A stretch of 64,000 bases of DNA from an uncultured Sphingomonadaceae bacterium. GTDB taxonomy: Bacteria > Pseudomonadota > Alphaproteobacteria > Sphingomonadales > Sphingomonadaceae. Numbering within the stretch: the first letter of the stretch is position 1; every line of letters starts with the position of its first letter. Positions 1 to 64,000 of the stretch are shown in pieces. The stretch spans positions 930,001 to 994,000 of the forward strand of contig CANLQE010000001.1 in NCBI GenBank assembly GCA_947493215.1. Reading direction: 5' to 3'. Under the pieces are notes generated by a model. The model was not told the DNA's origin and did not search any database. It worked only from the letters and a program-made list of their open reading frames with translations. Both the position numbers and the translations under genes were made by a program.

Positions 1-277
1 TTCCAGCCAGGCTTTCGCTGGCACGCTCTGCCAAATCACGAATATCCTTTACCTCTACAAGCACCCGTCTGGCGCGTTCGGCTATTTCGCGGCCGATGGG
101 CGAGAGTTCTGCTCCATGGGTCCGGCGTTCCACCAACGTAACACCAAGCCGCGATTCCAACGCACGTAATTGATGGCTTAATGTCGGTTGAGAAGCCCCC
201 GCGGCCTGTGCAGCGCGGCCAAAATGTCGATGATCGGCGACAGCGACAAGATATTGGAATTGGCGTAAAGTCGGCAT
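1..277 (-). CDS. LysR-family regulator, OxyR-like (partial, N-terminal 92 codons)
   Basis: The gene runs off the left edge, so only the N-terminal part is visible. The start codon is the complement of cat at 275-277 and the protein begins MPTLRQFQYLVAVADHRHF. The winged helix-turn-helix follows (QPTLSHQLRALESRLG) with the linker RARRVLVEVKDI. This closely matches the opening of OxyR-type LysR proteins, which sense peroxide through two cysteines in a C-terminal domain not in the window. A perfect ATAG-N7-CTAT element lies 20 bp upstream, as expected for OxyR autocontrol. The LysR call is secure; the OxyR sub-call rests on N-terminal similarity and that site. Confidence 0.8.
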   Translation of the reverse strand, partial: MPTLRQFQYLVAVADHRHFGRAAQAAGASQPTLSHQLRALESRLGVTLVERRTHGAELSPIGREIAERARRVLVEVKDIRDLAERASESLAG

Positions 278-296
278 AGTGACACCCTTTTTATCG

Positions 297-311
297 ATAG
301 ACCCTATCTAT
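297..311. promoter_or_regulatory. Candidate OxyR half-operator (ATAG-N7-CTAT)
   Basis: The 15 bp ATAGACCCTATCTAT fit the known OxyR half-site pattern ATAGnTnnnAnCTAT except for one position (C for T). They lie between the divergent LysR gene and the DUF465 gene. No second half-site is seen at the usual 7-bp spacing on either side. It could also be a chance LysR-type T-N11-A motif. Confidence 0.4.
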
Positions 312-405
312 TAACTATCTCATTTTCATTCGATTGGAGGTATCACTAACTTTCTGCAATATCAAGGTCAACCGAAGCAAAGAAAATAAAAACCGGACCA
401 AAAAT

Positions 406-573
406 ATGAAAAAATATCTCAACAGCCTGATCCGCAAACATCACAAGCTTGATACACAAATATCTGCAGCGAAGTGGGATAGCAATCAGCTCCGCATGAT
501 GAAAAAACTGCGGCTGAATCTAAAGGATCGTATTTCGCGATTACAGCGCGGCTCAATGCCCTCTCTGGCCTGA
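406..573 (+). CDS. DUF465 (YdcH-like) small helical protein
   Basis: A 55-aa basic, highly helical protein beginning MKKYLNSLIRKHHKLDTQI. The pattern of an N-terminal helix with H-x-x-L-D, followed by a second helix rich in Lys/Leu (LRMMKKLRLNLKDRISRLQ), is typical of the DUF465/YdcH family, whose function is unknown. The frame is open further upstream to a TTG at 334, but the homologous part begins at ATG 406, which I chose although no strong Shine-Dalgarno precedes it. A clear terminator follows 30 bp after the stop, so it is probably a monocistronic unit divergent from the OxyR-like gene. Confidence 0.6.
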   Translation: MKKYLNSLIRKHHKLDTQISAAKWDSNQLRMMKKLRLNLKDRISRLQRGSMPSLA

Positions 574-602
574 GCAGAAAAAACACATAACCCCCCCGAC
601 CT

Positions 603-644
603 GGGGCAGTAGCTTTCCCTCTTTCCGCTACTGCCCCATTTTTT
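603..644 (+). terminator. Rho-independent terminator
   Basis: Perfect 11-bp stem GGGGCAGTAGC (603-613) / GCTACTGCCCC (627-637) followed by ATTTTTT. It closes the DUF465 transcription unit just before nhaA. Confidence 0.85.
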
Positions 645-676
645 AATCTGATCAATAGATATAAGAAAGCAGAAAT

Positions 677-1858
677 ATGGCTGGAAAAGTGCGAACGGCT
701 CTCACGGAATTTGTGGCCCGCGAAACCAGTGCGGGCATTGTTTTATTTGTCGCCGCCCTGCTGGCGATGATTGCGGTCAACAGCGCGTTTAATCCTTATT
801 ATCTGGCTTTCCTCAATATTCCGGTCGTCGTCCAATTTGGCGCGCTGGAAATCGCCAAACCGTTGTCCTTGTGGATCAACGACGGCCTGATGGCGATATT
901 CTTCTTCTTGGTCGGGCTGGAGGTTAAACGGGAGATACTCGAAGGGGAGCTATCCAGTTTCGATAAAGCAGCTTTGCCTGCGATTGCAGCGGTCGGCGGA
1001 ATGGCTATCCCGGCAGCGGTTTTTCTCTATTTCAACTGGAATATTTCAGAAAATGTCAACGGCTGGGCGATCCCGGCAGCCACAGACATCGCCTTTGCTT
1101 TGGGCGTGTTGGCTCTGCTCGGCAAGCACGCGCCTTTATCGCTGAAGATATTGCTCCTCGCCATCGCAATTATCGATGACATTGGCGCGATCATAATCAT
1201 CGCATTATTCTACACTGCTGAAGTGTCGAGCGTCTCGCTCATGCTGTCAGCAGTGGGCATCGCGATATTGGTCCTGATGAACCGGCTCGGCGTGGTGCGC
1301 GTTGCACCCTATATCTTGGTCGGTACATTCCTGTGGATCTGTGTGCTGAAATCCGGTGTCCATGCGACGCTCGCCGGTGTTATCGCAGCGCTTGCCATCC
1401 CGCTCAACGCGAAAGATGGCACGTCGCCGCTCAAGCATCTCGAGCATATCCTGCATCCATGGACGGCGTTTCTCGTGCTGCCGATTTTTGCCTTTGCCAA
1501 TGCTGGCGTGTCGTTGGCTGGATTGCAAGTCAGCGACCTGTTTGCGCCCTTGGCGCTCGGCATTGCCGCTGGCCTTGTGGTTGGCAAACAGATCGGTGTT
1601 TTTGGCTTCATGTTTATCGCTGCAAAAATGGGTCTGGTGCGGCGGCCGATGGGTGTATCGTGGCTACAACTATATGGTCTTGCTTGCCTCACCGGGATCG
1701 GGTTCACGATGAGCTTGTTTATCGGCAATCTCGCTTTTGTGGATCCAGAGCAGATTGAAACAGTTAAACTGGGTGTGATCAGTGGATCGTTGGTCTCGGG
1801 CTTGCTTGGGTTCTTGATCCTGCGTTTCTCCGGAGGTTCGTCTAAGACGACCGGGTGA
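677..1858 (+). CDS. nhaA: Na+/H+ antiporter NhaA
   Basis: A 393-aa inner-membrane protein, close to the 388 aa of E. coli NhaA, which exchanges one cytoplasmic Na+ (or Li+) for two periplasmic H+ and supports pH and salt tolerance. The first membrane segments and the FFFLVGLEVKRE motif (residues 76-86) are present. The ion-binding core is intact: ATDIAFALG with Asp137, and AIIDDIGAI with the Asp167-Asp168 pair. About eleven to twelve hydrophobic segments can be counted. ATG 677 follows a terminator by about 30 bp, so it likely has its own promoter. The next gene, 68 bp away on the same strand, is unrelated in function. Confidence 0.95.
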   Translation: MAGKVRTALTEFVARETSAGIVLFVAALLAMIAVNSAFNPYYLAFLNIPVVVQFGALEIAKPLSLWINDGLMAIFFFLVGLEVKREILEGELSSFDKAALPAIAAVGGMAIPAAVFLYFNWNISENVNGWAIPAATDIAFALGVLALLGKHAPLSLKILLLAIAIIDDIGAIIIIALFYTAEVSSVSLMLSAVGIAILVLMNRLGVVRVAPYILVGTFLWICVLKSGVHATLAGVIAALAIPLNAKDGTSPLKHLEHILHPWTAFLVLPIFAFANAGVSLAGLQVSDLFAPLALGIAAGLVVGKQIGVFGFMFIAAKMGLVRRPMGVSWLQLYGLACLTGIGFTMSLFIGNLAFVDPEQIETVKLGVISGSLVSGLLGFLILRFSGGSSKTTG

Positions 1859-1926
1859 GGTGCCATGGGATGCCGGTTAACGGATATAGAGCCTGGATCT
1901 GTTCTTGAAGCGGAGTAGGAAATAGT

Positions 1927-2364
1927 TTGCCCAGTGCCTCACGATATATGATACCGCAAGCTATGAAACGGCATCTCTATTTGGCTGGCGGCTTTACGGC
2001 ACTGGCGCTGGGCAGCATCGGTGTCATCCTGCCGCTCTTGCCGACGGTACCGTTTGTCATTCTCGCCGCCTTTTGTTTCGCGCGCAGTAGCCCGCGGCTG
2101 GAGGCTTGGCTGCTTAATCATCGGGTTTTTGGCCCGCATATTCGCAACTGGCGCGATCGGCGGGCGATTACCAAGCGCGGCAAGTGGTCGGCTTTGGTGG
2201 CCTTTGCGGTTAGCATAGTGATCGCGTTGATCTTTGTAAAAATGCCATGGAATTTGATCCCGATTGCCGCCGCGCTTATCGGAGGCACATGGATATGGAC
2301 CCGCAATGAACCGGAAGCCGTCACGGTTGCTTCGAATGATGAAGAGCCTCCGCATAAAGAATAG
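1927..2364 (+). CDS. YbaN/DUF454-family inner-membrane protein
   Basis: A small protein with a hydrophobic N-terminal hairpin (GGFTALALGSIGVILPLLP), then VPFVILAAFCFARSSPR, then two more membrane segments near residues 85-115. The motif PLLPTVPF followed by CFARSSPRLEAWLLNH and GPHIRNW is the signature of the DUF454/YbaN family, which has no established function. Start choice is uncertain: TTG 1927 has an ideal GGAGTAGGA six bases upstream, while ATG 1948 and ATG 1963 lie in frame without one. Starting at 1963 would still keep the whole domain. Confidence 0.8.
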   Translation: MPSASRYMIPQAMKRHLYLAGGFTALALGSIGVILPLLPTVPFVILAAFCFARSSPRLEAWLLNHRVFGPHIRNWRDRRAITKRGKWSALVAFAVSIVIALIFVKMPWNLIPIAAALIGGTWIWTRNEPEAVTVASNDEEPPHKE

Positions 2365-2415
2365 TATAATCTCCAGCGGATTTTGATATTCTATCCGTAA
2401 AATTTGGAGAGAGAT

Positions 2416-3636
2416 ATGTCGCGGGAAAAACTACTTGAAATGACCCGTTCGCTGGTTGCGCATGGCGAAGCAGGTACAATGGAACTGGTGGATGATGTGG
2501 TGGCAGTGCCCGCGTCCGATTACACTAATGAAGAACGGTTCGAGCAGGAAAAAGAACGTATTTTCAAGCGCCTGCCGCTAATGGTCGCACCGTCCTGTGA
2601 ATTACCGGAGCCAGGTTGCTACAAAGCGATGGACATTGCTGGCATACCGGTTTTGGTAACGCGTCAGAAAGACGGCACCGCGCAGGCGTTTTTGAATAGC
2701 TGTACCCATCGCGGAAACCCTGTGGCGCAAGGCAGCGGTAAAGCGTCCCGTTTTACCTGTGGTTATCATGGTTGGACGTTTAAAAATGATGGAGAGCTGC
2801 TTGCGGTCGCGTCACCGAAGGACTTTGGCACTGTCGATAAAGCTGCTTTCTGCCTAAAGAAATTCCCAACTCTGGAACGGGCTGGCCTGATCTGGGCGAC
2901 ACTCGACCCTGATAGCGTGCTCGATATCGAATCCTACCTGTGCGGTTATGATGAGCTGCTGGAGCATTTTGGATTCAAGACATGGCACTTATTTGATCAG
3001 CGCACGATTCCTGGCCCCAACTGGAAAACCGCTTATGACGGCTATCTGGATTTCTACCATCTGCCAGTGCTGCACAAAGACACATTCGGTGCCGATTTTT
3101 TCAATCAGGCCAATTATTTTTCCTGGGGTCCCCATCAAAGGCTGTCGGCGCCATCCAAGTTTATCCAGAAAACTGGCAGCGATGAGCAGCTCGACTTGAC
3201 TGAAGTTGATGAGGCGGACTGGCCGATAGATGCTCTGTTGCAGGGCGTCTGGACAATCTTTCCCCATATTTCGATCGCCAGCTTTTACGGCGGCGGCGGG
3301 CGCGGGGCGATGATCTCTCAGCTCTTCCCCGGCAAAACTGTGGGAGAGAGTTTCACGACACAATTTTATGTGATGGAACACGAACCGACAGACGATGCCG
3401 TGCGTCAGGGCGCACATGAGCAGTTTGCTTTTCTCGAAACCGTTGTTGCTGAGGAAGATTATAAGACCGGTAAACGTCAGCATGAATCGCTGCAATCCGG
3501 CATGCTCGATAATGTCTGGTTTGGCCGCAACGAAGGCGGCGGACAGGCATTCCATCAATGGGCGGATAAGCTGGTTAAGGCTGATGATGCCGAGCTCGAC
3601 GCGATGTTCGCACCGCAATTGCAGGCGGCAGAATAG
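2416..3636 (+). CDS. Rieske-type aromatic ring-hydroxylating dioxygenase, alpha subunit
   Basis: A 406-aa Rieske non-heme iron oxygenase. The [2Fe-2S] ligands are CTHRGN (Cys96, His98) and CGYHGW (Cys115, His118). The mononuclear iron site is DFYHLPVLH with bridging Asp212 and His215/His220. Such enzymes use O2 and electrons from a separate reductase to hydroxylate or demethylate substrates. No ferredoxin, reductase or small subunit is adjacent, so the electron donor must be encoded elsewhere and the substrate cannot be told. ATG 2416 is preceded by GGAGAGAG. The gene ends 3 bp from the convergent cupin gene. Confidence 0.9.
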   Translation: MSREKLLEMTRSLVAHGEAGTMELVDDVVAVPASDYTNEERFEQEKERIFKRLPLMVAPSCELPEPGCYKAMDIAGIPVLVTRQKDGTAQAFLNSCTHRGNPVAQGSGKASRFTCGYHGWTFKNDGELLAVASPKDFGTVDKAAFCLKKFPTLERAGLIWATLDPDSVLDIESYLCGYDELLEHFGFKTWHLFDQRTIPGPNWKTAYDGYLDFYHLPVLHKDTFGADFFNQANYFSWGPHQRLSAPSKFIQKTGSDEQLDLTEVDEADWPIDALLQGVWTIFPHISIASFYGGGGRGAMISQLFPGKTVGESFTTQFYVMEHEPTDDAVRQGAHEQFAFLETVVAEEDYKTGKRQHESLQSGMLDNVWFGRNEGGGQAFHQWADKLVKADDAELDAMFAPQLQAAE

Positions 3637-3638
3637 CT

Positions 3639-4202
3639 TTAAGCGTTGCGGAAATCACGGCTCGGGGGCAGGGCTTCCTGCCATTGAGGCCGTTCGTTGC
3701 GCAGTTTTTCGAGCATCTGTTCCCAATAGGCTTCGGTCTTGCCTTTAAACTGGATGTTAAAATCCTCTGCCGTGCGAAATTCGAGAATCTCGACGCCTTT
3801 TTCACCAATATTATAGGTATAGGGTGTTTCGGCAGGCAGGAAAAATCCGTCACCGGGGCCCATTTTTTCGGTGCCCATGCGGATATCGCCAGCGATGATA
3901 TAATAGAGGCAATCGCTGTCATGGCTGTGTAGCGGCAGCGGATATCCGGGTTTGAACCAGAAATGATGGAGCGAGAAGCCGAAGCCGCTGAAGAGGCAGG
4001 TTCCCTTGTAACCATCGGCGACGCCCGCTTCGCCCATTTTGGTCAGGCCATCTAGGATGACCGGCGCATCATCGACATAGGACATATGCCCGGCATCGCC
4101 AAAGTCCTGCGCCTCTTCTTTGCGGAAGATACGCAGGACTTTTAGCGGCTCGGGTTTATCGCCTGCTTGAGTGCCTGTTTTTGTGGGGGAGGCATCTGCC
4201 AT
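3639..4202 (-). CDS. Cupin-domain protein
   Basis: A 187-aa soluble protein with a single RmlC-like cupin fold in its middle: the first metal-binding motif appears as PLHSHDSDCLYYIIAGDIRMG around residues 92-112, and a second, degenerate motif around PGDGFFLPAETPYTY. The histidines suggest a metal-binding cupin. The C-terminal third (QFKGKTEAYWEQMLEKL) is helical. The start follows GGAG by seven bases. It converges tail to tail with the Rieske oxygenase gene (2-bp gap), so they are not cotranscribed. The specific role is unknown. Confidence 0.75.
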   Translation of the reverse strand: MADASPTKTGTQAGDKPEPLKVLRIFRKEEAQDFGDAGHMSYVDDAPVILDGLTKMGEAGVADGYKGTCLFSGFGFSLHHFWFKPGYPLPLHSHDSDCLYYIIAGDIRMGTEKMGPGDGFFLPAETPYTYNIGEKGVEILEFRTAEDFNIQFKGKTEAYWEQMLEKLRNERPQWQEALPPSRDFRNA

Positions 4203-4267
4203 ATCATTCTCCGGACCAGTTTGGAGACAACATATAGCATCACAGGCGCGCCGGGGGAACCAGGGGG

Positions 4268-4639
4268 TTAAGCTGGCATTGTTGAGCGGGCCGGATAGCT
4301 CGCAATATAACGGTCCAGCACAGCTGGATTCAACATGTCCTTGAGCGCACAGCCGAGGCCCAGATTATTGCGGTGAATCACTTCCGCTTCCAAAGGCGCC
4401 AAGCCAGGCAGAGTGAGCCAGCATCTTGTGCCGGGATGGGCTTGCAGCAAAGCATCACAGGCAAAGCCGGCAAGCGAAATATTGGCGACTTCTGTCGCAA
4501 AGCTGCTGGAACCGGAAAAGCGTAATTTGGCAGGTATCGCTACTTTGTGCCGAAGCGCGCAGCGATCTTCCTCCGCCGCGAAAGCATAGGGCGCTATCGT
4601 GGTCGGAATGTTCGTATTTTGTGTTTGTACATATGTCAT
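4268..4639 (-). CDS. PilZ-domain protein
   Basis: A 123-aa protein with one PilZ domain: RHKVAIPAKLRF (the basic R-x-x-x-R-like start, here RHKV) then VANISLAGFACD, the usual D/N-x-S-x-x-G turn. PilZ domains bind cyclic-di-GMP when the arginine motif is complete; here the motif is shortened, so binding is uncertain. AAGGAG lies six bases before ATG 4639. It stands alone and may be a cyclic-di-GMP effector or a degenerate relative. Confidence 0.75.
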   Translation of the reverse strand: MTYVQTQNTNIPTTIAPYAFAAEEDRCALRHKVAIPAKLRFSGSSSFATEVANISLAGFACDALLQAHPGTRCWLTLPGLAPLEAEVIHRNNLGLGCALKDMLNPAVLDRYIASYPARSTMPA

Positions 4640-4824
4640 AGGAAACTCCTTCGTAGTAAGGAACGCGTGTCAATGATTGGGTATGCACCGACGCATTGCT
4701 TTTCCCACGGGCGAGTAAACCACCCCTTCTTTCGCGAGGTAAACAGGGATTCGGTGAAAATTAACGATGTTTGCCGCGACAGGGATTGCGGAGGATTTGT
4801 TTAGAGTGCGTTGCAGAATGCCGC

Positions 4825-4853
4825 TTGCCCTTGGCCGCACATGGCGCTAATGC
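4825..4853 (+). promoter_or_regulatory. Predicted promoter of tRNA-Trp
   Basis: TTGCCC (4825-4830), 17-bp spacer, TAATGC (4848-4853), located about 40 bp upstream of the mature tRNA 5' end. The spacing matches that of the other tRNA promoters in this window. Confidence 0.45.
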
Positions 4854-4893
4854 GCGCAAGTTGGTTTTTCAGCAGCAGCTGACGGGCCTATGT

Positions 4894-4969
4894 AGGGGTG
4901 TAGCTCAGATGGTAGAGCGTCGGTCTCCAAAACCGAAGGCCCACGGTTCGATCCCGTGCGCCCCTGCCA
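4894..4969 (+). tRNA. tRNA-Trp (anticodon CCA)
   Basis: Cloverleaf read by eye: acceptor AGGGGTG / CGCCCCT, D-arm GCTC-AGATGGTA-GAGC, anticodon stem TCGGT/ACCGA around loop CTCCAAA with anticodon CCA at 4927-4929, and T-arm CACGG-TTCGATC-CCGTG. Discriminator G is at 4966 and an encoded CCA at 4967-4969. In many alphaproteobacteria tRNA-Trp directly precedes secE; here four protein genes lie between them. Confidence 0.97.
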
Positions 4970-5000
4970 TTTTTTCCCTGTCAAAGTGGCGATTCAGAAA

Positions 5001-5390
5001 ATGACGCAGTTTATTTCCGCTATTTCGTTAATTGTGCCCGATTATGATCAGGCCATATCCTTTTACGTCGGCTTGCTGGGCTTTGACCTTATCGAAGATA
5101 CCGAGCTTTCGGAAGATAAGCGTTGGGTCTTGGTGGCGCCTCCGGGCAGCACCGAAACGCGGCTGCTGTTGGCCAAGGCCAGCAATGAGGCGCAGGAAGA
5201 AGTCATTGGTGAGCAAGCCGGCGGCCGGGTGTTCCTGTTTCTCGAAACCTATGATTTTGACGGTGATCTGGCGCTGATGGAGCGCGCTGGCGTCGACATT
5301 GTCGAAGAGCCTCGAGTCGAAAGCTACGGCAAAGTTGTCGTCTTTCGCGATCCCTTTGGCAATAAATGGGACCTGATCGAACGGCATTAG
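5001..5390 (+). CDS. VOC-family (glyoxalase/bleomycin-resistance-like) protein
   Basis: A 129-aa protein of the vicinal oxygen chelate superfamily, beginning MTQFISAISLIVPDYDQAI. It has the paired beta-alpha-beta-beta-beta repeats, with VFRDPFGNKWDLIERH at the C-terminus supplying the typical DPxGN turn and a metal-ligand-like Glu. The substrate is unknown. The frame is open back into the tRNA, so ATG 5001 was chosen because homology begins there; no good ribosome-binding site is seen and GTG 4986 is an alternative. It is the first of four genes lying between tRNA-Trp and secE. Confidence 0.8.
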   Translation: MTQFISAISLIVPDYDQAISFYVGLLGFDLIEDTELSEDKRWVLVAPPGSTETRLLLAKASNEAQEEVIGEQAGGRVFLFLETYDFDGDLALMERAGVDIVEEPRVESYGKVVVFRDPFGNKWDLIERH

Positions 5391-5456
5391 TAATACCATG
5401 CCGTAGCGTCACCACAGAAAATTGCCTGAACCGCTGTTTTCTGCCATAATCAACCC

Positions 5457-6335
5457 ATGATGGAACAGCAAATCGCAGCAACCGATAAGGACGCTTTGGA
5501 ACCCTATTTGGGCGGCAGAAGTTTCGAGCAATGCTGGGAACACTATGAAACTGATGGATATGTGGTTTTCCCCGGAATCATGCCTGCCAATCAAATCGCG
5601 GAACAGCGCGCGGCACTTGAACCCTTTATCGAAGCCAATATTCGCGGTCGCAACGTGTTTGAAGGCGTCGAGTCCAACCGCATTTACGCGATGCTGGGCA
5701 AGGACCCGATATTTGCAGATCTGATCACCCATCCCTTGCAACTAGCCTTTGCCGAGCGCGAATTGGGTAAATCTTGTCTGCTGTCTGCTTGCCTCGCGAT
5801 TAACTTACACCCCGGCGAAACCGTGCAGCCTTGGCATATGGACGATGATCATTGCCGCCAGAAAATGCCGCGCAAGGCACTTGGGGTCAGCACATTCTGG
5901 ACTATCGATGCGATGACAGAAGAAAATGGCGCGACCGAGGTGATCCCCGGAAGTCATAAATGGGGCCCGGTGAAACCGGAGGGCGCCAATGAATCATCCC
6001 ATTTCTCCAACAAATCTCTGCTTGATGATAATGATGACCCCGGTGCGCACCCGGACGCTGTAAAGGCGATCATGCCCGCTGGCTCCTTAATGATTGCCAA
6101 GGGGAACTTATGGCATCGTGGCGGTGCTAACCGTTCCGACAGCACCCGGCTGATCGTGACGCCGCAATATTGTCCGGGCTGGATGCGGCCATTGGAGACC
6201 ATGTTATTGGCGGTGCCGCCGGAGAAAGCGGCAGCCTTGCCGAAACGCGCGCAAGAGCTGCTTGGCTATTCCATTCATGAGCCTTTCATGGGCTATGTTG
6301 ATGGCATGCACCCCGGCCGGGCATTGGCCAGTTAA
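5457..6335 (+). CDS. Phytanoyl-CoA dioxygenase (PhyH)-family protein
   Basis: A 292-aa Fe(II)/2-oxoglutarate-dependent dioxygenase. The facial triad is visible: WHMDDDH gives His127-x-Asp129, and LWHRGGANRS gives His220, with Arg231 positioned to bind 2-oxoglutarate. NGATEVIPGSHKWG is a PhyH family hallmark. These enzymes hydroxylate small hydrophobic molecules; the substrate is unknown here. Two consecutive ATG codons (5457, 5460) open the frame. It is followed 39 bp later by two DsbA/HCCA-isomerase-like genes, suggesting a catabolic or detoxifying cluster. Confidence 0.88.
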   Translation: MMEQQIAATDKDALEPYLGGRSFEQCWEHYETDGYVVFPGIMPANQIAEQRAALEPFIEANIRGRNVFEGVESNRIYAMLGKDPIFADLITHPLQLAFAERELGKSCLLSACLAINLHPGETVQPWHMDDDHCRQKMPRKALGVSTFWTIDAMTEENGATEVIPGSHKWGPVKPEGANESSHFSNKSLLDDNDDPGAHPDAVKAIMPAGSLMIAKGNLWHRGGANRSDSTRLIVTPQYCPGWMRPLETMLLAVPPEKAAALPKRAQELLGYSIHEPFMGYVDGMHPGRALAS

Positions 6336-6374
6336 ACTGTTCTCTTATCCATCCATGACCCAAGGAGTTGACGT

Positions 6375-7067
6375 GTGAAAGCCTTGGAGAGCGACGCGCC
6401 GCTGATTATCTATGTCGACATTAAAAGTCCCTATGCCTTTGCCGCGATCCGGCCAACGCTGGCACTGGAAAAGTCGCTCGGAATGCGTTTTGATTGGCGT
6501 CCATTAACGCTCGATATCCCCAGCTATCTTGGCTCGGCCCGCAAAAGCGAAGGCAAGGTCGTCGAAAGCACGCGCAGCGCGAGCCAATGGGACAGGGTGA
6601 AATATGCCTATCGCGATGCGCGTCGCTATGCCGAACGGCAAGGCCTGATGCTCAAAGGCACTGAAAAAATCTGGGACTCGTCGATTCCCAATATCGGGAT
6701 TTTGTGGGCCATGCAGACCGACCGGGAACGGCTCGGCGAATATTTTGAAGCGGTCTATCCACCCTTCTGGCGGCGGGAGCTGGATATTGAAGATATTGCG
6801 GTGGTCGAAGCCTGTCTGGAAAAGGCCGGAATCGACTCGAGCGGGTTCACAGAATTTGCTCAAGGCGAAGGCCGTAGACAACATGACAAACTTCAGCCGC
6901 AGCTTCACCCCAGCGGCATATACGGCGTGCCAACTTATGTGATTGACGGCACCATCCTGTTTGGCCGGGAGCATCTGCCCTATGTCCGGTGGCACTTGCA
7001 GGGACGGCAAGGGCCGGCGCCTGATATGGCCTATGAAGTTGATGATATTGAGGCTGCATCATGCTGA
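6375..7067 (+). CDS. 2-hydroxychromene-2-carboxylate isomerase / DsbA-family (kappa-GST-like)
   Basis: A 230-aa thioredoxin-fold protein with YVDIKSPYAFAAIRP at the N-terminus, where the DsbA CxxC is replaced by SPYA, and GIYGVPTYVIDGTILFG near the C-terminus carrying the cis-proline. This is the kappa-class GST/HCCA isomerase pattern. These proteins use glutathione and act in naphthalene-type catabolism, though many relatives have unknown substrates. The GTG start at 6375 has AAGGAG upstream. It overlaps the next paralogous gene by 7 bp. Confidence 0.85.
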   Translation: MKALESDAPLIIYVDIKSPYAFAAIRPTLALEKSLGMRFDWRPLTLDIPSYLGSARKSEGKVVESTRSASQWDRVKYAYRDARRYAERQGLMLKGTEKIWDSSIPNIGILWAMQTDRERLGEYFEAVYPPFWRRELDIEDIAVVEACLEKAGIDSSGFTEFAQGEGRRQHDKLQPQLHPSGIYGVPTYVIDGTILFGREHLPYVRWHLQGRQGPAPDMAYEVDDIEAASC

Positions 7068-7636
7068 CCATTTACATCGATTTCAAATCACCCGCGTCCT
7101 ATCTGGCGCTGGAACCGACATTGGCAATGGCGAGGGAAACTGGCGTCGCGATCGATTGGCTTCCCATTTCTGTCCGGGCTTTATCGGTGCCCGAGGAACA
7201 GGAAAACGAATCCGTCGGAGATCGTCATCGCCGGGTCCGCGCCGCGGCCCAGCGGGATATCCACTTGCACTATGCAGCTGTGCAGGGGTTAGATATGCAT
7301 TTTGCCAAAGCGCCTGCTGGTTCCGATGCTGCTTTGGCCGCGCTGGCTGTGATGGAAGATGACGCGGTTCCGTTCCTGCGCGCTGCCTTTGCCGCCTACT
7401 GGACCGAGGAAGCGGACTTGGCCGATGAGGGGGTGGTTGCCGCTTTGCTGCAATCGGTTGGTATCGATCAGCCTGACTGGGAATCGGCGCATGCGAAAAC
7501 GGAGTCCATCCGCGATCATGCTGAGCAATCGGGAATTTTTGAAGCGCCATCTTATCGCATTGCCGAACAGCTTTTTCTGGGGCGCGAACATCTGCCGTGG
7601 ATAAAGTCCCTGATCGCGGCGGAGCCGAGCCAGTAA
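7061..7636 (+). CDS. DsbA-family / HCCA-isomerase-like protein (second copy)
   Basis: A 191-aa paralogue of the preceding gene, starting MLTIYIDFKSPASYLALEP and containing SGIFEAPSYRIAEQLFLG, including the cis-proline region (APS). As in its neighbour, there is no CxxC; the catalytic position is SPAS. The 7-bp overlap indicates translational coupling, so the two may form a heteromeric or sequential pair. A weak ACCCGG/CCGGGT hairpin (7733-7752) lies between this gene and secE. Confidence 0.82.
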   Translation: MLTIYIDFKSPASYLALEPTLAMARETGVAIDWLPISVRALSVPEEQENESVGDRHRRVRAAAQRDIHLHYAAVQGLDMHFAKAPAGSDAALAALAVMEDDAVPFLRAAFAAYWTEEADLADEGVVAALLQSVGIDQPDWESAHAKTESIRDHAEQSGIFEAPSYRIAEQLFLGREHLPWIKSLIAAEPSQ

Positions 7637-7782
7637 TAGCCCAGTCTTTTCTTGCGGAATCGGGAATCACGAGTTAAGGCACTGGTTCTTTCCGAAATCA
7701 TGCATATATCCGATCCCAGTCGACAGACTGACACCCGGAGTTTATGCCGGGTTTGGGGAATAAGAAATTTAGGAGTCGAACC

Positions 7783-7986
7783 ATGGCGAAAGTCAATCCA
7801 GGCGAATTTATGCGGCAAGTCCGCGCCGAAAACAGCAAGGTTGTTTGGCCTACATGGCCCGACACGGTCCGCACCGCGATCATGGTGTTGATCATGACCA
7901 CGATTTTGGCACTGTTCTTTCTCGCGATTGATTCGCTCTTTAACGGTGTCGTTGGTTGGCTTCTTAATCTCGCCAAAGGCGGCTAA
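7783..7986 (+). CDS. secE: Protein translocase subunit SecE
   Basis: A 67-aa single-spanning SecE: a soluble amphipathic stretch (FMRQVRAENSKVVWPTW) followed by one membrane segment (residues about 25-55). The motif KVVWPTWPDT is the conserved cytosolic hinge. SecE clamps SecY in the Sec channel. ATG 7783 has AGGAG seven bases upstream; an earlier in-frame ATG (7744) lies in the leader and is not used. It precedes nusG in the universal secE-nusG-rplK-rplA order. Confidence 0.96.
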   Translation: MAKVNPGEFMRQVRAENSKVVWPTWPDTVRTAIMVLIMTTILALFFLAIDSLFNGVVGWLLNLAKGG

Positions 7987-8022
7987 AAGCCCACGAAACG
8001 CAATTTAGATTAGGTTATTTAC

Positions 8023-8556
8023 ATGGCACGCTGGTATATTATTCACGCTTATTCGGGCTTTGAACATAAGGTCAAAGAAGCCATTGAGGCGGATGCCAAG
8101 CGTCTGGGCCTGACCCCGCTGGTTGAGGAAATTGAAGTCCCGACCGAAACTGTGACCGAAGTGCGTCGCGGCAAGAAGGTTCAGTCCGAGCGGAAATTCT
8201 TCCCCGGCTATGTGCTTGCCAAGCTGCAGATGACCGATGATGTTTATCACTTGGTCAAAGATCAGCCGAAAGTAACCGGTTTTCTGGGCACAACCAAGCC
8301 CCAAGCGATTAGCGAAGCCGAAGCAGCACGGATTCTCAACACCAAAGAGGAAGCTGCCAACGCGCCGAAACAGCGGATCACCGTCAATTACGAAATTGGC
8401 GATCAGATCAAAGTGCTGGATGGTCCCTTCGCAAGCTTCAACGGCATTGTTGAGGAACTGGATTTCGAGAAAAACCGCGTCAAAGTATCCGTATCGATCT
8501 TTGGTCGCGCGACTCCTGTCGAGCTTGATTTTGAGCAGGTAGAAGTTGCGAAGTAA
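8023..8556 (+). CDS. nusG: Transcription termination/antitermination factor NusG
   Basis: A 177-aa NusG. The N-terminal NGN domain begins [16 protein letters not shown], and the C-terminal KOW motif appears as [21 protein letters not shown]. NusG binds the RNA polymerase clamp and couples it to Rho or the ribosome. Length matches the family. It sits 36 bp after secE. Confidence 0.98.
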
Positions 8557-8710
8557 GGATTTGGCGGCCTTCGGGTTGCCGGATAAACCCCAGCGGCTTT
8601 GAGCCACTGGATCACCAATGCGGGAGGATGATTTTCGGATCATCTGTTTGACCGCTTAATTTGAGGGCGAAGCAATCTTGCCGAGCCCGATAGAATGAAA
8701 GGACAGCCAA
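8557..8710 (+). promoter_or_regulatory. rplK leader region
   Basis: The 154 bp between nusG and rplK hold no gene. They contain a GATGAT-TTTCGG-ATCATC hairpin (8627-8644) just after GCGGGAG. In many bacteria the L11 leader is the target for autogenous repression by L1; a specific L1 site could not be proved by eye. Confidence 0.3.
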
Positions 8711-9142
8711 ATGGCTAAGAAAATTGATGGCTACATCAATTTGCAAGTACCTGCCGGTATTGCAAATCCATCCCCGCCAATCGGCCCAGCACTGGGTCAG
8801 CGCGGCGTTAACATCATGGAATTCTGTAAGGCGTTTAACGCGGCTACAGACAAGATGGAAAAAGGCGCACCGATCCCGACCAAAATTACGGTCTATGCGG
8901 ATCGCAGCTTCACCTTTGTAACCAAAACACCACCAGCCAGCTATTTCATCAAGAAAATTGCCAAGCTTAAAAAAGGCTCTAGCGAACCTGGCAAAGTTTC
9001 TGGCGGCACGATCAAAGCATCGCAGCTGAAAGAAATTGCTGAACTGAAAATGGCCGACCTCAACGCAAATGACGTTGATCAGGCTGTAAAAATCATCGCG
9101 GGCAGTGCTCGTTCGATGGGCATTGACGTGGTGGAGGGATAA
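8711..9142 (+). CDS. rplK: 50S ribosomal protein L11
   Basis: A 143-aa L11 with the proline-rich N-terminal loop [18 protein letters not shown] and the C-terminal rRNA-binding part ending [12 protein letters not shown]. It forms the GTPase-associated stalk base with L10 and binds 23S rRNA. It is separated from rplA by 3 bp. Confidence 0.99.
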
Positions 9143-9145
9143 GAC

Positions 9146-9847
9146 ATGGCTAAACTCACCAAACGCGCAAAAGCTGCAAACGAAGCCGTTGACCGTGAAA
9201 AAGTTTATGGCATTGATGAAGCTATCAAGACGCTGAAAACGCTCGCTTCCAAGTCAAAATTTGACGAAACGTTCGACATTGCGATCAACCTTGGTGTTGA
9301 TCCACGTCATGCTGACCAGATGGTCCGCGGCGTTATTTCTCTTCCTGCTGGCACTGGTAAAGATACCCGTGTTGCTGTTTTCGCAAAAGATGCGAAAGCG
9401 GATGAAGCGAAAGAAGCTGGCGCAGATGTTGTTGGCGCAGAAGACTTGATGGAAGCCATGCAAGGCGGCGATCTCAACTATGATCGTATCATCGCAACCC
9501 CTGACATGATGGGCGTTGTTGGCCGTCTGGGTAAGGTTCTTGGTCCTAAAGGCCTGATGCCTAACCCGAAACTCGGCACAGTTACCCCAAATGTCGCGCA
9601 AGCGGTCAAAGACGCCAAGGGCGGCCAGATCGAATATCGCGTGGAAAAAGCGGGTATCATCCACAACGGCATCGGCAAAGCGAGCTTCAAGGAAGCAGAC
9701 CTGCGCAAGAATTTCGATGCTCTGGTTGGTGCGGTTGTCAAAGCCAAGCCAGCTGGCGCGAAAGGCAAATATGTCAAGAAAATCGGTCTGAGCTCGACCA
9801 TGGGCCCTGGCCTGAAAATCGATCTCGGCGAGATTGAAGGCGCATAA
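9146..9847 (+). CDS. rplA: 50S ribosomal protein L1
   Basis: A 233-aa L1, the mobile L1-stalk protein and the usual autogenous repressor of the L11-L1 operon. Conserved segments include [27 protein letters not shown] and [11 protein letters not shown]. It is followed by a strong terminator. Confidence 0.99.
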
Positions 9848-9880
9848 GCTGATCATTTGATTGATATTGAAATAGAAAAA

Positions 9881-9906
9881 GGCCGGGAGCGATCCCGGCC
9901 TTTTTT
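9881..9906 (+). terminator. Terminator of the rplK-rplA operon
   Basis: Perfect 8-bp GC-rich stem GGCCGGGA-GCGA-TCCCGGCC followed by six T. Preceding A residues allow it to act on both strands, which would also serve the convergent outer-membrane protein gene. Confidence 0.92.
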
Positions 9907-9942
9907 ATATGTACTCTCTCCCTTCCGGAAGAGGCGTGACGA

Positions 9943-10716
9943 TTAGAATTTCGCTCTTACACCAAGGCCGACACCGAAAGATTCTGTGTCATCCCGCAAG
10001 TTGGCATTAAAGCCATTACCGCCCCCGCCAACAAAGCTGCGGGTAAAGTCACGGCGATAGACTTTGGTATAGCGCCCTTCTGCAAAGATATCGAAGCGCT
10101 TGCTAGCCTTTACGGTCGCGCCGATAGCGTTGAACGTCACCAGGCCAGTCGGGTTCCCATCCACTTCAAAAGTTGGCGCGGTCGCAACGCCATTATTGGG
10201 GAAATAGTTGATATCCGTATCAACCACGCCGATGCCAATGCCACTGCCGAAATAGGGAATGACCTTTTGATTGGGTGACCAGACGATGTCATTATACAGC
10301 GCCGCAGTGGCTGTAAAACGGTTGACGCTGCCACCAAATGTCTGATTGCCACCGTTAAACGCGCCGCCATCGACATCTGCTTCCGCGTAGCTCACTTCGA
10401 CTTCTACGCGGGGTTTCAGAAACGGGATCAGCCCGTTCTTAAACTGATAGCCAACCGCGCCTCTGACCGCGAAGCCCGTATCATATTCTACGTTCACATT
10501 GGCTGGCGCGCCCGCGACGCCCGGGACACCTGCGGCGGGGTTTTGGGTACCGATAAAATCACTATCATTCAAAAATTCTGCTGCTGCAGATGCAGACAGA
10601 TAAAATCCTTCATGCCTGTCAGTTTCCGATTGGGCGTGGGCCTGAACCGAAAAAAGCAAACCGCTTGCCAGACCGGCAAGAGCGACCGAGCGGCGAAGAT
10701 TTTTCTTATGTTTCAT
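9943..10716 (-). CDS. Outer-membrane beta-barrel protein
   Basis: A 257-aa secreted protein: signal peptide ending SVQAHAQ, then alternating hydrophobic strands and a C-terminal phenylalanine (VGLGVRAKF), the recognition signal for the Bam machinery. The strand pattern (GFAVRGAVGYQF, FDIFAEGRYTKVY) resembles eight-stranded OmpA/OmpW-like porin-family barrels. No specific ligand can be assigned. ATG 10716 was chosen over an upstream in-frame ATG because the signal peptide starts there (MKHKKNLRRS). Confidence 0.8.
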   Translation of the reverse strand: MKHKKNLRRSVALAGLASGLLFSVQAHAQSETDRHEGFYLSASAAAEFLNDSDFIGTQNPAAGVPGVAGAPANVNVEYDTGFAVRGAVGYQFKNGLIPFLKPRVEVEVSYAEADVDGGAFNGGNQTFGGSVNRFTATAALYNDIVWSPNQKVIPYFGSGIGIGVVDTDINYFPNNGVATAPTFEVDGNPTGLVTFNAIGATVKASKRFDIFAEGRYTKVYRRDFTRSFVGGGGNGFNANLRDDTESFGVGLGVRAKF

Positions 10717-10847
10717 GTAAGCTGTCTTTCTTGGTGCCGTAACGCGCACCATTGGAGTTGGGGGACAAAAAGTCTTTCGGGGTGAACCGCTATCCGGTTA
10801 CAAGTGGATCAAATAAATGGCGGGTGCATCAAAATAGGAGATGAAAA

Positions 10848-11240
10848 ATGCAGGCAACGGAGCATAAAGGATCGTGTCTGTGCGGTTCGGTAAAGGTCGT
10901 GGTCGAAGGCGATTTGGCCCGACCAGATGCCTGTCACTGTGCGCAATGCCGCAAGCAATCCGGTCACTATTGGGCTTCCACTGACGTGCCGCGTGACAAA
11001 TTGACCATTAACGGAGAGGAGAATGTGCGCTGGTATCAATCCTCCGAAAAAGTCCGACGGGGTTTCTGCGGAACCTGTGGCTCCTTCCTATTCTGGGACC
11101 CGCCGGGGCGCGACACAACGGCCGTTGCTATGGGGGCATTCGACGGGCCGACGCAGACGAAGCTGTCGGGTCATATTTTTGTGGCCGACAAAGGTGATTA
11201 CTATGCAATTGCAGATGGTCTGCCGCAAAACGCTCAATGA
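10848..11240 (+). CDS. GFA-family (glutathione-dependent formaldehyde-activating-like) zinc protein, copy 1
   Basis: A 130-aa protein with the GFA zinc ligands: CLCGSV near the N-terminus, CHCAQCRKQSG and CGTCGSFLFW. The family is named after an enzyme once proposed to speed S-hydroxymethylglutathione formation; most members have no proven activity. AGGAG precedes ATG 10848. This is one of three GFA genes in the window (also 19254 and 54437). Confidence 0.85.
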   Translation: MQATEHKGSCLCGSVKVVVEGDLARPDACHCAQCRKQSGHYWASTDVPRDKLTINGEENVRWYQSSEKVRRGFCGTCGSFLFWDPPGRDTTAVAMGAFDGPTQTKLSGHIFVADKGDYYAIADGLPQNAQ

Positions 11241-11349
11241 AGCGATGATATGGGGGCTTTTCGAATTCTTCAGGCATTTACGCCACTCATTCCAGATTAT
11301 ATTGCGCTGCAACATTGATCATCTCGCCAGAAGCTTTATGAGGCGGCCT

Positions 11350-12858
11350 ATGTATGATCTGGCAATTATTGGCGGCGGTATAAACGGCGTTGGAATCGCG
11401 CGCGATGCGATAGGCAGGGGCCTCAAAGTTCTGCTGGTCGAGCGGGACGATCTGGCGGCGCATACTTCGTCGGCCAGTACCAAGCTCGTCCATGGTGGTT
11501 TGCGCTATCTGGAACATTATGAATTTAGTCTGGTGCGTAAAGCGCTGCAGGAGCGCGAAGTGCTGCTCCGCAATGCACCGCATATCATCTGGCCGATGCG
11601 TTTTGTGTTGCCGGTGGACGAAGGCATGCGTCCGGCCTGGTTTTTGCGCCTTGGGCTGTTTCTATATGACCATCTGGGATCGCGGTCGATATTGCCGGGG
11701 ACCAAAAGCCTCAACCTGCTGAAGGACTTTCGTGGGAAGCCGTTGCAAAAGCGATTGAAAAAGGGGTTTGCCTATTCCGATTGCTGGGTAGAGGACGCCC
11801 GGCTGGTGGCCCTGACGGCGCGCGACGCCAAAGAGCGCGGCGCTGATATTCGGATACAGACGGAATGTGTCGGGATTGAGCGAGGCGCCGACCATTGGAC
11901 TTTGCAGCTCAACGGACAAGAAGGCGAGGCTGCGGAACAAGCCAAAGTCTTGATTAATGCCGCTGGTCCGTGGGTGGACCCGGTAACGGCCCTCTATGAC
12001 CAGAGCAGCAACACCGCGAAATTGCGGCTCGTGAAAGGCAGTCATATTGTCATCGCCCGCAAATTTGAAGGCGATCACAGCTATATCTTCCAGAATAAGG
12101 ATGGCCGCATCGTCTTCGCCATTCCTTATGAAGGCGATCACACATTAATTGGGACAACTGATCAGCCGTGGAGCTATGACGAAGGTCCGGCGAAAATTAG
12201 CGACGGCGAAATTGAGTATCTCTGCGCCGCGGCGAGTGAATATTTCGCGGACCCCGTGACTCGTGACGATGTCCAGTGGACCTATTCCGGGGTGCGGCCG
12301 CTATTTGATGACCATAGCCAGTCTGCCTCGACCGTGACCCGCGATTATGTGTTTGATTATAATGATGAAGGCGGCGCGCCAGTGCTGTCGGTCTTTGGCG
12401 GCAAGATAACCACCTACCGGGTTCTCGCGCGGCAGGCGATGAAGACGCTCAAGGCGGCTTTGCATGTCGAGACAGATGACTGGACCAAAGATGCGCCTCT
12501 GCCCGGCGGAGACTTCCCCGCGGATGGTTTTGATGCATTGGTGGCCGAATATAACGCGCGCTGGGCGTTTATCGACAAAGCCATAATGGCCCGGCTGGTG
12601 CGAGCCTATGGCACCGATGTCGCGGGGATGTTGGATAGCGCCGGCGATAAGGGCGCTTTAGGCCGCCATTTCGGCGCTGGCCTTTATGAGATTGAGCTAC
12701 ACTGGCTAATGGCCCATGAATTTGCGACCACCGCAGAAGATGTGCTCTGGCGGCGGTCCAAACTTGGGCTACATATGACCAAGGCAGAGAAAGCATCGGT
12801 CGCGGACTGGTTTGCCGCGCAAGGCACCAAAACAAAAACGGTCACGGCCCTTTCCTGA
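11350..12858 (+). CDS. glpD: Glycerol-3-phosphate dehydrogenase, aerobic, FAD-dependent
   Basis: A 502-aa inner-membrane-associated flavoprotein that oxidises sn-glycerol-3-phosphate to dihydroxyacetone phosphate and passes electrons to quinone. The N-terminal Rossmann motif is YDLAIIGGGINGVGIARDA; SSASTKLVHGGLRYLEHYE and YSGVRPLFDD are GlpD signatures. Length equals E. coli GlpD (501). ATG 11350 was chosen because homology starts there; ATG 11338 is an in-frame alternative. The frame is open upstream but that part overlaps the GFA gene and is not homologous. Confidence 0.95.
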   Translation: MYDLAIIGGGINGVGIARDAIGRGLKVLLVERDDLAAHTSSASTKLVHGGLRYLEHYEFSLVRKALQEREVLLRNAPHIIWPMRFVLPVDEGMRPAWFLRLGLFLYDHLGSRSILPGTKSLNLLKDFRGKPLQKRLKKGFAYSDCWVEDARLVALTARDAKERGADIRIQTECVGIERGADHWTLQLNGQEGEAAEQAKVLINAAGPWVDPVTALYDQSSNTAKLRLVKGSHIVIARKFEGDHSYIFQNKDGRIVFAIPYEGDHTLIGTTDQPWSYDEGPAKISDGEIEYLCAAASEYFADPVTRDDVQWTYSGVRPLFDDHSQSASTVTRDYVFDYNDEGGAPVLSVFGGKITTYRVLARQAMKTLKAALHVETDDWTKDAPLPGGDFPADGFDALVAEYNARWAFIDKAIMARLVRAYGTDVAGMLDSAGDKGALGRHFGAGLYEIELHWLMAHEFATTAEDVLWRRSKLGLHMTKAEKASVADWFAAQGTKTKTVTALS

Positions 12859-12887
12859 TTGACGCGCCGCCATCACGATGGCAATAG
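12859..12887 (+). promoter_or_regulatory. Orphaned promoter of the original tRNA-Gly
   Basis: TTGACG (12859-12864), 17-bp spacer, CAATAG (12882-12887), ending 16 bp before the truncated tRNA-Gly copy. It immediately follows the glpD stop. The same stretch also forms a GCGCCGC/GCGGCGC stem-loop (12864-12893). Confidence 0.5.
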
Positions 12888-12903
12888 CGGCGCTTGGAAA
12901 CAG

Positions 12904-12940
12904 GCGGGTGTAGCTCAATGGTAGAGCAGAAGCCTTCCAA
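12904..12940 (+). repeat. Truncated tRNA-Gly (TCC) 5' half; left attachment repeat (attL)
   Basis: These 37 bp are identical to bases 1-37 of the intact tRNA-Gly at 18971-19007, running from the acceptor 5' strand to the end of the anticodon loop (CTTCCAA). The sequence then diverges into the island. It cannot fold into a tRNA and is the left direct repeat of the integrated element. Confidence 0.9.
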
Positions 12941-13048
12941 ATTACCAGAAACCCCAGAAAACTAGGCCCATTTTGTAAAACGGCGTTCTTAGTGTCGTTT
13001 AGTGTCAATAGCTTAGCGTTTTTGGGTAAAACGGCCGCCTGGATATCA

Positions 13049-13831
13049 TCAGCGACCAAATTCTTCCGTTCCTCGGGACTGCCCGACCGTCATGCCACCA
13101 TCTTTAAATAGTAGTTTGAAGTGCCGTTCATGCCGGTTCATCATCGAATCAAAATAATAGGCATCCAACCATTGTTCGCCATTTTTTGGTGGCGCCGAGA
13201 AGACCATATTGAAATCAATGCTGCCTCCCTTTGTGATAGTTTGTCGCGGAACAAAGATGACATTGCTTGTCGTTTCCTCATCAAATCGCCTGATTTCAAT
13301 GTCTATGCAATCTGCTCCAACATTTTCAAGGCGGAACATGTATCGAGTGGCCGATTGGCCCAAACCAAGCAATCGTAATTTGGGGCGAATTCTTTCAATT
13401 TCATCTCGTCGTTCTTTTTCGATTTTTTCTTTTTCCAATTCAACCTGACTAATGTTCACTTTCACCAGTTCTCTCTGTGCTTCAACCGACTGCTGCAATT
13501 CCTTTGCTTGCAACAATAATGCGTTGCGGCTGTTTCTAAGTTCCGACCCCTGTTGCCAAAATCCCATTACAACCCAAAACAATGCCAACGGACCGAATAT
13601 TCCAGCCAGAAAGTCACCCCATGCATTAGGGGCCATCGATCCAATATCAACATTGTTGAAATCCAGAATCCACCATACCAACCCTAAATAAAGGATAGTA
13701 CCGATCAAGCCGATCACACCATAGTTTCGTCCGCTCGATTCCAAGTGATTTTGTAGTGTCGCTTTTTCCGGATCCTTTGTCTCGACGGTTACGCCCAAAT
13801 CATCAGTTGGATCGGTTTCGTTATCTGTCAT
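13049..13831 (-). CDS. Two-TM coiled-coil membrane protein, function unknown
   Basis: A 260-aa protein. Residues 1-30 are acidic and soluble, TM1 is about 37-57 and TM2 about 71-93, followed directly by a long charged coiled coil (94-150, ending EKIEKERRDEIERIRPKLRL) and a C-terminal beta-rich domain (about 151-250). The layout of membrane anchor, coiled coil and small C-terminal domain is frequent in genomic-island proteins of unknown role. ATG 13831 was chosen because the upstream reading extension is non-homologous and crosses repeats. A shorter relative with the same TM-coil element lies at the other end of the island. Confidence 0.65.
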   Translation of the reverse strand: MTDNETDPTDDLGVTVETKDPEKATLQNHLESSGRNYGVIGLIGTILYLGLVWWILDFNNVDIGSMAPNAWGDFLAGIFGPLALFWVVMGFWQQGSELRNSRNALLLQAKELQQSVEAQRELVKVNISQVELEKEKIEKERRDEIERIRPKLRLLGLGQSATRYMFRLENVGADCIDIEIRRFDEETTSNVIFVPRQTITKGGSIDFNMVFSAPPKNGEQWLDAYYFDSMMNRHERHFKLLFKDGGMTVGQSRGTEEFGR

Positions 13832-14233
13832 TCTCGGTGCCCCAGTTCCAATAAACCCAATTATTAGCCGATGAAGATGAAATCCCAGTCCGCAAAACTG
13901 CGCACCAATCCCCATAGCATAGACGCCCAGTCGCCAAAGACAGTGATGTTTCAAAGACACAACTGTGACATTTGCTCCTGGTATATAATAATTCACCCTA
14001 AGTCTGCGGGGGGTCGGGAAACGCATTACCTTTATTACTATGGCAGATTTCTGCGGGTTACAGACATTGCTTTGACCTATGATCAAGGTAACATTACTTT
14101 ATCAATATATATTATCCTTATTATTCAATGACGTAATGAAATTTGCCGTTTTGGGTAATGCAGAATAATAAAGGCGGTATTACTTTTTTATCTATTTATT
14201 TCATATCGATACCCCCGATTTTCCGACAGGGTA
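13832..14233. other. Non-coding AT-rich stretch with repeated GTAATG words
   Basis: No credible gene is present. The stretch holds at least six GTAAT(G) or complementary CATTAC words and carries most of an imperfect inverted repeat (next entry). Confidence 0.6.
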
Positions 14234-14253
14234 ATGAAAGTAATGCGTTTTCC
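14016..14253. repeat. Imperfect 23-bp inverted repeat with internal GTAATG iterons
   Basis: The right arm (14231-14253) reads GTAATGAAAGTAATGCGTTT plus TCC. The left arm (complement of 14016-14038) reads GTAATAAAGGTAATGCGTTT plus CCC, matching at 20 of 23 positions. Extra GTAATG words occur at 14133 and 14155. The right arm coincides with the point where the SRAP gene loses its 5' half, which suggests a recombination boundary. Confidence 0.6.
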
Positions 14254-14722
14254 GCATTGGGCAGAGGATGCCAAGCGATCTTACAGCATGATTCAAGCCA
14301 GGGCAGAGAGCTTAGAAGAAAAACCAACCTATCGCGGCCTGATCAAATCGTGCCGTTGTGCGGTACTGGTCTCGGGTTTTTACGAATGGAAGCGCGACGG
14401 AAAAGACAAGAAGCCGTATAAGGTCGAGCATGAAAGCGGTCATCCGATGATTATGGCCGGTTTGTGGACCCGAAACGAGGCGATGCGCATCGATAGCTAC
14501 ACCGTGATTACAACCGCTGCATCACCAACATTTGCATGGCTGCATGATCGTCAGCCTGCCATCCTGCAGCCAGACCAGGTTAATTTGTGGGTCGATGGGC
14601 CCTGGGACGATGCCAAGGCGCTAACGGGAGTGTTTTTAGGCCCATTGGCGGCTACCGCTGTGTCGAAAGACGTCGGCAACGTGCGCAATAACTACCCAGG
14701 GCTTTTAGAGCCAATCGACTGA
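14234..14722 (+). pseudogene. N-terminally truncated SRAP (YedK/HMCES) gene
   Basis: The 162-aa product matches only the C-terminal two-thirds of SRAP proteins: QARAESLEEKPTYRG, CRCAVLVSGFYEWKRDG, MIMAGLWT, WLHDRQPAIL and NNYPGLLEPI. Intact members are about 220 aa and use Cys2 (after removal of Met1) to form a thiazolidine crosslink with abasic sites. That N-terminus is absent, and the active-site Asn of the usual NARAE motif is Gln. The Glu of FYEW and the His of LHDR remain. It is therefore very likely inactive. Confidence 0.8.
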
Positions 14723-14765
14723 CGGGTAAGAACCATAGAGTTTTACCGGCCTAGAATTGTAACAC

Positions 14766-15155
14766 TTATGACCGTGTGACGCCTAGAATTCTATATGTAG
14801 CTGGCGTTGTCCCATAACCGCTCGAACTACCATTGCTCACCACGGTGCATCCTACACGGATTCTTCCGCCACCATTTATCGATTTGGTCCGCTCCTGTCG
14901 AATATATGGCCCCTTTGCTGGCTGCCATCCTACTTGATAGGTAACTCGGATAGCTTGGTTTGAAAGGAGATTTTTGATATAAACCAGGGAACCGCCGCCG
15001 TGGCCACCTGTACATCTTCCGGATATCTGTATTTGCGCGTCCGCTAAACTGGCTTCATTTGATTTTTTATCGGCGAATGCCTGAACCGGACCAGAAATTA
15101 AAAATCCGCCTGCAATAATGGCTGATATTGCAGAGAGTTTTTTTCGATCGAACAT
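14766..15155 (-). CDS. Secreted small protein, function unknown
   Basis: A 129-aa protein with a signal peptide (KKLSAISAIIAGGFLISG, cleavage likely after VQAFA). The mature part is Gly/Ser/Thr-rich with two cysteines (SGRCTGGHGGGS and RIRVGCTVVS) that could form one disulfide, and a beta-rich profile. I do not recognise the family. It lies inside the tRNA-Gly island, on the opposite strand to the envelope operon that starts 340 bp away. Confidence 0.55.
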   Translation of the reverse strand: MFDRKKLSAISAIIAGGFLISGPVQAFADKKSNEASLADAQIQISGRCTGGHGGGSLVYIKNLLSNQAIRVTYQVGWQPAKGPYIRQERTKSINGGGRIRVGCTVVSNGSSSGYGTTPATYRILGVTRS

Positions 15156-15495
15156 AGAAATTCCCCTGAATAGTAATATTGCAAACCACGATCCATCTTA
15201 ACCAATCACAAAAATTCCAGTAAAAGAAACTAAATTAAACCCAATCAGGTTATTCTTTGGCTGAATGGATCGCGGGAAGATGCAACACTACTAGAAGAAC
15301 TACTTTTTGGCAAATTGGCGACAATTATAGTCTTTAAAGACACTAGAAATGTGAGGCTCAGCCACCCTCTAATTTTGAAGCTGACAGATAGAATGCCGAC
15401 TGCACAGAAAGATCAAGCCAAATCGGTTGTGTTTTCTCTGTAACATTATGTGAATCCTATGTTTTCTTATAAAAAGGGAACTAAGGGGGCTTTTA
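15156..15495. other. Intergenic region, promoter area of two divergent envelope genes
   Basis: The 340 AT-rich bases hold no open frame of note. They separate the secreted protein (leftward) from the periplasmic/OmpA-lipoprotein operon (rightward) and must contain both promoters. AAGGGGG sits just before ATG 15496. No clear operator was seen. Confidence 0.5.
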
Positions 15496-16380
15496 ATGAA
15501 ATACATGTCGATAACTGTTGCGTCTATTTGTCTGTGTTTGGCGGTCGAGGCGAAGGCAGAAGAATGTCCTCCTATGCGCTATGCCACGCAATTGGCTGAA
15601 GCATCGGGGCAGCTTCGGGCGAAGGCACAATCTAAACTTTTGAGTTCATTGGCTTCTCGCCTTCGAGCAGAGCGGGGTGATAAGACAGGAACCGTAAAGG
15701 CAGATATTGGCGGTAGATATGCGGTTGCTGCGGCAGGTGGGCTGGCACAGACCGCCTATTCCGAGACGATCACAACCTATTTTTGTAAGCTGCGTGAAGA
15801 GTTCGTGGGCAGTCCTGCTAAGGTCACCAGCCTGAAGCAAGAAGAGATCGAGATGAAGCTGTCGTTGCTAAAATATTTCGATATCGGTCGGTGGCAAATT
15901 TCAGCCATCGAAGCGCGCGATGAAATGGGTGAAGATATAGAATCTGCCGATCATCCTGCATCAATATTCTCGGTTGCTGAAATTAGTTCAGCAATGCCCG
16001 ATTACACATTTGATACATTAAAAATATACGAAATATTTGGCGGATTCTCGGTCGGAGACACTCTTGGAGTAGAGGGTTGTGGTGGTATCGTCACTAGATC
16101 TGTACGCCAGATTCACCCCAGCGTTTTATCTGATCTAGAATATATGCAGTACATCATCAGCCAATGGCTAGCGAGCGATAAAAAAAGCGCACAATTGGAA
16201 TTGTGGAACAGAGTGAATGCTCAGATGACCGCACAGCTGGTGCGATCCCAAAATGAAGAAGAGCTCAGAATCAATGACTCTTTGATCAGTTGTGTTGAGA
16301 AAGCAGCCCAAGCTGCCGAGGCAAAAGCACAGGAAGAAGTAGCAAGCCCAGCACCTACACCCGCAACGCCTGCGGCATGA
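15496..16380 (+). CDS. Periplasmic protein of an OmpA-lipoprotein operon, function unknown
   Basis: A 294-aa protein. The signal peptide (residues 1-21) ends VEAKAEE, and the mature chain begins ECPPMRYATQL. It is mostly helical with several cysteines (for example FCKLRE, VEGCGG, SLISCVEK) that may pair in the periplasm, and ends in an Ala/Pro-rich tail. No known domain was recognised. The stop overlaps the start of the OmpA-like lipoprotein (ATGA), so the two are coupled and likely act together at the cell envelope. Codon use is AT-richer than the core genes, in line with acquisition on the island. Confidence 0.7.
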   Translation: MKYMSITVASICLCLAVEAKAEECPPMRYATQLAEASGQLRAKAQSKLLSSLASRLRAERGDKTGTVKADIGGRYAVAAAGGLAQTAYSETITTYFCKLREEFVGSPAKVTSLKQEEIEMKLSLLKYFDIGRWQISAIEARDEMGEDIESADHPASIFSVAEISSAMPDYTFDTLKIYEIFGGFSVGDTLGVEGCGGIVTRSVRQIHPSVLSDLEYMQYIISQWLASDKKSAQLELWNRVNAQMTAQLVRSQNEEELRINDSLISCVEKAAQAAEAKAQEEVASPAPTPATPAA

Positions 16381-17351
16381 AAAAAAGGATTGCCGAGTTA
16401 GCGCTTTGTTCTGGCGCTGCACTATTGCTGTCTGCATGCGCGCATGACGGTTTGCCACCCGGCTTTTCAAAAGAACTGAGGCCGGAAGCGAAGTTGAGAA
16501 AAAAGCAATGTGATGCAATGGAGCGCTCATTTAGGCCTAGCGTTGACAATTCGGGACAATTGAAAATACTGGGTTTTTCGATTGGTGGTAGAAAGGCAGT
16601 CGGCAACCTCAACAGTGTTTCAGATCAACATCTTGTTGCTCTAAACAACCTGCTATTGGCTTGCCGTGATTGGCAGTATTTCAAAATAAAACCGAGAGAG
16701 TTTCGTCGAGCCCAGGCTGAATTTGGTGCCGTGATGCGATCAGGGCTAAGCGATTTGGATGCACAACAGAGACTTAAGGCGTTAGCGCAGGCATTGCAAG
16801 AAGCAGAAGATGGCCAAGTCGCTACTCGGGATAAAATTGATGATCGGTTCGATGAGTTGAACAATTTGGTTTCGAACATGCCAGATTCAGACACTGAACA
16901 ACCCCAGCTCATTGATAGAATTGCGAGCCTAGAAGCAAAGCTGGATATTTTGCTCAATGGTCAGCCTGATTCTGTGAACACAACATTTTTGTGTAAAGAT
17001 GGTTGGCTTACAAGACCAAATTATTCATGGAAAATCCAGTTCGAAACCGGATCGGCTCAACCCATGAACGCGGATATTGCCGAAGTCAAAACCTACTTGG
17101 AAACATCAACAATTGCTCGAACTGAATATCGATTGTCTATTGTTGGATATGCCGATGTGCGGGGAAATCCTACTTCCAACCTACGGCTTGCAAAAAGAAG
17201 AGCAAATGCGACTGCACTTGCTCTGAAAGTCGATGGTATTAAAATTAAGACCTCAGCGGCTGTTGGTGAAACAGAGGAATTTGGTGATCAATTCTCTGAC
17301 AACAGAATAGCGTTGGTGAACCTTGGCGAAAAATGCCTCTTGGAAAATTGA
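16377..17351 (+). CDS. Lipoprotein with C-terminal OmpA-like peptidoglycan-binding domain
   Basis: A 324-aa protein. The lipobox LLLSAC gives a lipidated Cys near residue 21. The middle is helical, including a coiled coil with RDKIDDRFDELNNLV. The C-terminal domain matches OmpA_C: IQFETGSAQP, then GYADVRGNPTSNLRLAKRR. The Asp and Arg that grip diaminopimelate in OmpA are kept, while the usual GHTD is GYAD. It could tether the outer membrane to peptidoglycan and present its partner from the overlapping upstream gene. Exact role unknown. Confidence 0.78.
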   Translation: MKKRIAELALCSGAALLLSACAHDGLPPGFSKELRPEAKLRKKQCDAMERSFRPSVDNSGQLKILGFSIGGRKAVGNLNSVSDQHLVALNNLLLACRDWQYFKIKPREFRRAQAEFGAVMRSGLSDLDAQQRLKALAQALQEAEDGQVATRDKIDDRFDELNNLVSNMPDSDTEQPQLIDRIASLEAKLDILLNGQPDSVNTTFLCKDGWLTRPNYSWKIQFETGSAQPMNADIAEVKTYLETSTIARTEYRLSIVGYADVRGNPTSNLRLAKRRANATALALKVDGIKIKTSAAVGETEEFGDQFSDNRIALVNLGEKCLLEN

Positions 17352-17444
17352 GTTTCATTCCGGTGTCGAAGTATGTGGGGAACGTGCAGAACAATTTCAG
17401 CGGACTACTCGCGCCCCTATCCTAACTCAATCAGTACAGAGTTA

Positions 17445-17705
17445 TCATGAAAAGAATGCTAACACTTCTGGACAAGAGAGCTGACCATCTTGATTGACAT
17501 CTATTATACCAAAAATCGTCGGCCCATTGGCTGGATCGCAAGCCTCCCACTCAGTCAAATCTACAAATTCGTTAGCATCGGCATCACATCCGTAGATGTA
17601 ACGTTCACAAATGCCTTGTGGATTTGATTGGGCTATTGAAGGCGTAGAAGCGGCAGCAAAAAGCGCCAACGATACACACCATAACATATTGCTTGTTTTA
17701 GACAT
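17445..17705 (-). CDS. Secreted EF-hand protein A (tandem paralogue)
   Basis: An 86-aa protein: signal peptide to SIAQS, then two EF-hand loops, DADANEFVDLTEW and DVNQDGQLSCPEV, with cysteines placed to make disulfides (CERYIYGCD). Probably a small periplasmic Ca2+-binding protein. GAGGAAA precedes the start. It and the next gene share layout, upstream bases and key residues, so they arose by tandem duplication. Confidence 0.75.
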   Translation of the reverse strand: MSKTSNMLWCVSLALFAAASTPSIAQSNPQGICERYIYGCDADANEFVDLTEWEACDPANGPTIFGIIDVNQDGQLSCPEVLAFFS

Positions 17706-17790
17706 ATTGATTTCCTCTATGACTATGGGGACGCGCGGAATAGTTTTAGCGAACCAAACGCGCGGCCCTTCTCACTCGATCAAGACAAAA

Positions 17791-18054
17791 TTACGATCGA
17801 TGGAAAACTATTACTTCTGCGCAAGTAAGCGATCCATCCTGGTTAGCATCCATTGCAGAGAAACCTTCGGCTCCACCTCCATGGCCGCAGGATTCAAACT
17901 CTGCGAGAGATGCCTCTCCGTCTCCATCTCCATCACAATTGTAGACAAATTGTTGGCAGAGTAATTCGTCACCCGATTGGGCCATTGTTGGAACAGAAGA
18001 AGCAGAAAAAAGCGCCAATGCTGTAAAACAAGCCATGGTTTTTACACTAGACAT
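17791..18054 (-). CDS. Secreted EF-hand protein B (tandem paralogue)
   Basis: An 87-aa protein: signal peptide to TMAQS, then DGDGDGEASLAEF and DANQDGSLTCAEV EF-hand loops, and the same cysteine frame (CQQFVYNCD) as protein A. AAAGGAAA lies before the start, and the sequence just upstream resembles that of its paralogue. The first loop here has more acidic ligands than in A, so Ca2+ affinity may differ. Confidence 0.75.
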   Translation of the reverse strand: MSSVKTMACFTALALFSASSVPTMAQSGDELLCQQFVYNCDGDGDGEASLAEFESCGHGGGAEGFSAMDANQDGSLTCAEVIVFHRS

Positions 18055-18281
18055 ATTATTTCCTTTTTGATGTTGGGGATCATCAAAATACTGGAATATG
18101 CCTAAATTGTAAATTCAGTGCTGTAATACTTCTCATCCATTTTGGACTTACACTTTGGATAGACAGTTTCAGAAGCGGTTATTCGGCATGGCGGGAGCCG
18201 ATAGCCCCAAAGGTCTACGGGGCATCCACAGTATCAGCGACTATGCCGACGATCGAGATTTTAAGGGGGTGTTTTTCTACA

Positions 18282-18761
18282 ATGTCTGGAAATAGTAAGG
18301 GTTTATACATCGTCCTCGCAGTCACTGCTTTTGCATTGACAGGCCTAACAATCGCCAATGAATCAAATTGCGATCGCACAAATTATGCCGATAATTTGAA
18401 TCATGGAACAAACCATCCTCTCGGCTTTGATCGCGGTTGGCTTCCCTGCATTGTAGAGCGCGAAACTGCCAATCCATATACCAGTAGCAAGAATGAAATA
18501 GAACAGCGCGACCTTATAGCACAAGAGGCAATGGCTTTATGGGCTTTCTGGGTTGCTGCGTTCGCTAGCTTGACTGCCGTTATTACTGGTGCCGGTACGA
18601 TACTGATTTGGCGTCAGGTCAGTTTGACGAGGAAAGCCGTTGAAGAAACCGAAAACGCGCCAATGACGATAGCGGGATTTGGCATAAGGCGGAGTTTGAA
18701 GACGAAGTCGACCGGGCCAAGCATTTGCATGATGTGCGCGGCACGTTCGCGACCAAGCTGA
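18282..18761 (+). pseudogene. Truncated TM/coiled-coil membrane protein fused out of frame to integrase remnant
   Basis: The first roughly 125 residues are a sensible membrane protein: TM1 at 6-25, a periplasmic-type loop, TM2 in ALWAFWVAAFASLTAVITG, then RQVSLTRKAVEETENA at the start of a coiled coil. From about 18655 the frame runs in the wrong phase through integrase coding sequence, giving an unrelated tail. This marks a deletion junction that removed the end of this gene and the start of the integrase. Confidence 0.65.
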
Positions 18762-18922
18762 TGACCCTAGTCGAGCCCAAGCTGACCGACAAAGAGATAG
18801 GCGATATAATGGCCTGGGATGATCAGACGGTTTCACGAATTCGCAAATCATATGTTGACGAGACGTCCATTGTTATCGCAATAGGCGAACGAATTCAGCG
18901 CGGCTTGGCGGCGAATTTGTAA
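18659..18922 (+). pseudogene. Tyrosine recombinase (integrase) remnant, C-terminal catalytic part
   Basis: The frame reads HLHDVRGTFATKLMTL, then EIGDIMAWDDQTVSRIRKSYVDE. This matches the end of phage-type integrases: the H-x-x-R box and the nucleophilic Tyr (SYVD) are present, but the N-terminal DNA-binding region and the first catalytic Arg are gone. It stops 48 bp before tRNA-Gly, the normal place for an island integrase. TAA overlaps one of the GTAAAACG repeats. Confidence 0.8.
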
Positions 18923-18970
18923 AACGATTTGTAAAACGACGTTTTGCCTTAGCCAGAAAATGGCAGAAAA

Positions 18971-19044
18971 GCGGGTGTAGCTCAATGGTAGAGCAGAAGC
19001 CTTCCAAGCTTACGACGAGGGTTCGATTCCCTTCACCCGCTCCA
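18971..19044 (+). tRNA. tRNA-Gly (anticodon TCC), reconstituted by the island
   Basis: Complete cloverleaf: acceptor GCGGGTG/CACCCGC, D-arm GCTC/GAGC, anticodon loop CTTCCAA with TCC, T-arm GAGGG-TTCGATT-CCCTT, discriminator T at 19041 and encoded CCA at 19042-19044. Its first 37 bases equal the left repeat at 12904. The 5' half and the upstream promoter region therefore come from the island, while the 3' half is original chromosome. Confidence 0.97.
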
Positions 19045-19253
19045 ATTCCTTGAAATCCGACATTGTCAGTATGTTCTGCGCCTATTGCACCATCCAAGGG
19101 CAAGAGATTGTGCGGAATAATCTCGGCAAACGCCTTTGAATCCGGATTTTCAGTGTCTGTTTCATCCCGAAAGCGGACATTGAAAAAATTACTACGACAT
19201 CTAAGTATGATTTTATTTTTAATGGAAAAGCCGTACAAAAGGGAGCGTGAGCG

Positions 19254-19655
19254 ATGGTGACGGGGCAATGCAATTGTGGTTTGGTATCTTTCGCAATCGA
19301 GATGGACCCCAAAGACATCTATATTTGTCACTGCTCAATCTGCAGACGATGGACTGGAAACAACGGTGTGGCAGTTTCGATTGTTCCAAAAGAGCAGTTT
19401 AGGTGGGTCTCTGGAGAAGAAAATGTAGCAAGTTGGCAAAAATCAAATGCCGATTGGCAAAGCTGGTTTTGTCGAAATTGTGGGTCTGCTTTACCTGGCA
19501 ACAATGACGAAATGAACATGTTTATTCCAGTCGGACTGCTAGATGCTGGTGCGAACAATCTCGAAGTTTCTCATCATATTTGGGTGGAGTCCAGAGCCGC
19601 CTGGGACAAAATTTGCGATGAAGGTAAACAGCACCAAAGAGAATTCCAAGGCTAG
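19254..19655 (+). CDS. GFA-family zinc protein, copy 2
   Basis: A 133-aa protein with GQCNCGLVSF, CHCSICRRWTG and CRNCGSALPG, the three cysteine clusters of the GFA family. It is about the size of copy 1, but its sequence is clearly different and its composition is AT-richer. It lies just outside the tRNA-Gly island. Function is unproven, as for most family members. Confidence 0.82.
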   Translation: MVTGQCNCGLVSFAIEMDPKDIYICHCSICRRWTGNNGVAVSIVPKEQFRWVSGEENVASWQKSNADWQSWFCRNCGSALPGNNDEMNMFIPVGLLDAGANNLEVSHHIWVESRAAWDKICDEGKQHQREFQG

Positions 19656-19738
19656 TTGCTCCTGCCTTTTGATATGTCCGCTTTTGCGCCCATAGCGGAC
19701 ATTAGCAACTATGCCACAGATCGGACTAGACCGCAGCT

Positions 19739-19900
19739 TCAGTGAAGTTTTTGGGAGTTTTCCTGTTGATGGGATAGCGATAAAGCATCGATGGCTTCGG
19801 CTATCCTGATAGCCGCAATGTCCATTTTCATCGCATCCAGTTGGCGCAATATGGCGTCAAGCGATCGGACAAGATCAGATATTTCTTCGCCGTTACTCAC
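19739..19900 (-). CDS. Small 53-aa helical protein (candidate)
   Basis: A short frame with GTG start at 19898-19900 and GGAG nine bases upstream. The product begins MSNGEEISDLVRSLDAIL and continues as one amphipathic helix with heptad-spaced Leu/Ile/Ala (LRQLDAMKMDIAAIRIAEAI). The coding-like composition and ribosome-binding site support it, but no homologue is recalled. The rest of the 19656-20168 gap shows no other gene; a GTCCGCT/AGCGGAC stem-loop lies at 19676-19700. Confidence 0.4.
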   Translation of the reverse strand: MSNGEEISDLVRSLDAILRQLDAMKMDIAAIRIAEAIDALSLSHQQENSQKLH

Positions 19901-20168
19901 TTTTACTCACTCCATCCAGCGCTATAGCTCAGATAATCCCGCAATATATTATTGCGCAAAATCGTCTCTTCCGCTGCATTTGATTTCGAAATTAACCATG
20001 TCCTCACCCTAAGAACGGCAACACGCGGTAAATCTTAAGTTTGCCAGTTTTGATGGGCCATGTTTTATGCCTTGAGAGGGTGATCGACGCAGCAAAGCCG
20101 TCCGAACCGAGCAGCGTTATTGTTAGTTGCCCCGCGGCTATTTACCGTATAGCTTTGACTTCGAGAAA

Positions 20169-20594
20169 ATGGCAGATCTGAGTAGTAACAGAGTACCGCA
20201 GGGTCCAACGATGACATCTTTGAAAACAACGCTGGATGATAACATCTTAGAGAAGTTGTCGGCGCAGCATTTGGACCGCTACATGCATCGCGTGGCGACG
20301 ACCCGGAAATATGTCGATCAACATTTTCGTGATAATCTGGGGATACCAACTACACCTTGTCTGGACATTCTATTGGCGTTGCAGATTGCTGCTGAAGAGC
20401 CGCAAAGCGCAGAAGATATAGCCAATCACATCTGCGCAACTGTCCCGATAACACAGAGATATCTGAATTTGATGGCCAGCAAAGGATTTGTTGAAATGGG
20501 GGCGGAGAATATTCGGCTCACGTCAAAAGGTGCTGAAGACTTGTCCTACATTATTGAGCAAGTCTATGGCGACTATCTTAAGCAGATTGACTAG
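20169..20594 (+). CDS. Winged-helix (MarR/Rrf2-like) regulator
   Basis: A 141-aa protein. The C-terminal two-thirds form a winged helix: LDILLALQIAAEEP, SAEDIANHICATVPITQRYLN (recognition helix), then a wing around GAENIRLTSKGAEDL. The N-terminal helix (residues 15-45) likely dimerises. Family placement is tentative. ATG 20169 was chosen; ATG 20211 is a later option. Confidence 0.65.
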   Translation: MADLSSNRVPQGPTMTSLKTTLDDNILEKLSAQHLDRYMHRVATTRKYVDQHFRDNLGIPTTPCLDILLALQIAAEEPQSAEDIANHICATVPITQRYLNLMASKGFVEMGAENIRLTSKGAEDLSYIIEQVYGDYLKQID

Positions 20595-20695
20595 TTTTGC
20601 CGCGATTGCGAGCAGAATATCGATTGGCACGGTGAGGCTGTAACAGAACTAATATTGGCTTTGGCCGAAAAAAGGCCAGCGCATCTCACGCCATT

Positions 20696-21325
20696 TCATT
20701 TTTCGCTGCTTTTTTCCATGTTGTAATGGTTTGCAAGCCAGTCGGTTATTTGAGGAACAGCAACCCGTTCTTGAAATTTTATCCCAATTTCAGTCCCTTT
20801 TTGCCATCTGACCGTACCGGCAATATTGCCCAATTCCGGCACCATGAGAGTCAGTCGGTTTCCAATCTGACACTGATAATGGCTATTGATGCGAATTCCG
20901 GCCGGTGAAATGTCAAAAATTTCTGCTTTCACCAATGTTGAGCCAATCCTCAAACTTATCGGTCGCGTCATACGAACACGCGGTAGCCGCGCGGGTTGAC
21001 ATTTATTGTGGGTCCTCAAATTTGCGAGCAGTTCGGTGACGTTGATATCATTGGAAAATTGCACGCCAACCAATGCGCCTTTCCGCCAACGGACGTTGCC
21101 ACTCAGCTGCAGGTCATCGGTCAATGCAACCGTCGTCGTGTCGCCTATTTCAAAGCTAGGATGTATCTCAATCATAACACCGCTACTTGAGATATTTTTT
21201 ATAAACCCCCACCCCTCCGCTACACCGGAATCGATTTTCGCTAAGCGAAATATGGTGATCTGACGATCCTTCTTACGCCGGTCCGGACCGAATTTTCTAT
21301 TGCTGTGATCAAAGTTCTGAAGCAT
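20696..21325 (-). CDS. Double PilZ-domain protein
   Basis: A 209-aa protein made of two PilZ modules. The first (residues 15-95) has DRRKKDRQITIF and FIKNISSSGVMIEI; the second (about 110-195) has RVRMTRPISLRI and IFDISPAGIRINS. Each module ends in VRWRKG or VRWQKG and a G-V/I-x-F strand. The RxxxR motif that binds cyclic-di-GMP is best kept at DRRKKDRQ in module one. A tandem arrangement may sense the dinucleotide as one unit. No partner is adjacent. Confidence 0.78.
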   Translation of the reverse strand: MLQNFDHSNRKFGPDRRKKDRQITIFRLAKIDSGVAEGWGFIKNISSSGVMIEIHPSFEIGDTTTVALTDDLQLSGNVRWRKGALVGVQFSNDINVTELLANLRTHNKCQPARLPRVRMTRPISLRIGSTLVKAEIFDISPAGIRINSHYQCQIGNRLTLMVPELGNIAGTVRWQKGTEIGIKFQERVAVPQITDWLANHYNMEKSSEK

Positions 21326-21689
21326 TTTACTTATAACGGCTACGCGCCTGACATCTTAAGGGAATTTTGCACGAAATTGTGAAATCGACTGATAGATGTG
21401 TCGAGAGCAGCCATTTAAAGCGATCGCGGATAAGGTTTCGATCATAATATTGTCAGTAATTGCTGAAGTTCATTTTCGGAATATGGACGCCAGAATGATC
21501 GCAGCAGCAGCTATGAGCCCCTCAACCGCCCAGAAACTTTCTGCAAAATGAACGGTTTGCGGCAAATGATACAATTTGCGACAATTTTACCCTGTTCTGA
21601 CAAATTTGCGGGACATATCACCTCTAGAAGGATGTTCATGGCGGCCAACAAGGATCGCCTCCCTGAATGAGTAGATAAGGATGAATATT
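21326..21689. other. Intergenic region upstream of the EF-hand gene
   Basis: The 364 bases hold no convincing gene. The part at 21550-21615 carries three TTTGCG repeats described separately. The region must hold the promoters of the double PilZ gene (left) and the EF-hand gene (right). Confidence 0.5.
21556..21610 (+). promoter_or_regulatory. Triple TTTGCG repeat, candidate operator
   Basis: TTTGCGGC (21556), TTTGCGAC (21575) and TTTGCGGG (21605) occur in the same orientation with starts 19 and 30 bp apart, about two and three helical turns. The last two are both preceded by ACAA(A). OmpR-type regulators bind direct repeats, and one is encoded 800 bp downstream, but the link is inferred. Confidence 0.3.
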
Positions 21690-22301
21690 ATGAAAAAGGC
21701 AATTTTGATTTCAAGTGCAACAGCTCTTTTGATCGCAGGCGGTGTTGCGGTTGCAGCGCCCGGCGGCGGAAAAGGCATGATGCGGGCAGATGCCAATAAT
21801 GACAATCAGATCACGCGCGCCGAAATGACGGCGGCGATGGAACAGCGTTGGGAAAAAATGGACGCCAACAAGGACGGACAGATTTCCAAGGCCGACCGTG
21901 ACGTCCGCAAGGCACAGCGCTTTGCCGAAATGGATACCAATGGCGACGGCGGTGTGTCTCAGGCGGAAATGGAAGCGCATCGCGCGAACCGCAAATCCGA
22001 ACGTTTCGCCCGCGCCGATGTCGACGGCAATGGCAGTTTGAGCCAGGAAGAAATGCAGAGCATGCGCGGAAAACGCGGCGGCAAAGGCATGGGTAAGCGC
22101 GGCGGAAAAGGAAATCGCGGCGGCATGATGAAACGCGCCGACACCAATGGCGATCAAATGATCAGCAAGGCCGAATTTCAGGCCGCAGCAATGGCCCGCT
22201 TTGAAAAAGCCGATGCCAATGGCGATGGCATAGTGACAGCCGAAGAACGGAAAGCGGCGCGTGAGGCGCGCCGTGGTGAACGGAATAAAAGAGGCGGTTA
22301 A
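21690..22301 (+). CDS. Secreted multi-EF-hand protein
   Basis: A 203-aa periplasmic or secreted protein: signal peptide ending VAVAAPG, then about five EF-hand loops such as DANNDNQITRAEM, DANKDGQISKADR, DTNGDGGVSQAEM, DVDGNGSLSQEEM, DTNGDQMISKAEF and DANGDGIVTAEER. A basic Gly/Lys/Arg linker (KRGGKGMGKRGGKG) divides the set. The start ATG 21690 has AAGG nine bases before it. It lies upstream of a two-component system and may buffer or sense Ca2+ for it. Confidence 0.88.
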   Translation: MKKAILISSATALLIAGGVAVAAPGGGKGMMRADANNDNQITRAEMTAAMEQRWEKMDANKDGQISKADRDVRKAQRFAEMDTNGDGGVSQAEMEAHRANRKSERFARADVDGNGSLSQEEMQSMRGKRGGKGMGKRGGKGNRGGMMKRADTNGDQMISKAEFQAAAMARFEKADANGDGIVTAEERKAAREARRGERNKRGG

Positions 22302-22322
22302 TCCCTGAACCACTCTTTTTGT

Positions 22323-22376
22323 GAACGGATCACCGGCGCTCTCCCTCCCTCGAAAGCCGGTGGTCCGTTCTTTTTT
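22323..22376 (+). terminator. Rho-independent terminator
   Basis: A 15-bp stem GAACGGATCACCGGC (22323-22337) / GCCGGTGGTCCGTTC (22356-22370), paired throughout with one wobble, followed by TTTTTT. It separates the EF-hand gene from the response-regulator gene 26 bp away, so the latter needs read-through or its own start. Confidence 0.9.
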
Positions 22377-22401
22377 GATAAACCCATGCTAGGGAAGCAA
22401 A

Positions 22402-23118
22402 ATGTCAGGACAAACGCATATATTATTGGTCGATGACGAAGCCTCGTTGCGGGAGCCATTGGCCGAATATCTCACAAAACAAGGCTTTCGGGTCCAGCAA
22501 GCCAGCGATGCCAGTCAGGGGCGTTCGGTTATGAACGCGTTTAATTTTGACATTATTTTGCTCGATATCATGATGCCCGGTGAAGACGGCCTTAGCTTTT
22601 GTCGCCATGTGCGCGAAAATACCCAAACCCCGGTGATTTTTATCAGCGCCAAGGGCGAAGAACTCGACCGCATTGTCGGTCTGGAACTTGGTGCCGATGA
22701 TTATGTCACCAAGCCTTTTAGTCCGCGAGAATTGGTCGCAAGGATCAAGGTGGTGCTGCGGCGAACCAGTGGTGGCAACGGCGTGACCCAGGGAAGCGGG
22801 TCAATCTATCAATTTTCGGGCTGGACGCTCAAAACCGATCAACGCAGTTTGATCGATAGCGAAGGCGTAACGGTTCCACTTTCCAGCGGCGAATATCAGA
22901 TGCTGCTCGCACTGCTCTCGCGCGCCGGACAAGTGCTGAACCGCGATCAATTGCTCGACATTACCCAGGGGCGAGAAGCCCATGCTTTTGACCGTGCGGT
23001 GGACAATCAGATCAGCCGGATGCGGCGCAAAATTGAAGCGGACCCGAAAAACCCCGAAATCATAAAAACCGTCTGGGGCGGCGGCTATGTTTTGGCGGGA
23101 GATGTCAAAATATTATGA
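22402..23118 (+). CDS. OmpR-family response regulator
   Basis: A 238-aa regulator: receiver domain (1-120) with acidic pocket VDDE, phospho-acceptor Asp55 in LLDIMMPG and Lys in YVTKPF; then the winged-helix effector domain with DRAVDNQISRMRRKIE and the KTVWGGGYVLAG wing. It overlaps the sensor kinase gene by 4 bp (coupled translation). It may regulate the upstream EF-hand gene; the signal is not known. Confidence 0.95.
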   Translation: MSGQTHILLVDDEASLREPLAEYLTKQGFRVQQASDASQGRSVMNAFNFDIILLDIMMPGEDGLSFCRHVRENTQTPVIFISAKGEELDRIVGLELGADDYVTKPFSPRELVARIKVVLRRTSGGNGVTQGSGSIYQFSGWTLKTDQRSLIDSEGVTVPLSSGEYQMLLALLSRAGQVLNRDQLLDITQGREAHAFDRAVDNQISRMRRKIEADPKNPEIIKTVWGGGYVLAGDVKIL

Positions 23119-24518
23119 AGCACTTGCTTCCCAAAAGCCTGATCGGCCAGCTTTTGGCGTTGGTTGCGGTGACGCTGTTGATCGCGCAGGGCATCAACAT
23201 TGTGTTGCTTTATCGTGGCGCGCAAAACCAGAAAATTGCGGAAGCCTCCGTTTCGGCAGTGGGCAGGATTACCGGCGAAATCGAACGGATGAATGAACGC
23301 GGCTTTCGCGAACGGCGCCCCCGCCGCGATGACAGGCCGCGCCGGCGCCGGAACCGCCCCAGCGTGACGGCGGAAAGCGCGATTAATGCCGGGCAATCCA
23401 GATTGTCAGTGGTGGAGGAGCGTGCAGCCCTCGGCTTTGAAAATATGGGCGTTGCAGTGTTAGCGGTAGAGGTTGCGCGGGTGGACAGGCTGCCCCCTGC
23501 TATGATCAACAACGTCATTGGACGCGGCCGTGGCAGGCAGCAAACGCTGCGCGCTGTCGGCTATGGCAATAGACCCAATGGAATTGACGGATATGTGCTG
23601 ATGTCTGCGCAAATTGCGGATGGACAATGGATGAACATTGCATCGGTCATTCGGGACCGCAATCCAAAGTTGGTTCGCACATTGCTGTTTCAGACCGCCG
23701 TTATTTATCTGATATTGCTAATCCCGCTCATCTGGCTGGGCCGCAATATATCGCGCCCTTTAAAAGCGCTCACCAAAGCCGCTGAAAATTTTAAACCGGG
23801 AGCGAGCGAGCCGATAGAAGAAAGCGGTCCGCCCGATACGCGGCAGTTAATCGCGGCCTTTAATGAGATGAACGACCGTGTCGGGGCGATGCTGGACGAA
23901 AAGGACGTGATGCTGGGCGCAATCGGCCATGATCTGCGCACCCCGCTCGCGGCGCTGCGTGTCCGGGTGGAAAGCGTCGAGGATGATGCCGAACGCGAAC
24001 GCATGGTCGCCGGGATTGGCGACATGGATCGGACGCTGGATGATATATTGTCGCTGGCGCGCCTGGGCCGGACCAACGACACCGCCGAACCAACCGATAT
24101 CAGCGCCTTGATAGAGATCGTGGCGGACGAATTTACCGATATGGGAGCCGATGTCTCTTTTACACGCAGCGGCCGGATAACCGCCAATATCCGCGCGACT
24201 TTAATCCGCCGTGCCTTACGGAACCTGATCGGCAATGCGGTGGCATATGGAAAGCAAGCAGCGGTTTCTGTGGATAAAGATGGGGATAGGCTGGTGATTC
24301 ATGTGGATGATGAAGGTCCGGGCATTCCCGAGAATCAAATCGCGGCCATGTTCGAGCCCTTTGCCCGCGCTGAAAAGTCGCGCAACCGGGAAACCGGCGG
24401 CTCGGGACTGGGCCTTACGCTGGCCCGGGCCATTGTCCGTGACCATGGCGGCGATATCGTGCTGCAAAACCGGGAAGAGGGCGGATTGCGGGCTTCCCTG
24501 ATCCTCAATCTGGGTTAG
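23115..24518 (+). CDS. Sensor histidine kinase
   Basis: A 467-aa membrane kinase: TM1 about 12-33, periplasmic sensor region about 34-187, TM2 about 188-208, HAMP to about 262, then HisKA with AIGHDLRTPLAALR (His272) and an ATPase domain with NLIGNAVAYG, DEGPGIP and GGSGLGL. The layout is EnvZ-like. An unusual feature is the run of arginines in the periplasmic part (residues 64-81, 10 Arg in 18). Partner of the OmpR-type regulator just upstream. Confidence 0.93.
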   Translation: MKHLLPKSLIGQLLALVAVTLLIAQGINIVLLYRGAQNQKIAEASVSAVGRITGEIERMNERGFRERRPRRDDRPRRRRNRPSVTAESAINAGQSRLSVVEERAALGFENMGVAVLAVEVARVDRLPPAMINNVIGRGRGRQQTLRAVGYGNRPNGIDGYVLMSAQIADGQWMNIASVIRDRNPKLVRTLLFQTAVIYLILLIPLIWLGRNISRPLKALTKAAENFKPGASEPIEESGPPDTRQLIAAFNEMNDRVGAMLDEKDVMLGAIGHDLRTPLAALRVRVESVEDDAERERMVAGIGDMDRTLDDILSLARLGRTNDTAEPTDISALIEIVADEFTDMGADVSFTRSGRITANIRATLIRRALRNLIGNAVAYGKQAAVSVDKDGDRLVIHVDDEGPGIPENQIAAMFEPFARAEKSRNRETGGSGLGLTLARAIVRDHGGDIVLQNREEGGLRASLILNLG

Positions 24519-24527
24519 GCTCCCGGA

Positions 24528-25385
24528 TTATTCCCGGCCTGCCTCCTCTTCCTCTTCCTCTGGCACTCCGCCGGGATGCTGGGCGAGAAATTCGGCCTTG
24601 GCCTTTTCAAACTTGTCCGGGTCCAGCCATTTGAACCTGTCGGGCAGCATCACCCGGCCGCCCTCGACAAAGCGCTGGACCACATCGATAATCTCGTCGG
24701 TAATGCCCTGATGGGTGCGGACATTAATGTTGCGACTGCCAATCTCGCCAATCCGGTCGCTTATGGCCTTAAGCTTTTCCTCCAGCCTGTCCTTGGATGG
24801 CCCCGGCGCCGGGTCGGGCGTGGCGAGCCATTGGGGATAGGCTTTTCGCCCTTCAATCAATTTCGGCGCATCAATATTGGCATCATATATGTGCCCGGCG
24901 GTGTCGGCATGCGCCTCTATCTCCCCGCCATCCACCGTCTTTTGGGCCGGCGCAAAGCGCCCCTGCGCATCACGCCCCGCGCCATTATCGTCGCGCTGGA
25001 TGAGCAGGCGCAGGACGTCATTGGCATGCTTGACGCGCTGACCCACGACCTTGCCGTGATACCAGACATCCTGCTTCTCCCCCTCCACCGCGCGCTTCCA
25101 CGCGACTTCCTCCAGCGGCGTTTTGGCCCGGCGCAGCGCGCGCTCCCACCGCTCGGCAAAATCGGCGTCGCGCTCCCGAAATTTATAGGCGCTGTTCCAG
25201 CTAATCCCCGCCATGCGCGCGGCATCGCGCACACAGCCCGTGCGGCCCAGCGCGGCAATAAAATCATTCTGCCGCTCCACCGTCCAGCCATCATGGCGGA
25301 CCCGATAGGGTTTGGGCGGCGGAGCCTCTGAGGGCGTGGCGGGCAAGCCCGCGGGATGTTCGGGATGGGGGTTGTCGTCTGCCAT
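24528..25385 (-). CDS. Terminase-small-subunit-like HTH protein (orphan)
   Basis: A 285-aa protein. The N-terminal domain (WTVERQNDFIAALGRTG, then AARMAGISWNSAYKFRER) is a helix-turn-helix of the kind seen in phage terminase small subunits. The middle has a conserved YHGKVVGQR segment, and the tail is acidic (EEEEEEAG). Related stand-alone proteins occur in sphingomonad chromosomes without phage genes; none are present here either (no large terminase, portal or capsid gene). DNA-binding is likely; its role is unknown. Confidence 0.6.
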   Translation of the reverse strand: MADDNPHPEHPAGLPATPSEAPPPKPYRVRHDGWTVERQNDFIAALGRTGCVRDAARMAGISWNSAYKFRERDADFAERWERALRRAKTPLEEVAWKRAVEGEKQDVWYHGKVVGQRVKHANDVLRLLIQRDDNGAGRDAQGRFAPAQKTVDGGEIEAHADTAGHIYDANIDAPKLIEGRKAYPQWLATPDPAPGPSKDRLEEKLKAISDRIGEIGSRNINVRTHQGITDEIIDVVQRFVEGGRVMLPDRFKWLDPDKFEKAKAEFLAQHPGGVPEEEEEEAGRE

Positions 25386-25485
25386 GGGGGAATCGGCCCT
25401 TTTGTTCTTTCTTTGTTCCTTTTATTCGGGCCGGTGTATCAAAGAGTGGGGGTTGTAGGAAAGGGGGTTAGAAAAATTTTCTAAT

Positions 25486-26076
25486 CTAGTCTGGCTGGCC
25501 GTCTCGACGGATCAGCTTACAGACGGCGGCCAGCGACAGATAGGCTATGCCCGCCACTATCGCTATGCCAATAAGGCCCGGCAATGGTTCGAGCGGTTTA
25601 ACCGACCAAATAAGGATCAGCCGGTAAAGCACCCATCCATAGATGAGCAGCCCTAAGGCAATTCTGATCCATGAAATGGCGCTCAGCTTATCCAGCCACC
25701 TTTTCTGCCACGATTCATTCTGGGGCAGTGTTCGTGCCTTTGCATAAAACCTGTGGCGCATTTGATAATGATCCCACAACGGCTTGCAGACAAACAGCAT
25801 CATCCCCAGACTGGCCGCATAGGGGATAATATCCATCACTATGGCGGGAAGATCGAATAGTGCCATCGTTATTGTAGCAATCGCGATCACGGCCACCATG
25901 ATCAGCACCGCAATCATTATCCGCTTGAAGTCGAAGGCCATGGCACTGCGATAGCTGGCGATCAGCAGATCGCGCTCTTCCGGCAACAGGAACTTCAATC
26001 CGCGCCATGTCTGGACAGCATAGCCATCCTCAAAGACTGTGAACTCGCGTTCATAATATTTCCATAGTCCGAACAT
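25486..26076 (-). CDS. Four-TM membrane protein, function unknown
   Basis: A 196-aa protein with hydrophobic segments around 53-75, 78-98, 138-157 and 165-187 and a soluble N-terminus (MFGLWKYYEREFTVFEDGY). No family recognised. It stands alone, 62 bp from the phosphatase gene on the same strand, so cotranscription is possible. Confidence 0.55.
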   Translation of the reverse strand: MFGLWKYYEREFTVFEDGYAVQTWRGLKFLLPEERDLLIASYRSAMAFDFKRIMIAVLIMVAVIAIATITMALFDLPAIVMDIIPYAASLGMMLFVCKPLWDHYQMRHRFYAKARTLPQNESWQKRWLDKLSAISWIRIALGLLIYGWVLYRLILIWSVKPLEPLPGLIGIAIVAGIAYLSLAAVCKLIRRDGQPD

Positions 26077-26138
26077 AGGGCAATATTTCTAGGGCGCTTT
26101 GTTGCTAACGCAAGGTTTTTGGCTTTGCTGATGAACTG

Positions 26139-26627
26139 TCACCGGAACGCCAGTCCCACTTGATCAATATACGCCCGTTGCTCTGGTGTGTCTGGCACGG
26201 GTACGCCGCGCGCCTTGCTTGTCAGCGCGACCGCCTCTTCCACCGTATGACCGAAGCCGAGCAGCGCGCAGCAAACGGCCATTCCGGACCGACCAATTCC
26301 AGCCCTGCAATGCACGGCAACGTCTTCGGCATTCCGGAGTCTTGTAATGATATCGGTAACCAGATTTTGGAAAGGCGCTTGTTCGGGTAGCCCGCGATCC
26401 GTTATGGGAAACTGGACAAAATCCATTTCGGTTGCGAGACATATCGCGCCCTCATCGACCAGAGAAAGCTCTGATGCCTCATGCGGTTCCAGCATCGAGA
26501 TGACTGTGTTGATTCCGATGGCCCGATAATGTGCCATATCCTCTCGCAACCATTCGCCGGATGGCTTGGGCATGATGAATAGATTGCCCGGTAATTGTGG
26601 GGCTACGAGATATATTGATGGCTTCAT
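26139..26627 (-). CDS. Dual-specificity / tyrosine protein phosphatase
   Basis: A 162-aa cysteine phosphatase. The P-loop is HCRAGIGRSG (His106, Cys107, Arg113) and the general acid lies in ITDRGLP (Asp77). It hydrolyses phosphoester bonds through a Cys-phosphate intermediate; the natural substrate (protein, lipid or nucleotide) is unknown. The short length and the GIGRSGM loop fit the atypical dual-specificity group. The 11-mer AACTGTCACCG occurs both at its 3' end (26134) and upstream of it (26674). Confidence 0.88.
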   Translation of the reverse strand: MKPSIYLVAPQLPGNLFIMPKPSGEWLREDMAHYRAIGINTVISMLEPHEASELSLVDEGAICLATEMDFVQFPITDRGLPEQAPFQNLVTDIITRLRNAEDVAVHCRAGIGRSGMAVCCALLGFGHTVEEAVALTSKARGVPVPDTPEQRAYIDQVGLAFR

Positions 26628-26663
26628 GGATGAAGTGCTTCCTGTGCGCTCCTAGAAGTTGCA

Positions 26664-26776
26664 GGATTTAGTAAACTGTCACCGTAATCGACCGTAATCG
26701 TAACTTGCGTATGTTGATGTGGGCGAGGCTGGTAAAGAGAATATCTGATTAGTGGATTCAGTAAGCTATAACCGTA
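26664..26776 (+). repeat. Imperfect 23-bp direct repeats upstream of the ATPase-TOPRIM gene
   Basis: GGATTTAGTAAACTGTCACC... (26664-26686) recurs as GGATTCAGTAAGCTATAACC... (26754-26776), matching at 19 of 23 positions and 90 bp apart. A perfect tandem ACCGTAATCG pair (26681-26700) lies next to the first copy. These may be remnants of the insertion or regulatory sites. Confidence 0.45.
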
Positions 26777-26853
26777 GTGGAGTTTTATCTTGCGTCAAAA
26801 GGTCCAATGTATCAACAAAGTAAGAAAAGTAGTTTTAATTATTGGGGGTCAAA

Positions 26854-28635
26854 ATGAAGTTAGTTTTTCGAAGTAACTATATATCAATTGGTCAAGTAAA
26901 TACTCCAGAACTTCCAAAATTTACAGTTTTAACCGGACTCAATGGAGCCGGAAAGACTCATCTCCTTAAGGCAATACAATCAGGTGCCATTGAGGCGGAG
27001 GGCACAATTCAACCCAAAATAAAGTATTTCAACTTCATCGACTTCAGGGTCAACGAAGCTGGTGGACAGACTGGAATGCAAATCGCGCAACAAGCCAAGA
27101 ATGCCATACAGATATTAATGGGACAAGGGGGAAATCCGAAAGTCAATTGGATTGCAACGGCACAGAGTATTTATAACCAGTCATTTACTGCGGGTGTTCA
27201 AAATTCAGCGCAGATATTGGATACTATTCAAGCGGAAGAATTTCGTTTCTGGGATAAAGAAAACCAAGAAATTCCGGACAGTGTTGGGAAATCGATTTCT
27301 GGTTATGAGCAAAAGATTGAAGCACAAATATTTGATAATCCGAACTTTCGAAAAAATCCTGACTTTAGGTCAATTATTTATTCCATAAGAAAATATGGTA
27401 GGCCGGTTCATACGCTTAACGATTCAGATTTTGAAAAAATGTACTATCCTTTCTCAAATGGAGCAAACCACCTTGCGGTATCTCTGGGATCGTTATTTGC
27501 TAGATATAAGGTTCAGCAATTTTTATGGGCCCTCAGGCAATTTAATGAAAATGGAGATAAAGCGTTTTTCTTTAACGAATTGATGGAAGAGTATGAAAAA
27601 TTACACATCAAACCTTGGGACACAATAAATGAAATAATGAGTAGTATTCATGAATTAGGTGGATCTAGTTCTGTGTTTAACTTCCGAATTACAGACCCTT
27701 CATCAGATAAGATCGACTTTGAAAACCATCAATCATATTCTTTTAGCCCTCAAATTATCGACAAAAAATTTGGGATTCCAAGAGGCTTCGCAGCACTGTC
27801 GTCTGGAGAACAAGTCCTTTTCGCGTTAGTTCTTTCGATTTTTCAATCCGAAGATTTTTTTGAGTTACCAAAGATATTACTGTTGGATGAGGTGGACGCT
27901 TCATTGCACCCATCAATGGTTAAAGCGCTATTGGGTACACTTAAGAAGGTGTTTGTTGATCGGGGAGTTGAAGTGATTTTGGCGACTCATTCTCCAACAA
28001 CTGTTTCTTTGTGCGACGCCGAGAGCGTTCACGTAATCGAACGAAATCGAACGAACATTACTATCCGTCATGTTGGCCAAGACGACGCTCTAAGTATCGT
28101 TTCGGAAGGATTTGCGACTCTTGGTGATGGGAGTATGGCATTTAACCAAGTGCAAGAAGGCAAGGTCAACATCCTAACTGAAGGGCGAAACATTAAATTT
28201 CTCGAAAAGTATTTCCAGCTCAAAAATATCGATCAATGCAATTTTGTTGAAGGGTTGGTAGATAAAACAGGGACATCTCAGTTGGACAAATATGTCGATA
28301 TACTTGTTGCACTTAATCCAAAACCACCATTTCTGGTGATCTACGATTGCGATGCCAAACCGAGGTCTGGAGACAAAAAGATAAAGGCAATGTCTTTTCC
28401 CAAAAATACTAACAACAAGCTTGCAAAAAAGGGCATAGAGAACATGTTTCCGGAAGAAATTTTTCCGGATGAATTATTACATAAAAGTGATCATCCAGAC
28501 AGAGGCCGGACAAGATCGTTCGTTGAAGAAAAGAAACTCGATTTTGAAACATTGGTGCTCGAGAGGTCGAAACTTGAAGATTTCGTGCTATTCGATTTTT
28601 TGCCGGACATAATAGATGATCTTTTGCTACAGTAA
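26854..28635 (+). CDS. OLD-like ATPase with C-terminal TOPRIM/DUF4435-type domain
   Basis: A 593-aa protein. The N-terminal ABC-type ATPase has Walker A GLNGAGKT (28-35), signature LSSGEQ (315-320), Walker B ILLLDEVDASLHP (341-353) and the switch His in ATHS (377-380). The C-terminal part has TOPRIM-like acid residues: Glu443 (LTEGRN) and Asp498/Asp500 (YDCDAK), then a KGIENMF motif. This order is that of OLD-family nucleases, which include GajA and other phage-defence effectors. It stands alone, is much AT-richer than its neighbours and is probably horizontally acquired. GGGGG precedes ATG 26854. Cleavage activity and defence are inferred. Confidence 0.8.
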   Translation: MKLVFRSNYISIGQVNTPELPKFTVLTGLNGAGKTHLLKAIQSGAIEAEGTIQPKIKYFNFIDFRVNEAGGQTGMQIAQQAKNAIQILMGQGGNPKVNWIATAQSIYNQSFTAGVQNSAQILDTIQAEEFRFWDKENQEIPDSVGKSISGYEQKIEAQIFDNPNFRKNPDFRSIIYSIRKYGRPVHTLNDSDFEKMYYPFSNGANHLAVSLGSLFARYKVQQFLWALRQFNENGDKAFFFNELMEEYEKLHIKPWDTINEIMSSIHELGGSSSVFNFRITDPSSDKIDFENHQSYSFSPQIIDKKFGIPRGFAALSSGEQVLFALVLSIFQSEDFFELPKILLLDEVDASLHPSMVKALLGTLKKVFVDRGVEVILATHSPTTVSLCDAESVHVIERNRTNITIRHVGQDDALSIVSEGFATLGDGSMAFNQVQEGKVNILTEGRNIKFLEKYFQLKNIDQCNFVEGLVDKTGTSQLDKYVDILVALNPKPPFLVIYDCDAKPRSGDKKIKAMSFPKNTNNKLAKKGIENMFPEEIFPDELLHKSDHPDRGRTRSFVEEKKLDFETLVLERSKLEDFVLFDFLPDIIDDLLLQ

Positions 28636-28844
28636 CTGAATTCTTCAATAATTAGATAACATCTCGGCAAATTGGGCTTGCCCTCCCATTGCCTCTCCGA
28701 CACCCATGGTCTAAAGCGCTCCAGAATCACTTTTTAGTGGATTATCAACTCGCTGGACGCACCTGCTTCCCCTCCGCCTTTGCTAAAAGCTTCGGCGGAC
28801 AGGCTCCACCCGGCAACAACGATTTAAATACGGAGCAACAATTT

Positions 28845-31523
28845 ATGACCACCACCGGACAAGACTCGCTGGGCACGCGCTCGACCCTCTCGGTTAATGG
28901 CACCAACTATGCCTATTATTCGCTCGCCAAGGCGGCGGAGAAGCTCGGGAATATTGATCACCTGCCTTATACGCTGAAAGTCTTGCTCGAAAATATGCTG
29001 CGCTTTGAAGATGGCGGCCATACGGTCGCGGCCAAGGACGCGCAAGCGGTGGTCGACTGGCAGAAAGAGGCGAAGAGCAGCGCGGAAATTCAATATCGTC
29101 CGGCCCGCGTTTTGATGCAGGATTTTACCGGCGTTCCAGCCGTTGTTGACCTCGCCGCGATGCGCGACGGGATCAAGGCTTTGGGCGGCGACGCGCAAAA
29201 GATTAACCCGCAGGTGCCGGTGCATCTGGTGATTGACCATTCGGTCATGGTCGACGAATTTGGCACGCCGCAAGCGTTTGAAAATAACGTGGCGCTGGAA
29301 TATCAGCGCAATATGGAGCGCTATGAGTTCCTGAAATGGGGATCGAAGGCGTTTGACAATTTCTCGGTTGTGCCTCCCGGAACCGGTATTTGCCATCAGG
29401 TGAATCTGGAAAATATTGCCAAAGCAGTATGGTCGTCCAAGGACGCAAATGGCGAAATGGTCGCCTATCCCGATACATGTGTCGGCACCGACAGCCATAC
29501 GACGATGATCAATGGCCTGGGCGTGCTCGGCTGGGGCGTGGGCGGTATTGAGGCGGAAGCCGCGATGCTGGGCCAGCCGGTATCGATGCTGATCCCCGAA
29601 GTGGTCGGGTTTAAACTCACCGGCGAGCTGGCCGAGGGTATTACCGCGACTGATCTGGTGCTGACCTGTGTGCAGATGCTGCGCGCTGTGGGCGTGGTCG
29701 GGCGCTTTGTGGAATTTTACGGTCCGGGCGTGGCGGCCTTGTCGCTTGCCGATCGCGCGACCATTGCCAATATGGCGCCGGAATATGGCGCGACCTGCGG
29801 TTACTTCCCGATTGATGACAAGACGCTGGATTATCTGCGCCTGACGGGTCGTAGCGAAGCGGACATTGCGCTGACCGAAGCCTATGCCAAGGAACAGGGT
29901 TTCTGGCGGCTCGATGAAGCGAAAGACGCGATTTATTCGAACAAGCTGGAACTGGATATGACCAGCGTGGTGCCGTCTTTGTCGGGGCCGAAATTGCCGC
30001 AACAACGCGTGTCTATGGCGGATCTCGACGAGAGCTTTAACCGCGATCTGGGCGAAGTCTTTGGCCGCAATGATGACGCGGGCCGGGTGGCTGTGGATGG
30101 CAGCGATTATGATTTTGGCCATGGCGATGTGGCCATTGCCGCGATTACGTCCTGCACCAATACGTCCAACCCCAGCGTGCTGATTGCCGCAGGGCTCGTG
30201 GCGCGTAAGGCGCGGGAGCGGGGCTTGCAGCGCAAACCTTGGGTGAAGAGCAGTCTTGCGCCGGGGTCTCAGGTGGTGACGGATTATCTCGACAAGGCGG
30301 GGCTTTCGGAAGACCTGAACTATCTTGGCTTTAATCTGGTGGGCTATGGTTGCACGACCTGCATCGGGAACAGCGGGCCTTTGCCGCCAGCGATTTCCAA
30401 GGCGATTAATGACAATAGTATCGTTGCGGCGAGCGTTTTGTCCGGCAATCGCAACTTTGAAGGCCGTGTGTCTCAGGATGTGCAGGCGAACTATTTGGCT
30501 TCGCCGCCGCTGGTGGTTGCCTATGCGCTGAAAGGCACGGTGCGTGAGGATATGTATGAAACGCCGATCGGGCAGGGCAGCGATGGCGAAGATGTTTTCT
30601 TGCGCGATATCTGGCCGACCAATGATGAAGTAAACGAAGCCATGGGCGGCGCGGTCAATCGCGAGATGTTCATGAGCCGCTATGCCGACGTCTATAAGGG
30701 CGATGCGGCGTGGCAGGATATCGATGTGACCGGCGGCGACACCTATCAGTGGCGTGCGGGGAGTACTTATGTGGCCAATCCGCCTTACTTTGACGGCATG
30801 ACGATGACGCCGGAGCCGGTTGGGGACATAGTTGACGCTAAGACACTGGCAGTATTGGGAGATTCGATCACAACCGATCATATTTCGCCCGCCGGCGCGA
30901 TCAAGGAAGATTCGCCCGCAGGCGAGTATCTCCGCGACCATCAGGTGGCTAAGGCGGACTTCAACAGCTACGGCAGCCGCCGCGGAAACCACGATGTGAT
31001 GATGCGCGGAACTTTCGCCAACATCCGCATCAAGAACGAAATGGCAGACGGCAAAGAAGGCGGCCTAACCAAATATAACGGCGAGATCATGCCAATATAC
31101 GACGCCGCCATGCGCCACAAAGCCGACGGCAATGACCTGGTTGTCATTGGCGGTGAGCAATATGGTACCGGCTCTTCCCGCGACTGGGCCGCGAAAGGCA
31201 CGAACTTGCTGGGCGTGCGCGCTGTGATTGTGGAAAGCTACGAGCGTATTCACCGGAGCAATCTGGTCGGTATGGGCGTGTTGCCGCTGCAATTTGTCGA
31301 AGGCGTTGATCGCAATACACTGAAGCTTGATGGCAGCGAAAGCTTCACCATCAAGGGTGTTGCGAGCCTTAGCCCCTTGCAGAATCTGGAAGTCGAGATG
31401 ACCCGTGCGGATGGTTCAACGGAAACGTTCAACACGCTCTGCCGGATCGATACCGCCAACGAGATGGAATATTTCCTCAACGGCGGCATCCTGCATTACG
31501 TGCTGCGGAATCTGGCAGGGTAG
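28845..31523 (+). CDS. acnA: Aconitate hydratase AcnA
   Basis: An 892-aa enzyme that interconverts citrate and isocitrate in the TCA cycle using a [4Fe-4S] cluster. Cluster cysteines lie in TSCTNTSN and GCTTCIGNSGPL, and the swivel domain contains GSSRDWAAKGTNLLG. Length fits the AcnA/IRP type (about 890 aa). ATG 28845 was chosen because homology starts with MTTTGQDSLGTRSTL and GGAG precedes it; the frame continues upstream without homology. It returns to host-like base composition right after the AT-rich ATPase gene. Confidence 0.97.
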   Translation: MTTTGQDSLGTRSTLSVNGTNYAYYSLAKAAEKLGNIDHLPYTLKVLLENMLRFEDGGHTVAAKDAQAVVDWQKEAKSSAEIQYRPARVLMQDFTGVPAVVDLAAMRDGIKALGGDAQKINPQVPVHLVIDHSVMVDEFGTPQAFENNVALEYQRNMERYEFLKWGSKAFDNFSVVPPGTGICHQVNLENIAKAVWSSKDANGEMVAYPDTCVGTDSHTTMINGLGVLGWGVGGIEAEAAMLGQPVSMLIPEVVGFKLTGELAEGITATDLVLTCVQMLRAVGVVGRFVEFYGPGVAALSLADRATIANMAPEYGATCGYFPIDDKTLDYLRLTGRSEADIALTEAYAKEQGFWRLDEAKDAIYSNKLELDMTSVVPSLSGPKLPQQRVSMADLDESFNRDLGEVFGRNDDAGRVAVDGSDYDFGHGDVAIAAITSCTNTSNPSVLIAAGLVARKARERGLQRKPWVKSSLAPGSQVVTDYLDKAGLSEDLNYLGFNLVGYGCTTCIGNSGPLPPAISKAINDNSIVAASVLSGNRNFEGRVSQDVQANYLASPPLVVAYALKGTVREDMYETPIGQGSDGEDVFLRDIWPTNDEVNEAMGGAVNREMFMSRYADVYKGDAAWQDIDVTGGDTYQWRAGSTYVANPPYFDGMTMTPEPVGDIVDAKTLAVLGDSITTDHISPAGAIKEDSPAGEYLRDHQVAKADFNSYGSRRGNHDVMMRGTFANIRIKNEMADGKEGGLTKYNGEIMPIYDAAMRHKADGNDLVVIGGEQYGTGSSRDWAAKGTNLLGVRAVIVESYERIHRSNLVGMGVLPLQFVEGVDRNTLKLDGSESFTIKGVASLSPLQNLEVEMTRADGSTETFNTLCRIDTANEMEYFLNGGILHYVLRNLAG

Positions 31524-31567
31524 AACCTTCCGCTAATTTGTGCATAGTCGGGGCATAGGAGAAACCC

Positions 31568-32221
31568 ATGCCCCGACTGCGCGAAATTCCTCGGTCAGAA
31601 GTGACCGACGACTATGTCCTCGGCCTTTACACCATGTTGTTCGGGGACCGCGATCCGGTGAGTGATCCGGGCACGGCAACAGGCACACCGGGCAATTGGT
31701 GGACCGTCTTTGCGCAAGTCCCCGACGCTTTCAAACATACGACGGAGGGTTTCGGTTTTTACCGCTCGCCCAATCGTGAGCTCGATCCGAAGCTCCGTGA
31801 ACTCGGCCAAATCCGCGCGGGCTATGCCGTGGGATCGAAATTTGTTTATTCGCAGCATAGCAAGGCGATGCGCTTTGAAGGCTATTCGGAAGAGCAAGTC
31901 AAAGCCATTCCCAATTGGTCTGTGGCGGATTGTTTCAGTCCGGTGGACCGTGCTGTCCTCGCTTACACGGATTGTTTGGTGTTGGAGCAGGGCCGCGTGC
32001 CCGATGGTGTTTTCAAGACACTGAAAGAGCATTTGTCCGAGGTCGAGATACTCGAACTTACTTACATCACCTGCACCTATATGATGCACGCGGTGATGAG
32101 CAAGGCGCTGCGGCTGGAATTTGATGACGTCGACGAGCGCATCGTCGAAGTGCCAGCGCCGGAAGACGCGACGGCAGATGTCATGGGCATGGTAGATAAA
32201 CGGAAGGACGCGAACACATGA
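31568..32221 (+). CDS. Carboxymuconolactone decarboxylase/AhpD-like protein without CxxC
   Basis: A 217-aa helical protein of the CMD/AhpD fold: LRELGQIRAGYAVGSKFVYSQH around residues 77-98 is the position where AhpD has its CxxC and His; here cysteines are absent (VYSQH keeps the His), so a peroxidase mechanism is ruled out. It overlaps the following VOC gene by 4 bp, hinting at a joint catabolic step, perhaps on an aromatic-derived lactone or diketone. The substrate is unknown. Confidence 0.78.
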   Translation: MPRLREIPRSEVTDDYVLGLYTMLFGDRDPVSDPGTATGTPGNWWTVFAQVPDAFKHTTEGFGFYRSPNRELDPKLRELGQIRAGYAVGSKFVYSQHSKAMRFEGYSEEQVKAIPNWSVADCFSPVDRAVLAYTDCLVLEQGRVPDGVFKTLKEHLSEVEILELTYITCTYMMHAVMSKALRLEFDDVDERIVEVPAPEDATADVMGMVDKRKDANT

Positions 32222-32754
32222 GCTATCACCATCTAGCATTGGCGGCAAAAGACATGGCTGCGATCCACGAATTTTACGAGGGTGTCATGGGCTTTGAACT
32301 GGTGACGGTTGAAATTGCGCCCGTCATGGGCGGCGGTTGGGGTAAGCATTTCTTCTACCGGATGGACGGTGATGACAGCAAGTTTATCGCTTTTTGGGAA
32401 TTGCATGATGTGCCGGGTCAAGAGGATCATGAGTTTGATCTGAATGTTGCTGCCAAAACGCCGCCAGGTACCAATCATATCAGTTTCGGCGTGGAAAGCG
32501 CTGAACAACTAACCGAGCGCCGGGAACAATGGAATGCAGCAGGGTCCGATGTGCTGGAGATCGACCATAATTGGTGTCACTCCATCTATACGCGTGATCC
32601 CAATGGCAATATGGTGGAGTTCTGTCTGACCACTGGGCAATTTGGTGATGCGGAGCGTAAACGCGCTCTGGCGGCACTGGACGAGAAAGAGATGAAAGCA
32701 ACGCCGCCGCCCGCGATGATGAAACAGTGGTTGGCGTCCGACTATCAGACCTGA
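32218..32754 (+). CDS. VOC-family metalloenzyme (extradiol-dioxygenase/glyoxalase-like)
   Basis: A 178-aa protein beginning MSYHHLALAAKDMAAIHEF. His5, His87 (in GTNHISF) and Glu134 (in GNMVEFC) form a plausible 2-His-1-Glu metal site, and DPNGNMVEF is the VOC signature. Substrate unknown. Its start overlaps the stop of the CMD-like gene, so the two act in one operon. Confidence 0.85.
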   Translation: MSYHHLALAAKDMAAIHEFYEGVMGFELVTVEIAPVMGGGWGKHFFYRMDGDDSKFIAFWELHDVPGQEDHEFDLNVAAKTPPGTNHISFGVESAEQLTERREQWNAAGSDVLEIDHNWCHSIYTRDPNGNMVEFCLTTGQFGDAERKRALAALDEKEMKATPPPAMMKQWLASDYQT

Positions 32755-33004
32755 GATTCAGAAAACTGGACTGGTGATCATGTTAGTTGAAAGATTTTTG
32801 CAATATATTTTGGCGATATAATGGCTGCAAATGTGATCGGCCCGGCGGTCCTATTTTTGGCTGAATAGCAAAGAGAATTGGATTGTGCATTGGCTAAGAT
32901 GGCAATACCGGCAATAGCCGCTCCACTCTCCACATCTATAAAAGCTGTAACCAATTTCCGGCTATTCCCGAACCGTTGAGTAAGACAACCAACGGAGATT
33001 AGAA

Positions 33005-33412
33005 ATGTTAAAACTTACTTCTATAGCAATGACTGGCCTGCTCGCCTTGGTGGCTATCACCCCTGCGCAAGCCGCAAATCTGGCTGGTAATACAGCTACC
33101 GCCGGATCGTCAATCGTCGCGGACAATCATATCGAAACGACTGTTTCAAGTGATGCTTTACAAGGCAAGGCTCAGAATCGCGGGCATTTCAGGTCGAGAG
33201 GATTTGGCCATCGTGGCGGCATTCGCTCTCACGGCCGATTTGGTCATAACCGGGGCATCCATCACGGTAAATCGCGCCTGAAGCATAAGAAAATTTTTGG
33301 TCATCAAAAGGGATTTAGCCGCCATCATGATCGCGGTTTTGGTCATCATAAAAAGTTTAGCAAATTTGGCCATTCCAAGCTTTATGGTCAGCGGAGTTTC
33401 CGTCGCCGGTAA
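33005..33412 (+). CDS. Secreted histidine-, glycine- and arginine-rich protein
   Basis: A 135-aa protein: signal peptide ending PAQAAN, a short neutral stretch, then a strongly basic tail (about residues 57-135) made of HGR, GFGH, HHKK and HH repeats with roughly 20 His. Such tails can bind metals or polyanions. GGAG lies upstream. No family was recognised, and low complexity makes homology hard to judge. Confidence 0.6.
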   Translation: MLKLTSIAMTGLLALVAITPAQAANLAGNTATAGSSIVADNHIETTVSSDALQGKAQNRGHFRSRGFGHRGGIRSHGRFGHNRGIHHGKSRLKHKKIFGHQKGFSRHHDRGFGHHKKFSKFGHSKLYGQRSFRRR

Positions 33413-33423
33413 GTCAGCGGAAA

Positions 33424-33455
33424 GACCCTTACATGCGTAATGTAAGTGTAGGGTC
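33424..33455 (+). terminator. Stem-loop after the His-rich gene
   Basis: GACCCTTACAT (33424-33434) pairs with ATGTAA and, after a GTGTA bulge, GGGTC (33451-33455). There is no T-tract, so it is a weak terminator candidate or an mRNA 3' stabilising element between two convergent genes. Confidence 0.3.
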
Positions 33456-33501
33456 GCAGGGTTAGGCGGTGTCTTCGTAACCGGAGGTATCGCCTGATTC
33501 T

Positions 33502-34272
33502 TTATAGGACTTTGATCAATGCAACGCCGGCTGCGATGGCAAGCAAGATAATGACAAAGCCGCGCCAAACCGGCTCTGATACCGCGCCAAAATACTTTGA
33601 ACCCAGATGATTCCCGCCGATCATCAGCGGGCAGGTCAGTGCGGTCAGAACTAATAGCTGCATGTCCACCATACCGCGCCAAAAGGCGACCGCGGTTGCC
33701 ATAGCGGCGGTGGCAAAGAATATCGTGATCATCGATCCTCTGGATACGGCTGGCGGAACTTTCTTGCGGACAAAATGGAGGACGATTGGCGGTCCGGGCA
33801 TCGCGGCAAAGCCATTGAGCAGGCCAGAGATGATCCCAACCAATGCAATATGCAGCGGCGAATTGTTGAGGGTTTGGGGGCGTTTCAACATGAATGCGAA
33901 AAAGCTGCCGATGGCAATAGTGGTGATGATCAATCGGGCGATATCGACACTAACAATATCAAGGAGCCATAGCCCGAGGGGTGTCGTCAAACAGGCAAGC
34001 GCCGCAATTTTCGAAACCATCGGTACGTTGATAATCCCGCGCGCCTGTCTTACGCCAAAGGGCCCAATGATCAGCTGCATCAGAATCGCCATCAACACGG
34101 CGACTGCCGGCGTTGAAACAAGACTCACGAGCGGTACGGATAAAATGGCATAGCCAAACCCGGTCAGGCCGCGAAAAAAAGCGGCACCGGCAACAATCAG
34201 ACATACTGATAGGAAAGGTAGGAGAGCCAAACCCGCGTGGGTGTTCAGCCAAATATCGAGTGTCTCAATCAT
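33502..34272 (-). CDS. TauE/SafE-family membrane transporter
   Basis: A 256-aa protein with eight or so hydrophobic segments. The repeats FRGLTGFGYAILSVPLV (residues 34-50) and GIISGLLNGFAAMPGPPIVL mark the TauE/SafE (DUF81) family, which exports or imports sulfur-containing organic anions. The substrate is unknown. Transcription runs leftward, following the TetR gene by 68 bp on the same strand, so TetR could control it. Confidence 0.85.
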   Translation of the reverse strand: MIETLDIWLNTHAGLALLPFLSVCLIVAGAAFFRGLTGFGYAILSVPLVSLVSTPAVAVLMAILMQLIIGPFGVRQARGIINVPMVSKIAALACLTTPLGLWLLDIVSVDIARLIITTIAIGSFFAFMLKRPQTLNNSPLHIALVGIISGLLNGFAAMPGPPIVLHFVRKKVPPAVSRGSMITIFFATAAMATAVAFWRGMVDMQLLVLTALTCPLMIGGNHLGSKYFGAVSEPVWRGFVIILLAIAAGVALIKVL

Positions 34273-34340
34273 GCGGGCTCTTCGCCGATTCTTCTCGCAA
34301 GAGCAATAAGCGATTGCAGCGCAGTTGTTTGAGTTCGGCC

Positions 34341-34979
34341 TTAGCTAGCGATATGCAAGGCTGCTTTTTTGGGCTGTTCTTCCTCACTTGCTTTCAAGCC
34401 AGTGAGGATCGTGTCGATAACCTGATGTAACCGTTCTTCGTCCGCCAAATGCATCATGTCCATCATCAGATTGGGGTTGCAGAAAGGTTGTACCATCGTG
34501 TTGACCAATGAAACTATCTGATCGAGTTCCAGTCCCTTGAAATAACCTTCCTCCATAGCTTCAGCGAGGATGATCGCCATATAATGGTCGGTCAGGTCGA
34601 CATAGCCGCGGATGACTTCAAAATGCTGGTCGCCCAATTCCATATAGGATCGGAAAAGGTCGGGATCTTCCTCAAAGCGGGTGCGTTTAATGTCCAGTCG
34701 TCGGGCAAAAAATTCGTAGAGCTTTTGCTTGGCGGGCATGTCGGCCTCGACCAGATCCTCGATGATCGTGATCAGCTCGGCAAACCAGCGGCCTGCCATT
34801 GCCTCGGCCAGCGCATCTTTATTCTCAAAGAAGCGATAGACGTTTGACTGGGACATGCCTGCTTCTGCAGCAAGATCGGTGATGGTGAAGTTAATCGCAC
34901 CACGCTCTCGGATAATCACTTCTGCGGTTGCGATCAGTTTTTCACGACCGGCTTCAATGTCAGTCTCGGGACGCGCCAT
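34341..34979 (-). CDS. TetR-family regulator
   Basis: A 212-aa regulator: the N-terminal helix-turn-helix has FTITDLAAEAGMSQSNVYRFFENKD split over residues 30-55, and the rest is a helical ligand-binding dimer domain. AGGAA precedes ATG 34979. It lies just upstream of and on the same strand as the TauE-type transporter. A palindrome in front of it (35066-35082) may be its operator. Confidence 0.9.
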   Translation of the reverse strand: MARPETDIEAGREKLIATAEVIIRERGAINFTITDLAAEAGMSQSNVYRFFENKDALAEAMAGRWFAELITIIEDLVEADMPAKQKLYEFFARRLDIKRTRFEEDPDLFRSYMELGDQHFEVIRGYVDLTDHYMAIILAEAMEEGYFKGLELDQIVSLVNTMVQPFCNPNLMMDMMHLADEERLHQVIDTILTGLKASEEEQPKKAALHIAS

Positions 34980-35065
34980 GGGAAAATTCCTGCTTAGTTT
35001 TACCGATATGCGATATATATAGGTCATACGGTTTTATGATAAAAGATATTTTTATTTATTTTTCA

Positions 35066-35082
35066 ATTACCCCCGAGGTAAT
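35066..35082. promoter_or_regulatory. Palindrome ATTACC-N5-GGTAAT
   Basis: A perfect 6-bp inverted repeat with a 5-bp centre, located between the leftward TetR gene and the rightward frameshifted gene. The size fits a TetR-type operator; the assignment is inferred. Confidence 0.35.
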
Positions 35083-35139
35083 CGGGCGCTACGCTGTTTC
35101 GATATTGTCGTTACTGACACGGAGTAGCGATGGCAGGTC

Positions 35140-35395
35140 ATGACTGAAAATTCGCAGGCAAGCGCCAGCTCGTCCGCATCCAGGCCTGAGAAAGAAGCTG
35201 GCCCCTTTAAACCCGTAACTGGCGGTATATTGCTGTTCCGCCGCTGGTGGCGTGTCGTTCTATGCTCTGGCGTGGACCAGTAAGCGGATATCGGACGAAG
35301 CAACAGAATGGACGATCGAAATCAAACCGCCCGCAGTGGCTTTGACAGCGTTGACCCTGACCAATGAGGTGATCAACGAAAAATCTACCGCGTAG
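35140..35395 (+). pseudogene. Frameshifted small membrane-protein gene
   Basis: The frame from ATG 35140 reads MTENSQASASSSASRPEK... to GGILLF, then runs into a stop. In the next phase the sequence continues sensibly as AAGGVSFYALAWTSKRISDE, then TALTLTNEVINEKSTA and a stop at 35393. Removing one C in the run around 35238 would join them into an 84-aa single-TM protein. It is either a real +1 disruption or a sequencing error. Confidence 0.6.
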
Positions 35396-35502
35396 CTCCC
35401 CTTGATCGGTCGGGCAGCTGCGCCAGTCCAACTTCCGCTTGGAGCTTACGGATCACCACGCGCAATAGCAGAATATTCCAGACTGGAATATGTCGCCCCA
35501 GC

Positions 35503-35955
35503 TTAAGATTGAGGCGGTAATTGTGCATCAGTCCCTACGGTGACAGGTGAAGTGCTGGCGTCAGTGAATGTGAAATATGGAATCGCAATCGCATAAGCCC
35601 CAAGACCAAGCGTGATAAGCAATGTCAGGATTGTTCCGACCATTCGACCTTTACCAAGTTTGCCGCCATCCATGCCAACGCCATGAGCGATCCTGCCGAG
35701 CATATAGACGCCGCCAACAACCCAAAGCCATGTTGCGGAGCCGGTGGCCAACTCTATGGCGGCGATCAGGATCAAGACGATGGGTAAGCTTTCACCGAAG
35801 TTGGCATGAGCCCGCATCCGACGAATAACCTTGTCATTACCGCCGTCACCGACACTGATTTTTTCCGATGTACGCACTTGTCCAACGCGGATCATGAGCC
35901 AGATATTGATCAAAGCTGCGGCGCCGGCGATAGTTAATGTAATCGGTAAAATCAT
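35503..35955 (-). CDS. MAPEG-family membrane protein
   Basis: A 150-aa protein with four hydrophobic helices. The segment RRMRAHANFGESLPIVLIL (residues about 46-64) is the glutathione-binding-type helix of the MAPEG family (microsomal GST/FLAP/LTC4 synthase-like). A GGAGGAA site precedes ATG 35955. Bacterial members often have unknown substrates. Confidence 0.88.
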   Translation of the reverse strand: MILPITLTIAGAAALINIWLMIRVGQVRTSEKISVGDGGNDKVIRRMRAHANFGESLPIVLILIAAIELATGSATWLWVVGGVYMLGRIAHGVGMDGGKLGKGRMVGTILTLLITLGLGAYAIAIPYFTFTDASTSPVTVGTDAQLPPQS

Positions 35956-36171
35956 AGTTCCTCCAAAAGCTGTTATATTTATCGCCCCTCTATAGGTGCA
36001 CAATGCTTGCAACGCACAGGAAATTCGTTATAGCCGCCCCTTCGCGTGCAATCGGTTGATCGCATGAGTCGACTGATTCTCTATCTTCGGTAGAGGTTGG
36101 CTTGCTCAACACCGGCATTTGGCTTATTGTACACATATATGAAATTTGAAATTTAACGAACAGGCTTAGCA

Positions 36172-36351
36172 ATGGCTGTCCCTAAACGAAAAACTACGCC
36201 GTCCAAGCGCGGAATGCGCCGTTCCCATGATGCTTTGAAAGTCGAAGCTTATCAGGAATGTTCCAATTGCGGTGAATTGAAGCGCCCTCACCATATGTGT
36301 GGGTCTTGTGGTCATTATAATGGCCGTGAAGTCATGGCTGTCGATCTCTAG
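36172..36351 (+). CDS. rpmF: 50S ribosomal protein L32
   Basis: A 59-aa protein, [19 protein letters not shown]..., with the zinc-ribbon cysteines [18 protein letters not shown] intact. It lies 62 bp before plsX, the standard rpmF-plsX-fabH order that links ribosome and fatty-acid synthesis. Confidence 0.98.
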
Positions 36352-36413
36352 TCTTTTCGACTTTGATCGACTAACATCACGACTATCACACATCTAATCA
36401 AGGGGAATAACCG

Positions 36414-37463
36414 GTGGGGATGAGGCCGCGAATCGCAATTGACGCGATGGGCGGTGACGTTGGCGTGCGTGTAATGGTCGCTGGCGCTGCTCTTGCCCGA
36501 CACCGGCACGAAGGTTTCCAATTCCTCTTCGTTGGCGATGAAACACAGATAAAAGAAGCGCTGAAAAGCCACCCGAATCTGAGCGCTGCCGCTGAAATTA
36601 TGCATGCCGAAGACATTGTGTCCGGCGATGCCAAACCCAGCCAAGCGCTGCGCGGTTCCAAGAAAACGTCCATGGGCATGGCTGTTGCCGCTGTAAAATC
36701 CGGCGAAGTCAGTGCGGCGGTCAGTGCTGGAAACACCGGCGCGCTGATGGCTATTTCGAAATTGGCCCTGCGCACTATGCCCGGCATTGATCGCCCTGCG
36801 CTAGCGGCTTTACTGCCAACCATGAAGGACAGCGATGTCGTGATGTTGGATCTCGGGGCCAATGCCGAATGTGACAGTCGCAATTTGGTGCAATTCTCTG
36901 TCATGGGCGCGGCCTATAGCCGGATTATGCACGGCTTTGAAAAACCAAAGGTCAAATTGCTGAATATCGGCACCGAAGACGGCAAGGGTACCGGGGCGTT
37001 GCAAGGCGCAGCTGATGCGTTGAAGAGTGCCGACGGATTGGCGATGAATTTTCAGGGTTTTACCGAAGCTGATAAAATATCCACTGGCGACGTTGATGTG
37101 ATCGTTACCGATGGGTTCTCCGGAAATATTGCGCTGAAAGCTCTTGAGGGAACGGCGCGTTTTGTGACGGACCTGCTAAGGCGCAGTTTCTTAAGCTCGC
37201 TGCGGTCCAAAATTGGATTTCTTATCTCTCGGCCGGCGACAGAATTGCTGAAAGAGCATCTTGACCCAAACAACCATAACGGCGCTGTCTTCTTGGGCCT
37301 GAATGGCGTGGTGGTAAAAAGCCATGGCAGTGCCGATGAAAAAGGCGTAGCCAATGCAGTGGAAGTGGCAGCGCGGCTGGTAGAGGATAGTATTTTGGAA
37401 CGCATTAGCGAAGATATTAAGAAAATCAGCACCGCAGCGCCGCTGGAGGCAGCTGCGAAATGA
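36414..37463 (+). CDS. plsX: Phosphate acyltransferase PlsX
   Basis: A 349-aa enzyme that converts acyl-ACP plus phosphate to acyl-phosphate, the first step of phospholipid synthesis via PlsY. Signature segments are [11 protein letters not shown] and [21 protein letters not shown] 36414 has AAGGGGA at the right spacing; ATG 36420 is an alternative. It overlaps fabH by 4 bp. Confidence 0.97.
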
Positions 37464-38431
37464 GTGTTGCGACCGCTCGTCGTGCGGTCATAAAGGGCAC
37501 TGGTTCTGCTTTGCCGCGAACGAAAGTTTCCAATGCAGAGCTTGCTAAAAAAGTAGACACGACCGACGAGTGGATCGTTGAGCGGACCGGAATAAAATTT
37601 CGCCATATTGCCGAGGATGATGAAACAACCTCTAGTCTTGCTACGGAAGCCGCGCGCAAGGCGCTCGACGCGTCCGGCCTTTCGGCTAATGACATTGACT
37701 TAATCGTATTGGCGACTGCAACGCCTGACCAAACCTTTCCCGCAAGCGCGACCATTGTGCAAAACGAATTGGGCTGTAATGGCTGTGTGGCTTTTGATGT
37801 CGCGGCGGTCTGTTCGGGCTTTCTCTATGCCTTGTCGGTCGCGGAAAGCATGATTCGCGCCGGCAGTGCGCAAAATGCTATCATAATTGGCGCGGAAACT
37901 TTCAGCCGTATATTGGACTGGGAAGATCGCGCGACCTGCGTGCTCTTTGGCGATGGCGCCGGAGCGATCATATTATCGGGTGAAGAGACCGACAAAGGCA
38001 TTTTGGCCACCCGTTTGCATGCCGATGGCGAGCATAACCAGCTGCTCTATGTGGATGGCGGTGCGGGAACGACGGGAACGGTTGGCAAGCTGCGCATGAG
38101 GGGACGGGAAGTATTTCGTCATGCGGTCGTCAATCTGTCCTCTGTGTTAACCGAGACTCTGGATGCGGCGGGCGAAAGCATCGACAATATTGACTGGTTG
38201 GTGCCACATCAGGCGAATGCCCGGATTTTGGATGCAACAGCGAAAAAACTGAAACTGGCACCCGAAAAAGTGATCAAGACGGTTGACCAGCATGCCAATA
38301 CATCAGCGGCTTCGGTTCCGTTAGCACTCGATACAGCGGTACGGGACGGACGCGTGAAATCCGGTGACCTGCTGGTTCTGGAAGCGATGGGCGGCGGTTT
38401 TACTTGGGGCGCAAGCGTCATCCGTTACTGA
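37460..38431 (+). CDS. fabH: 3-oxoacyl-ACP synthase III (FabH)
   Basis: A 323-aa condensing enzyme that starts fatty-acid synthesis from acetyl-CoA and malonyl-ACP. The catalytic triad is visible: Cys118 in VCSGFLYAL, His in VPHQANARI and Asn in [13 protein letters not shown]. In many alphaproteobacteria ihfA follows; here an AraC-type regulator lies downstream instead. Confidence 0.97.
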
Positions 38432-38578
38432 GATTGTTCGCATCGGTTGGGTTGAAATCTTCGACGCAAATAGGAACGCTACGATGAGGGACGGACATGA
38501 CCTACCTGTTCGTCGTTAATTTTACATCTTCGTCGAAAGTTCGTTGAGCTTCCAAATGGTCCGCCCTTAGCTGTCTGC

Positions 38579-39748
38579 ATGGGGCGCTCCGGTTTAGATA
38601 GTGTAAGTGTTTCGTCGCACTTTATGTTTCAGGTTTTCCGTAGTTGCCACGACTTGGGTGCTAGGAAACCGGTACTTTTGGCTGCCCTTGACTTGACCGA
38701 TGCCCAGTTGCGCGATCCGCGCATCAGATTTGGCGCTGACGCGCTGGCAACGCTGTGCCAGGCCACGGCGCAGGAACTGGGCCGTGAAAATGCCTTTCTG
38801 GATATTGGCTGGGGGATGACGCCAACAGGTTTTTCAGATGTTGGCTATATGGCTCTATTTGAAGAAACCATAGGCGGCGTCTTGCAAGCTGCCGCCGCAG
38901 CGATGGATTCTCGCGCGAACAAGCCGCTTTTGCGATGGGAGCAATCGGGCTCAATCTGCCGGTTGGTAGCAGACCCGGGTTGCAATGCTGCGGAAGAACT
39001 GATTTTCGTCCTTTTCTCCGTTTTGTCGCGCATTGGGCGCATCGTGGCCAACGACGAATCCGAACCGACTAAAGCCGCTTATTTCGTAAACAGGCAGCCC
39101 CGGAACTGTAACGTCCCCAAGACGTTGGAGAATCATCGGATAACGATCCCGTGTTTTTTTGATCAGCGGAGAACATGTTTGGAATTGCATGGGGATATTG
39201 CCGACCTTCCCAATCCCTTTGCCAACCGCGATTTGGTTCGTGCCGGGCAGCATTTGTCAAACCGCTTTCCGATGAACGCAAATGAACCCACCTCGTTGGT
39301 CGCACTCAGTTACCATTATCTATCCCAACTCTTGGATAAATCTGGGTTAAGCCTTGATGCTGCGGCGGAAACCTTTGGTATGGCAGAGAGAACCTTGCGG
39401 CGAAAATTAGCAGCAGAAGGCGCCTCTTTTCGTCAGATACTTGAGGAAGTTCGCCGTGATACCTGTCATTTGTATTTTTTAGAGGGCACTCGGTCCCTGT
39501 CGGAAATTGCGACCAAATTGGGCTATAGCGAACTCAGCGCTTTTACCCGTGCCTATACCGCGTGGTATGGTCGCTCCCCTAGTCGCGATATGGCCGTGCA
39601 AATGGCTGTTACCGATAACGAGAAATCAAAATTTAGTGGGAAAATGGTGGGCGTAGAGAGAGTTGAACTCCCGACCCCTTCGATGTCAACGAAGTGCTCT
39701 ACCACTGAGCTATACGCCCACGCTGCAGGCCGTCTAGCCAGCCGCTAG
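38579..39748 (+). CDS. AraC-family regulator whose frame runs through antisense tRNA-Val
   Basis: A 389-aa frame. Residues about 10-190 match the arabinose-binding-type N-terminal domain (PF12625) of ArgR/OruR-like regulators, and 255-345 the AraC helix-turn-helix pair (SLDAAAETFGMAERTLRRKL, ..., SLSEIATKLGYSELSAFTRAY). The final ~36 codons read the complement of the entire tRNA-Val gene and part of its promoter; that tail is not homologous. The stop at 39746-39748 therefore lies 27 bp beyond the tRNA 5' end. The start is ATG 38579; ATG 38624 is possible. Confidence 0.85.
   Translation: MGRSGLDSVSVSSHFMFQVFRSCHDLGARKPVLLAALDLTDAQLRDPRIRFGADALATLCQATAQELGRENAFLDIGWGMTPTGFSDVGYMALFEETIGGVLQAAAAAMDSRANKPLLRWEQSGSICRLVADPGCNAAEELIFVLFSVLSRIGRIVANDESEPTKAAYFVNRQPRNCNVPKTLENHRITIPCFFDQRRTCLELHGDIADLPNPFANRDLVRAGQHLSNRFPMNANEPTSLVALSYHYLSQLLDKSGLSLDAAAETFGMAERTLRRKLAAEGASFRQILEEVRRDTCHLYFLEGTRSLSEIATKLGYSELSAFTRAYTAWYGRSPSRDMAVQMAVTDNEKSKFSGKMVGVERVELPTPSMSTKCSTTELYAHAAGRLASR
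39645..39719 (-). tRNA. tRNA-Val (anticodon GAC)
   Basis: Cloverleaf: acceptor GGGCGTA/TACGCCC, D-arm GCTC/GAGC, anticodon stem CTTCG/CGAAG with loop TTGACAT (GAC), T-arm GGGAG-TTCAACT-CTCTC, discriminator A and encoded CCA (39645-39647). The gene lies antisense inside the 3' end of the AraC-family frame. Confidence 0.96.
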
Positions 39749-39759
39749 ACAGGGTGCAA
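39731..39759 (-). promoter_or_regulatory. Predicted promoter of tRNA-Val
   Basis: On the minus strand: TTGCAC (39759-39754), 17-bp spacer, TAGACG (39736-39731), 11 bp before the mature tRNA 5' end. The close match of layout to the other tRNA promoters supports it. Confidence 0.45.
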
Positions 39760-39762
39760 GAC

Positions 39763-40152
39763 TTAATTCAGTTCGCCGATACTATCCGGCTCAAATAGCC
39801 GCTGCACTTCTAGGACAAGATCCTTCAGATGGAACGGTTTGGAAAGAATTTTGGCCTTGGGTACGGATTCTCCAGCCCTCAGAGTCACGCCGGAAAATCC
39901 AGTAATAAACATGACCTGAGTATCGGGCGATACTTTTGCACAATGTTGAGCGAGTTCAATCCCGTCCATTTCCGGCATGACGATATCGGTCAACAACAAG
40001 TCAAATTTTTCGTTGTCGAGATAAGGGAGCGCCGCTGTTCCGCGATCCACCGCCACAACGTCATAGTTTGATTTTTTCAACGCGCGTGTGAGATGCTCGC
40101 GCATCGCTTGTTCATCTTCCGCAAGGAGAATTCTGATCATCTGTTGGGCCAT
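39763..40152 (-). CDS. cpdR: CpdR-type single-domain response regulator
   Basis: A 129-aa protein that is just a receiver: IRILLAEDEQAMREHL, phospho-acceptor Asp56 in LLLTDIVMPEMDGIELA, and Lys in KILSKPFHLKDL. These residues closely match Caulobacter CpdR, which in its unphosphorylated form primes the ClpXP protease for cell-cycle substrates and is controlled by the CckA-ChpT phosphorelay. The neighbouring N-formylglutamate amidohydrolase is a recurring partner in alphaproteobacteria, divergently placed. Confidence 0.9.
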   Translation of the reverse strand: MAQQMIRILLAEDEQAMREHLTRALKKSNYDVVAVDRGTAALPYLDNEKFDLLLTDIVMPEMDGIELAQHCAKVSPDTQVMFITGFSGVTLRAGESVPKAKILSKPFHLKDLVLEVQRLFEPDSIGELN

Positions 40153-40281
40153 TCCCTGTCCATATCTTCTGAAAAATTCGGGCTTTTATGCCGAAAATTA
40201 ACTATAGGCGCAAATCTCTTAATAATTTGGTTCTTTCGGCTGTTTTTATGCGATATTGGATCAGGGAGCGGATGGGACATC

Positions 40282-41172
40282 ATGACCGACAAAATCGTCA
40301 ATAATCTAGCGCAAGAACAGTCTGGTGATAGGCCCTTCTCTTCTTACAATGTGGATGAATTGCAATATCCATTGGTTATCAGCGTTCCGCATGCCGGGCG
40401 CGTGTATCCCAAGGAAATACTGGATAATCTTGCCGTGCCTGCGACCCATTTGCTGCGTTTGGAAGATCGTTATGCCGATCGCCTGGCGAGTGCTGCGATC
40501 TCCAGGGGACTTCCAACCCTTATTGCCCATCGGCCAAGGGCATGGGTTGATTTGAACCGTGCGCGGTCGGAAATTGATGCCAATATTATTCAGGGATTGT
40601 CGCCGTCCCAGCTTCCAGCACCTAGCCGAAAGGTGCGCGGCGGCTTGGGCGTTGTCCCTAGCCGTTTGCACGGCATTGGCAGTCTATGGCGGAAAAAATG
40701 GCAGTGGGAGGACATAAATGACCGTTTGGACAGTTGTCATGAACCATATCACCACGGCGTTTCACAGATGTTGGCTCAAATACGATTAAAATTTGGCTGT
40801 GCGCTCTTGCTCGATTTACATAGCATGCCGCCGTTGGATGAAAAACAAGACAATATTGATATTGTGGTGGGTGATCTTTTTGGCCGCAGCGCAGGATCCC
40901 GCTATTCAGAGCTCACGATGTCGTTCCTTGAACAATCAGGCATCAACGCGCGTCTAAATCATCCCTATGCAGGGGGGTATATTTTGGAACGGCATAGCCA
41001 GGTTGAAAAAGATATCCATGCTCTGCAAGTCGAAGTGAGTCGACGCTGTTATCTAGACGAGGCTTTGCGGGAGCCGAGCGATCACATGCCGGTCATGGCC
41101 GATCATATCGCAAATCTAGCAATGCGGCTGGCTGATCATATGGGCGGTCAGTTTCTGCTAGCCGCTGAATAG
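40282..41172 (+). CDS. N-formylglutamate amidohydrolase (FGase) family protein
   Basis: A 296-aa protein of PF05013: VISVPHAGRVYP near residue 34, the metal-binding RLEDRYADR, and LLLDLHSMPP. Family members cleave N-formylglutamate in histidine degradation, but the cpdR-linked copies have an unclear job. ATG 40282 is chosen because homology begins with the MTDKIVNNL region; the frame is open upstream across the cpdR leader. Confidence 0.88.
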   Translation: MTDKIVNNLAQEQSGDRPFSSYNVDELQYPLVISVPHAGRVYPKEILDNLAVPATHLLRLEDRYADRLASAAISRGLPTLIAHRPRAWVDLNRARSEIDANIIQGLSPSQLPAPSRKVRGGLGVVPSRLHGIGSLWRKKWQWEDINDRLDSCHEPYHHGVSQMLAQIRLKFGCALLLDLHSMPPLDEKQDNIDIVVGDLFGRSAGSRYSELTMSFLEQSGINARLNHPYAGGYILERHSQVEKDIHALQVEVSRRCYLDEALREPSDHMPVMADHIANLAMRLADHMGGQFLLAAE

Positions 41173-41193
41173 CACCCGACGCTTGAACTGATC

Positions 41194-41226
41194 AAAAAAA
41201 ACCACCCCGCCATGAAGGCGAGGTGG
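41194..41226 (-). terminator. Rho-independent terminator on the minus strand
   Basis: CCACCTCGCC (41226-41217) pairs with GGCGGGGTGG (41211-41202) with one wobble, then eight T (41201-41194). The nearest minus-strand gene, sapC, ends over 300 bp away, so the terminator more likely ends the candidate sRNA. Confidence 0.85.
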
Positions 41227-41297
41227 CCAAGGTTCAGGGAGGTGGCATTCTAAGAATGCCCGTACAGATACAATCGGGGGATGTGAATCTGTACACT
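41194..41297 (-). ncRNA. Candidate small RNA, about 104 nt
   Basis: Read on the minus strand, three stem-loops follow one another: GTACAGAT...ATCTGTAC (41294-41252, 8 bp), GGCATTC-TTA-GAATGCC (41250-41234, 7 bp) and a GC-rich terminator hairpin (41226-41202) with eight T. The single-stranded link holds CCTCCCTGAACC, a C-rich anti-Shine-Dalgarno-like stretch. No protein frame runs here. Upstream, TTGCAA with an ATTAAT-like -10 is a possible promoter. The family is not recognised. Confidence 0.6.
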
Positions 41298-41532
41298 ATT
41301 AATGTGGTCTTTTGTGTAACGAGTTGCAAGTCCCAATCAAGAAATATGTCTTGATTTGGTCATTCTCGGCGCCAGTGCACGTGTATATGGCCAGTTCAGC
41401 GCCTCAAAAGGACATCTCTGCAGGGTGAGTATTTGCGATGATGAGAATGACTATGGTCCAGTGAAGGTAAATAGCTGCTTTGCCACACGTGCTTCACCGG
41501 ACCATTTTTTCGATCATATGATCAATTTTAGG

Positions 41533-42312
41533 TTATACAGCAGGTGCCTCTGTAACCTGGGGCATTTTGCCAGCTTCAACCTGTTTTGCAAAAACTTCGC
41601 GCATAATCTGCAACGAGAAGAGATGAGCATAGATTAAAGGCAGCATGCCATTTTGGTTTATTTTCCGAAGTTCATCGCCGCGCAGCTCGCGGAGTTTTTC
41701 TTCATTGACCATCTGGAAGCCGCGATAAACGAAAGGTTGTTCAACGCCGGTTTGTTGAATGGCAACCTCGCCGTCCATCAACAGGTCGAGTTTTTTGAGT
41801 TCCTCGACAAATTGCGCCGTGCGTTGACCAGCTTGTTCAAAGCTCTCGCAAAATTCCAAGATACTTTTTGTTTTCTCAGAAGGCTGGTCTTTGTCAAACA
41901 AAGGGTCACCCTCTTTATAGTCGCCAATTGCACCGGTTGTCGGGTCAAAACAGAGTGACAACTCATCGACATCGGGCCGTAGTTTCGCCAGCATGAATGG
42001 ATAGCGCCGAACATAAGCAGGCACATAGGCTGGCTGATTAAAACGGCCATCTTCGCCCATGAATGTGTTTACACCTTCATTGAGACCCATAAGAATCAGG
42101 GGAACGCTATTGTCGCCTACCGAAAAAACAATCGGGTAGTTGCGAGCGGCATTCGGAAATTCGTCAACCGTAATCGGAATCGCGTGCTGTTCCTGCATGA
42201 AGGATGCATCATCCAGGCCTTTAACCTTCCACTTAGCATGTTCTTTTGAGTTGAGCGGAACCAGGTCCTTGTAGAACATGGGAAGAGCTTGGGCTTGAGG
42301 CGCGCTGGCCAT
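41533..42312 (-). CDS. SapC-family protein
   Basis: A 259-aa protein. PMFYKDLVPLNSKEHAKWKV at the start, then YVPAYVRRYPFMLA and FVYRGFQMVNEEKL, are the hallmarks of SapC proteins (PF07277), first noted with S-layer proteins but found widely in sphingomonads, often beside TonB receptors. The biochemical role is unknown. The FAD-linked oxidase gene is 51 bp upstream on the same strand. Confidence 0.9.
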   Translation of the reverse strand: MASAPQAQALPMFYKDLVPLNSKEHAKWKVKGLDDASFMQEQHAIPITVDEFPNAARNYPIVFSVGDNSVPLILMGLNEGVNTFMGEDGRFNQPAYVPAYVRRYPFMLAKLRPDVDELSLCFDPTTGAIGDYKEGDPLFDKDQPSEKTKSILEFCESFEQAGQRTAQFVEELKKLDLLMDGEVAIQQTGVEQPFVYRGFQMVNEEKLRELRGDELRKINQNGMLPLIYAHLFSLQIMREVFAKQVEAGKMPQVTEAPAV

Positions 42313-42363
42313 AGGAAAATCTCCGAGATATAAATATTGGTTAGAAAATCTGCTGCAGTGGCT

Positions 42364-43836
42364 TTAAGATGCTGGCGTGCCGGACGCAAGGGGAACTAGC
42401 TTGCCCGGATTCATAATGTTTTTGGGATCAATCGCACTTTTAATAGCGCGCAGCGTCAATATCCGGGCATCACCGGATAGTCGTTCCAGTTCATCACGTT
42501 TGGTTTGGCCTATGCCATGTTCCGCCGAGATAGAGCCGCCTGCAGCGACAACCAGATCGTGAACCATGGGCGAAATTTTCTGTGAAGATTGTACCATCCA
42601 TTGAACGGCCCCTGATGACGCCCCCGATCTGGGTATCCCATCTGCCGGGGCTTTAACGTGAAAGTGTACATTGCCGTCACCCATATGGCCAAAGGCAGCT
42701 ACTTCGGTACCAGCGAAGGCCTTTTCGATTCGTGCGCCTGCTTCGGTGATGAAATCCGCCATCTTTGCTACTGGTACGCTAATATCATGTTGCAGTGCTG
42801 GGCCGGCAGCGCGCTCTGCTTCAGAAATCGAGTCGCGAATTTTCCAGAAAGCTTCGGCCTGACTTTCATTGGCTGCGATGGCGGCGTCACTGATAAGCGT
42901 CTGATCTAATGCCTCGGCGAGCAGCGCCTCTACAAGCTCGCGAGGATCGTTTGCTGTGGGCTTATCGCGAACAAACTCGACCAACACATTCCAAGGCGCT
43001 GGTTCTGATAGGGGAGCACGCGTGTTCGGGATATGCTCAATGACCGCATCCAGGCAAGATTTCGGGAGTATTTCAAAACCCTCTAGTGAGGCACTTTCGC
43101 GAGCGTTGAGAAATTTGAATAACGCATAAGCAGCTTGTGGAGATGCCGCGCCAGCCCAAGCGACGCAGCGGTCAACGAGCGCCGGAACCGTTTTTAGGGT
43201 CGCAGCGGTCACGATACCAAGGGTGCCTTCTCCGCCAATGAGCAACTGCTTTAGGTCATAGCCGCGATTGTCTTTTTTGAGGGCGGATAAGCCGTCATAA
43301 ATACTGCCATCGGGTAGCACTGCTTCCAAACCAGCGACAAGCGCGCGCATCGCGCCGTGCCGCAGGACCTGTGTTCCGCCGGCGTTGGTTGATACTAGGC
43401 CGCCGATAGTCGCCGATCCCTTGCCGCCCAAAGTTAGCGGGAAGCGCTGTCCTTGTTCACCCAAGGCCTCGTGAAAATTTTGCAATATGACCCCGGCGTC
43501 GCAAACCGCTAGCTGACCGCCGCCATCGATGCTGCGAATTTGGTTCATCCGCCGCATCGACAGCAATATTGATTGTCCTTCGGTGTCCGGTGTGGCGCCG
43601 CCAACCATGCCGCTATTCCCACCTTGCGGCACCAATGCGATCGCGTGGGCATTGGCGATTTTGACAATAGCGGACACTTCGGCGGTGGAGGCCGGTGAGA
43701 TCAACGCCAGCGCTTTGCCCGTGTAGCGGCCTCGCCAATCGGTCAACCATGGCTCCATGTCGCCCGGATCGCTGGTAAATCCTTTCGATCCGACAATTTC
43801 GGCCATGCTATTTAGCCATTCGGGCATTTCCGGCAT
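42364..43836 (-). CDS. FAD-linked oxidase, D-2-hydroxyglutarate/lactate dehydrogenase-like (GlcD family)
   Basis: A 490-aa flavoprotein: FAD-binding PCMH domain with VPQGGNSGMVGGATP and LGGKGSATIGGLVSTNAGG, then a C-terminal FAD-oxidase domain with FGHMGDGNVHFHV (metal/substrate histidines) and AEHGIGQTK. The pattern fits D-2-hydroxyacid dehydrogenases that pass electrons to a flavoprotein or quinone. ATG 43836 has GGA seven bases upstream; the longer frame adds a non-homologous stretch. Confidence 0.9.
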   Translation of the reverse strand: MPEMPEWLNSMAEIVGSKGFTSDPGDMEPWLTDWRGRYTGKALALISPASTAEVSAIVKIANAHAIALVPQGGNSGMVGGATPDTEGQSILLSMRRMNQIRSIDGGGQLAVCDAGVILQNFHEALGEQGQRFPLTLGGKGSATIGGLVSTNAGGTQVLRHGAMRALVAGLEAVLPDGSIYDGLSALKKDNRGYDLKQLLIGGEGTLGIVTAATLKTVPALVDRCVAWAGAASPQAAYALFKFLNARESASLEGFEILPKSCLDAVIEHIPNTRAPLSEPAPWNVLVEFVRDKPTANDPRELVEALLAEALDQTLISDAAIAANESQAEAFWKIRDSISEAERAAGPALQHDISVPVAKMADFITEAGARIEKAFAGTEVAAFGHMGDGNVHFHVKAPADGIPRSGASSGAVQWMVQSSQKISPMVHDLVVAAGGSISAEHGIGQTKRDELERLSGDARILTLRAIKSAIDPKNIMNPGKLVPLASGTPAS

Positions 43837-43975
43837 TGCTTTTTCCAAGAGGTTGAGAGTTCCAACGAATATAGATGCTTTCTGGTCAAACGCCAATATA
43901 TCAGTAGAAAAGATAGTTCATCAAATATTCAATCACCGCTGTTATAGGCAGGGTGATGATAATCAGGGGTTTTCG

Positions 43976-44467
43976 GTGAGTCTTTCACTCTACGCATCAT
44001 TGCTGTTGGCGACACCGGTCGTCTCAGAGCCTCCGATCACCGATGCTCCAGCTACGACCGAAGGGGTTTTTATTGGCCCTGCCGAATATAGATTTGCCCA
44101 GGTTCGTATCCAAAAACGTATTATTATTCGCGTTCCGCGCCGTCGCCCTTTAAGGGCGACGATGGCAGATATTTCACGAAGGCCTGCACCGACAACCTAT
44201 AAGGAAAAGAAAATAGGTAAATGTTTGCCAATGACCAATATTCTTGGGGTTCAGCGGTTTGGCGAGCGATATCTTGATTTGGTGACAAAGGACCGTCAGC
44301 AAATTCGGGCACGGCTAAAGAAGAAATGTCAGGCGCGCAGTTTTTATTCAGGCTTTTATATGGAAAAATCCGGGGACGGGAAAATTTGCGTAAACCGAGA
44401 CATTTTGCATTCGCGGACTGGTTCGAAATGTGAGATTGACCGGTTTCGTTTGCTTGTACCCGAATGA
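43976..44467 (+). CDS. Conserved sphingomonad hypothetical protein
   Basis: A 163-aa product from GTG 43976. A hydrophobic N-terminus (LSLYASLLLATPVVS) resembles a signal or anchor. The conserved core is RRPAPTTYKEKKIGKCL, YLDLVTKDRQQIRARLKKKC, FYSGFYMEKSGDGKICVNRD and RTGSKCEIDRFRLL, with four cysteines. I recall such proteins as unnamed sphingomonad families. It precedes the helicase gene by 140 bp. Function unknown. Confidence 0.65.
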   Translation: MSLSLYASLLLATPVVSEPPITDAPATTEGVFIGPAEYRFAQVRIQKRIIIRVPRRRPLRATMADISRRPAPTTYKEKKIGKCLPMTNILGVQRFGERYLDLVTKDRQQIRARLKKKCQARSFYSGFYMEKSGDGKICVNRDILHSRTGSKCEIDRFRLLVPE

Positions 44468-44607
44468 CAGCCGAAATGATGCGTATCATATGACCAGCTG
44501 ATAACGCTAGATAGCTTGACAAAAGCGGCGTTTCGCACCATCCCCCAAAACAGCTTTTACAGGCTCTTTGTTCGTGCGAATATGCACCATAATTTTCCGG
44601 AAACACT

Positions 44608-45960
44608 ATGAAATTTGCCGACCTCGGCCTCTCTGATGAATTGTTAAAAGCCGTAGCCGATGCAGGCTATGATGAACCAACGCCCATTCAGGCGCAGGCC
44701 ATTCCGCCGGTACTGATGATGAAGGACATTATTGGCATTGCACAAACCGGTACGGGCAAGACCGCTAGCTTCGTGCTGCCAATGATCGACATATTAGCGC
44801 ATGGCCGATCACGGGCGCGGATGCCACGTTCGTTGATCCTAGAGCCGACCAGAGAATTGGCGGCGCAGGTCGCTGAGAATTTCGAAAAATATGGAAAGAA
44901 CCATAACCTCAGTATGGCGCTCTTAATAGGCGGTGTATCCATGGGTGATCAGATCAAGGCTTTGGAAAAAGGCGTTGATGTCCTGATTGCTACACCGGGC
45001 CGATTGATGGATTTGTTCGAACGTGGGCGGATTTTAATGTCTGGCTGCGAGCTACTGGTGATTGATGAAGCCGATCGCATGCTTGATATGGGCTTCATTC
45101 CCGATATCGAGCAGATTTGCTCGAAACTGCCGTCGACCCGACAAACAATGTTATTCTCGGCTACTATGCCGCCGCCGATTAAGAAGCTGTCCGACCAGTT
45201 TCTCAACAATCCAAAATCTGTTGAAGTATCGCGCCCGGCGACTGCTAACACATCGATTGATCAGTCCATTATTCATGTGGCTCCAAAGGCTAAGCGCAAG
45301 CTGCTTTATGGAATATTGGACAACGAAGGGGTCGATACGGCGATAATCTTCTGCAACCGCAAAACAGAAGTGCGCGACCTTTGCCAGGATATGCGCAAAG
45401 ATGGATTTGATGCGGGACAAATTCATGGCGATATGGACCAAAGCTCACGCCTTGCGGAGTTGGAACGTTTTAAGTCAGGTGAAATCAATATCCTATGTGC
45501 GTCTGACGTCGCCGCTCGTGGCTTGGACATTAAGGGCGTTAGCCATGTCGTAAATTATGATATTCCTTGGCATCCTGACGATTATATTCACCGGATCGGT
45601 CGAACCGGCCGTGCCGGAGCGACTGGCATTGCGATAACATTTGTGACGAACCGTGATGAAGAACATGTCGATAGCATTGAAAAGCTAACCGGCATGAAGC
45701 TGCCCGTTCGGGATAGCAAAAGCGTCAAACCTGAGAAAAAACAGAGCGGCAAGAAATCATCGCCGGATAAGCCAAAAAGCGAGAAGCCTAAAAAGCCTCG
45801 CCCGGATGATCACGCTGATACGAAAAAACCGTCTTCAAAACCGTCTGAGAAGAGCAAAAAGCCTGAGAAACAGACGCCGATTGCAGAGACTACAGAGGGG
45901 CAAGACGATGACTGGAATGGCCCAGTACCCGGTTTCCTAGACGCTAAACTGGATCGTTAG
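44608..45960 (+). CDS. DEAD-box RNA helicase (RhlE/CsdA-like)
   Basis: A 450-aa ATP-dependent RNA helicase: Q-motif PTPIQAQAIP, motif I AQTGTGKT, motif II IDEADRMLD (the DEAD box as DEAD), motif III SAT, and motif VI HRIGRTGRAG. A Lys/Ser/Pro-rich tail (about 370-430) likely binds RNA or ribosomal subunits. It probably remodels rRNA or mRNA, perhaps in cold or degradosome function. Confidence 0.94.
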   Translation: MKFADLGLSDELLKAVADAGYDEPTPIQAQAIPPVLMMKDIIGIAQTGTGKTASFVLPMIDILAHGRSRARMPRSLILEPTRELAAQVAENFEKYGKNHNLSMALLIGGVSMGDQIKALEKGVDVLIATPGRLMDLFERGRILMSGCELLVIDEADRMLDMGFIPDIEQICSKLPSTRQTMLFSATMPPPIKKLSDQFLNNPKSVEVSRPATANTSIDQSIIHVAPKAKRKLLYGILDNEGVDTAIIFCNRKTEVRDLCQDMRKDGFDAGQIHGDMDQSSRLAELERFKSGEINILCASDVAARGLDIKGVSHVVNYDIPWHPDDYIHRIGRTGRAGATGIAITFVTNRDEEHVDSIEKLTGMKLPVRDSKSVKPEKKQSGKKSSPDKPKSEKPKKPRPDDHADTKKPSSKPSEKSKKPEKQTPIAETTEGQDDDWNGPVPGFLDAKLDR

Positions 45961-45996
45961 GACGGTCTGAAAAACGCTCGACGGTTCAGATTGTCG

Positions 45997-46602
45997 CTAT
46001 TGCAGCGTTAGGCTATCCAAAATCTGTGCGGCCAGTGGATCAAGCGTTTCGGCGCTGTCTGCAGGATAGGTCAAGGCAGCTTTGATCATTGTGCCATCTG
46101 GTTTCCGCAAGATACGTTGCGCAGTTTTGCTGCCTTCGCTGATAGTGCCAGCGGCCCGATATTCGTTTTCGTTTACATAGCTGCCGGTCATGCCTTCTCC
46201 GACGTCTTCCAACTCTTTTACCGCTGCGGTCAAATCTGCGTCTTCACGATTTTCTATCCAGCCAGCAGTCAGTGTTGCTTTGGATTGGGCGTCATTAAAG
46301 ACCTGCCCATTATCATCACCGGCTGCTTCGTCAGCAGTCCAACTTTTCGGGACCATGATCGAAAACCCGCGCAACGCGTTGGCGTAACTGGTCATCTCAG
46401 CGCTATCTAACGCCGGAGCGGTACCATCAGCATTTGCAGCCGCGGCTTCATCGCGAATGGCTTTGCTGGCAGCATCAGCCTGTTTGGCCAGCTCTTCGCT
46501 TGATGGCACATCGCCTACAGCCTCCTGCTTCCCACAAGAGGACAAGAGTAGAGCCAGTGATGCGGCCGCACAGATGGGAAATAAAGTTCGCATGTTTGTC
46601 AT
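45997..46602 (-). CDS. Lipoprotein, function unknown
   Basis: A 201-aa protein with a lipobox (LALLLSSCGK) at Cys23, an Ala/Glu-rich linker, then a small domain from about 75 on (LRGFSIMVPKSWTADEA to the end) that looks like a beta-rich substrate-binding fold. It converges with the helicase gene. ATG 46593 is an alternative start. Confidence 0.7.
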   Translation of the reverse strand: MTNMRTLFPICAAASLALLLSSCGKQEAVGDVPSSEELAKQADAASKAIRDEAAAANADGTAPALDSAEMTSYANALRGFSIMVPKSWTADEAAGDDNGQVFNDAQSKATLTAGWIENREDADLTAAVKELEDVGEGMTGSYVNENEYRAAGTISEGSKTAQRILRKPDGTMIKAALTYPADSAETLDPLAAQILDSLTLQ

Positions 46603-46689
46603 AGTGGCTAGACTTAGGGAGTGCAGCGATAAACATCAACTGAGAAGATCATGCGCGGTCCATTCAGCGGCGAAATCAGGAAACCTCAG

Positions 46690-48117
46690 CTAAGCTGCGT
46701 TGTCGATCCCGAGATCCGCCAACTTGCGGTAGAGAGTAGACCGCCCAATACCCAGACGGCGGGCGACTTCTGTCATGCGCCCGCGATAATGACCGATGGC
46801 AAGGCGGATCACATCTGCTTCGATCTCTTCCAACGGGCGCAAATTACCGTCCCCGGAATATAAGGTAACGCCAATACCTTCGGGGCTGCTGAGCAAATGC
46901 GGATGGGCATCGCCTGCATCCGCTACGAAAGAGGCAATTTGTGGAAATTCATCACAGGTGAGCGCATCGCGGTCGCACATTACGGCGGCACGGAACAAGA
47001 CGCTTTGCAACTGACGGACATTGCCTGGCCATTTGTAACTGCGCAGCAAATTCAATGCTTCGTCAGTAATGCCAAGGCTGCGAAGGCCTGGTTGAAGAGC
47101 CAATCGCGTCAGGAAATGCCGAGCAAGGGCTGGTATATCACCAGTACGATCACGCAACGGCGGGATCGTAAGCTGGACCACATTCATGCGATAGTAGAGA
47201 TCTTCGCGGAATCGGTCCTTTTGGACTTCCTGTTCCAACGAACGGTTTGTCGCGGCGATGATCCGCACATCAATCTGGAAGCTGTTAGGGCTTCCTAAGG
47301 GCTGGATTTCTGAAGATTTTAGGAAACGGAGTAGGCGGACCTGCGTTTCTGGAGGGATCCGGTCAACTTCGTCGAGAAAAATGGTGCCGCCTTCTGCTTG
47401 TTGCAGCAGGCCAATTTTGCGGTCAAACGCTCCAGTAAAAGCGCCTTTTTCGTGACCGAACAGGATGGAGTCGAGAAGATTGCCTGTGATTGCCCCACAA
47501 TTGACCTTTAGCAGCGGCTGCTTGGAGCGCGGGCTGGCGGCGTGAATCGCGTCTGCAATAACTTCTTTGCCAACACCACCTTCGCCCTCAATCAGAACGG
47601 GTACTCTTGCGCGTGCTGCTTTAGCCGCGATGGCCAGTGCCGCGCGAAAAGCTGGCGCTGCGCCAACAATTTGTTCGAACTCAAGAGGCGCTGAAATTTT
47701 TTCGCTCAGAGGCTGTAACTCACCGGCTTCTTTAGAACTTTCTACGGCAGTAGTGAGCGCTGTAAGCATCTGTTCCGGCGCAACCGGTTTTATCAGATAG
47801 TCAGTAGCGCCGGCCCGGACGGCTTCAACAGCTTCGGTGACCGATCCGACAGCTGTCAGCATTAAAATCGGCAGAGCTGGGCGTCGGGACTTAAGTTCTG
47901 CGATCAGGTCTGTGGCTTCCGTACCAGGAGCCCAATGATCAAGAATGATAGCGTCCAGCATCATGCCGTCCTGCGTACCCAAAGTCGCAATGGCGGTTTC
48001 AGCATCGCGTGCGAAGATTGTGCGATAACCAGCCCGGGATGCGAGTGCAGAAATCAACCGGCATTGTGCCGGCTCATCATCGATTAACATCAGCAATTTT
48101 GTGCCGTTTTGAGCCAT
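46690..48117 (-). CDS. Sigma-54-dependent response regulator (NtrC family), orphan
   Basis: A 475-aa protein: receiver domain (LIDDEP acid pocket, Asp60 in ILDHWAPG), AAA+ domain with GEGGVGKE Walker A and the sigma-54-contacting GAFTGA loop (EKGAFTGAF), then a FIS-type helix-turn-helix (TEVARRLGIGRSTLYRKL). It would activate RpoN promoters when phosphorylated. No histidine kinase is near. ATG 48117 was chosen; the frame extends ten codons further. Confidence 0.93.
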   Translation of the reverse strand: MAQNGTKLLMLIDDEPAQCRLISALASRAGYRTIFARDAETAIATLGTQDGMMLDAIILDHWAPGTEATDLIAELKSRRPALPILMLTAVGSVTEAVEAVRAGATDYLIKPVAPEQMLTALTTAVESSKEAGELQPLSEKISAPLEFEQIVGAAPAFRAALAIAAKAARARVPVLIEGEGGVGKEVIADAIHAASPRSKQPLLKVNCGAITGNLLDSILFGHEKGAFTGAFDRKIGLLQQAEGGTIFLDEVDRIPPETQVRLLRFLKSSEIQPLGSPNSFQIDVRIIAATNRSLEQEVQKDRFREDLYYRMNVVQLTIPPLRDRTGDIPALARHFLTRLALQPGLRSLGITDEALNLLRSYKWPGNVRQLQSVLFRAAVMCDRDALTCDEFPQIASFVADAGDAHPHLLSSPEGIGVTLYSGDGNLRPLEEIEADVIRLAIGHYRGRMTEVARRLGIGRSTLYRKLADLGIDNAA

Positions 48118-48285
48118 TTTTACCCTATATGTGCCAGAATGAACCAATAATGTAGCAACGAGGGGTAAAGACCGGATTAAGACCTGGCGATATTTTCTAT
48201 CACTCTAATTAGGATACTGGTCTTGAGCGATGGGATATATATGTTTAGAGCGACCGCAAGCTTTGTTCGAATATGTGGAGGAAAC

Positions 48286-48411
48286 ATGACTTCTGATAAC
48301 AATATGAAATCGGCGGAAGATACTTATGGTCGCTTTCTATCGTGGCTGAAGGTTGGCACGATTATCACGGCTCTGGTGACGATTTTGGTCATCACTCTTC
48401 TTGTTAGCTGA
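48286..48411 (+). CDS. aa3-type cytochrome c oxidase subunit IV
   Basis: A 41-aa protein: a short soluble start (MTSDNNMKSAEDTYGRF) and one membrane helix (about 21-41). It matches the bacterial aa3-oxidase subunit IV family (PF07835), a single helix that packs on the oxidase core. GGAGGAA precedes ATG 48286. It sits directly upstream of pntAA, an arrangement I recall from other sphingomonads. Confidence 0.75.
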   Translation: MTSDNNMKSAEDTYGRFLSWLKVGTIITALVTILVITLLVS

Positions 48412-48423
48412 TTGGAATAATCC

Positions 48424-49554
48424 TTGAAAATAGCGGTATTGAAAGAACTCGCCGACGGCGAGCGGCGGGTTAGTGCTTCCCCGGAAACGGTGAAGAAATT
48501 TACAGCACTGGGCGCTACCATGGCGGTGGAAAAAGGCGCAGGCCTATCCGCGTCGGTGAAAGATGCGGATTATGAAGCTGAAGGGGCCAGCATTGGCACC
48601 CGTGCAGCAGTTCTCAAAGATGCCGATATTGTTTTGGGCGTGCAGGGACCGGAACCCAAATCCCTTAAAGGTATGAAAAAGGGCGCGTGGCTGGTTGCCA
48701 GCCTCAATCCGTTCGGCGAACGGGCGCGAGTCGATGAATATGCCAAGATTGGCATTGATGCGCTGGCCATGGAATTCATGCCGCGAATCACGCGCGCACA
48801 ATCGATGGACATATTGTCCTCTCAGTCCAACCTGTCTGGCTATAAAGCGGTGCTCGAAGCGGGATCGCATTATGGCCGTGCCTTTCCGATGATGATGACA
48901 GCCGCTGGCACCGTGTCTGCGGCGAAATGCTTCGTCATGGGTGTTGGCGTTGCCGGTTTGCAAGCGATTGCAACGGCCCGGCGTCTTGGGGCGCAGGTAT
49001 CGGCAACCGACGTTCGGGCTGCGACCAAAGAGCAAATCCAGTCCCTCGGCGCGAAGCCGATTTTCGTCGAAGATGTCGCTGGCATCGAAGGCGAAGGTAC
49101 GGGCGGCTATGCCACCGAAATGAGCGAGGAATATCAGAAGGCGCAAGCTGAACTGGTTTCCAAACATATCGCCAAGCAGGATATCGTGATTACGACCGCA
49201 TTGATCCCCGGGCGTCCGGCACCGCGGCTGATTAGCGATGCCCAGATCGCCACCATGCGTACCGGCAGTGTGATCGTCGATCTCGCCGCTGAGCAAGGCG
49301 GCAATGTTGAAGGTGCTGTCGCTGGCAAAGTGGTCGAAAAACATGGCGTCAAGATTGTCGGAGCCAATAATATGCCATCCAGCATGGCGGCGGACAGTTC
49401 AGCTTTGTTCTCTCGTAACCTCTATAATTTCCTCAGCGCTTATTGGGATGAAGAGGCCAAGCGGCCTGTGCTGCCGGATGACGATGAAGTGACGATTGGC
49501 ATACGGCTGACCAACGACGGTAAAGTTGTGAATGAGCGCCTTCTGGCGAACTAG
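48424..49554 (+). CDS. pntAA: NAD(P) transhydrogenase subunit alpha part 1
   Basis: A 376-aa soluble NAD(H)-binding subunit of the proton-pumping transhydrogenase, which uses the proton gradient to make NADPH from NADH. Signatures are the LKELADGERRVSASPE start, the MGVGVAGLQAIATARRLGA nucleotide fold and DLAAEQGGNVEG. A TTG start (48424) is likely, as homology begins there and GGA lies at the right distance. It is followed by pntAB 11 bp later. Confidence 0.95.
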   Translation: MKIAVLKELADGERRVSASPETVKKFTALGATMAVEKGAGLSASVKDADYEAEGASIGTRAAVLKDADIVLGVQGPEPKSLKGMKKGAWLVASLNPFGERARVDEYAKIGIDALAMEFMPRITRAQSMDILSSQSNLSGYKAVLEAGSHYGRAFPMMMTAAGTVSAAKCFVMGVGVAGLQAIATARRLGAQVSATDVRAATKEQIQSLGAKPIFVEDVAGIEGEGTGGYATEMSEEYQKAQAELVSKHIAKQDIVITTALIPGRPAPRLISDAQIATMRTGSVIVDLAAEQGGNVEGAVAGKVVEKHGVKIVGANNMPSSMAADSSALFSRNLYNFLSAYWDEEAKRPVLPDDDEVTIGIRLTNDGKVVNERLLAN

Positions 49555-49565
49555 GAGGCATTAAA

Positions 49566-49862
49566 ATGGACTTTATTTCAATTCTCTCAATCTTCGTGAT
49601 GGCCTGTTTTGTGGGCTATTATGTTGTCTGGTCGGTGACGCCGGCGCTTCATACGCCGCTCATGGCGGTGACCAATGCGATTAGCTCGGTGATCATTGTC
49701 GGGGCGCTGATTGCGGCGGCCGCGGGATCGCAGGCTGATGGTGGTCAGACCGCGAAATGGCTCGGACTGGTGGGCGTTGTCCTTGCCAGCGTGAACATAT
49801 TTGGCGGCTTTGCCGTGACCGAGCGAATGCTCGCAATGTATAAGAAAAAGGAGCGCAAATAA
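49566..49862 (+). CDS. pntAB: NAD(P) transhydrogenase subunit alpha part 2 (membrane)
   Basis: A 98-aa subunit with three to four membrane helices, beginning MDFISILSIFVMACFVGYYV and including HTPLMAVTNAISSVIIVGA, a conserved proton-channel segment. It overlaps pntB by one base (TAATG). Confidence 0.95.
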   Translation: MDFISILSIFVMACFVGYYVVWSVTPALHTPLMAVTNAISSVIIVGALIAAAAGSQADGGQTAKWLGLVGVVLASVNIFGGFAVTERMLAMYKKKERK

Positions 49863-51334
49863 TGCGCGCATTATTGGGGGGCGCAGCGGCGCTATTCTTT
49901 GCCACGCCAGCAATGGCCGCATCTGGCGAAGCCGTAAATCCGTGGGTTGCCGTGGCTTATTTAATCTCTGGCGTTTTGTTCATTCTCGCTCTGCGCGGCT
50001 TGTCATCACCGGAAACCAGCCGTGCGGGTAACCGCTATGGCATGATCGGTATGCTGATCGCCGTGGTCACCACATTAATCACCCATGATATTGCCAGCCT
50101 GCCGGAAATTGGTGTTGCGATTGCCATAGGTGGCGGTTTTGGTTTCATTGTTGCGCGTAAGATCGCGATGACCGACATGCCTCAACTTGTGGCCGGTTTT
50201 CATAGCCTTGTCGGTATGGCCGCGGTGCTTGTCGGTGTCGCAGCCTATCTCAATCCCGGTGCCTTTGGCATATTGGATAATGCAGGCGAGATATTGGTTG
50301 TCAGCCGCGTTGAACTCGGCTTGGGCGTTGCCATTGGTGCGATTACCTTTTCCGGTTCTGTCATCGCGTTCCTGAAACTCAACGGCAATATGTCTGGTGC
50401 GCCTATCATGCTGCCGGGCCGCCACGTCATCAATCTCGGCGTGCTTACCGGTATCATCGGCTTAACCGCCTATTTTGCGATTCTGCCAACGGCGGAAACA
50501 GCGATGGTCTTCTGGATCATCTTGGCGCTGGCCTTTATCATCGGCTTCCTGCTGATCATTCCTATTGGCGGCGCGGATATGCCGGTGGTTGTGTCGATGC
50601 TGAACAGCTATTCCGGCTGGGCCGCAGCGGCAATGGGCTTTACGCTCGGCAATACCGCAATGATCATTACCGGCGCGCTGGTTGGCTCGTCCGGTGCGAT
50701 CCTGTCCTACATCATGTGTAAGGCGATGAACCGCAGCTTCATCAGCGTAATCGCGGGCGGCTTTGGTGCCGCCAGCGGCCCAGCGGATGGTGCAGAGAAG
50801 ATCGATCGGCCGTATAAACGGGGCTCTGCCGAAGATGCGGCCTATATGATGAAGCAGGCCGAGAGCGTGATCATCATTCCGGGCTATGGCATGGCGGTAG
50901 CGCAGGCCCAGCATGCTTTGCGTGAAATGGGCGATATGCTCAAAGAAGAAGGCGTGAACGTTAAATATGCCATTCACCCAGTCGCAGGCCGGATGCCGGG
51001 GCATATGAACGTGCTGCTGGCTGAAGCCAATGTGCCTTATGATGAGGTGTTTGAGCTGGAAGATATTAACAGCGAATTTGCGCAGGCTGATGTGGCGTTC
51101 ATTATCGGGGCCAATGATGTTGTGAACCCGGCGGCGAAAACCGACAAGGGCTCCCCCATTTATGGAATGCCCGTTTTCGATGTCGAGAAAGCCAAAACCA
51201 TCTTCTTCATCAAACGTTCTATGGGCGGTGTCGGCTATGCCGGCGTAGACAATGAAGTTTTCTATATGGACCAGACGATGATGCTACTGTCGGACGCGAA
51301 GAAAATGTGCGAGGACATTGTTAAAGCGCTCTAG
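49862..51334 (+). CDS. pntB: NAD(P) transhydrogenase subunit beta
   Basis: A 490-aa protein: N-terminal membrane part (about 1-300) and a C-terminal NADP(H)-binding domain with GYGMAVAQAQHALREM, AGRMPGHMNVLLAEA and IGANDVVNPAAKTD. It completes the enzyme with pntAA and pntAB. An unusual hydrophobic leader (residues 1-20) precedes the normal start region. Confidence 0.95.
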   Translation: MRALLGGAAALFFATPAMAASGEAVNPWVAVAYLISGVLFILALRGLSSPETSRAGNRYGMIGMLIAVVTTLITHDIASLPEIGVAIAIGGGFGFIVARKIAMTDMPQLVAGFHSLVGMAAVLVGVAAYLNPGAFGILDNAGEILVVSRVELGLGVAIGAITFSGSVIAFLKLNGNMSGAPIMLPGRHVINLGVLTGIIGLTAYFAILPTAETAMVFWIILALAFIIGFLLIIPIGGADMPVVVSMLNSYSGWAAAAMGFTLGNTAMIITGALVGSSGAILSYIMCKAMNRSFISVIAGGFGAASGPADGAEKIDRPYKRGSAEDAAYMMKQAESVIIIPGYGMAVAQAQHALREMGDMLKEEGVNVKYAIHPVAGRMPGHMNVLLAEANVPYDEVFELEDINSEFAQADVAFIIGANDVVNPAAKTDKGSPIYGMPVFDVEKAKTIFFIKRSMGGVGYAGVDNEVFYMDQTMMLLSDAKKMCEDIVKAL

Positions 51335-51382
51335 GATGATCTAATTCCTGGCAAGCGGATAACTTTATCAGGGATGTGATCC

Positions 51383-52078
51383 ATGCGTAAAATTGGTTTG
51401 ATTGGCGGGATGTCGTGGGTTTCGACGGAATCCTATTATCGCCGAATCAATAGCGAAGTGCAGCGCAAGCTGGGCGGCTTTGCCAGCGCGCATCTGTTGA
51501 TGGAAAGCGTTAATTTCAACGATTACGCACGATTGCAGTCCGATGACGACTGGGACGCGGCGGCGGGTCTGATGACCCGCTCGGCCAAGCGGCTGGAACA
51601 ATCCGGCGCAACGGCTATCCTCATCTGTTCCAACGCAATGCATAAAATCTACGAACAGGTTGCGCCTGAAGTCGGCGTGCCGATCCTGCATATAGCTGAT
51701 ACTGTGGGCGACAAAATGGTCGCGGACGGTATCAAGTCGGCGACTTTGCTGGGTACGCGCAACGTTATGACCGAAGGTTTTTATCGCAAACGGCTGGTTG
51801 GCAAGGGCATTACCTTAACCCCGCCGGATGAAGACCGGGTCGAGGAGATCGAACGGATCATCTACGAAGAACTCATGTTCAGTCAGGTGAAACGCGATTC
51901 TGAACGAACGCTCAAAACCTTCATCACCAATATCGCCAAGCAAGAGGTTGAAGCGATTGTGCTGGGCTGTACAGAGCTCGACCTGATCATTGATACCAAA
52001 GCGAATATTTTACCGATTTATGACAGCACAGAAATCCATGCGGATGCGGCAGTCGACTGGATTTTGGCGGAAGACTGA
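51383..52078 (+). CDS. Aspartate/glutamate racemase-family protein
   Basis: A 231-aa protein: GLIGGMSWVSTESYYRRIN, the first catalytic-type Cys in ICSNAMHK and the second in LGCTELDL, as in the two-cysteine, PLP-independent racemases of the YgeA group. It probably interconverts L- and D-amino acids, perhaps aspartate, for the wall or catabolism. It follows the pnt operon. Confidence 0.88.
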   Translation: MRKIGLIGGMSWVSTESYYRRINSEVQRKLGGFASAHLLMESVNFNDYARLQSDDDWDAAAGLMTRSAKRLEQSGATAILICSNAMHKIYEQVAPEVGVPILHIADTVGDKMVADGIKSATLLGTRNVMTEGFYRKRLVGKGITLTPPDEDRVEEIERIIYEELMFSQVKRDSERTLKTFITNIAKQEVEAIVLGCTELDLIIDTKANILPIYDSTEIHADAAVDWILAED

Positions 52079-52235
52079 CCGAAATCAATTTTCAATCGGG
52101 CTAGGACAGTGTCTTCGGTATCGTGTTGTCGCTTGCTGTAGAGCAATCTCTGAAGCTTGGTTACTAACATCCCTGTCAACGCCCTTGGCAACAGATCAAA
52201 TTTGGGTCATTATCCATCCGAATTGGGAGAGAGAT

Positions 52236-53426
52236 ATGATCCGGACCTTACTAGCCGCCACAGCTTTGTGCTGCACTATGCCAGCGCTGGCAAAAACCAT
52301 TACCATCGAAGCGGGAGCAAACGCGCAGGAACGTTTGCAGGAAGCGCTTATTCTTGCCGAACCAGGTGATGTTGTCGAGCTCGGTGCGGGGAAATTCGAA
52401 TTGACCGATGGTTTGTCGCTTGACGTCGACAAGGTAACCGTCCGCGGTGCCGGTATGGACAAGAGCATATTGAGCTTTGCCGGACAGCTTGGCGCGGGCG
52501 AAGGTCTGCTGGTGACATCTGACGATGTTATACTGCGCGATTTCGCCATAGAAGACAGCAAAGGCGACGGCATAAAATCGAAAGGGGCTGACCGGATTGT
52601 CTATCACGCGCTGCGCGTCGAATGGACTGGCGGGCCAAAGGCAACCAACGGCGCTTATGGAATCTATCCGGTCGAAGCGAGCGACATATTGGTTCAGGAT
52701 AGCGTCGTGCGCGGAGCATCTGATGCCGGCATCTATGTCGGGCAGTCGAAAAACATCATCGTCCGACGCAACACCGCGATTGAGAATGTCGCAGGGATTG
52801 AGATAGAGAACAGCTTCGATGCCGAAGTCACCGAAAATCTGGTGACGAAAAATACCGGCGGAATTTTGGTGTTCGACTTGCCGAACCTGCCGCAAATGGG
52901 CGGACATAATGTGCTGGTCGCGCGCAATGCTATCATCAATAATAATACCGATAATTTCGCGCCAGAGGGCAATATTGTTGCTGGCGTTCCTGCTGGCACA
53001 GGCGTGATGGTAATGGCCAATCGCAATGTGCAAGTGGTTGAGAATGCAATTATCAACAATGGCACCACCAATGTGATGGTGGTGGCCTATACGCAGACAT
53101 TTGATGACCCCAATTATGACCCAACGCCGCGCGAAGTTTATATTGCGGGCAATGTCCATGGTGAGTCCGGCTTTGCGCCTGATTTTGCTGGCGGAAACGA
53201 GCTTGCTGCAGCTTTCGGCGGGGCATTGCCAGCGGTTGTTTATGACGGTCTTGGAGAGGGTCTTATTGTGAATGACGCGGTGGCTGTTCTCAACCTGGGC
53301 CTGACCAAAGTCGGGCAGGCGCCCAGTGAAGCCAAGCCATCGCTCTACAAACAAAGCGGTGCCGGTGAAACGGTCGCGCTATCGCCAATCGTGCTGCCCG
53401 CTTCGATGGAGGCTGCGTTAAAATAA
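52236..53426 (+). CDS. Secreted parallel beta-helix protein
   Basis: A 396-aa protein: signal peptide ending PALAKT, then repeated 20-24-residue coils (for example VTVRGAGMDKSIL, IIVRRNTAIENVAGIEI, VQVVENAIINNGTTNVMV) typical of right-handed parallel beta-helix (TIGR03805-like) proteins. It ends one base into the next gene, a diheme cytochrome; the same pair occurs in other marine proteobacteria. Ligand unknown. GGGAGAGAG lies before ATG 52236. Confidence 0.87.
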   Translation: MIRTLLAATALCCTMPALAKTITIEAGANAQERLQEALILAEPGDVVELGAGKFELTDGLSLDVDKVTVRGAGMDKSILSFAGQLGAGEGLLVTSDDVILRDFAIEDSKGDGIKSKGADRIVYHALRVEWTGGPKATNGAYGIYPVEASDILVQDSVVRGASDAGIYVGQSKNIIVRRNTAIENVAGIEIENSFDAEVTENLVTKNTGGILVFDLPNLPQMGGHNVLVARNAIINNNTDNFAPEGNIVAGVPAGTGVMVMANRNVQVVENAIINNGTTNVMVVAYTQTFDDPNYDPTPREVYIAGNVHGESGFAPDFAGGNELAAAFGGALPAVVYDGLGEGLIVNDAVAVLNLGLTKVGQAPSEAKPSLYKQSGAGETVALSPIVLPASMEAALK

Positions 53427-54433
53427 TGCGCACTGTGCTCGCCGCTATAGCTTTTTGTCTCGTTGGTTTTGCGGTTAGCGCCGCGCCAACGCGGCCTGTG
53501 GTTGATGCGGTGATCACTGCGGCGGGTATGCCCAAAAAACTCTCAGAATTTGGATTTTTTAAGGATTCAGCCGGATGGCAGCCCAATGAGGGCGTTGAGC
53601 TTTATCAACTGAACAGCGCGCTGTTCACTGACTATGCTGAGAAATATCGCTATATTTATGTTCCCGCAGGGCAGCAGGCCGTGGCCGATGGTGATGGCCG
53701 GTTGCAATTTCCGGTCGGCTCCGCGCTGATCAAAAGCTTTGGTTATAAGATTGATGGCAAGGACCGGCTGCTCGAAACCCGTCTGCTGCTGCACCGCGCC
53801 GATGGCTGGATTGCCTTGCCTTATGTGTGGAATGCCGAGCAGACCGAAGCGACGCTAAAAGTGGCGGGAACCAGGCTTCCGGTGCGCTTTACCGATCCGT
53901 CCGGTAACGAGCGCGACATCAGCTATGCCGTGCCGAACAAGAACCAGTGCAAGGAATGCCATTCGCTTTCAAACGCCGTGGTGCCGATTGGGCCGAAAAT
54001 GCGCAACCTGACGCATGATACGCTCGATATGCTGTTGAGCAACGCGATGCTGGAACAGCCCAGCCGCGATCATCCGCCGATACCGGACTTTGGCAATACA
54101 GCCATGCCGCTGGAAAGCCGTGCGCGTGCCTATCTCGATATTAACTGCGCCCATTGCCATAACCGGCAGGGTTCGGCGAGCAATAGCGGCCTGTTCCTGA
54201 CCTATGAAGAAGAATCGCCTGTCCATCTGGGTGTCGGCAAGCGTCCGGTCGCGGCTGGGCGTGGCAGCGGTGGTTTCCAGTTTGCAATTGCACCGGGTCA
54301 GCCGGATCAGAGCATCATGATGCACCGTCTCAAAAGCCTCGAACCCGGTGTGGCTATGCCGGAAGTGGGGCGGTCCCTAGTCCATGAAGAAGGTGCTGCC
54401 TTGCTCAGCGAGTGGATCGCAGCGATGGATTGA
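53426..54433 (+). CDS. SO2930-type diheme c-type cytochrome
   Basis: A 335-aa secreted protein: signal peptide to VSAAP, then heme motifs CKECH and CAHCH in the C-terminal half. The layout fits the TIGR03806/SO2930 family. The start overlaps the stop of the beta-helix gene (ATAATG), and a GFA gene follows 3 bp later, so the three are likely one operon that oxidises or transfers electrons in the periplasm. Confidence 0.87.
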   Translation: MRTVLAAIAFCLVGFAVSAAPTRPVVDAVITAAGMPKKLSEFGFFKDSAGWQPNEGVELYQLNSALFTDYAEKYRYIYVPAGQQAVADGDGRLQFPVGSALIKSFGYKIDGKDRLLETRLLLHRADGWIALPYVWNAEQTEATLKVAGTRLPVRFTDPSGNERDISYAVPNKNQCKECHSLSNAVVPIGPKMRNLTHDTLDMLLSNAMLEQPSRDHPPIPDFGNTAMPLESRARAYLDINCAHCHNRQGSASNSGLFLTYEEESPVHLGVGKRPVAAGRGSGGFQFAIAPGQPDQSIMMHRLKSLEPGVAMPEVGRSLVHEEGAALLSEWIAAMD

Positions 54434-54436
54434 GAT

Positions 54437-54868
54437 ATGGCCATAGAACGAACAGCACATTGTGATTGTGGTCAGGTACACATAACTGCCACTGCCGATC
54501 CTTATGCTGTTGTGATGTGCCATTGCCGTGCTTGTCAGCGACGTACCGGTTCTCCCTACGGCGTTGGCGCTTATTTCCAATCCAGTGATTGCAACATTCA
54601 AGGTGAAACGAATAGTTACATCCGCACTGGCGCTAGCGGATCGGATTTTGAAAACCGCTTTTGTCCGAAATGTGGCACAACGGTTTATTGGTTAACGCCG
54701 TTTCATCCCGATGGATTGGGCATTGCATTCGGGGTTTTTGATGGCGATGACCTTCCTGCACCCGATCGAAGTGTGTGGGAAAGCGAACGACATCACTGGA
54801 TTAACGTATCCACAAGAGAGCGGTGGTTAGAAGGCCGGACGGGGCCGAAGGTGAAGTCTACCGAATGA
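54437..54868 (+). CDS. GFA-family zinc protein, copy 3
   Basis: A 143-aa protein with HCDCGQV, CHCRACQRRTG and CPKCGTTVYW. It is 3 bp after the cytochrome gene. It may be co-expressed with the beta-helix/cytochrome pair; function unproven. The window holds three different GFA genes. Confidence 0.85.
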   Translation: MAIERTAHCDCGQVHITATADPYAVVMCHCRACQRRTGSPYGVGAYFQSSDCNIQGETNSYIRTGASGSDFENRFCPKCGTTVYWLTPFHPDGLGIAFGVFDGDDLPAPDRSVWESERHHWINVSTRERWLEGRTGPKVKSTE

Positions 54869-54871
54869 TCC

Positions 54872-55300
54872 TTATTTCGCGCGGGTCCAATTCTGACCCT
54901 GACAGAAGAAAGCAATACAGCCCTTCATCTTCAGCTTTGATGGCGACAGCAGGTTCACTTCAGACCGGTATGTTTTTCCGCTCTTGGGATCATAAACCTT
55001 GCCGCGCCAGATTTTACCATCCGGTTTAAACCCGGTCAATATTGCGATGCCCAGAAGTTTGCGGTTACGCAGTTTCTTGTTGGGGTTATTAGTGTCTTTC
55101 TGGTTCACGCCATTGGGTGGTGTGACGAGATATTTGTGGATACGACCGCAGACCGTATCGCCGCATTTGCTAATTTTCACAATCGCATCGCGGTCCTGGG
55201 TGACCCAGTTGCCATGAATCGATTCAGCGGCCAGCGCCGGTGATACGGCCATTAAGCCTGCAATCAAAATAGTGGTTTTCGCGATCGGCAATATTTTCAT
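54872..55300 (-). CDS. DUF2147 secreted protein
   Basis: A 142-aa protein with signal peptide (to PALAAES), then the DUF2147 pattern: GNWVTQDRDAIVKISKCGDTVCGRI, GTGFKPDGKIWRGKVYDPKSGKTY-like segments and a lipocalin-like end with CIAFFCQGQNWTR. Cysteines may pair. The family is periplasmic with unclear function. It converges with the GFA gene (3-bp gap). Confidence 0.85.
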   Translation of the reverse strand: MKILPIAKTTILIAGLMAVSPALAAESIHGNWVTQDRDAIVKISKCGDTVCGRIHKYLVTPPNGVNQKDTNNPNKKLRNRKLLGIAILTGFKPDGKIWRGKVYDPKSGKTYRSEVNLLSPSKLKMKGCIAFFCQGQNWTRAK

Positions 55301-55311
55301 GTGGTTCTAAC

Positions 55312-56601
55312 CTATAATGTCTGTTCGTTCGTCTTTAGCGGCTCTTTCTTTACCGCTGTCTGAACGCGGCGGAAAAGAACCCCTTTTTCGGCCCACAGGA
55401 TAAACAGAAAGGCCGCGATGCCGCAAAAGAAAAATCCGATGACCAATGGCAGGGTGGTGCCGTCAAATTGGAGACCAATAGCGCCGCCAATTGCGGCGGA
55501 TATCAACGTCCGGGTAAAATTCTGGAACGATGAAGCAACGCCCGCGTTTTTGCCAAAAGGCTGCATGGCGATGGAGCTGAAATTCGCGCCGGTAAAGCCG
55601 ACCATACCCATGGATGCTGCGAGCAATACTACGAATAGCGGCAGAGTAAGCCATCCAGCCAGCGTCACCGCGAGATGGATGATCGCGATGAATATAAAGA
55701 AGATCAGCGCCGCCTGTGACACGCGGCGTGCTCCAAATCGCATCACGATCCGGCTGTTGATGAAATTGCCAAAGGCCATGGCCATGGCATTGACCGCAAA
55801 GATGAAAACGAAGATATCGGCTGCATCAAAAGTGTTGAAAAATATCTGTTGCGCGGACGCGATAAAGGCAAAGAGGGGTGCCATCATTACGCCACTGGCG
55901 AGGACATGGCCCAGGGCATTGCGGTGCATGATCACTTGCCGCCATGAACCGACCACGGAGGACATGTTAATCAGCGTTTTATCGTCAGGATGGAGTGTTT
56001 CGGGCAAGCGGATGAGCAACCATAGCAGGGCTATGGCTCCAAAGGCGGACAGGACGATAAAAATCACCTGCCACGGCGCGAAGACCAGAACGAGTTGACC
56101 CAGCATCGGTGCCATCACCGGCACGGCCATGAATACCATCATGATGGTCGACATGGTCCGCGCCATCGCATCGCCTTCATAGCGATCGCGAATGATGCTG
56201 TTGGCGAGCACGCCCATGGCTGAGGCCGCCAAGCCTTGAATGAACCGAGCGGTAAGTAGCAGATCATAGCTTTCGCTAAACGCGCAGAGGATGCCAAAGG
56301 CCACATAAATGACCGTCGTCACCACAAGCACCGGTTTCCGGCCATAACGATCCGCTAGCGAGCCATAGAGGATCGACCCGATGGCCATGCCGTAAATATA
56401 GGATGTGATGATCCATTGCCGGTCATTCTCGCCCGTCAGACCAAAATCATCGGAAATCAGGCCGAGCGCCGGCAGCATGATGTCGATCGCCAGCGCGTTC
56501 AGCGACATCAGGCTAGCCATCATGAAGATCAGCTCAATCCGGCCGATCGGAAAAGGGAGAGACTTGTTATTCACTGGCGGGCTATGGCAACTAATATTCA
56601 T
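55312..56601 (-). CDS. MFS drug/multidrug exporter (Bcr/CflA-like)
   Basis: A 429-aa transporter with about 12 membrane helices: the start LNALAIDIMLPALGLISDDF and the YGSLADRYGRKPVLV loop are Bcr/CflA hallmarks. It likely expels small drugs or metabolites using the proton gradient. ATG 56601 was chosen because homology begins soon after. It lies divergent from the pentapeptide/LprI gene (34-bp gap). Confidence 0.9.
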   Translation of the reverse strand: MNISCHSPPVNNKSLPFPIGRIELIFMMASLMSLNALAIDIMLPALGLISDDFGLTGENDRQWIITSYIYGMAIGSILYGSLADRYGRKPVLVVTTVIYVAFGILCAFSESYDLLLTARFIQGLAASAMGVLANSIIRDRYEGDAMARTMSTIMMVFMAVPVMAPMLGQLVLVFAPWQVIFIVLSAFGAIALLWLLIRLPETLHPDDKTLINMSSVVGSWRQVIMHRNALGHVLASGVMMAPLFAFIASAQQIFFNTFDAADIFVFIFAVNAMAMAFGNFINSRIVMRFGARRVSQAALIFFIFIAIIHLAVTLAGWLTLPLFVVLLAASMGMVGFTGANFSSIAMQPFGKNAGVASSFQNFTRTLISAAIGGAIGLQFDGTTLPLVIGFFFCGIAAFLFILWAEKGVLFRRVQTAVKKEPLKTNEQTL

Positions 56602-56635
56602 CGTGGCTATAGGTGAAAATGCTATAGGCGAGCAT

Positions 56636-58246
56636 ATGAACAGGGAGTTTTTCGGGATCGTTGATAAACAAGCCATATTGTTGCTTTGGGGCGCTGTGTT
56701 GGCGCTGTTTTTTGCCGCTTCGTCCGCCTCTGCGCAATTGCCCACTCCGCCGGTACCCGGCTGCCAATATGCCTATGGTAATATCTACGGCAGTGTCGAT
56801 GGCGCGCGCGCCGGGGAAGCGATGCGAACCTATGATGGCGCAACAATCACCTCGCCAGAACAGCTTGCTGGCTATTCGAAAGCGGCAGGCGACAAGACTA
56901 TCCTGATCGAAGGCGGTAATTTTTCAGGTTGGGATTTCACTGGTGTGGAGTTGTCCAACATCTGTTTTGTCGAAAGCGATCTCAGCCGATCGGACTGGAC
57001 GGGAGTTAAGGCTCCGGGCCTTGGTTTCATTAAATCGAATATGGAAGCGGCCGGGATGATAGGGGCAAGGATGCCCGATATCCTGATCCGTAGCAGCAGC
57101 TTTGCCCGCGTTGATGCCAAGGTCGCTAACTGGTCCAGTGGCAAGCTGGATGGTGGTTGGGACGGTGATGTTCAGGGGCTGAATATCGATGCCGCCGACT
57201 TGACCGGATTCAAATTTGATTGCGGGATTACCGCCAGCGATGGTTGCCCGATCAATCGCAACGGGATTAGCGCGCGAGGCACAAAGCTGGCTTTTGCTGA
57301 TATCAGCAGCTTTGGTTTTTATGATGCCAATTTGACGGGCGCGGTGTTGAACCAGACGGTCATCAGTCCGCGTCAGCTGACCGAACTCAAGGATGCTCGC
57401 AATATGGGAGCCGTATTTATCGCGGGCGGCGACGAAAAGGTCATGGTGCTGCCCGAAACTTGGGCGGTATTGATGGCGTCCGCCCTTGCGGCTGAGGAAA
57501 ATGATGCGCCGTCATTCGATTGCGACAAAGCCAGAACCGATGTCGAGAAAGAAATTTGCGGCGAATATAACAGCGCCCTGCGACAATCTGACCGGCGGGT
57601 GGCGGCCTTATATAAAGCGGCCCGCAAGCAAGGCAGCGATGTGAAGGCCAGTCAGAAAGCCTGGCTTAAAAACCGCAACGCCTGTGGCACAAACGAATAT
57701 CCCGCTGATTGTTTGCGCAAATCTTATGACCAGCGTGTCGGGCAATTAATTGGTTTGTTAGGAGAACCGGACTGGCTGAGATCCGGCGAGGAAGCCTTGT
57801 TCGTGGAAGAGGTGCTCCCGCTGACGAAGGAAGTGGTCGAGTCGCTGAGCTACCAGCAGCTGATACCGATACTGGCCGGCGAGGCACGCTCAAGCATGCT
57901 CGTCGGGCGAAGCGTGGATGGCGGTATATATGCGACAGGAGATGCGGTTGGCGCCAATGCCCATATATGTACTATTCGTATCAAGGATGTGCGCTTTGAT
58001 TCGGCAACCGGTTGGTACGGGCTGTCAGAGATCAGGAATGGCGTTACCAAAAACTTCCCGGTTTTGCGCTATTATGATGAGCAAATTGAAATATATGAAG
58101 GCGGTAAGTTTCGCGGCGATGATGATAGTCCGGCAATGAATCATATCAGTTGCGGCGCGCGGGCGAGCTTCTCGCCGATGGTCAGAATGACGGTTCCCGC
58201 AACGCTCATGGACCGTTATCGCAAGGCGACCGAAAACGCTCCATGA
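56636..58246 (+). CDS. Secreted pentapeptide-repeat plus LprI-domain fusion
   Basis: A 536-aa protein: signal peptide (to ASAQLP), pentapeptide-like repeats (about 70-255, for example LSNICFVESDLSRSDWTG, FADISSFGFYDANLTGAVL), then an LprI/DUF1311 domain (about 292-380; FDCDKARTDVEKEICGEYN ... CGTNEYPADCLRKSYDQR), then an unassigned C-terminal part. LprI domains are known as lysozyme inhibitors in some bacteria. It overlaps dinB by 4 bp. Confidence 0.8.
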   Translation: MNREFFGIVDKQAILLLWGAVLALFFAASSASAQLPTPPVPGCQYAYGNIYGSVDGARAGEAMRTYDGATITSPEQLAGYSKAAGDKTILIEGGNFSGWDFTGVELSNICFVESDLSRSDWTGVKAPGLGFIKSNMEAAGMIGARMPDILIRSSSFARVDAKVANWSSGKLDGGWDGDVQGLNIDAADLTGFKFDCGITASDGCPINRNGISARGTKLAFADISSFGFYDANLTGAVLNQTVISPRQLTELKDARNMGAVFIAGGDEKVMVLPETWAVLMASALAAEENDAPSFDCDKARTDVEKEICGEYNSALRQSDRRVAALYKAARKQGSDVKASQKAWLKNRNACGTNEYPADCLRKSYDQRVGQLIGLLGEPDWLRSGEEALFVEEVLPLTKEVVESLSYQQLIPILAGEARSSMLVGRSVDGGIYATGDAVGANAHICTIRIKDVRFDSATGWYGLSEIRNGVTKNFPVLRYYDEQIEIYEGGKFRGDDDSPAMNHISCGARASFSPMVRMTVPATLMDRYRKATENAP

Positions 58247-59352
58247 GTGAGCAGCTCGGCATCCGTAAAATCATCCATATTGATATGGATGCCTTTTTCG
58301 CGAGTGTCGAACAACGCGATCATCCAGAGCTTCGCGGCAAGCCCGTGGCGGTCGGCGGATCAGCGGCACGCGGGGTTGTCGCGGCGGCGAGCTATGAAGC
58401 GCGTGAATTTGGTGTCCGCTCGGCTATGCCGTCTGTGACCGCGAAACGGCGCTGTCCCGACCTGATTTTCGTCAAACACCGTTTTGATGTGTATCGGGAA
58501 GTGTCGCAACAGATCCGGGCGATATTCCGCACCCATAGCGATCTGGTCGAGCCGCTATCGCTGGACGAAGCCTATATTGATGTGACGCAAGACAAAATGG
58601 GCATTGGTAACGCGACGCGGATTGCCGAAATGATCCGGGCGGAGATTAAGAAGCAGACCCAGCTGACCGCCAGCGCGGGGGTCAGCTATAACAAGTTTAT
58701 CGCCAAGATCGCATCAGACCAAAACAAGCCCGATGGCATTTGCGTGATCAAACCACATCAGGGCGCGGATTTTGTTGCGCAGCTGCCGGTGCGGCGGTTC
58801 TTTGGTGTGGGTCCAAAGACCGGCGAGCGGATGGCGAAGCTTAATATTCATACCGGCGCAAATATCCGGGCGCAATCGGAGGACTTCCTTCGCCAGCATT
58901 TTGGCAAATCGGCGGGCTATCTGTTCCGCGCCTCTCGCGGCGTTGACCACCGCGAAGTCAAACCGAACCGTATCCGCAAGTCGGTGGGTGGCGAACGCAC
59001 CTATGGCAGCGATCTGGTCAGTGACACGGATCTCGAAGAAGCGATGGAGAAGATTATCGACATCGTCTGGAACAGTATCGAGAAATCCGGCTCGCGAGGG
59101 CGGACGGTGACGCTCAAAGCCAAATATGCCGATTTCCGGCAGATTACCCGGTCCAAGTCGCTGGAACGCAATGTCGAAGGCAAGGCCGAGTTTGCCAATA
59201 TGGGCCGCGAACTGCTGGCCAGCATCATGCCAGTGGAAAATGGTGTGCGGCTATTGGGCCTTACGCTAGCTAATCTTGAGGGGGTCGAAGAGGCGGACAA
59301 GTTATCCGCCTCTCACGATGATGATTTTGAGCAACCAGCGTTTAACTTCTGA
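58243..59352 (+). CDS. dinB: DNA polymerase IV (DinB)
   Basis: A 369-aa Y-family translesion polymerase: catalytic residues in HIDMDAFFASVE and LSLDEAYIDVT, the helix-hairpin-helix FGVGPKTGERMAKL, and a little-finger domain. It bypasses damaged bases at the cost of fidelity. Its start overlaps the stop of the envelope gene, an odd pairing; ATG 58243 fits MSEQLGIRKIIHIDMD. The stop abuts that of the TonB receptor. Confidence 0.96.
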   Translation: MSEQLGIRKIIHIDMDAFFASVEQRDHPELRGKPVAVGGSAARGVVAAASYEAREFGVRSAMPSVTAKRRCPDLIFVKHRFDVYREVSQQIRAIFRTHSDLVEPLSLDEAYIDVTQDKMGIGNATRIAEMIRAEIKKQTQLTASAGVSYNKFIAKIASDQNKPDGICVIKPHQGADFVAQLPVRRFFGVGPKTGERMAKLNIHTGANIRAQSEDFLRQHFGKSAGYLFRASRGVDHREVKPNRIRKSVGGERTYGSDLVSDTDLEEAMEKIIDIVWNSIEKSGSRGRTVTLKAKYADFRQITRSKSLERNVEGKAEFANMGRELLASIMPVENGVRLLGLTLANLEGVEEADKLSASHDDDFEQPAFNF

Positions 59353-61698
59353 CTAGAATTTAAACCCGGCTTCAATGCCCCAGATGCGTGGTTCGTTGAC
59401 GAAACCGGTCAGGTTATTGAAGTCGATCGCGCCGACAGCGGATTGATCATTGGTCAAGTTACGGACAAAGCCGGCAAAGTCAAAGCTGTCGGTTTTATAG
59501 CCGATGCGCAGACCTCCCTCGAGCTGTCCACCGTCCTGGAATTCAACCGATTCATAGAGGAAGAAGTTGATCTTCGAACGATAGGACCAATCGGTATAGG
59601 CATAGACTTCACCGGAACCGACAGGAATGCTGTAGGCGGCTGTCCAGTTGGCGATCCAGCGCGGGCTTTGCGGCAGGCTGTTGCCGTCGATGTTGACGAT
59701 GGCCGCCGAGAATGGAGCCGCTGGAGTCACAATCGGGTCAAGCAACGTACAGAGCGATACATCCGGGAAGGTATCGACCCGGGTTGCTCCACAGGCGGCG
59801 GTGGTCAGGCCGTTATCCCGGATCTCGGTGTTGTTGTAGCTCAGCCCAGCGGTCAGCAACAACGCTGGAACCGGTTTGAATTCCATGTCCAGTTCGAGGC
59901 CGTATCCGCGAACATTATTGGCGTTTATCAAACGGTTAGCATTGACGCCGCCGCCGACAGCGGTCAGCTGCGCGTCGTTGAGGTTATACAGAAAACCGTT
60001 GAGGTTGATCCGCCCACGGCCGTCAAGGACGGTCGCCTTGATACCGGCTTCGTAAGATTGGCTGGTTTCGGAATCGCCGACCGTAACGCCATCTTCCAGC
60101 GGTGTGACTGTCGCTGGTGGGAACAGGATGCGGCCCTGAATGCTTGGCGCGCGATAGCCCTTGGCGACGCGGGCATAGAGGTTAATATCATCGCTTGCCG
60201 CATAGGTGATGCTGGCGTCCCACGTGACATTGTCATCTTCGACTGACCGGGTAACGGTGCCGAGCGGGTTTTGCAGGAAGGTTGGGAATTGCGAATCTTG
60301 AGAACGCACCACGTTATAGTCGCGCTCGTCATTATTGTATCGCAAACCGCCAGCAAGGGTCAGTTGATCGGTAATGTCAAAGCTCACCGCCCCGAAAATA
60401 CCGAACGCCTCACTGTCTTGGCGCTGGCGCACAAAAATATTCACGCCGCCCGGCGCGTTAAGCGGATCGCCAAGGGTCGAGAAGTTTGCGCTATCGATGC
60501 GCAGCTTTTCTTTGAAGTAGAAAACACCGCCCTGATAGTTGAACGGGCCATCGCCATTGCTTTCCAAGCGGACTTCCTGCGTAAACTGGGTCAGGAAGGG
60601 CACGCTATCACGGGTTTCTGCAGTAAAGGGTATGTCGCCCGGACCGAAGAGAGCCGGGGGCAGGAAGTTGGCACCAAAGCCGCCATCAACATCGCCTACC
60701 GAAGACGCATCACCACCCCAGAAACTGGTGACAGAGATGAGCGACACAGGCCCCAGATCATGGGAATAGCGCGCCGCGATATTATAGGTTTCGACATCCT
60801 GTTCATTCTGGCCATCAGTTGCGACTTCATCGCGCTCGAAATCATCGTTGATGCCGGACTGGCCGCGGGTAAAGATATTCGCACGGAATACGCGGGCTGT
60901 GCCTTCCAGCTCGCGATATTGACCGGTGATCAGCAATTCCTGTTCATCGGTTGGCGTGAACAGCAACTGGCCGCGAATGGCGAACTCGTCATAGCCTTCA
61001 AAAGCGTTGGTTTCGGGCGCTGACGGGTTGGTATTGTCGACCCAGTCATCCTGACGCTGATAAAGTGCGGAAATGCGAACAGATAATAGGTCGTCGGCCA
61101 GTGGCAATGTCATTGCGCCCTGGGCATTGACCGCATTGAAGCGACCATAGCTGATCTTGCCATAGCCGTTCATGTCATTACTCGGCTTGACCGAGTCAAA
61201 TTTGACGATGCCAGCCGGCGTGTTGCGGCCAAAGAGAGTGCCCTGAGGGCCGCGCAAAACTTCCACGCGGTCGAGATCGAAAATCGGGAAACCTTTGAGG
61301 ATCGGATTTTCGAGAACGACGTCATCATAAACAAGGCTGACGGGCTGGGCCGCGTTGAAATCAAAATCTGTATTGCCGAGACCGCGAATATAAAAGCGCG
61401 GAAACGTCCGTCCGAAAGAGGATTCAACCACAAGGCTGGGCACGCGAGCAGACAGTGCCCGAACATCCTGACCACCAGAACCAATGGCCGAAAGCTTGTC
61501 GTCGCTCAATGTCGAGATAGACAGCGGCACGTCCTGCAGATTTTCTTCACGCCGCTGCGCTGTAACAACAATAGTGCCGAGCTGGTCATTATCCGCACCA
61601 GCTTCATCTTGCGCCAGAACGGGTTGTGACAGACCGCCTGCGAGCAAGGCTCCAGCAAGGGCGAAATGAGATATGGCAGATAGGGATATGCGGCGCAT
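59353..61698 (-). CDS. TonB-dependent outer-membrane receptor
   Basis: A 781-aa receptor: signal peptide to PVLAQDE, TonB box GTIVVTAQR, plug domain (VEVLRGPQGTLFGRNTPAG), and a barrel ending in GIEAGFKF with C-terminal Phe. It imports a large substrate (siderophore, cobalamin, glycan or aromatic); no neighbour tells which. The size and TBDR style are typical of sphingomonads. GGAG precedes ATG 61698. Confidence 0.95.
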   Translation of the reverse strand: MRRISLSAISHFALAGALLAGGLSQPVLAQDEAGADNDQLGTIVVTAQRREENLQDVPLSISTLSDDKLSAIGSGGQDVRALSARVPSLVVESSFGRTFPRFYIRGLGNTDFDFNAAQPVSLVYDDVVLENPILKGFPIFDLDRVEVLRGPQGTLFGRNTPAGIVKFDSVKPSNDMNGYGKISYGRFNAVNAQGAMTLPLADDLLSVRISALYQRQDDWVDNTNPSAPETNAFEGYDEFAIRGQLLFTPTDEQELLITGQYRELEGTARVFRANIFTRGQSGINDDFERDEVATDGQNEQDVETYNIAARYSHDLGPVSLISVTSFWGGDASSVGDVDGGFGANFLPPALFGPGDIPFTAETRDSVPFLTQFTQEVRLESNGDGPFNYQGGVFYFKEKLRIDSANFSTLGDPLNAPGGVNIFVRQRQDSEAFGIFGAVSFDITDQLTLAGGLRYNNDERDYNVVRSQDSQFPTFLQNPLGTVTRSVEDDNVTWDASITYAASDDINLYARVAKGYRAPSIQGRILFPPATVTPLEDGVTVGDSETSQSYEAGIKATVLDGRGRINLNGFLYNLNDAQLTAVGGGVNANRLINANNVRGYGLELDMEFKPVPALLLTAGLSYNNTEIRDNGLTTAACGATRVDTFPDVSLCTLLDPIVTPAAPFSAAIVNIDGNSLPQSPRWIANWTAAYSIPVGSGEVYAYTDWSYRSKINFFLYESVEFQDGGQLEGGLRIGYKTDSFDFAGFVRNLTNDQSAVGAIDFNNLTGFVNEPRIWGIEAGFKF

Positions 61699-61889
61699 GA
61701 CGATGATCTCCAGCAATGAACTTGATAATGGACTCGGAGAGATTCCCTGTTCTCCGTGCGCAACCCCTGACCATCATGGCCGCAACGGTCAAGTTTACCG
61801 CCGTGTTAAGGGTCGGGATCGTGCCGAATCATTACGAACTGTTGCAATTGCGTTACAAAACAAGCGCTGGGGCAATGGTGCCGCGGGTC

Positions 61890-63263
61890 TCAAAAACTCA
61901 TTTCGTCATAGACCCGCGATAAATCGCCATTCCACTCGCCATGATAGCGATCGAGCAGTTGGGCTGCTGGCGATTTGCCCTTGGCGACCACTTCGCGCAG
62001 GGGATCGAGAAAGCCGCTTTCATTGTCGCCACTGGTGTTGAGACGGCCGCGGGCGGTTAGGCCAGCAGAGGCAATTTCCAGTATTTCGTGCGCCAGATCG
62101 AGCAGCTTGCCGCCGTTCGGAAGGCGCGCGCTTAGGCCTTCTTTTGGCACGGCATTGCGCAGCGCTTCGCGTTCTTCCATGCTCCAGCCTTTGACTCGGT
62201 CCCATGCAGCATCCAGCGCGGTCTGATCATAGAGCAGCCCGACCCAGAAAGCAGGCAGCGCGCAAATCCGGTTCCACGGTCCGCCATCGGCTCCGCGCAT
62301 TTCGAGGAAGCTTTTCAGGCGCACTTCGGGGAAGGCGGTGGAGAGATGGTCATTCCAGTCGGCGATGGTAGGTTTTTCGCCGGGCAAAACCGATAGCTCG
62401 CCTTTCAGGAAATCCCGGAAACTGAGGCCCGCCGCGTTGATATATTTGCCATCGCGAAACACGAAATACATAGGCACATCGAGCATATATTCGGCATAGC
62501 GTTCATAGCCAAAGCCCTCGTCAAACACGAAGGGCAGCATGCCGGTGCGATGCGGATCAGTGTCGGACCAGATGTGGCTGCGGAAGCTTTCAAAGCCGTT
62601 AGGCTGGTTTTCGGTAAATGGCGAATTGGCGAACAGCGCCGTGGCCAGTGGCTGTAGCGCCAAGCCAACGCGGAATTTCTGGGCCATGTCGGCTTCGCTG
62701 GAATAGTCCAGATTGACCTGGATCGTGCAGGTACGCAGCATCATATCGAGGCCGAGAGTGCCGACTTTCGGCATATGATCGAGCATGATACCATAGCGGC
62801 CCTTGGGCATGATCGGCAGTTCGGCCCGGGTTTTGTCCGGCCACATGCCCATGCCCAAGAAACCCTTGCCGGTTTTTTCGCCAATGGCTTTCACTTGCGT
62901 TAAATGGCGGCCGGTTTCGTTACATGTCTCGTGGAGATTTTCGAGCGGCGCACCGGATAATTCCAGCTGTCCGGCTGGCTCCAGGCTGACTGTGCCATCA
63001 TCGCCTGCCATGGCGATGACTTTGCCGTTTTCTTCAACCGGCTTCCAGCCAAATTCCTGCAGCGCGAGCAGCAGGTCCTTGATTCCGCCGGGCTCATCAT
63101 AGCTCGGAGCGTGATGGTCGGTGGTACAATAGACGAATTTCTCATGTTCGGTGCCGATGCGCCATTGCTCTTTCGGCTTCTCGCCGCCTTGCATTGGCTC
63201 GATTAGCTGGCTGACATCCTCAATCACAGGATCGTTGCTATTTGAAACTTGTCTGGTGCTCAT
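61890..63263 (-). CDS. gshA: Glutamate-cysteine ligase
   Basis: A 457-aa enzyme of the plant/alphaproteobacterial type that joins glutamate and cysteine with ATP, the first step of glutathione synthesis. Signature segments include GTEHEKFVY, MGMWPDKTRAELPIMPKGRY, TIQVNLDYSSEADM and LEMRGADGGPWNRIC. Glutathione-using genes elsewhere in the window (HCCA-isomerase-like, GFA-like, MAPEG) fit with it. The TonB receptor gene is 191 bp downstream. Confidence 0.95.
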   Translation of the reverse strand: MSTRQVSNSNDPVIEDVSQLIEPMQGGEKPKEQWRIGTEHEKFVYCTTDHHAPSYDEPGGIKDLLLALQEFGWKPVEENGKVIAMAGDDGTVSLEPAGQLELSGAPLENLHETCNETGRHLTQVKAIGEKTGKGFLGMGMWPDKTRAELPIMPKGRYGIMLDHMPKVGTLGLDMMLRTCTIQVNLDYSSEADMAQKFRVGLALQPLATALFANSPFTENQPNGFESFRSHIWSDTDPHRTGMLPFVFDEGFGYERYAEYMLDVPMYFVFRDGKYINAAGLSFRDFLKGELSVLPGEKPTIADWNDHLSTAFPEVRLKSFLEMRGADGGPWNRICALPAFWVGLLYDQTALDAAWDRVKGWSMEEREALRNAVPKEGLSARLPNGGKLLDLAHEILEIASAGLTARGRLNTSGDNESGFLDPLREVVAKGKSPAAQLLDRYHGEWNGDLSRVYDEMSF

Positions 63264-63338
63264 CGTCCAGCTTTAGGAAATGATTTGGCGCTATGCTACT
63301 GAAAAAAAGCTGTTCCGCCTGAAACTAATTCTTGGGCG

Positions 63339-63920
63339 TCACAGCAACCATTTGACTGCGACAAAGCCGCCAACAAATAATATCCCGCCGAGCGTGGTTG
63401 CCAGCGCGAAATTCTTGTCGATCCATTCCTTCATCGGAGCGCCAAAGCGCGCAAGGAGCACGGCGACTAAGAAAAAGCGAGCCGAGCGCGCAATAATCGC
63501 AGCAACGACCAAAACGTAGAGCGGCATGGCGGTGCTGCCAGCGGCTATCGTGATCACCTTGAAGGGCAATGGCGTGAATCCGGCGAGCAGGACGACAATC
63601 CAGCCTTGTTCGTTGAAGCTTTGCGCGAACGTATCGAACTTGTCCGTCACGCCATAAAATTCGAGAATGGCGATACCAACGGTCTCAAACAGGAAAAAAC
63701 CGATCGCATAGCCCAGCAGCGCGCCAAGCACCGACGAAACCGTGCAGATGAAGGCGTACCAATAAGCGCGTTTGGGTTTCGCCAAGCACATGGGCGCGAG
63801 CATGACATCGGGCGGAATTGGAAAGAAACTCGACTCTGCAAAGCTGATCCCTGCAAGCCATTTCGTTGCCTGTGGATGGCCGGCTTTGTCGAGCATCCAT
63901 TCGTAAAGTTTTTTGAGCAT
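63339..63920 (-). CDS. YqaA-type SNARE-associated/VTT membrane protein
   Basis: A 193-aa membrane protein of the DedA/VTT relatives: GISFAESSFFPIPPDVMLAP, and LAGFTPLPFKVITIAAG, each with the proline-rich turn of re-entrant loops. Likely a lipid scramblase-like or small transporter protein; function uncertain. It lies 75 bp upstream of gshA in the direction of transcription. Confidence 0.88.
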   Translation of the reverse strand: MLKKLYEWMLDKAGHPQATKWLAGISFAESSFFPIPPDVMLAPMCLAKPKRAYWYAFICTVSSVLGALLGYAIGFFLFETVGIAILEFYGVTDKFDTFAQSFNEQGWIVVLLAGFTPLPFKVITIAAGSTAMPLYVLVVAAIIARSARFFLVAVLLARFGAPMKEWIDKNFALATTLGGILFVGGFVAVKWLL

Positions 63921-63922
63921 TT

Positions 63923-64000
63923 TTATTTTACCTCAGGCGCCGGGCGGGCGCATCCGCGCCCTTGGCTATCGCGCCAATAAGGCGCGGCGGCCGGTCGGCC
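63923..64000 (-). CDS. C-terminal end of an unidentified gene (partial)
   Basis: A frame enters from the right edge and stops at 63923-63925 (TAA on the minus strand), 2 bp before the yqaA-type start. The visible tail is GRPAAAPYWRDSQGRGCARP plus five residues. The tight spacing suggests an upstream gene of the same operon. Too short to identify. Confidence 0.3.
   Translation of the reverse strand, partial: GRPAAAPYWRDSQGRGCARPAPEVK

Follow-up and report, generated by a model that had tools for sequence, protein, structure and literature searches.

How is a tRNA gene transcribed once an integrative element has separated it from its own promoter? This question is raised by a locus in the window analysed here, a 64,000-nt stretch of the genome of an uncultured Sphingomonadaceae bacterium, in which an initial annotation had noticed that the 5' 37 bp of tRNA-Gly(TCC) are repeated at 12904 and 18971. 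Judging from sequence, we propose, with a probability of about 0.85, that the intervening segment is a decayed element of the 5' type and that a promoter inside the 3' end of the integrase gene (int) drives the regenerated, single-copy tRNA.

Anatomy of the insert

The repeat is exact as annotated (12904-12940 and 18971-19007) and is the longest direct repeat found within 12500-19500 (see Table 1 for all features). In the intact tRNA predicted by ARAGORN the anticodon is at nt 33, so that the repeat extends through the anticodon. The intact gene and its cognate upstream 5' fragment have the same orientation and lie 6067 nt apart, which fits the class of 5'-fragment islands (2-200 kb).

Table 1. 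Features of the tRNA-Gly(TCC) locus in the window
Feature	Position	Strand	Basis
Stranded chromosomal tRNA-Gly promoter motif, TTGACG-N17-CAATAG	12859..12887	+	Same motif in 25/26 congeners examined
Displaced 5' half of tRNA-Gly(TCC), left end of element	12904..12940	+	Exact 37-nt repeat
Arm-type repeat TTTGTAAAACGGCGTT, left end; candidate integrase arm site	12972..12987	+	94% match to 18928-18943
Cargo region	13049..18054	mixed	ORFs and Pfam; "membrane" and "secreted" judged by eye
ORF start reading into integrase remnant	18243..18649	+	ORF list
C-terminal remnant of tyrosine integrase, ~85-89 codons	18653..18922	+	60% identity to L033
Candidate replacement promoter in integrase coding sequence, TTGACG-N18-CAATAG	18855..18884	+	86 nt 5' of tRNA; family conservation
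Two direct TTTGTAAAACGA arm-type repeats; integrase stop codon inside the first	18916..18943	+	
Intact tRNA-Gly(TCC), 5' half from element, 3' half from chromosome	18971..19044	+	ARAGORN; repeat

The stranded promoter motif, which the initial annotation had described correctly, consists of TTGACG (12859-12864) and CAATAG (12882-12887) separated by N17 and begins right after the stop codon of a putative glpD-like ORF. Its sequence is without decay, and a scan of the + strand of 12800-13150 reported no terminator-like site. The initial annotation suggested that a half-tRNA transcript may be made from it. The left ends of homologous elements also carry TGTAAAC-like sites, comparable to the arm-type repeat of the window. 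The cargo comprises a likely membrane protein (-), an N-truncated SRAP protein (+), a small secreted-looking protein (-), a protein without Pfam match (+), a protein with a sub-threshold OmpA match (+) and two EF-hand-like proteins (-). A deletion junction is likely near 18650, between the ORF start and the integrase remnant.

A search of the genome with tRNA-Gly(TCC) matched the intact gene and the half only. Of the 37 tRNAs found in this genome, 30 were read, among them a single Gly(TCC) and a single Gly(GCC) but no Gly(CCC), and the 7 others are 82-89 nt long and hence Leu/Ser-like; tRNA-Gly(TCC) looks single copy here.

The native site in congeners

A full exact copy of tRNA-Gly(TCC) is present in 28 congeners, 26 of which were compared for the promoter (G007 and G025 were left out). 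The promoter motif is present in 25 of these 26, where it ends 14-41 nt 5' of tRNA-Gly, and in the congeners displayed it is preceded by a closely similar end of the upstream gene (TGATTGACG). The uninterrupted junction that the initial annotation expected in relatives is therefore borne out on the left side. It is not on the right, where DNA beyond 19045 was not found directly beside the tRNA among the best-scored candidates of 31 other genomes of the genus. G023 comes closest: there, the stretch corresponding to 19164-19706 lies 3.9 kb downstream of tRNA-Gly and is inverted. The right flank of the tRNA is variable among congeners and, since this side was unmatched, a complete empty site was not seen.

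The integrase remnant and its family

The 6-kb insert ends in a tyrosine integrase remnant 48 nt 5' of the intact tRNA and on the same strand, i.e. in the SIT arrangement. Its best segments are 46-68% identical to six sphingomonad integrases; full-length integrases are present in six homologues, the window's insert having the C-terminal remnant only. The remnant gives no PF00589 match above the Pfam cut-off; 4/4 relatives tested pass. Used as a query across 32 genomes of the window's genus, it matched itself alone (1/32), a query that also missed the short remnant in congener G018, where nearly all of int is gone. The initial annotation listed neither the integrase remnant nor the candidate replacement promoter.

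For 45 of 75 relatives of this integrase in the genome set, tRNA-Gly lies downstream on the same strand. In 36 of the 45 five-prime-type loci int ends 8-70 nt 5' of the co-directional tRNA, in L218, L226, L228 and L266 the tRNA 5' half is located after int, and nine other elements show the same tRNA 5' half (39-46 nt). Together with the congeners and the well-placed remnant, these nine homologues support what had been claimed for the locus, namely integration inside tRNA-Gly, duplication of the 5' rather than the 3' half, and dependence of the intact tRNA on element DNA. A role of the stranded promoter in driving genes of the element found no support, the first ORFs inside the left ends of ten elements being of mixed orientation.

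What is observed, i.e. the anatomy of the element, its family and the duplicated 5' half, is best explained if the 6-kb segment is what remains of an integrative element, now decayed. The sphingomonad tyrosine-integrase family to which it belongs would recombine in the tRNA-Gly anticodon region, its elements bringing along the 5' half of the gene. By integrating, the element would leave the host promoter with half a tRNA and restore a complete tRNA at the end that holds int, and the regenerated single-copy gene would be transcribed from a promoter within the 3' coding end of int.

A putative promoter motif in the 3' end of int

Near its 3' end, int contains TTGACN-N18-CA(A/C/T)T, which follows the grammar of the host tRNA-Gly promoter. 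TTGAC starts right after a tyrosine codon (TAY-GTTGAC), which we take to be that of the catalytic tyrosine, and is followed after a spacer of 18 nt by the second element, GTGGCA(A/C/T)T. Within the window, TTGACG and GCAATAG are common to the native promoter (spacer 17) and the embedded one (spacer 18), and the native tRNA-Gly promoters of the congeners have the same two elements as the embedded motif, with a spacer of N17. A generic sigma-70 scan based on the E. coli TTGACA/TATAAT consensus reported neither the native nor the embedded site (the second element of the latter is a poor TATAAT), pointing instead to CTGACC-N17-TATAAT at 18782-18810; because it misses the conserved native site, such a scan is of no use here.

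Within 200 nt 5' of the regenerated tRNA, the motif, whose strict pattern was defined after part of the data had been inspected, is present in 39 of 45 five-prime-type loci but in none of the 14 three-prime-type loci, which are not 14 independent cases because the side of insertion tracks integrase phylogeny. For these counts 75 loci were parsed, of which 16 had no tRNA in the 800 nt following int and were excluded; the tree left out L044, L059, L060, L138, L139, L140, L168, L169, the window and proteins of <330 residues. At <80% identity the figures are 32/37 versus 0/13, and an antisense control gave 0/45. The five-prime-type loci without the strict motif are L036, L037, L048, L128, L150 and L155, all with partial versions except L128, which has none. 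The strict motif is not general in the window's genome, where it precedes 3 of 30 tRNAs, this tRNA-Gly among them.

The motif is anchored to the tRNA rather than to the end of int. It ends 67-115 nt 5' of the tRNA (typically ~77 nt), also where int stops earlier or is decayed, and its distance to the tRNA has a standard deviation of 8.6 nt, versus 110 nt for its distance to the stop codon (n=39). In L052, L053, L125, L160-L162, L164 and L208 it lies outside int yet is retained, and in G018 it survives the loss of nearly all of int.

In a held-out set the motif is present in 13 of 18 five-prime and 1 of 17 three-prime cases, labels being assigned by hand and counts covering the classifiable stretches. 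From 111 viral stretches encoding a relative, the best 80 were used; 13 of them have a tRNA within 800 nt. Of the remaining 67, 31 extend 60 nt or more beyond int; these were scanned for tRNA halves, and 20 contained one.

Constraint at the codon level

Of 281 alignment columns, the four with the strongest codon bias are the GTT (V, 26/28), GAC (D, 28/29), GTG (V, 26/26) and GCA (A, 22/22) codons of the motif. When codons were shuffled synonymously, 1.15 motifs were expected among 30 near-tRNA integrases versus 26 observed (P ~7e-36). For the held-out viral integrases the values were 0.09 expected and 8 observed in 10 (P ~1e-16), the 10 being those kept of 14 after removal of loci that shared ~80% identity or more with the genome set or among themselves. 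Among integrases with the same residues, near-copies included, all four codons are used in 36/36 beside the tRNA or its 5' half versus 1/15 elsewhere (P ~1e-11).

The element family appears to carry a replacement tRNA-Gly promoter in the last codons of int, one stretch serving as protein code and as tRNA switch. The codons by the catalytic tyrosine are probably an overlapping code for the end of the recombinase and the promoter of an essential host tRNA severed from its own. If so, the host would depend on the end of the element, and the embedded promoter would therefore outlive int, the window and G018 being examples.

Alternative explanations

The regenerated tRNA could also be transcribed by read-through from int's own or other upstream promoters, as is stated for archaeal pTN3-like elements (PMC8371274). 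The co-directional tRNA that closely follows int in most five-prime-type loci and the CTGACC-N17-TATAAT site of the window are in line with this, but neither the synonymous-codon constraint nor the persistence of the motif in loci with a truncated or lost int would be explained, and we regard read-through as unlikely. Quite unlikely, too, is a role of the conserved nucleotides as part of the attP recombination site (integrase arm, excisionase or bending-protein site) instead of a promoter. Their near-fixed distance from the tRNA and the adjoining TGTAAAAC arm-type repeats would suit such a site. However, arm-like repeats are found in 14/14 three-prime-type loci (by a loose pattern; five-prime 41/45) and CTAAGnnnTTG beside the tRNA in 11/14 (five-prime 24/45), yet all 14 lack the motif; moreover, the motif equals the native tRNA-Gly promoter of the genus and is retained in decayed elements hardly able to recombine (window, G018).

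That the motif serves the free phage, driving left-end genes across attP in the excised form, seems very improbable: although motif and tRNA 5' half point away from int in contigs with attP, the first left-end ORFs of the ten elements are not consistently co-directional, and the motif is kept in integrated remnants. A chance duplication of the 37-nt half, which an insert without intact integrase might suggest, is rejected as practically untenable, since the remnant belongs to a family whose members lie next to tRNA-Gly, both ends bear arm repeats and nine homologous elements are at hand. To return to the embedded motif, its codon-level constraint, its anchoring to the tRNA, its absence from three-prime-type relatives and its identity with the native tRNA-Gly promoters of the genus are observed; that RNA polymerase would start there, and that the tRNA would depend on it, is what we infer.

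Comparison with known systems

Integration that duplicates the 5' half is already known, and the proposed promoter inside int is the new part: in a literature search of titles and abstract openings, with most subscription journals outside its reach, no tRNA promoter within an integrase gene was described, and the passages of PMC11476347 considered hold nothing on the 5' side. Expression of the regenerated tRNA after such integration is rarely addressed, and the family suggests a concrete, testable answer. It also suggests a clear instance of dual coding, with a promoter in the active-site region of a conserved enzyme, would account for the retention of a scrap of integrase beside the tRNA after the element's death, and provides a sequence rule separating 5'- from 3'-type elements.

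In the Islander collection, 5' tDNA fragments mark a minority of islands (159/3919), which likewise consist of a tRNA gene and a displaced upstream 5' fragment in the same orientation with a tyrosine integrase between them; the main text of that paper does not contain the word "promoter" (PMC4383910), whereas our proposal is a conserved promoter within int. The SIT arrangement, with the integrase 5' of the tRNA on the same strand as in our case, accounts together with OD for <8%, and the passages of that work considered here treat the control of int, not int as the supplier of a tRNA promoter (PMC2951348). In archaeal pTN3-like elements, attP contains the tRNA 5' half and the regenerated tRNA is apart from its promoter, as here, but integration disrupts int, and transcription of the tRNA is attributed to the integrase promoter (PMC5495485, PMC8371274). 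Intact elements of the present family, in contrast, keep int whole and have the motif in its 3' end. In tRNA-dependent lysogeny, as described in PMC10865867, the prophage likewise must supply the function of an essential host tRNA that it interrupts, and does so by a separate phage tRNA gene that replaces the host tRNA, which is left unreconstructed. In the present case an intact host tRNA is re-formed at the junction, and only its promoter would be replaced.

The tRNA-Gly locus and its left junction

In the window, the 37-nt repeat of tRNA-Gly(TCC), the promoter-like sequence and the intact tRNA all match the initial annotation exactly. A single tRNA-Gly(TCC) was found in this genome. An exact full-length copy of the tRNA is present in 28 congeners (genomes of the same genus), of which 26 were fetched. 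In 25 of these, with genome G018 as the exception, TTGACG-N17-CAAT ends 14-41 nt 5' of the tRNA, and the gene end preceding it is closely similar among the congeners compared, which argues that the left junction of the 6-kb element is chromosomal and that the sequence before the half tRNA is the native tRNA-Gly promoter. The uninterrupted junction expected in island-free relatives was thus seen on the left side (25/26 congeners), but a complete empty site was not found in the genus genomes. Among the best-scored candidates elsewhere in the genus, the DNA right of 19045 never directly adjoined the tRNA; in genome G023, an inverted part of it lies 3.9 kb downstream. A single base separates the stranded promoter from that of several congeners. 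A search of the + strand directly 3' of it revealed no terminator-like site, and a transcript of the half-tRNA is possible.

Features of the window around the element
Feature	Position	Remarks
Predicted native promoter	12859-12887	TTGACG-N17-CAATAG
tRNA-Gly(TCC) 5' half	12904-12940	37 nt
SRAP ORF	14234-14722	first ~62 profile positions (of 214) absent
Second SRAP-like tail	~17363-17425	2.6 kb further on; read by eye
EF-hand-like paralogues	17445-17705 and 17791-18054 (minus)	paired inside the element; below Pfam cut-off
C-terminal integrase remnant	18653-18922	at the right end of the element; in-frame stop 48 nt before the tRNA
Alternative promoter-like site	18782-18810	CTGACC-N17-TATAAT
Candidate replacement promoter	18855-18884	TTGACG-N18-CAATAG
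Intact tRNA-Gly(TCC)	18971-19044
REP-like repeat	19674-19706	~33 nt, dispersed, palindromic; dozens of matches in genus genomes

The element itself reads as holding two broken SRAP copies, and its integrase gene (int) has lost the N-terminal part, with the last 85-89 codons kept. A conventional scar was seen at the same tRNA-Gly in genome G011 (locus L184): the intact gene at 3673-3746 keeps its native promoter, a 3' fragment (nt 30-74) lies 1.74 kb downstream, from 5416 onward, and between them there is one 340-aa ORF, with no integrase ORF seen. The tRNA-Gly of this genus is used by insertions on both sides, 5' in the window and 3' in L184.

Integrase family and element ends

With the remnant as query, six relatives were found in the genome collection, sphingomonads without exception, each followed on the same strand, after 23-69 nt, by a tRNA-Gly (TCC or CCC). 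Full-length relatives as queries gave hits, in overlapping search sets, in 23/396 genomes of the order (E 1e-30, with scoring limited to the leading few candidates in each genome), 20/397 of the family and 11/94, 15/195 and 14/201 of three genera (E 1e-40). At the other end, 8 of 26 stretches examined carry the 5' half (39-46 nt) of the same tRNA; the 26 include three with int at the 3' side of the tRNA and one without tRNA, and they extended at most ~18.8 kb upstream, so that longer elements would escape. Genome G062 holds a ninth half (40 nt, one mismatch). In L036, the DNA before the tRNA half (640-736) resembles the right end of another family element, which suggests a tandem insertion. 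Since 111 stretches of viral contigs encode a relative (the best 80 of 111 were kept), many family members are likely prophages. The arrangement can be seen directly in contigs with attP: four of them (L218, L226, L228, L266) carry int, the motif described below and a tRNA-Gly 5' half that matches library tRNAs at 78-100% identity; in L210, L219 and L251 the half is present and the strict motif absent. In L251, the int reading frame enters the half at the int stop region, the same bases coding for protein and tRNA. More distant relatives flank tRNA-Pro or tRNA-Met on the 3' side, in opposite orientation. In the tree, 13 of 14 three-prime-type rows fall into one clade (15 rows, support 100/99); the other, L137 at a tRNA-Gly(TCC), groups within the five-prime types (int 5' of the tRNA, same strand) and lacks the motif.

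A promoter-like motif in the integrase 3' end

Towards the 3' end of int, members of this family read TAY-GTT-GAC, then five further codons, then GTG-GCA and A/C/T-T, that is TTGACN-N18-CA(A/C/T)T, a candidate replacement promoter for tRNA-Gly. We take GCAATAGC to resemble a Caulobacter-type -10, and the Y of YVD is presumably the catalytic tyrosine. With spacers of 16-19 allowed, this strict motif, written down after the first loci had been inspected, occurs in the 200 nt 5' of the tRNA in 39/45 five-prime-type versus 0/14 three-prime-type loci (antisense 0/45), with a spacer of 18 in 38 of the 39. Reduction at 80% identity left 32/37 versus 0/13 (Fisher P 2.4e-8). The loci of the three genus searches and the viral loci were gathered later. 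The held-out total, with types assigned by hand, is 13/18 versus 1/17 (P 8e-5), L260 being the sole three-prime match. Control windows of 120 nt around the tRNAs of the window's genome contained the motif in 4 of 690 cases. As it precedes only 3 of the 30 tRNAs there, tRNA-Gly(TCC) among them, the motif is the grammar of the tRNA-Gly promoter, not of tRNA promoters generally.

The spacing between the motif's end and the tRNA is 67-115 nt (median 77, sd 8.6); for the spacing between motif and int stop, the sd is 110. In loci with an early int stop, the motif persists in non-coding DNA (L052, L053, L125, L160-L162, L164, L208), the frame through it still being readable as V-D and, further on, mostly V/M-A; the tRNA of L208 is 1995 nt from int, and in L170 the motif straddles the int stop. 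In G018 (L003), int is cut to ~25 codons, which include the motif, 74 nt before tRNA-Gly; the window is a milder case of such int loss.

Codon usage points to a constraint beyond the protein code. Against synonymous shuffling within genes, the motif was observed in 26/30 near-tRNA integrases (1.15 expected), 0/7 far ones (0.07) and 0/13 three-prime ones (0.17), and the four most biased of 281 columns tested are its GTT, GAC, GTG and GCA. For identical V-D and V-A residues, all four codons are used in 36/36 integrases that have a tRNA or its 5' half no more than 75 nt away, in 9/13 at contig ends (unclassifiable) and in 1/15 of the remainder. That one must be L149, at a contig end that may have cut off its tRNA. 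L195, L197 and L199 share 82-90% identity with L039 as far as the tyrosine and diverge from it thereafter, with a loss of motif codons; no tRNA half was detected within 900 nt of them, which suggests a changed target. L122 does not have its tRNA 5' half restored and uses GTC and GCC at the positions of GTT and GCA in its relative L132.

Several observations speak against the promoter reading. The motif resembles the E. coli consensus only weakly, and the alternative site listed in the table is present in the window. Six five-prime-type loci lack the strict form: L036 and L037 have GTTGAC and a CAGT in its place, L048 has TTGACG-N16-TTAAGG (if TTAA is counted as the second element, its end lies 77 nt 5' of the tRNA), L150 and L155 carry TTGACG closer to the tRNA, and in L128 nothing motif-like was found before it. 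The viral locus L212 has a regenerated tRNA without the motif. In L036, the DNA before the tRNA half (640-736) resembles the right end of another family element, which suggests a tandem insertion.

Proposed mechanism and relation to known systems

In the proposed mechanism, attP combines the 5' half of the tRNA with int and TGTAAAAC arm-type repeats. Recombination takes place in the anticodon region; it leaves the native promoter with a half tRNA on the left and joins the int 3' end to a whole tRNA on the right. For the steps after integration, we infer that polymerase would start within the int 3' end, giving a leader of ~60-70 nt, from which RNase P would then free the tRNA.

Islands with 5' tRNA fragments (159/3919; PMC4383910) and the int-before-tRNA arrangement (PMC2951348) are already known. 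For pTN3, a tRNA regenerated without its own promoter is described (PMC5495485); it is said to be served by the integrase promoter, a situation reported as rare in bacteria (PMC8371274). Our literature search found no tRNA promoter within an int coding sequence.
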